A DNA stretch of 25,838 nt from a virus (IMGVR_UViG_3300017782_004476:1-25838); one strand, 5' to 3'. Positions 1 through 25,838 are shown, numbered from the stretch's first letter. A program made the numbers and translations. Notes: generated from the sequence alone by a model not told the origin.

Positions 1-22
1 TATGAGTGACAATTGCAAGCCA

Positions 23-235
23 TTAGATGATAGCCTTGTAAACGGCTTCACGGACCGAAGTATCTTCCGCTTCTTCTGTTTCGGCATAATCGCCAAGCAT
101 TGCCAGTTCGTTTTGCGCCCAATTCCAAGCGGCCTCGACGGGGTAGCCTAATGCTTCGTGTAAGTTACGAGCCATAAAAACAATCGTTTCTACTTTTCCG
201 TTTCCTTCGTCGGTGAACATTCCGTAATTTGTCAT
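23..235 (-). CDS. small hypothetical protein behind conserved promoter
   Basis: This 70-residue acidic protein matches no family I recognise. It has no membrane segment or clear motif; the middle holds Trp and Ala residues (about 36-46) and the C-terminal half is rich in Glu. The ATG start is well supported: a strong Shine-Dalgarno (AAGGAGGG) lies just upstream, and a sigma70-like promoter with two palindromes lies at 255-287. A terminator separates it from the leftward operon to its right, so it is its own transcription unit. Both arginine codons are CGT. An early accessory role, such as host takeover, is inference from the shared promoter only. Confidence 0.7.
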   Translation of the reverse strand: MTNYGMFTDEGNGKVETIVFMARNLHEALGYPVEAAWNWAQNELAMLGDYAETEEAEDTSVREAVYKAII

Positions 236-254
236 TTTTTCCCTCCTTGGTTAT

Positions 255-287
255 CCCCAATATGGGGTATGAATTGACAAGTGTCAA
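255..287 (-). promoter_or_regulatory. dual-palindrome promoter, copy 1
   Basis: On the minus strand a -35 TTGACA (287-282) and a -10 CATATT (264-259) are separated by 17 bp. The -35 is one arm of the palindrome TTGACA-AG-TGTCAA (274-287). The -10 lies inside CCCCA-ATA-TGGGG (255-267). An A-tract (299-306) lies upstream, where an UP element would sit. The same arrangement recurs at 9312-9343 and 20503-20535. The palindromes look like operator sites, but the regulator that binds them is unknown. Confidence 0.8.
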
Positions 288-298
288 CCCTTAAATCG

Positions 299-338
299 AA
301 AAAAAAGAGGGGAAAGCGAATTTTTTTGCTCACCCCCC
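299..338 (-). terminator. intrinsic terminator of the leftward operon
   Basis: On the minus strand an 11-bp stem (arms 328-338 and 307-317, one mismatch and two G-T pairs) is followed by eight T residues (306-299). It lies just after the end of the last leftward gene (356) and before the promoter of the 23-235 gene. The run of T also forms the A-tract upstream of that promoter. Confidence 0.85.
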
Positions 339-355
339 CTGACAGCTAAGGCTTG

Positions 356-610
356 TTACCCTTTTTTCTTCTTCCACTTCACTCGGTCTAGCTCATTTAT
401 TTGACCTATAACAGGCACGTTGCTCTCTGATGAATGGCGCTTGGCAAAATCAACGTCAGTATTGTGAAGCCTGTTAAGCAGGGTTAAATCTTCCTGTATC
501 TCTTCAAGCTCTGCAACTTCGATCTGACCCAAACTTTTATGTCTGCGGATCATCTTGGTTAGCTTCATAAATATTTCTGAAAATCTCATGTGGAAATAGT
601 CTACCTTCAA
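356..610 (-). CDS. hypothetical protein, last gene of leftward operon
   Basis: This is an 84-residue, mostly helical, charged protein ending in a basic tail (KWKKKKG). I do not recognise a family. Two starts are possible. A TTG at 610, one base after the upstream gene's stop, has AAAGGA about nine bases before it. An ATG at 589 gives a protein seven residues shorter with a more distant AAGG. The TTG is slightly preferred because of coupling to the gene before it. Helices at about residues 30-50 (LEEIQEDLTLLNRL) could form a coiled coil. Confidence 0.6.
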   Translation of the reverse strand: MKVDYFHMRFSEIFMKLTKMIRRHKSLGQIEVAELEEIQEDLTLLNRLHNTDVDFAKRHSSESNVPVIGQINELDRVKWKKKKG

Positions 611-611
611 T

Positions 612-806
612 TTAAAATCCTTTCAGTCCGTCGATTAAGCTATCAAGCTCCTGCTTATCCCAGAGTTTCTTTCGCTTGGCGATTAGTATAGGTCTAGGCA
701 GTTCGCCGTTAAGTTCTAGCCTGCGAAAGGTCTTAGTGCTTAACCCTAAATATGCGGCGGCTTGCTTAGTATCTAAGCAGCGCGGTTCTATATCTGCATT
801 GCCCAT
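612..806 (-). CDS. AlpA/excisionase-like helix-turn-helix protein
   Basis: This is a 64-residue DNA-binding protein of the MerR-like/AlpA group. The order is typical: 'LDTKQAAAYLGLSTKTFRRLE' style recognition helices at about residues 11-31, then a wing with GELPRPI and LWDKQELDSLI near the C terminus. Small proteins of this type act as excisionases or transcription regulators in phages and prophages. The ATG at 806 overlaps the end of the preceding gene by 19 bases. No integrase is visible in the window, so an excision role cannot be supported; a regulator is equally likely. Confidence 0.8.
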   Translation of the reverse strand: MGNADIEPRCLDTKQAAAYLGLSTKTFRRLELNGELPRPILIAKRKKLWDKQELDSLIDGLKGF

Positions 807-1222
807 TGATCATATTCCCCCTTTATTCTGTAAAACGCTTGTAGTGATGCCTGATCTTTACCTAGCTCCGATCTGCTAGTTATCCCGAGGATTGCCCTTA
901 GCCCCTGCGCTCTGCTTTCGTCGGTGTCCTCTACTTCACCCATCCCCATCTGCTCCCGTAAGAAGTTGCCGAATTTATCGGATCTGCATAGCATTTGTGA
1001 TGACACGATAGCCTTTCGACCCTCTTCGCCATTAGACTGCACAGACACTTCATGCAGGGCCGCTACAGCTACCCATTGCTCTTTTTGCGGAGTAGGAACC
1101 CCGAACATCTGTATGGCGCTCTGTGCCTCTTCTAGCGGAACCTCTATCACTAGCTGCGCAACGTTGCGTGTCTTGACGATTTTGAAGTCAGCGTATGTTC
1201 CTTGGATAACCCTGTTTGTCAC
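788..1222 (-). CDS. conserved phage hypothetical protein
   Basis: This is a 144-residue soluble protein. The N-terminal part (VIQGTYADFKIVKTRNVAQLVIEVP) looks like a beta-rich fold followed by an amphipathic helix. Similar small proteins occur beside recombination genes in other phages, to my recollection, but I know of no function. The start is a GTG whose bases overlap the TGA of the upstream HNH gene (GTGA), with AAAGG about ten bases before it. Position between an HNH nuclease and an AlpA-like regulator, in an ERF operon, suggests a part in DNA metabolism. Confidence 0.7.
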   Translation of the reverse strand: MTNRVIQGTYADFKIVKTRNVAQLVIEVPLEEAQSAIQMFGVPTPQKEQWVAVAALHEVSVQSNGEEGRKAIVSSQMLCRSDKFGNFLREQMGMGEVEDTDESRAQGLRAILGITSRSELGKDQASLQAFYRIKGEYDQWAMQI

Positions 1223-1527
1223 GGCTTCAACCTTTCGTAAGCAGGGCTGTTAAGCCATAAGAGCCGAGCCATAAACTGACCATCGTCCCCCCTACCTAGA
1301 CTGCCCTCAAAAAATTTACATTCGTTCCCGCGCTCGTGCAGTTCGCGGTGATGCTTATTGCAGAGGGGGACGGTGTTTTCGTCCCCCGCTTTCAAGCTCA
1401 TTCCCCTTGCGCCTCTCCACGGCCTCAAGAGATGGTGAGCCTCAATCCCGTAATCTGTACCGCAAACCATGCAAGGCCGATCCCTCACAAATCCCAGATG
1501 CTTGAGGTTCACATATCTAGCAGACAT
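1219..1527 (-). CDS. HNH nuclease, DUF968/Ref-like
   Basis: This 102-residue protein has the hallmarks of a zinc-containing HNH nuclease. There is a CxxC knuckle (C19, C22), EAHHLL at 30-34, then PLCNKHHRELH at about 54-64. The motif order resembles DUF968 and the RecA-dependent Ref nuclease, which act in phage recombination or DNA degradation. The ATG is at 1527 and overlaps the upstream TAA by one base. It sits in an operon with an ERF annealing protein, a PD-(D/E)XK nuclease and an SSB-like protein, which supports a recombination role. The exact substrate is unknown. Confidence 0.8.
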   Translation of the reverse strand: MSARYVNLKHLGFVRDRPCMVCGTDYGIEAHHLLRPWRGARGMSLKAGDENTVPLCNKHHRELHERGNECKFFEGSLGRGDDGQFMARLLWLNSPAYERLKP

Positions 1528-1931
1528 TAGAACGGTATTTCGTCATCTGCTATGCTGCTTGATGGTATTTGACCAACCGCATCTGATCCCATAGGTGACT
1601 GCCTTGGCGCGTCTAACGGTGGCGCTAAAGATATGGCGGTGTAGTCGTTGCCATTCTTGCTCTGCTTTTTGCGCCCCCAAACCTTCATTGGTCCAGATTT
1701 GGTTTCTAAATTCCCGCTCATGTCAGCGTCATTTTCATTACGCTTTTCGTTGGGAAATATAGCTCCGATCTTCTGATAGAACTCAAAAATTGTTTTTCCG
1801 CTTTTGGTTTTCGTTTGAACAATAGCGCAGTGTTCTTGACTGCCATCTATGTTCACGGGACCGCTGCGGATGATCTTTTGGTCCTCGGCGGGGAACAACG
1901 CCCCGCGATTGGTATCGTCGTATTCGCTCAT
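1527..1931 (-). CDS. putative ssDNA-binding protein with SSB-type acidic tip
   Basis: This protein of about 134 residues opens with DDTNRGALFP, a start seen in a family of short phage proteins, and ends with DDEIPF. That last motif matches the acidic C-terminal tip of bacterial SSB (DDDIPF type) that recruits repair and replication partners. Between them are a beta-rich region (residues about 20-100) and a Pro/Ser-rich linker. The ATG at 1931 forms an ATGA overlap with the preceding stop and is preferred over a GTG at 1943. It lacks a recognisable full OB-fold signature, so ssDNA binding is inferred from the tip, the size and the ERF neighbourhood. Confidence 0.65.
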   Translation of the reverse strand: MSEYDDTNRGALFPAEDQKIIRSGPVNIDGSQEHCAIVQTKTKSGKTIFEFYQKIGAIFPNEKRNENDADMSGNLETKSGPMKVWGRKKQSKNGNDYTAISLAPPLDAPRQSPMGSDAVGQIPSSSIADDEIPF

Positions 1932-2293
1932 CTGTCTATCCACTGCATAATTAATCTTGTTACATCTGCATCAGAATATTTAGGTTTCGTAAAATCCTTC
2001 TGCTCTTTTAGCTTTCCCTTAAGCACATCGACCTGTTCAGTCAATTCGTCAACCTGTAGCTGCAAGTCCGCGTTTTCTTCTGATAGATCGTAATCTATCT
2101 CTATGTGGTCTATAGTTACATCGAAGAAGGCCGCAATCTTATCTCGTGTTGCCTGTCTAGGTGATTTTGTCTCACCACTTTCAATCATGCTAAAGCCCGA
2201 CTGTGACATTCCAAGATGCTCTGCAAGTTGAACCTGAGTAAGCCCTGCGTTTTCACGCAAATTAATTATTTTTTGTGCGTCTACTGCTCTCAT
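1928..2293 (-). CDS. XRE-family transcription regulator with coiled-coil tail
   Basis: This is a 121-residue protein. Residues about 5-60 form a Cro/CI-type helix-turn-helix (RENAGLTQVQLAEHLGMSQS, then SMIESGETKSPRQ). Residues about 68-100 (LQLQVDELTEQVDVLKGKL) are a heptad-type coiled coil likely to support dimerisation. I chose the ATG at 2293 because it makes an ATGA overlap with the preceding stop and has AGGGAGAT before it; an upstream GTG/ATG would add 13 residues inside the previous gene. It could regulate the early operon, possibly through the palindromic operators, but no binding data exist here. Confidence 0.85.
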   Translation of the reverse strand: MRAVDAQKIINLRENAGLTQVQLAEHLGMSQSGFSMIESGETKSPRQATRDKIAAFFDVTIDHIEIDYDLSEENADLQLQVDELTEQVDVLKGKLKEQKDFTKPKYSDADVTRLIMQWIDR

Positions 2294-2565
2294 ATCAATC
2301 TCCCTGATTGTTCTTGAGTGTCTGGCTTCCACGGGATTGTGATAAGCCGATAGTCTTTACCGCCTGATTTCGATTTAAAGACGATACTTTTCTGGCCGTG
2401 TTCTTGCCAGTATTCGCATTGATCTTTCGCAAGGGTCATTGTGTTAGAGGCAAACTTGATAATGATGCCCCCTGCCCTTATCGCGTTCTGCAATTCGTAA
2501 TCTCTTACGTCTGCTCCCTGCTTTCCGTTTACATAGAAAAGCTTTTTAACTGCCTTCTTGATCAC
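2290..2565 (-). CDS. hypothetical protein in the recombination operon
   Basis: This is a 91-residue, basic protein that I do not recognise. Its N terminus (MIKKAVKKLFYVNG) is Lys-rich, and the rest alternates short beta-like segments (IIIKFASNTMTLA, KSIVFKSKS). The start is a GTG that shares bases with the TGA of the ERF gene (GTGA), so it is translationally coupled. It is likely an accessory DNA-metabolism protein because of its place between ERF and the XRE regulator. Confidence 0.65.
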   Translation of the reverse strand: MIKKAVKKLFYVNGKQGADVRDYELQNAIRAGGIIIKFASNTMTLAKDQCEYWQEHGQKSIVFKSKSGGKDYRLITIPWKPDTQEQSGRLI

Positions 2566-3293
2566 TTCGCGCTCTCCCAGATTTGTTCTATTGATTTGAT
2601 AGAGTTGATAAGCGCGTCCTTCTGCTTTTGGCTCAACGTCACATCATCTTGAACGTCTGCCATTACGCGTTCAATTTCATCCGCATTGAATGCATACGCC
2701 TCTGGGGTTTTCTTAACCTCGGCCTTCATAAGAGAACCCCAAGGGCGAATGTCGGTAAACGATTGGACAAGAGAACATTCTGCATTAAATACGCGATACG
2801 GCGCGCCCGAATATGCAAAGTCTATTTCGTCATCCTGTCCACCCTTCTGCTTGTCGTTGGCGTCCGCATCGTGAGTTGTGGCGGTATGCTCTACCTCTTG
2901 CACCTCTGGCTCTTCATATTCGCCCGTGGGGATCTTAAATATGGTTCGTAAGGCAAACTTCTCTGCATAACTTAACGCGCTACCGCAAGACTGTGCGCCC
3001 GTGTAGGGGCAATATACAGTCCTATGGACCGCGCTTTCCCAAACCTCTCCGCTGCTGTGCAGAATGTGGAAGTCAAACGTGGCCTTGTAAGTCTTGCCAT
3101 CTGGTGAAATCGCCGCTTCCGTTTCGGTTGGAACAATTACCAAACCTGCATCAGTAAGCAGTGGTCTTATCTTCTCATAGTATTGGTCAATGCTGACGTA
3201 GTTGTATGACGCAAATTTATTTTCGCTATCATGGCCCAAGCGCCGCACTTGTCCCTGCACCTTTAAGAGTGCTTTTATGATCTCTGGTTTCAT
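2562..3293 (-). CDS. erf: ERF-family single-strand annealing protein
   Basis: This is a 243-residue protein of the ERF superfamily, which anneals complementary single strands during phage recombination. Residues about 1-135 carry the family features: an N-terminal helix with KVQGQVRRLGHDSEN, NYVSIDQYYEKIRPLL, and the core YTGAQSCGSALSYAEKFALR. The remaining residues form a variable acidic linker (about 130-155) and a C-terminal part that ends in helices. The ATG at 3293 is preferred: it makes an ATGA overlap with the nuclease stop and has GGGGGAT nine bases before it, whereas the ATG at 3311 lacks a ribosome site. Confidence 0.9.
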   Translation of the reverse strand: MKPEIIKALLKVQGQVRRLGHDSENKFASYNYVSIDQYYEKIRPLLTDAGLVIVPTETEAAISPDGKTYKATFDFHILHSSGEVWESAVHRTVYCPYTGAQSCGSALSYAEKFALRTIFKIPTGEYEEPEVQEVEHTATTHDADANDKQKGGQDDEIDFAYSGAPYRVFNAECSLVQSFTDIRPWGSLMKAEVKKTPEAYAFNADEIERVMADVQDDVTLSQKQKDALINSIKSIEQIWESAK

Positions 3294-4057
3294 TGGTTGG
3301 TTATCCCCCATATGTCCATTGCTGCTAGTTTCGTGGTTTCTCCCCAGTAAAAGCTATCCATGTCGGGAAATACACAGCGACAACATTCAAATATGTCATC
3401 GCTAAAGGATAGGGTTCTCTCAAGCGTAAACGCTGCCCTCTCTACCTCTAAGAGCCTCTGGTTGACGTTCTCAACCTTAAAGGGGTTCACGGTGGTTTTG
3501 CTTACATAGTCGATCCAAGGCTCTCTGCCTGTCCCGAGCGCGTAGATAGAGGCTTGTCTAGCCGCGCCTGATGTTACGGCATTGGTTGTGCGCCCAACGG
3601 ATTTAACATCCCTCACCTTGTCCTCATAGAGCAGATCAAAGTATCCAATCCAAGGCACGGGACATTCGCCAATCTTAACGTTTACCTTGCCCTGCTCTTC
3701 CTTAAAAACGCCCTTAAGGTTGCTGTAAAAATTTATACATTGGTCAATCATTGGATCAACCAAAGCGTTTTCCTTTTCAATCTTCTGCGGATCGTGATTG
3801 TCGAGGGCGCGGTTCTTGGACTTGTTAAAGCTATTAGAAGCAATCTTTCGAAGGTCGGACTTCTTTCTAGTCGCGTTAGACGCAATCGCGGACGCTACCC
3901 TATCAATCGCAGTCCCGCGCCACGCTGCGGGGCCAGCTTCGCCATCTCGTATTCCCGCGATTTTAAGTAAGCAGAGAGCGGGTTGTGCTATCCATAGGTT
4001 GATAGTTGAGGCGCTAAGATATTCAACGCCGTGCTTTTTAAAGGTGTTCTTGCCCAT
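3290..4057 (-). CDS. PD-(D/E)XK superfamily nuclease (RecB/Cas4-like)
   Basis: This is a 255-residue nuclease. The order fits the PDDEXK_1 group: WRGTAID near residue 46, GYFDLL with D141, RDVKS with D150 and K152, and RQASIYAL with Q168 and Y172. These supply the metal-binding and QxxxY elements. It probably resects DNA ends to make single strands for the adjacent ERF protein, forming an exonuclease/annealase pair like Red-alpha and Red-beta. A CCRC cluster near residue 225 is present, but a full four-cysteine iron-sulphur set is not evident. It is the first gene of the leftward operon; AAAGGCGG precedes its ATG. Confidence 0.85.
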   Translation of the reverse strand: MGKNTFKKHGVEYLSASTINLWIAQPALCLLKIAGIRDGEAGPAAWRGTAIDRVASAIASNATRKKSDLRKIASNSFNKSKNRALDNHDPQKIEKENALVDPMIDQCINFYSNLKGVFKEEQGKVNVKIGECPVPWIGYFDLLYEDKVRDVKSVGRTTNAVTSGAARQASIYALGTGREPWIDYVSKTTVNPFKVENVNQRLLEVERAAFTLERTLSFSDDIFECCRCVFPDMDSFYWGETTKLAAMDIWGITNQ

Positions 4058-4223
4058 CTATGTCCGCCTTTGGCTTCGTGTGTCCCCTTTCTTTTGGCTC
4101 AATAATCCAATCGCGTCAACCCCCGAAATGGGGTTGCTATTATTTTCATTACAGTCTACTTTCCCTGTCATAGTTTTTGGTACAGTTGCGTATCGTTCAG
4201 TACGTTTGGAGAAAGCAAGTTGC
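4058..4223. promoter_or_regulatory. divergent control region with inverted repeat
   Basis: This 166-bp gap separates the leftward recombination operon from the rightward repressor/replication operon. It holds a perfect inverted repeat, CAACCCC-CGAAAT-GGGGTTG (4117-4136), similar in its CCCC/GGGG arms to the operators at 255, 9312 and 20503. A TTGACG on the minus strand (4119-4114) could be a -35 for the leftward operon, but the -10 at the usual distance is poor. TTGCTA (4134-4139) with TACTTT 17 bp further on is a weak candidate for the rightward genes. This is probably the early switch region, but the exact promoters are uncertain. Confidence 0.55.
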
Positions 4224-4448
4224 ATGATTTTACGAGCCTACCTAACAGAGAGCAAAACGCGGGTTGACGATTTTGCAGAAGAGATTGACGTAAGCAGGGG
4301 CGCGGTCCTTAAGTGGATAAGCGGGGAGCGTTATCCGCGTTACGATTATCTGCAGAGAATATATGAAGCAACCAACGGGGCGGTTACTGCTAATGACTTC
4401 TACGAGCGCAAAGCGCAGCAAGTACAGAAACGTCAGAACAATTCTTGA
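4224..4448 (+). CDS. Cro/YdaS-like helix-turn-helix repressor
   Basis: This is a 74-residue small DNA-binding protein. The helix-turn-helix spans residues about 12-45 (VDDFAEEIDVSRGAVLKWIS, then GERYPRYDYLQRIYEAT), as in Cro-like regulators. The ATG at 4224 is chosen because GGAGA lies before it and the family is this short; the frame is open far upstream, but that part shadows the opposite-strand nuclease gene. It is the first gene right of the divergent control region, the usual place for a Cro or CI-type switch protein. It overlaps the next gene by 56 bases. Confidence 0.8.
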   Translation: MILRAYLTESKTRVDDFAEEIDVSRGAVLKWISGERYPRYDYLQRIYEATNGAVTANDFYERKAQQVQKRQNNS

Positions 4449-4731
4449 TGGTGTAACATTCGACAGTAAAAAAGAAGCTGCCAGATACGCAGATCTAAAG
4501 CTGCTAGAGAAAGCGGGATTAATCCGTGATTTGGAACTGCAACCTCGCATTCCTTTGATCTGCAACGGGGTCAAGATTGGATCTTATGTCGGAGACTTCG
4601 CATATACTGAGAGGGGGGCTAGGGTTATTGAGGACGTAAAATCACCCGCGACAAAGACCCCAGTATATAATTTGAAGAAAAAAATACTCGCAACCTATAG
4701 CCCCCCTATACACATTAAAGAGGTTTTTTAA
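4393..4731 (+). CDS. DUF1064 endonuclease-like protein
   Basis: This is a 112-residue protein of the DUF1064 family, which has a PD-(D/E)XK-like core and is often found with phage replication genes. Visible features in order are RSKYRNVRTILDG, FDSKKEAARYADLKLLEKAG, DLELQPR, YVGDFAY and the catalytic-type VIEDVKSPATKT with D/K residues near 80. Members are thought to act as Holliday-junction or branched-DNA nucleases, though the biochemistry is not settled. The ATG at 4393 gives the usual family N terminus; an upstream ATG at 4363 has a poor ribosome site. Confidence 0.85.
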   Translation: MTSTSAKRSKYRNVRTILDGVTFDSKKEAARYADLKLLEKAGLIRDLELQPRIPLICNGVKIGSYVGDFAYTERGARVIEDVKSPATKTPVYNLKKKILATYSPPIHIKEVF

Positions 4732-4780
4732 TCCGAGCATACAAGATGCTGTGTCAAGCAAACTTTTTAAAAAGCTTTTC

Positions 4781-4808
4781 TTGACGGATGCTTCCGCTTG
4801 CGTATTTT
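4781..4808 (+). promoter_or_regulatory. candidate promoter for replication genes
   Basis: TTGACG (4781-4786) and TATTTT (4803-4808) are 16 bp apart. An A/T-rich stretch just upstream (about 4760-4780) could serve as an UP element. The start of the replication protein at 4851 lies about 40 bases after the expected transcript start. It has no associated CCCC/GGGG palindrome. Confidence 0.5.
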
Positions 4809-4850
4809 GGACGATACCACAAAGCGAAACCAGAACACGGAGCAAACCAA

Positions 4851-5486
4851 ATGAGTTTTGAAGCTATGGCTTGGGCGGCAAAAGCAGATTGCCGCTCCAG
4901 CCTCAATAAGCTTGTCCTAATGATGCTTGCAAATTATGCGGATGAGGACCACACCGCCTACCCATCATATCGAAAGCTAGCAGAGCTTTGCCTTTGCAAT
5001 GAGCGCACGGTGATGCGGGGCATTAAATCCCTTGAGGCTTTGGACCTAATCAGGACGAGCGCGAGATTTTCCAAGAGCGGAAAGCAAACCAGTAACAATT
5101 TTCATCTATTGGTTAGGGGTGACATATCCGACAGGGTGAGGGTGACAAATAATGCACCCAATACTATCAGAGATATACAAGTTAAACCTATCAATAATAA
5201 GGGTGACAAAAAGAACGCCCCATATCCACAAGATTTCGAGCAATGGTGGAAGGCTTACCCGCGCAGTGATGGATCAAAGAAGAAAGCCTTTGACCTATGG
5301 AAATCGGCGGTTAAAAAAATAAACAGAGAAGAGCTTTTGCACCTTACGGTACGGTTTGCAAATGCTGTCAAGGGAAGTAAGTTTATCCCACACGCTACGA
5401 CATGGCTAAATCAGGATCGTTGGGAGACTGTTGGAGCTATGAACACACACACCACACGAAGCAATAGAAACCAGTTAGCAGGATAA
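4851..5486 (+). CDS. winged-helix phage replication protein (O-like)
   Basis: This is a 211-residue protein. Residues about 1-90 form the winged-helix domain common to phage replication initiators (SSLNKLVLMMLANYADED, then YPSYRKLAELC, ERTVMRGIKSLEALDLI). A linker is followed by a C-terminal module (about 130-200) with FEQWWKAYPR and a WLNQDRWE ending, also seen in phage replication proteins that load helicase. The start at 4851 has GGAG eight bases before it; an earlier ATG in frame lacks one. It lies four bases before the primase-helicase gene, so a loader or initiator role for that helicase is likely. Confidence 0.85.
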   Translation: MSFEAMAWAAKADCRSSLNKLVLMMLANYADEDHTAYPSYRKLAELCLCNERTVMRGIKSLEALDLIRTSARFSKSGKQTSNNFHLLVRGDISDRVRVTNNAPNTIRDIQVKPINNKGDKKNAPYPQDFEQWWKAYPRSDGSKKKAFDLWKSAVKKINREELLHLTVRFANAVKGSKFIPHATTWLNQDRWETVGAMNTHTTRSNRNQLAG

Positions 5487-5490
5487 TCAA

Positions 5491-7272
5491 ATGCAAGAAT
5501 TAACGGAGCGCGGGATTGCGCTTAAGAATTTCGCCGCTGGCGATCATAAATCTACTTGTCCCGAGTGTAGCCACACGAGGCGAAACAAAACGGATCAGTG
5601 CCTATCAATCACTATTGAACCTGACGGTGGAGCCGTTTGGAAGTGTCACCACTGCGAGTGGTCGGGCGGCATAGCGGGTAGGAGCTACAGGAGCGATCAG
5701 GAGGGCTATTCCGCAATCAAGGTTAAAGCACCCGAGAAAAGGCCTACACCCGTCCCACCGCTTCCCAAAACGTCCCTGCTAGAGCAGCACTATGAGTGGT
5801 TTGCCAAGCGCGGGATAAGCCGCGAAACGGTGGACGATTTTGGGATCATTAGAACGCAGAAGTTTTTCGGGAATGGGGAGCAGGGGTGCATTGGCTTTCC
5901 ATATTTTGAAAACGGCGAAGTGGTCAACGTTAAGTATCGAACCAGCACCAAGGACTTTAGACAGGAAAAAAATGCAAAGAAAACGCTATTCAATATCGAC
6001 AGGCTACGAGAAGAAAAAACAATCATTTTCGTTGAGGGTGAAATGGATGTTATCGCCTGTTATGAAGCGGGTTTCAAGAATGCGGTTTCGTTGCCAGATG
6101 GAGCGCCTAAAGAAGCAAAGTTTGAAGAGGGAGACAAAAGGTTTTCCGCGATTTCAAACTGCGCAGATGCGCTTGAAGGAAAAGAGCAAGTAATAATCGC
6201 GGTTGATAATGACGAGGCGGGTAACGCCTTGAAGCTTGAGCTCGCCCATAGGTTTGGCAAGGATCGCTGTTCAGTTGTTTCTTGGCCTAGCTATAACGGC
6301 AAGCAGTTGAAAGATGCCAATGAGGTTCTTCTAGCTTTCGGTCACGACATCCTGATTGATTGCATAAACGCGGCGGAGCCTTTCCCCGTCGAGGGCGTTT
6401 ATTCAGTCAGGGACTACCGCCGCGAGGTGTTCGACATATACACGGGCAACATTCAAAAGCCTGTTGATACGGGTTTCCCAAACCTAGACGAGTTTTATCA
6501 GGTCATGTCGGGGACTTTCGCTCTAGTCACGGGGATACCTAATCACGGTAAATCAAATTTTCTTGATCACATGGCGGTCAATCTTATGAAACGGCATGAC
6601 TGGAAGTTTGCGGTTTTTTCACCAGAGCATTCAACGCCAAACCATATTCGCCGACTGGCAGAGAAGATCATTGAGAAGCCTTTTGATGTTGGCCCCAATA
6701 TCCGAATGTCGAAAGATGAACTAGGCAGGGCTATGGACGCCTTGGACCAGTATTTCTTTTTCATGGAGAGCGAGGACGAAATCCCTTCCATTGATTGGCT
6801 GCTAGCAAAATGCAAAAGCGCGGTCCTGAGGTTTGGTTGTCGAGGAATAATCATTGACCCGTACAACGAGATCGACGCCACGCGTAGCGGAGCGAAGAGA
6901 GAGGACGAGCATATCCGAGATCTAATCAGTAAGTGTAAATCGTTTTGCAGATCCCACAATGTTGCAATGTGGATGGTTGCCCACCCTGCTAAGATGCGGC
7001 GGGATGAAACAGGAGCCTATCCGCCGCCCAGCTTGTATGATGTTAGCGGCTCGGCCCACTGGAATAATATGGCGGATGTTGGTCTGGTTGTGCATCGTGA
7101 CTTTGAGGAGGGTCAGACAAGAGTGATCACCCGCAAGATCCGAGAGCAGGGGCTTTATGGTTCGATAGGCGAAGCTTTCTTTTCCTATAACCTATCAAAG
7201 CACATTTACGAGCCTGTTGCAGAAACGCCATTGCATTCCGAAAGCTATCAAAATCACTGGACGCAAGACTAG
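5491..7272 (+). CDS. bifunctional primase-helicase (T7 gp4-like)
   Basis: This is a 593-residue replication protein with three parts. A zinc-binding module has C23, C26, C52 and C55. A TOPRIM primase domain has FVEGEMDV with E182 and VDNDEAG at 238-244. A DnaB/RecA-type helicase domain has Walker A GIPNHGKS at 348-355 and Walker B-like RGIIIDPYN, followed by a WMVAHPAK motif and an Arg-rich end (VITRKIREQG). It unwinds DNA and primes the lagging strand. No DNA polymerase is encoded in this window, so the host enzyme or a gene outside is used. It is the last gene before the repeat region. Confidence 0.93.
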   Translation: MQELTERGIALKNFAAGDHKSTCPECSHTRRNKTDQCLSITIEPDGGAVWKCHHCEWSGGIAGRSYRSDQEGYSAIKVKAPEKRPTPVPPLPKTSLLEQHYEWFAKRGISRETVDDFGIIRTQKFFGNGEQGCIGFPYFENGEVVNVKYRTSTKDFRQEKNAKKTLFNIDRLREEKTIIFVEGEMDVIACYEAGFKNAVSLPDGAPKEAKFEEGDKRFSAISNCADALEGKEQVIIAVDNDEAGNALKLELAHRFGKDRCSVVSWPSYNGKQLKDANEVLLAFGHDILIDCINAAEPFPVEGVYSVRDYRREVFDIYTGNIQKPVDTGFPNLDEFYQVMSGTFALVTGIPNHGKSNFLDHMAVNLMKRHDWKFAVFSPEHSTPNHIRRLAEKIIEKPFDVGPNIRMSKDELGRAMDALDQYFFFMESEDEIPSIDWLLAKCKSAVLRFGCRGIIIDPYNEIDATRSGAKREDEHIRDLISKCKSFCRSHNVAMWMVAHPAKMRRDETGAYPPPSLYDVSGSAHWNNMADVGLVVHRDFEEGQTRVITRKIREQGLYGSIGEAFFSYNLSKHIYEPVAETPLHSESYQNHWTQD

Positions 7273-7357
7273 GCGCAGGGTATAGAGGGTTAGCTTACTA
7301 GGTTCTCTGGTTTGCTTCGTGGTGTTGGGGATGGGTTACGGCCTGTCCCCTTTCCTT

Positions 7358-7424
7358 TTGGACCCGTTGGACCCGTTGGACCTTTTCCTTTTGGACCCGT
7401 TGGACCCGTTGGACCCGTTGGACC
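7358..7424 (+). repeat. tandem 9-bp repeats in two arrays (iteron-like)
   Basis: The unit TTGGACCCG is repeated exactly: two full copies and one partial at 7358-7382, and three full copies and one partial at 7391-7424. The arrays are separated by TTTTCCTT, and the same T/C stretch precedes the first array, so the larger block itself is repeated. The repeat lies downstream of the primase-helicase and is followed by an A/T-rich run. Because nine is a multiple of three, it could be read as Gly-Pro-Val or Leu-Asp-Pro, but no good start and ribosome site supports a gene. Confidence 0.9.
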
Positions 7425-7531
7425 TTTTGCAGTTATTTTATTTATTGACTGATGTGGGTCTTATCTGCCAGTATGATTTTTGACACACTGGGGGTGCTGT
7501 CGTTACGGGTTGAAATTGTGTTTTGGTCATT

Positions 7532-7562
7532 AAAGCCTCGCGGGTACACACGCGGGGCTTTT
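7532..7562 (+). terminator. terminator of the rightward replication operon
   Basis: An 11-bp stem (AAAGCCTCGCG at 7532-7542 pairing with 7551-7561, one G-T pair) with an eight-base loop ends in TTTT. It lies about 260 bases after the helicase stop. Confidence 0.8.
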
Positions 7563-7579
7563 ACCATTCTGCAACAGGC

Positions 7580-7606
7580 AAAAAAAATCCCCGCGACTGC
7601 GCGGGG
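7580..7606 (-). terminator. terminator of the amidoligase operon
   Basis: On the minus strand CCCCGCG-CAGT-CGCGGGG (7606-7589) forms a perfect 7-bp stem followed by a run of seven to eight T residues (7587-7580). It lies about 40 bases after the stop of the gamma-glutamylcyclotransferase-like gene and faces the opposite terminator at 7532-7562. Confidence 0.88.
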
Positions 7607-7643
7607 AGTAGGTGAGGCGGATATGAAGTACCCGAAATTTATG

Positions 7644-8135
7644 TTACCTTAGCACGGAGCTTCTGGCAAGGCTGGGGGCGCGGTATCGTTTCGGGGTATA
7701 TCCAACCGTCCTAACCTTTAAGCTCTCCTTAAGCGCCCTCTCAAGGTCGCTGTGATCTAATCCGCAATCGGTGTAACCTTCATAGATCCCGTCATAGTAA
7801 AACTTGGAAGGTCTGCCTATGTCGTGGCCGTTCATAACATAGGCCATGATCCAGTCCCCCGTTTCCTTGCCGTCCTTAATGATCTTCCAGTATTGCTTTC
7901 TGTATAGGCGGGGATAGCCCTCATAAATGTCTAGCGATTTCTCGCAAGCCTCTGTTATGTTCCATAGCATCACTTGGACCTGATCCCCCTTTGATGGGAT
8001 GATGTCGGCCACGCCCTTAAACACTAGCTTATAGTCTGGTAGGACCATTGCCTTGTGTATGGTTGCGGCGGGGCAACGGTAGGACATCTGATCCTTGTTG
8101 AGGTTCGAGCCATAGGCGGCATAGTAAATGTTCAT
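7644..8135 (-). CDS. gamma-glutamylcyclotransferase/AIG2-like protein
   Basis: This is a 163-residue protein of the GGCT/AIG2 fold. The N-terminal YAAYGSNL (residues 5-12) is the family's substrate-binding loop, and IYEGYPRLYRK near residue 75 holds the glutamate expected at the catalytic position. Such enzymes release gamma-glutamyl groups as 5-oxoproline or cleave gamma-glutamylamines. It follows an amidoligase gene on the same strand, 44 bases away, with AAAGGAAA before its ATG. Amidoligase and GGCT genes are known to co-occur, one making and the other breaking amide links. The substrate here is unknown. Confidence 0.85.
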   Translation of the reverse strand: MNIYYAAYGSNLNKDQMSYRCPAATIHKAMVLPDYKLVFKGVADIIPSKGDQVQVMLWNITEACEKSLDIYEGYPRLYRKQYWKIIKDGKETGDWIMAYVMNGHDIGRPSKFYYDGIYEGYTDCGLDHSDLERALKESLKVRTVGYTPKRYRAPSLARSSVLR

Positions 8136-8179
8136 CTCTGATTTCCTTTCGTGGTGGTGATGGTGGTGGTGAGCGGGGC

Positions 8180-9265
8180 TTACGCCGCCGCCCGTTGTGA
8201 AGTTGTCGATAGGCTAGTCACCCGCGCCGCGACATATGCCGCGACCTCGGGGCGAATGCCGCGCATCCAAGTGTCTGATGCGTTGCCCGTTAAGCTTTCC
8301 ACTAATTGTGAAAACTCGGTGGTAAATGTTGGACCCGCTTGGCGAGTGCGCCGTGCCGCCGTTGGATGGCAAGCGCCTTGAGCATAGAAGCGGAACATAT
8401 CTTGACCTGATACGGTCAAGACCAATTCGCCACTAGCGTTATAGATTTTCCAATTACGGCCTGACGGCTTGCATTCGAAACCGTTATTCTCAAAGATTTC
8501 GCGGATTTCGGCAAACGCGCGAGCGGAGCCTTGGCGACGATAATCGACGATGTTGGCGGCTGATCCGTTAGAGGTGGCGGCGATTTGTGACGCATCGCAA
8601 AAATCGGACATAAGCAAAACCCAATTTTTGATTTTCTCAAAATCGGTGGTTCCGCTATGTTGGCGAAACTCAATAGAGCCGTAGCGAGACAATGGCACAA
8701 GGTTTACCTTGCGGTAACGATTGCCGCCGCCACAACGCGACATCTCACGGAGCGAACCCGTGTGACCCGCAACGTCACGGAGAAAGGACGTTTCGCGGCT
8801 GATGTTGGCGCACCAGTTCGAGTTGCGGCGGCTGCGAGGCATCATGCTATCGAAACCATCTTCGAATGTAGCATAACGCTTTACGATATTTTTGATCTGG
8901 CGAGTAGTACAATTTGACCATGATAGGTGCAAATGCAATCCACACTTGATATTGATTTTAACGTCTGGGTGAGCGTTAAGAGCGGCACAAATTTTGAACA
9001 ATTCGTCAAGACCTGATTGACCTTGAAGAACGGGAGAAACAATCTCGCCACCAATCGCGTTTACATCGCGGTAGCTAATGCGTTCACTTACCGAGCTATC
9101 GGTAACGATCTTCCAATAAGAGCGAGTATTGTGGTTGTAACCTTCACGAGCAACAACGATGCCCGTTCCTTGCAATTCGCGTTGCATAGTGGTTTCGACT
9201 TGATCAAGCCACGCACCCGCGAACTCGATTTCTACTCCAAACTTTTTATTTTCAAATCCAAACAT
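8180..9265 (-). CDS. amidoligase (glutamine synthetase-like fold)
   Basis: This is a 361-residue protein of the amidoligase_2 family, ATP-dependent enzymes that form amide bonds. Motifs in order: FGVEIEF (residues 9-15), GGEIVSPVL, CGLHLHLS and SIEFRQHSGT, which carry the Glu, His and Arg residues of the ATP/metal site. The C-terminal 120 residues are less conserved. The ATG at 9265 has GGAGAAACGATC before it; the open frame extends upstream only through the promoter. All 31 arginine codons are CGN, unlike most neighbours. It is driven by the dual-palindrome promoter at 9312-9343 and pairs with the GGCT-like gene after it. Confidence 0.88.
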   Translation of the reverse strand: MFGFENKKFGVEIEFAGAWLDQVETTMQRELQGTGIVVAREGYNHNTRSYWKIVTDSSVSERISYRDVNAIGGEIVSPVLQGQSGLDELFKICAALNAHPDVKINIKCGLHLHLSWSNCTTRQIKNIVKRYATFEDGFDSMMPRSRRNSNWCANISRETSFLRDVAGHTGSLREMSRCGGGNRYRKVNLVPLSRYGSIEFRQHSGTTDFEKIKNWVLLMSDFCDASQIAATSNGSAANIVDYRRQGSARAFAEIREIFENNGFECKPSGRNWKIYNASGELVLTVSGQDMFRFYAQGACHPTAARRTRQAGPTFTTEFSQLVESLTGNASDTWMRGIRPEVAAYVAARVTSLSTTSQRAAA

Positions 9266-9311
9266 GATCGTTTCTCCGTTGTTTGAGAGCGCCAACCCTC
9301 GTTTCCATATA

Positions 9312-9343
9312 CCCAATATGGGGTATCTGTTGACAAACGTCAA
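9312..9343 (-). promoter_or_regulatory. dual-palindrome promoter, copy 2
   Basis: On the minus strand TTGACG (9343-9338) and CATATT (9320-9315) are 17 bp apart, exactly as in copy 1. The palindromes are TTGAC-AAAC-GTCAA (9330-9343) and CCCA-ATA-TGGG (within 9312-9323). An A-tract (9354-9361) lies upstream. It reads toward the amidoligase start at 9265. A rightward promoter begins about 27 bp away on the other strand. Confidence 0.8.
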
Positions 9344-9369
9344 CCCCCTACAGGAAAAAAAATAGCGTT

Positions 9370-9418
9370 TTGACAAAAAAAATTTATTCGGCTAGTTTAA
9401 AACTATCCCGATTTGGGG
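9370..9418 (+). promoter_or_regulatory. candidate rightward promoter with CCCG-ATTT-GGGG site
   Basis: TTGACA (9370-9375) and TAGTTT (9393-9398) are 17 bp apart and point to the ParB-like gene at 9434. The -35 is good and the -10 weak. CCCG-ATTT-GGGG (9407-9418) follows the expected transcript start and resembles the operator arms elsewhere. Back-to-back placement with the amidoligase promoter suggests joint control. Confidence 0.5.
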
Positions 9419-9433
9419 CTAAGAGGTGGAAAT

Positions 9434-10009
9434 ATGAAAGAAAATTGGCCAGCTAAAGAGATCGTGCAGCGCAATGTTGCAGAGCTTATTCCTTACGACA
9501 GGAACCCAAAGGATCACCCAGAGAGCCAAGTTGAGCAGATAGCCAACAGCATCCGTCAGTGGGGTTGGACAATGCCGATCTTGATAGATGAGGGGGGCAA
9601 CGTCATTGCGGGACACGGGCGCTTGTATGCGGCGCAGAGCCTCGAAATTGAGGAAGTGCCTTGCCTTATCGCGGAAGGGTGGAGCGATGAGCAACGCCGC
9701 GCTTATGTGATTGCAGACAACAAAATTGCAGAAAATGGAAACTGGAATCTATCCACATATTTTGAGGAATTGCAGGGCTTAGAGGGTACTGGATTTGATC
9801 TTAGCTTGATGGGGATAGATGGGGATTTGTCTTTCGCAACCTATCAGCCAAACCTTGAGCCAGTCCTAAAGGCAAATGATGTTTCTGGTACAGACATTGA
9901 AAGAGCGGCGGACCGTCAAATGGGGCAGATAGAGAGCTTAGTCAGGAATCAGAGCGACAATGCCCAAGAGGTAATTTGCCCTCACTGCTCGCAGACGTTT
10001 TCGATATGA
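9434..10009 (+). CDS. ParB/Srx-like domain protein with C-terminal zinc ribbon
   Basis: This is a 191-residue protein. Residues about 10-105 are a ParB N-terminal-like domain with IPYDRNPKDHPESQVEQIA, GWTMPILIDEGGNVIAGHGR and YVIADNKIAENGNWN. This version is the one usually joined to a DNA methyltransferase, but no methylase follows. The C terminus ends CPHCSQTFSI, a partial zinc-ribbon knuckle. Such domains bind DNA and in some relatives hydrolyse CTP or cut DNA. It leads a plus-strand cassette with a glycosyltransferase overlapping its stop (ATGA). The ATG at 9434 has AGAGGTGG before it. Confidence 0.85.
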   Translation: MKENWPAKEIVQRNVAELIPYDRNPKDHPESQVEQIANSIRQWGWTMPILIDEGGNVIAGHGRLYAAQSLEIEEVPCLIAEGWSDEQRRAYVIADNKIAENGNWNLSTYFEELQGLEGTGFDLSLMGIDGDLSFATYQPNLEPVLKANDVSGTDIERAADRQMGQIESLVRNQSDNAQEVICPHCSQTFSI

Positions 10010-10554
10010 GGATTATTATTAGGGCAGTCGAAGAGCGCGGAGAGTTTATCGACTATCTTAAAAAATATCTTCCAGAAGCAGAGTGGTGCTTTGATGAGCA
10101 GAGAGATGCTATGCACACCTTTATCAAAGGCATGAGAATGGCGGGAGATGACCCCTGCATTCATATGGAAGATGACATAATTCTTACAAAAAACTTCACG
10201 CAAAAGGCTCTGGCAGTCATAACGCAAAAACCTTTCAATCTTATTCAGTTCTTTTCCATGAGGAAAAAGGATCTAACAGAAGGATCTCGATGGGATAATA
10301 AGTTTATGATGAACCAGTGCCATTATAACCCGCCAAGATATTCGAACTTAATAGCCGATTTCTGGGAGCGTTGGCCTAAGAGGATAGCAGACCCGACTGG
10401 CTACGATCTTATGATGCAAGAGTTTCTAAGGGAGCGAAAAGAAAAGTACTGGATACATACCCCTTCCTTGGTAGATCACAGGGTAGCAAAAAGCATGATT
10501 GATCCTCGGCGGTCATCTAAGCGGCAGTCATTAACTTTTGAGGATGCAGTATGA
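10006..10554 (+). CDS. phage glycosyltransferase-like protein (GT-A type)
   Basis: This is a 182-residue protein. CIHMEDDIIL (about residues 46-55) supplies an acidic DxD-like metal and nucleotide-sugar motif. QFFSMRKKDLTEGSR and a C-terminal HTPSLVDHRVAKSMI with SSKR complete a pattern seen in small phage and LPS-type glycosyltransferases. It probably transfers a sugar from a nucleotide-sugar to an acceptor that is not evident. The next gene is a UDP-glucose 4-epimerase, so UDP-galactose or UDP-glucose is a likely donor. The ATG at 10006 overlaps the previous stop by four bases; the next gene overlaps in the same way. Confidence 0.7.
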   Translation: MRIIIRAVEERGEFIDYLKKYLPEAEWCFDEQRDAMHTFIKGMRMAGDDPCIHMEDDIILTKNFTQKALAVITQKPFNLIQFFSMRKKDLTEGSRWDNKFMMNQCHYNPPRYSNLIADFWERWPKRIADPTGYDLMMQEFLRERKEKYWIHTPSLVDHRVAKSMIDPRRSSKRQSLTFEDAV

Positions 10555-11516
10555 AATATCTAGTTACTGGTGGGTGCGGATATATCGGGGCTTGTATTGC
10601 CGCCGCTCTTCTTAATGACAGGCATTCGGTTGATATATTGGACTGGATGAGCAACGGATCAAACGAAACAAACTATACTCTGACCAGATTGGGCGCTCGC
10701 ATTTTTACGATGGATTTTAATGATGTTCAGATTCAGGATATATTCGAAGAAAATAGATATGACGCCGTTATACACTGCGCAGCATTTATAGAAGTTGAGC
10801 AAAGCATTAGCGAAGCCCCTGACTATTATTACAACAATGCCGTCAAAACCGCTGCATTCGCGGATATATGCTCTGAGTATGGCGTCAAGCATTTTATATT
10901 TTCCTCTACTGCCGCAGTCTACGATCCTCAACCAGACCTATTAAACGAGGCGGATATTTGCAGACCTCAAAACCCTTACGGGTTGAGCAAGTATATGGCG
11001 GAGCAAGCTTTAGAGCTTAACTCAAGGAGTGAGCCGCACAATGGAATGAAAACAATCTGTTTTAGATATTTTAATGTTGCGGGTGCTGATGTTGATAATT
11101 TTATCGGAGAGGATAGGAAGCACGAAACCCACCTAATACCGCTTGCGCTTAAAGCTAAGAGAGCAGGGCGTAACGTGTGGATATTTGGGAAGGATTACCC
11201 AACTAGTGACGGAACCTGCATCAGGGACTTTGTGGATGTTCGAGATATAGTCGACGCTCATATGTTAGCCTTGAGGTATAACAAAAAGAACTTCGACGTT
11301 TTTAACCTTGGGTCTGGTCGAGGCTACACTGTTTTTGATGTTGTGAAGGCTTGCAAGACAGACTTTAAATTTTCGGAGCGTAGGAGCGGAGATCCCGCGT
11401 TTTTAGTCGCTGATATATCTAAAGCAAAAAAAGTTTTGAAATGGGAGCCAAGGCGGACCCTTTTAGATATGGTCAATAGTGCAGAAGAATTTATGGAGCT
11501 TAAAGATGGATGTTAA
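10551..11516 (+). CDS. galE: UDP-glucose 4-epimerase-like (extended SDR)
   Basis: This is a 321-residue NAD-dependent sugar epimerase. It shows the nucleotide-binding GGCGYIG (7-13), the catalytic FSSTAAVY (117-124) with the YGLSK motif (Y143, K147), then CFRYFNVAGAD and TCIRDFVDVRDIVDAH, all typical of GalE. It interconverts UDP-glucose and UDP-galactose, or a close substrate. Length is close to the family's usual 330-340. It overlaps the glycosyltransferase by four bases (ATGA) and the next gene by 11, so it serves the same pathway. Arginine codons are mixed, including AGA and AGG. Confidence 0.9.
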   Translation: MKYLVTGGCGYIGACIAAALLNDRHSVDILDWMSNGSNETNYTLTRLGARIFTMDFNDVQIQDIFEENRYDAVIHCAAFIEVEQSISEAPDYYYNNAVKTAAFADICSEYGVKHFIFSSTAAVYDPQPDLLNEADICRPQNPYGLSKYMAEQALELNSRSEPHNGMKTICFRYFNVAGADVDNFIGEDRKHETHLIPLALKAKRAGRNVWIFGKDYPTSDGTCIRDFVDVRDIVDAHMLALRYNKKNFDVFNLGSGRGYTVFDVVKACKTDFKFSERRSGDPAFLVADISKAKKVLKWEPRRTLLDMVNSAEEFMELKDGC

Positions 11517-12036
11517 ATGGGATATTAAACTAAGACCAGATCAACGCAGAAATCCAGTTATGTTTACAAAGCATTTGGAGATAGGCGAAGAGATTCACTA
11601 CCCGACCAGTGAAGAACTGCGGGCAGTCATGGGTATCAAAGAGGGCCATAAAGGCAAGCGATTGCAGACTTGGGGTAGGGCGAAGGATGCAAAAGGTAAG
11701 ACTGTTGTAGAGCATGACCCGCACTGGCTTGCCGTCAAGAACGGAACGCCACTGCATGTTGATCCTAGATACCCCAGATATTCGCATCAGTTAAAGATTA
11801 GGGTAGATCCGCCCACTTATGTCCACGGCATAGATAAGAGCCAGCTTATTCTAAAGCGCGGTACGTTCTACATTCTAGACACACACTCGCCTCACCAAGT
11901 GGTTACTGGTAGCGGCGAGCTTTGGAACGTGACGGCTTCAATTGACAGCCACAGCCTTTTAAATCCCAATCAGGCCGTCGAGGTATTGATGAACTACTGC
12001 TTGAATACAGACTTTATGACGGGAAATCCTAAGTGA
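11506..12036 (+). CDS. putative Fe(II)/2-oxoglutarate-type oxygenase
   Basis: This is a 176-residue protein. A beta-rich core contains an HxD (H84, D86 in PLHVDPRYPRYSHQLKI), then THSPHQVV with H127 and H130 about 45 residues later. This is the HxD...H pattern and spacing of the double-stranded beta-helix oxygenases. The usual later Arg or Lys for 2-oxoglutarate is not clear, and a cupin with another role remains possible. It starts at an ATG (11506) with GGAG before it, overlapping the epimerase by 11 bases. Next to a glycosyltransferase it could supply the hydroxyl that is then glycosylated, but this is inference. Confidence 0.45.
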   Translation: MDVKWDIKLRPDQRRNPVMFTKHLEIGEEIHYPTSEELRAVMGIKEGHKGKRLQTWGRAKDAKGKTVVEHDPHWLAVKNGTPLHVDPRYPRYSHQLKIRVDPPTYVHGIDKSQLILKRGTFYILDTHSPHQVVTGSGELWNVTASIDSHSLLNPNQAVEVLMNYCLNTDFMTGNPK

Positions 12037-13199
12037 AAAAGATCTATCTGCCAGAAGATGTTTACGAAGCGGCGCTCAATCGGATGCGGTGGCTGTTCGA
12101 TGAATTTAAGAACGTGGTCATTTCATCGTCTGGCGGTAAGGATAGCACGATCATAATGCAGCTTGCGCTTAAGGTAGCAGAAGAGAAAAACCGACTGCCG
12201 ATTAAGATGGTGTTCTTGGATCAAGAGGCGGAATGGCAAAGCACTATTGATTATCTTCGTAAGGCTATGGCGGACCCACGCATTGAGCCTGTTTGGATAC
12301 AGTGCCCCTTTAAGCTCTTTAACACTACGTCAATCAAGGAGCCTTGGCTGATGTGTTGGAAAGAGGGCGATAAGTGGATGAGGGAGAAGGAGCCTTATGC
12401 GATAAAGGACAATGTATTCGGCACAGACCGATTCAGAGACGTTTTTACGCACGTTCTAGATTACTTGCACCCCAACGAACCCGCCTGTTTTCTCGCGGGT
12501 GTACGGGCAGAAGAAAGCCCCAGACGCGCTATCGCTATGACGGCAGATCTAACCTACAAGCACATAACCTACGGCAAGCAGCTAAACAAAAAGAAAGACC
12601 ACTATACGTTCTATCCGATCTATGACTGGTCGCTATCGGATGTTTGGAGGGCCATAAGCGGCCATAAGTGGACATATAACACCCTTTACGACAAGCTTTA
12701 TAGATTTGGCATAGCGCCAAAGGACATGAGGGTTTCCAACCTACACCATGAAACGGCGGTTCATAACCTGTTTTTCTTGCATGAGATCGAACCAGAGACA
12801 TGGGACAAGCTCACAAACAGGCTCGCGGGCATTCATACAACCAAGCATATCAAGAAAGAGGAGATGATGAACGTAGCTTCTCTGCCTTATATGTTCCGAG
12901 ACTGGCCCGAATATAGAGATTACCTAACAGACAAGCTTATAAGCATTGAGCACAACAGGCTAAAGTTTCACCGCAAGTGGCATAGGATGGCTATGCTGTA
13001 CGACGAAATAGCCAAGCCCGAAGAGATGTATAAAAAGCAGATCAAAGCAATCTTACAGAACGATTGGGAATATGAGCAGTTAAAGAATTGGGAAGAAAGC
13101 CCACCTGTCATTGCATACCGAAAGTGGAAAAAGGGAACGCTCTGGATTGATGATCCGAAAGACCCAAATCTCAAGCTAATCAAGGATAAATACAAATGA
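12033..13199 (+). CDS. PAPS reductase-like protein, IbrA type (DUF3440)
   Basis: This is a 388-residue protein of the PP-loop ATP-pyrophosphatase superfamily. SGGKDS is at 33-38. Downstream are VFLDQEAEWQSTIDYL, CFLAGVRAEESPRR and FYPIYDWSLSDVWRAI, which are characteristic of the PAPS-reductase-like enzymes related to IbrA, with DndC more distant. These bind an adenylate and act in sulphur or nucleotide chemistry; for IbrA the reaction is not established. It starts with GTG (GTGA overlap with the previous stop) and overlaps the ParB-like gene after it, matching the IbrA-IbrB gene order. Confidence 0.85.
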   Translation: MKKIYLPEDVYEAALNRMRWLFDEFKNVVISSSGGKDSTIIMQLALKVAEEKNRLPIKMVFLDQEAEWQSTIDYLRKAMADPRIEPVWIQCPFKLFNTTSIKEPWLMCWKEGDKWMREKEPYAIKDNVFGTDRFRDVFTHVLDYLHPNEPACFLAGVRAEESPRRAIAMTADLTYKHITYGKQLNKKKDHYTFYPIYDWSLSDVWRAISGHKWTYNTLYDKLYRFGIAPKDMRVSNLHHETAVHNLFFLHEIEPETWDKLTNRLAGIHTTKHIKKEEMMNVASLPYMFRDWPEYRDYLTDKLISIEHNRLKFHRKWHRMAMLYDEIAKPEEMYKKQIKAILQNDWEYEQLKNWEESPPVIAYRKWKKGTLWIDDPKDPNLKLIKDKYK

Positions 13200-13900
13200 A
13201 CGTAAAGGCGGATACAACGGACGTAATGGAAAGGCTAAAGCATTCCATCGTTGAAGATTTGCGACTGTTTGACGATCAAGACAGGATTGACTTTCTCAAT
13301 GAGCTTAAGATCTTCCTGCATGAGATAAGCCCGTTAGCGGCGCAGCCCGTTGATCTAGTAGAATGGGTGGACGTTGATAAGGTGGAAGCCAACAACTACA
13401 ACCCGAACTCTGTTGCCTCTAAAGAGATGGAGCTGCTACACACTTCGATCAAACACGATGGATACACGCAGCCCGTTGTGACGATCCACGATCAGGAAAA
13501 CGACAAATATATAATCATAGACGGTTTCCATAGATATTTTACTTGCAAGAATGCGGCGGACATAAGGGCGGCTAATATGGGGCGCTTGCCCGTGGTCGTA
13601 TTGCAGAAAGACATGAACGAGAGAATGGCCGCAACGGTTCGACATAATAGGGCTAGGGGATCACACTCTGTAAATGGCATGTCAAATATGGTATTTAAGA
13701 TGTTAGACAACGGCTGGTTGGATCAAGACATCTGCAATCATCTAGGTATGGCGGCGGATGAACTGCTAAGATTAAAGCACGTTACAGGGTTCTCTAAGCT
13801 TTTCGAGGATGCCGAATATAGTAAGTCTTGGGTAACACGCAATCAGGTGATGCTCAAAAAAAAGTACGAGGATGAACTGAAAGAAACTGATAGAGATTGA
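13196..13900 (+). CDS. ParB-like protein, IbrB type
   Basis: This is a 234-residue protein. Residues about 55-150 hold a ParB-like domain with VEANNYNPNSVASKEMELL, DGYTQPVV, IIDGFHRYFTCK and ATVRHNRARGSHS, as in IbrB. The N-terminal part is helical and acidic. The C terminus adds a helix-turn-helix-like stretch (NGWLDQDICNHLGMAADELL) and a charged tail. It overlaps the IbrA-type gene by four bases (ATGA), a pairing seen in bacteria and phages. A second ParB-like gene lies five genes upstream. The small terminase starts eight bases after its stop. Confidence 0.85.
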   Translation: MNVKADTTDVMERLKHSIVEDLRLFDDQDRIDFLNELKIFLHEISPLAAQPVDLVEWVDVDKVEANNYNPNSVASKEMELLHTSIKHDGYTQPVVTIHDQENDKYIIIDGFHRYFTCKNAADIRAANMGRLPVVVLQKDMNERMAATVRHNRARGSHSVNGMSNMVFKMLDNGWLDQDICNHLGMAADELLRLKHVTGFSKLFEDAEYSKSWVTRNQVMLKKKYEDELKETDRD

Positions 13901-13907
13901 TAGCGAA

Positions 13908-14456
13908 ATGCCTAAGAAAATCACACCAGAGCTTGAAGTAAAGATGCGCGATGAGTTTGTCTTTGGTTATGTGGACGAAGGCGGGGAGCGCCGTTATCCA
14001 ACTATCGAAGCACTGCAACGCCGTCATGACGTTGCGATTGCCACACTAAGGCGAAAGGCCGACAAGGGAAGCTGGCAGAAAGAAAAGAACCGCCGTCAAA
14101 CGGAGATAATGCAAAAGCTCGACGCAGAGCGGCTAAATCGGCTTGTAGAGAGCGGAAAGCGTTTAGATGATACCGCGTTGCAACTTGCACAGGCCATGCT
14201 CTCCAAGGTCGGGCAAACGCTACAGGACGCATTTAGCGAACAGGTAAACTTTGAGCTAAGAACGGATGAGCTTAGAGAGCTTTCTGTTATTACGATAAAC
14301 GCGCAAAAGGTTGGAAAGCTTGCGTTAGGTCAGGCCCAAGAGATAAGCAAGGTAAGTGCAGATGTTAGCAACCCCGAAGCCTTCCGAGAAGTTATGGAGC
14401 AACTTGACGAACTTGCCACGGCAAGGTCATCACGCTACAGGCATACTATACAATGA
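13908..14456 (+). CDS. terS: terminase small subunit
   Basis: This is a 182-residue protein placed directly before the large terminase, as expected for the DNA-recognition subunit of the packaging motor. The N-terminal part has a helix-turn-helix-like stretch (YPTIEALQRRHDVAIATLRR, residues about 29-48), followed by long charged helices that suit oligomerisation (SGKRLDDTALQLAQAML). It overlaps the large subunit by about 95 bases, which is more than usual. The ribosome site is weak, and translation is probably coupled to the upstream IbrB-type gene. Confidence 0.8.
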   Translation: MPKKITPELEVKMRDEFVFGYVDEGGERRYPTIEALQRRHDVAIATLRRKADKGSWQKEKNRRQTEIMQKLDAERLNRLVESGKRLDDTALQLAQAMLSKVGQTLQDAFSEQVNFELRTDELRELSVITINAQKVGKLALGQAQEISKVSADVSNPEAFREVMEQLDELATARSSRYRHTIQ

Positions 14457-22630: not shown

Positions 22631-22861
22631 ATGAAACAGGTTGTAATGATACACAGTGTGGTTGGTGAGGATAATGCTAACGGCACGAGTGCAAGAAAAT
22701 ACATGGCTGGCGAGGTTCTTTCCTTAGATAAGCCGTGGCAAAAAAAGCTCGCGCAAAATATGATTGATCGCGGCGCGGCAATGGAAACTCAAGGCAATGC
22801 GGCGGTAGAAGAAACAAAGGCTGCACCTAAAAAACGGGGCAGACCGCGCAAAGAAACATAG
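22631..22861 (+). CDS. small head-region protein with AT-hook-like tail
   Basis: This is a 76-residue protein. The N-terminal half (VVMIHSVVGEDNANG, YMAGEVLSLDKPWQKKL) resembles small head-associated or decoration proteins that follow capsid genes, but I cannot assign a family. The C terminus is KKRGRPRKET, which looks like an AT-hook, a short motif that binds the DNA minor groove. AATAAGGTGG precedes the ATG. A structural or DNA-contact role in the head is likely but inferred. Confidence 0.65.
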   Translation: MKQVVMIHSVVGEDNANGTSARKYMAGEVLSLDKPWQKKLAQNMIDRGAAMETQGNAAVEETKAAPKKRGRPRKET

Positions 22862-22870
22862 GTTGCGGAT

Positions 22871-23437
22871 ATGCCCAGAACAGTAAATAGCACAGTTCTA
22901 ACGGCTCTATTGCAGGATGAGGTAAGCCTTTTCTATGCGGTGGAGCTTGATTTTTATAACGGCGCAACAAACCAGTCATACATAGTTAGGTACTGGACTG
23001 GCGTAGGCGATAAGACCCTTAACTCAAATACATATATTGGGACGGGAAACCTGCTATCAGTCTCGGGTCTTGAAGAGGTTTCGGATCTTAAGGCTACGGG
23101 AATAAGCTTAACTCTTATGGGCGTTCCCTCTGCTCTTGTGACGGCGGCTCTTGATTATGAATATCACGGCAGAGAGGCAACGGTTTACTTTGGGATTAAG
23201 GGAAACTCAAATCTAACTCAGATATTCGCGGGATATATGGATCAGCTATCCATTAAGGATAACACCGATAGCTCAACCATAGAGGTCAAGCTTGAAAGCC
23301 GCTTAATAGATCTGGATAGGATACGCCCATTCCGATACACCGAAGAGGTGCAGGATGGCCTTTATTCTGGAGACACCTTCTTTTCTACCGTCCAAGACTT
23401 ACAAGACAAAAAGCTCAACTGGGGGAAAGCCGATTGA
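22871..23437 (+). CDS. tail hub/structural protein, DUF2163-like
   Basis: This is a 188-residue beta-rich protein. The segments YAVELDFYNG, RYWTGVGDKTL, GLEEVSDLKATGISLTL, IFAGYMDQL and the C-terminal DLDRIRPFRYTEE with GDTFFSTVQDLQDKKLNWG match proteins placed just before tail-tip genes in siphoviruses and gene-transfer agents (DUF2163 group). They are part of the baseplate hub. It overlaps the GNAT gene (TTGA). No tube, tape-measure or connector gene precedes it. Confidence 0.75.
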   Translation: MPRTVNSTVLTALLQDEVSLFYAVELDFYNGATNQSYIVRYWTGVGDKTLNSNTYIGTGNLLSVSGLEEVSDLKATGISLTLMGVPSALVTAALDYEYHGREATVYFGIKGNSNLTQIFAGYMDQLSIKDNTDSSTIEVKLESRLIDLDRIRPFRYTEEVQDGLYSGDTFFSTVQDLQDKKLNWGKAD

Positions 23438-23883
23438 CCTATCAGCAAGAATTTCTTGCGGCAGTCTATATTGAGATACAGAAGCTTTTAGAATTGCACT
23501 GGCGAGATATAGCCCTCAATCAAAGCAAGATTAAGCTAAACCCCGATTGGGACCGATACGAAGAGGCGGAGAAGAGAGGGCAGCTTAAAATATTTACAGC
23601 GAGGAATGATGGTCAGCTTGTTGGTTACTTCGTGTGCCTAGTCACCCAATCCCTGCACTACAAGGACCACACATTCGCCCACAATGACGTTCTATTTCTT
23701 CACCCCGACTATCGAAAAGGGCTTGCGGGTTGGCGGCTAATGAAGTTTGCCGAGAAGTGTTTATCAGATGACGGCGTGGCCCTTCTTATGGTAAACACAA
23801 AAACGCATAAGCCCTTTGATGTATTATTGCAGAGATTAGGGTATAGTCACATAGAGAATGTTTATTCGAAGGTACTAATCTAA
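23434..23883 (+). CDS. GNAT-fold acetyltransferase in tail region
   Basis: This is a 149-residue protein with the GNAT order: QLVGYFVCLV, DVLFLHPDYRKGLAGWRLMKFAEK (an acetyl-CoA-binding pyrophosphate loop) and LMVNTKTHKPFDVLLQRLGYSHIENVYSKVL. It starts with a TTG that shares bases with the TGA of the previous gene and has GGGGGAAAG before it. The tail-tip gene starts in its stop (TAATG). The target is unknown; phage tail regions in some groups carry a similar protein where a peptidase is usual. Confidence 0.8.
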   Translation: MTYQQEFLAAVYIEIQKLLELHWRDIALNQSKIKLNPDWDRYEEAEKRGQLKIFTARNDGQLVGYFVCLVTQSLHYKDHTFAHNDVLFLHPDYRKGLAGWRLMKFAEKCLSDDGVALLMVNTKTHKPFDVLLQRLGYSHIENVYSKVLI

Positions 23884-25838
23884 TGGCTGTTTCAACTGCT
23901 GTATATATGTTTTCCACCACTGCCGCCGCGCTTACGGCAACTCAACTGGTCATCGGCGGTCTGGTTTACATGGGTGTTTCTGCAGTGGTTGCGTCCGCCT
24001 TAATGCCGAAGCCTAAAATTCCAAAGCTAGGCGGGGGGTCTGGACTTAGCAATAACATTGACGCGATAGCCGACTTCGAAATTGTTTACGGAGAAACCCG
24101 TAAGGGCGGCATAAAAACATATTTAGAAGTAACAGACAGCAATAAATACATGCACATGATCATCACGCTTGCGGGTCATGAGGTAAATTCTATTGGTGAT
24201 ATATTCCTAAATGACGAAGTAGTGACGATTTCGAATGGATATGTCACTAGCGGAGACTGGAACAGCAAGGTTTATGTTAAGAAATTTACGGGTTCAAGCA
24301 GCCAAAACGTCAAAAGCACAATAGACGGATTGTTTAACGCGGGAACCACTGGACCTAGCTTCCCGAGCGGGTTTAGGGGGCGTGGGATAGCATGTCTTTA
24401 TGTTCGGATGGAATATGATGCGGACGTTTTTTCGGGCGGCATTCCACTCGTGACGGCAAAGATCCAAGGTAAAAAGGTATATGACCCTCGAAAGGATAGC
24501 ACGAGCAGCGCATATGATAGCTCTCTAGGGGTAAGTACGCATCGAACCAGTGACCCGACTACATGGCAGTATTCAGATGAACCCGCACTAGCGATTAGAG
24601 ATTATCTTACTTCTGATTTAGGTGTGGGAGTTAAGCAGGGCGATATTGGCGACACCGCTATCGCAACCGCTATTTCTAAATGTGTTTCTACTGGCGTGGT
24701 CGGGGTTGAAAACAACGCGCTCAAGATTGGCGGATCATTGACCACGGGGGCAACGCCGCTACAAAACATAAATCAGCTTCTAACCACTTTAAACGGAACG
24801 CTTTTCTACTCCCAAGGCGAATGGAAGCTTATTGCGGGGGCTTTCTACGCCGCAGACGCCTCGGTGAGTGATGGTAACGCTTTTTCATATGCCGACATAC
24901 TTGGGGATATTGCGGTCGCCACACGCTTCTCTAGGCGCGATACGGTAAACACGGTCAAGGGAACCTTTGTGGACAGCGGTGGGCGTTTCATTCCTACGGA
25001 TTATCCGCAGCAGCAAATTCCAGATTTGTCCGAGGACAATAACGAAGTTAGCACGTTAGACCTTGAGCTACCCCTAACCACAAGCAGCGCCGCCGCTCAA
25101 AGATTGGCGAAGCAGGTTTTGTTTGTAGGTAGAGAGCAGGTAACAGTTCAAGCTACATTCAAGATTGAGAAAGCTTTTGGCGTACAAGTGGGCGACACTG
25201 TAGAGCTAACGCTTGATCGCTACGGTTTCTCTAGAAAGCTCTTCCGCGTCAACTCTTGGAAAATGTCGGGAATGGATGGCTCCGCCCCACAAATTGATAT
25301 GACGCTACAGGAAACGTCATCGACAGCTTATCAATGGTCAATAACTGCGGATGAATACAGAGCCATTACGTCCAATAATACAACGCTTGGGGATACCACG
25401 GCGGGCCTTGCAATATCGGGGCTTGCAGCAACAACTGCGTCATCGTTGCAAACTGATGGAACCGCAATGTCGCGGGTTATTCTTTCGTGGACCGCCGCTT
25501 CAAACGCGCAACTAAGACACTACGAGGTGCAATGGAAGCCAAGCAGCCTTTCAAATTATGCGTCAACGATTGCTCCAAACAACGCCATAGAGATCGAACC
25601 CCTCACGGCGGGTACAACCTACAATTTCCGCGTTAGAGCTATCACGGTCAACGAGAACGCGGGGGCATACGCAACAATCAACGCAACGGCGGTAACAGAT
25701 ACAACCGCGCCCCCAACTCCAAGCGCCCCAACTATAACAGCGGGGGTAAAACAATTAGAGGTTTCATGGCAGGGATACAGCTTCCCGTCTGATTTCGCTT
25801 CTATGGAAGTTCACCACAGCACAACAAGCAGCGGCACA
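23883..25838 (+). CDS. host-specificity (J-like) tail tip protein, cut by window edge
   Basis: The open frame runs 652 codons to the edge without a stop, so the protein is incomplete at the C terminus. A hydrophobic segment (about residues 10-40) is followed by PKPKIPKLGGG, then NIDAIADFEIVYGETRKGG. The central part holds tail-tip features (WQYSDEPALAIRDYLTSDLG, RRDTVNTVKGTFVD, LRVNSWKMSG-like). From about residue 515 a fibronectin type III domain is visible (VILSWTAASNAQLRHYEVQW, LTAGTTYNFRVRAI), and a second begins near 610. It should bind the cell surface and form the tail tip. The ATG overlaps the GNAT stop (TAATG). Confidence 0.9.
   Translation, partial: MAVSTAVYMFSTTAAALTATQLVIGGLVYMGVSAVVASALMPKPKIPKLGGGSGLSNNIDAIADFEIVYGETRKGGIKTYLEVTDSNKYMHMIITLAGHEVNSIGDIFLNDEVVTISNGYVTSGDWNSKVYVKKFTGSSSQNVKSTIDGLFNAGTTGPSFPSGFRGRGIACLYVRMEYDADVFSGGIPLVTAKIQGKKVYDPRKDSTSSAYDSSLGVSTHRTSDPTTWQYSDEPALAIRDYLTSDLGVGVKQGDIGDTAIATAISKCVSTGVVGVENNALKIGGSLTTGATPLQNINQLLTTLNGTLFYSQGEWKLIAGAFYAADASVSDGNAFSYADILGDIAVATRFSRRDTVNTVKGTFVDSGGRFIPTDYPQQQIPDLSEDNNEVSTLDLELPLTTSSAAAQRLAKQVLFVGREQVTVQATFKIEKAFGVQVGDTVELTLDRYGFSRKLFRVNSWKMSGMDGSAPQIDMTLQETSSTAYQWSITADEYRAITSNNTTLGDTTAGLAISGLAATTASSLQTDGTAMSRVILSWTAASNAQLRHYEVQWKPSSLSNYASTIAPNNAIEIEPLTAGTTYNFRVRAITVNENAGAYATINATAVTDTTAPPTPSAPTITAGVKQLEVSWQGYSFPSDFASMEVHHSTTSSGT

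Follow-up and report, generated by a model that had tools for sequence, protein, structure and literature searches.

What does the six-gene cassette that runs straight into the terminase genes of this virus act on? The window, meaning the whole stretch of DNA analyzed here, is a 25,838-base virus record from IMG/VR, and its cassette occupies positions 9434-13900 on the plus strand. A preliminary description had read these genes as a hydroxylate-then-glycosylate pathway and had taken a PAPS-reductase-like enzyme and two ParB-like DNA-binding proteins as pointing to DNA as the substrate. We think it reasonably probable that the operon is a modular, late, post-replicative DNA-hypermodification cassette, in which the DNA target is what we infer.

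Gene content and genomic position

The six genes lie where the preliminary description had placed them, and they overlap or abut one another into the terminase as it had said (Table 1). In gene order the cassette junctions overlap by 4, 4, 11, 4 and 4 bp, and IbrB is separated by a 7-bp gap from the probable TerS gene, which had no match of its own in the databases searched and is followed by the large terminase gene. The named phage closest by large terminase is Roseobacter phage CRP-6 (47%), and on that likeness an alphaproteobacterial host may be guessed. An alignment of the oxygenase-like protein recovered zero relatives from bacterial genomes, making it impossible to name a host by that route. 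Compared with the close relative L003, dN/dS is 0.019-0.034 across all cassette genes, with the terminase genes in the same range, and purifying selection on the cassette is strong.

Table 1 Cassette and adjacent terminase genes in the window
Feature	Coordinates	Strand	Description
ParB1	9434..10009	+	ParB/Srx N-terminal domain and C-terminal CxxC pair
GT	10006..10554	+	Predicted GT-A fold glycosyltransferase, 182 aa
GalE	10551..11516	+	UDP-glucose 4-epimerase, TIGR01179
Oxygenase-like protein	11506..12036	+	176 aa, ATG start, predicted double-stranded beta-helix fold, HxD...H
IbrA	12033..13199	+	GTG start; PP-loop ATP-pyrophosphatase-type, DUF3440
IbrB	13196..13900	+	ParB/Srx-domain partner of IbrA
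Probable TerS	13908..14456	+	Position directly before large terminase, kept in relatives
Terminase large subunit	14356..15675	+	PF03237, PF17289

Predicted functions of the cassette proteins

The GT model (AF2) has a pLDDT of 95.4, and its best solved-structure matches are GT-A enzymes, including mimivirus R655 (Z 14.7, rmsd 3.0, 160 residues) and a collagen galactosyltransferase (Z 14.5). Collagen hydroxylysine galactosyltransferase and GnT-I are nearest in fold, with LH3 lower. The EDD...H active site is intact (E55-D56-D57 and H158); among 85 relatives, C105 and D134 are invariant and D57 and H158 are conserved at 98%. On the strength of the model, GT is predicted to be a GT-A glycosyltransferase with a DxD-type metal motif. 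It belongs to no Pfam family and has only a weak 'glucosyltransferase' match in PHROG, and a sequence search of solved structures returned nothing. T4 DNA glucosyltransferases have the GT-B fold. Since the top solved matches of the model are GT-A enzymes, a T4-type DNA glucosyltransferase was rejected for GT, and T4-like glucosyl-hydroxymethylcytosine was dropped on account of the GT-A fold. The neighboring GalE scores 294.2 bits against TIGR01179 (NCBIfam), above the equivalog cutoff of 262.3 bits, and is confined to close relatives of the window among the loci compared.

The oxygenase-like protein is modeled as a double-stranded beta-helix (AF2, pLDDT 96.6), and its HxD...H triad (H83, D85 and H129, numbered as in the comparison of relatives) is invariant in 41 diverse relatives. 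The modeled fold and the metal triad are those expected of a 2-oxoglutarate oxygenase. R90, which is 98% conserved and near the triad in sequence, is a candidate 2-oxoglutarate-binding residue; K96 and R98 are variable. The best fold matches score modestly (Z up to 8.7) and are 2OG hydroxylases that act on proline, on Asp/Asn or in nucleoside-antibiotic pathways. The nucleoside-pathway hydroxylases PolD and 7v4m (Z ~8) are unspecific matches at the same level as other oxygenases, and NgTET1 (Z 7.2, rmsd 3.9, 123 aligned) is likewise tied with many other oxygenases. TET/JBP proteins are not prominent among the fold matches, and no TET/JBP sequence match was found in Pfam at E 0.1. The protein has no match of its own in Pfam, PHROG or NCBIfam, one of its relatives matches PF05118 below cutoff (E 0.005), and sequence comparison with solved structures gave noise only. 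A structural check of the GT and oxygenase active sites, which the preliminary description had named as a way to refute the pathway, found both motifs intact in the models and did not refute it.

IbrA exceeds the cutoffs for PF01507 (59.9 bits) and PF11922 (29.0 bits) and matches PHROG 2302 at 2e-80. Together with an adjacent ParB-domain partner that is above cutoff for PF02195, it forms an IbrA/IbrB pair. The PP-loop motif SGGKDS is intact in IbrA and near-invariant among its relatives. The label 'PAPS-reductase-like' survives only in part: the protein is of the PP-loop ATP-pyrophosphatase type (IbrA/DUF3440), but the PAPS-reductase motif ECGxH occurs in 0 of 147 IbrA proteins. With that motif absent and NCBIfam CysH-type scores of 26-34 bits against cutoffs of 154-254, a PAPS reductase (CysH) identity and a part in sulfate assimilation were set aside for IbrA. 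Among the positions conserved at ≥93% in 69 IbrA proteins there is no Cys; DndC-type sulfur transfer, or phosphorothioation, was set aside for want of the conserved cysteines.

ParB1 scores just above cutoff for PF02195 (26.8 versus 26.3 bits), and its residues 1-131 match PADLOC MTase_II at 8.8e-32. In ctOK67, an adenine DNA methyltransferase with a DPPY motif begins with a domain 51% identical to ParB1, and this fusion lies directly upstream of the ctOK67 terminase genes. By sequence, ParB1 falls into one family with the N-terminal region of such methyltransferases in phages. IbrB (PF02195, 29.5 bits; PHROG 2159, 2.5e-70) bears a weak resemblance to two serine kinases with the ParB fold, SerK (E 6e-4) and SbnI (E 4e-3). 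Both proteins do carry the ParB N-terminal (ParB/Srx) domain, but they are recognized solely through it, and the DNA binding once ascribed to them is putative.

A conserved core with an exchangeable slot

Relatives were collected by scanning IMG/VR with the oxygenase (36 loci) and with GT (80 loci) as queries; a third scan was centered on IbrA, its loci being chosen for neither GT nor oxygenase. The scans were pooled and thinned to less than 90% IbrA identity, which gave 89 loci with enough upstream sequence. Because the HMMs used for labeling were built from these same loci, which are fragments and not full genomes, the locus counts are descriptive.

Relatives at about 40-70% identity repeat the order ParB, (c4), GT, oxygenase, IbrA, IbrB, terminase. 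GT and oxygenase stand beside IbrA/IbrB in about 27-29 non-redundant loci (<90% IbrA identity), a recurrence that places the association beyond chance. When the conservation of the set proposed in the preliminary description was checked, it was this combination that recurred, whereas the exact six-gene set including GalE was restricted to close relatives (complete in L003; L002 begins within GalE). GalE is absent from divergent relatives, most of which have a gene of ~90 aa between ParB and GT. The domain it encodes, c4, carries the motif AKTMPxxPHxY, has no database match and is absent from the window. At the limits used, neither c4 nor the oxygenase had any relative in 50,697 named phage records.

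Across the 89 loci, the core consists of ParB, c4, IbrA and IbrB, usually next to terminase. IbrA is followed by an IbrB- or ParB-type gene in 84/89 loci, c4 or a c4-methyltransferase lies upstream in 64/89, and a recognized terminase gene is found downstream in 62/89. The slot between ParB/c4 and IbrA holds GTs, the oxygenase, GNAT, SAM decarboxylases, SET domains fused to c4, class I methyltransferases, a TylF-like O-methyltransferase and DPPW DNA-methyltransferase-like proteins. The last of these resemble DNA N6A/N4C-methyltransferases and occur in 25/89 loci; of those tested, one is above the Pfam DNA methylase cutoff (3.4e-9) and the others match below cutoff. The SAM decarboxylase and SET genes of the slot exceed Pfam cutoffs. 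In the IbrA-centered set (n=47), GT was present in 23 loci, a DNA-methyltransferase-like gene in 21, GNAT in 18 and SAM decarboxylase in 10, and 45 of the 47 carried at least one tailoring enzyme.

On an IbrA tree built by a quick method and retaining many open forks, changes numbered 21 for methyltransferase, 20 for oxygenase, 16 each for GT and GNAT, 4 for SAM decarboxylase and 3 for terminase type. The oxygenase is accompanied by GT in 29/30 loci, a link that is inflated because some loci were found through GT and that is not significant on independent pairs (median p 0.125). It occurs with GNAT in 0/30 loci (Fisher p 1.7e-5; independent-pairs median p 0.031). The near-constant company of oxygenase and GT fits hydroxylation followed by glycosylation, and this much of the earlier proposal stands; neither a TET/JBP match in sequence nor a T4-type glucosyltransferase fold was found. 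The system is larger than GT and oxygenase, which make up one among several exchangeable sets of tailoring enzymes built around the IbrA/IbrB/ParB core.

Comparison with known systems

A cultured relative of the cassette is found in Microbacterium phage Hendrix (gp154-158 and gp1-5), and phage Leaf is similar. Across the permuted genome end, the Hendrix order is GT (gp154), a second GT, a c4-methyltransferase (gp156), GNAT, IbrA (gp158), three ParB-type genes and terminase. The window and Hendrix share a GT (38% identical) and then, similarly arranged, IbrA, ParB-type genes and the large terminase, but Hendrix has a second GT, a methyltransferase and an acetyltransferase in place of oxygenase and GalE. 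In the portion of the Hendrix genome paper searched, the text mentions neither this gene set nor its DNA chemistry nor a PAPS reductase (PMC7302621).

The CmoA/CmoX/CmoY system of Synechococcus phage S-B43 unites the supply of a modified SAM with a DNA methyltransferase and an ATP-dependent ligase that forms AMP; as measurements have shown, phage cytosine receives a carboxymethyl group (5-carboxymethylcytosine) that is then extended, and ParB-domain genes are present in many of the contigs (PMC12783734). It offers a precedent for the cassette, although the enzyme families differ and IbrA belongs to another PP-loop family. Domain search of the cassette in the window, itself a genome fragment, detected no homologue of CmoA, a C5-methyltransferase or asparagine synthetase. 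The ctOK67-type fusions have the ParB1 domain and the site directly upstream of terminase in common with the window, but they comprise one methyltransferase where the window has a set of enzymes, and a 12-kb stretch of ctOK67 contains neither IbrA nor IbrB among its annotated genes.

DndC, BrxP and SspD share the PP-loop superfamily with IbrA and match it weakly, but DndC-type proteins have conserved cysteines for Fe-S/sulfur transfer that IbrA lacks. IbrA is not named in the BREX and Dnd papers, and the terms looked for were absent from the MetaGPA paper. Lysidine-like pyrimidines and modified SAM derivatives were reportedly predicted for phage DNA modification by Iyer et al. in 2013. The IbrA/IbrB/ParB core may have been described before.

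Discussion

If DNA is the substrate, the cassette probably modifies phage DNA that has just been replicated and is about to be packaged; its placement by the packaging genes would suit modification that is late and post-replicative. ParB1 and IbrB would guide or assist action on DNA, and IbrA, like other PP-loop enzymes, may use ATP to adenylate, and thereby activate, a base or a group carried on it. The oxygenase would install a hydroxyl group, onto which GT would transfer a sugar from a UDP-sugar, with GalE providing UDP-galactose. In relatives, the place of oxygenase and GT would be taken by a methyltransferase, by SAM decarboxylase with a methyltransferase or SET, or by an acetyltransferase. 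The cassette would probably help the phage to resist host restriction or other defenses that recognize DNA, and the quick turnover of tailoring enzymes would fit an arms race. The DNA target is favored because DNA-methyltransferase-like genes fill the same slot in relatives and because ParB1 has its counterpart at the N-terminus of adenine DNA methyltransferases from phages.

The main rival, which we regard as rather unlikely, is glycan decoration of a protein or a surface: the oxygenase would hydroxylate a side chain of a virion protein, GT would glycosylate it using UDP-galactose from GalE, relatives would trim the glycan with O-methyl- and acetyltransferases, and IbrA/IbrB would be a separate neighboring module. 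The structural comparisons lean this way and count against the earlier choice of DNA: the folds nearest to GT, from collagen hydroxylysine galactosyltransferase and GnT-I to the lower-scoring LH3, are those of protein or glycan transferases, and those nearest to the oxygenase belong to protein-acting enzymes such as proline and Asp/Asn hydroxylases. Fold likeness at this level, however, does not fix the acceptor. The TylF-like O-methyltransferase and GNAT of the slot, as well as GalE, also suit decoration of a glycan, and fast swapping would equally fit antigenic or receptor change; yet the same slot holds DNA-methyltransferase-like, SAM-decarboxylase and SET genes, and ParB1 groups with DNA methyltransferases. 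In most loci, moreover, the slot is bounded by ParB or c4 and by IbrA/IbrB, none of which a free glycan locus needs. The cassette of the window itself has neither a DNA-methyltransferase-like gene nor the ~90-aa domain, an observation that sits less easily with DNA as the target.

There is a slim chance that IbrA and IbrB are regulators while GT and the oxygenase change the host envelope, for example as a superinfection block. In some records the annotation given to IbrA/IbrB is that of prophage gene-expression co-activators, and the pair is found elsewhere without GT; against this, the IbrA PP-loop motif is intact and the neighboring enzyme set changes. In Flavobacterium, Lactobacillus and Mycobacterium phages, IbrA/IbrB pairs have SNF2 or other helicases as neighbors and no annotated GT close by, which argues that the pair has a role outside the cassette. 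Such occurrences without the cassette, several of them beside helicases, are also a point to be held against the DNA reading.

Only a small probability attaches to RNA or a free nucleotide or metabolite as the substrate, with the ParB proteins as nucleotide-dependent enzymes (ParB/Srx kinases): IbrB is weakly like SerK and SbnI and the oxygenase fold matches a nucleoside-antibiotic hydroxylase about as well as others, but the pre-terminase position and the fusion of ParB1 to a DNA methyltransferase point to DNA.

Within the DNA-hypermodification reading, a broader proposal is possible but doubtful. IbrA/IbrB, ParB and c4 might form a widespread, unrecognized platform in which, by analogy, IbrA would attach a small group, either an amine or one resembling an amino acid, to a base, and interchangeable hydroxylases and glycosyl-, acetyl- and methyltransferases would decorate the side chain; many viral 'cysH' genes would then belong to it. 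Analogues for the joining step are lysidine synthase in tRNA and CmoY on phage DNA.

Conclusions

If the hypothesis is true, these phages modify their DNA with a modular hypermodification platform, the enzymes of which are exchanged at a pre-terminase locus. It is testable because a related cassette exists in cultured Hendrix, where the chemistry of the cassette would be directly readable. The finding also bears on viral sulfur metabolism. PHROGs labels the IbrA family of the window as PAPS reductase and auxiliary metabolic, and 'cysH', reported to be one of the auxiliary metabolic genes most widespread in viruses, has been interpreted as a sulfur-metabolism gene (PMC9301287). A sulfur-metabolism role for the IbrA core gene appears unlikely from its sequence. 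Because the IbrA proteins studied lack the reductase motif, the sulfur reading of viral 'cysH' may be partly wrong.

The c4 domain and exchange of cassette enzymes

The c4 domain, which comprises approximately 90 residues and is encoded at locus L008 (935-1198) and in 42 relatives, is a frequent component of the cassettes. It carries the motif AKTMPxxPHxY...YKYWTM...INRA and had no match in Pfam, PHROG or NCBIfam. c4 occurs either as a stand-alone protein or fused to a methyltransferase, SET or SAM decarboxylase domain. In IbrA relatives at two loci positioned near the window on the IbrA tree (L114:2258-3378 and L115:6911-8001), the glycosyltransferase and oxygenase are replaced by a SAM decarboxylase and a SET-c4 fusion.

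Neighboring genes and other observations

An amidoligase gene and a gamma-glutamyl cyclotransferase-like gene are adjacent to one another and adjoin the cassette (window 7644-9289). The location of this pair shifts in relatives, in some to the IbrB-terminase interval, while remaining near the cassette.

Genes of the pair beside the cassette
Feature	Window position	Strand
Amidoligase	8180-9289	-
Gamma-glutamyl cyclotransferase-like gene	7644-8135	-

As called, the probable terminase ORFs for the small and large subunits share 101 bp (window 14356-14456). Contig L067 has two oxygenase-like copies (4874-5422 and 8868-9644); the former, which gives a weak match to the Asp/Asn beta-hydroxylase family, is not part of the cassette.

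In other phages, IbrA is adjoined by SNF2 or DEAD-type helicases (L105, L109, L110, L111), and the ParB partner of the phage Gaia IbrA carries a fused ectoine-synthase-like cupin. IbrA of Microbacterium phage Leaf (L106:5722-7137) is annotated as an adenylyltransferase, and gp153, located at L106:1384-2094 on that stretch, weakly matches the Stealth family.
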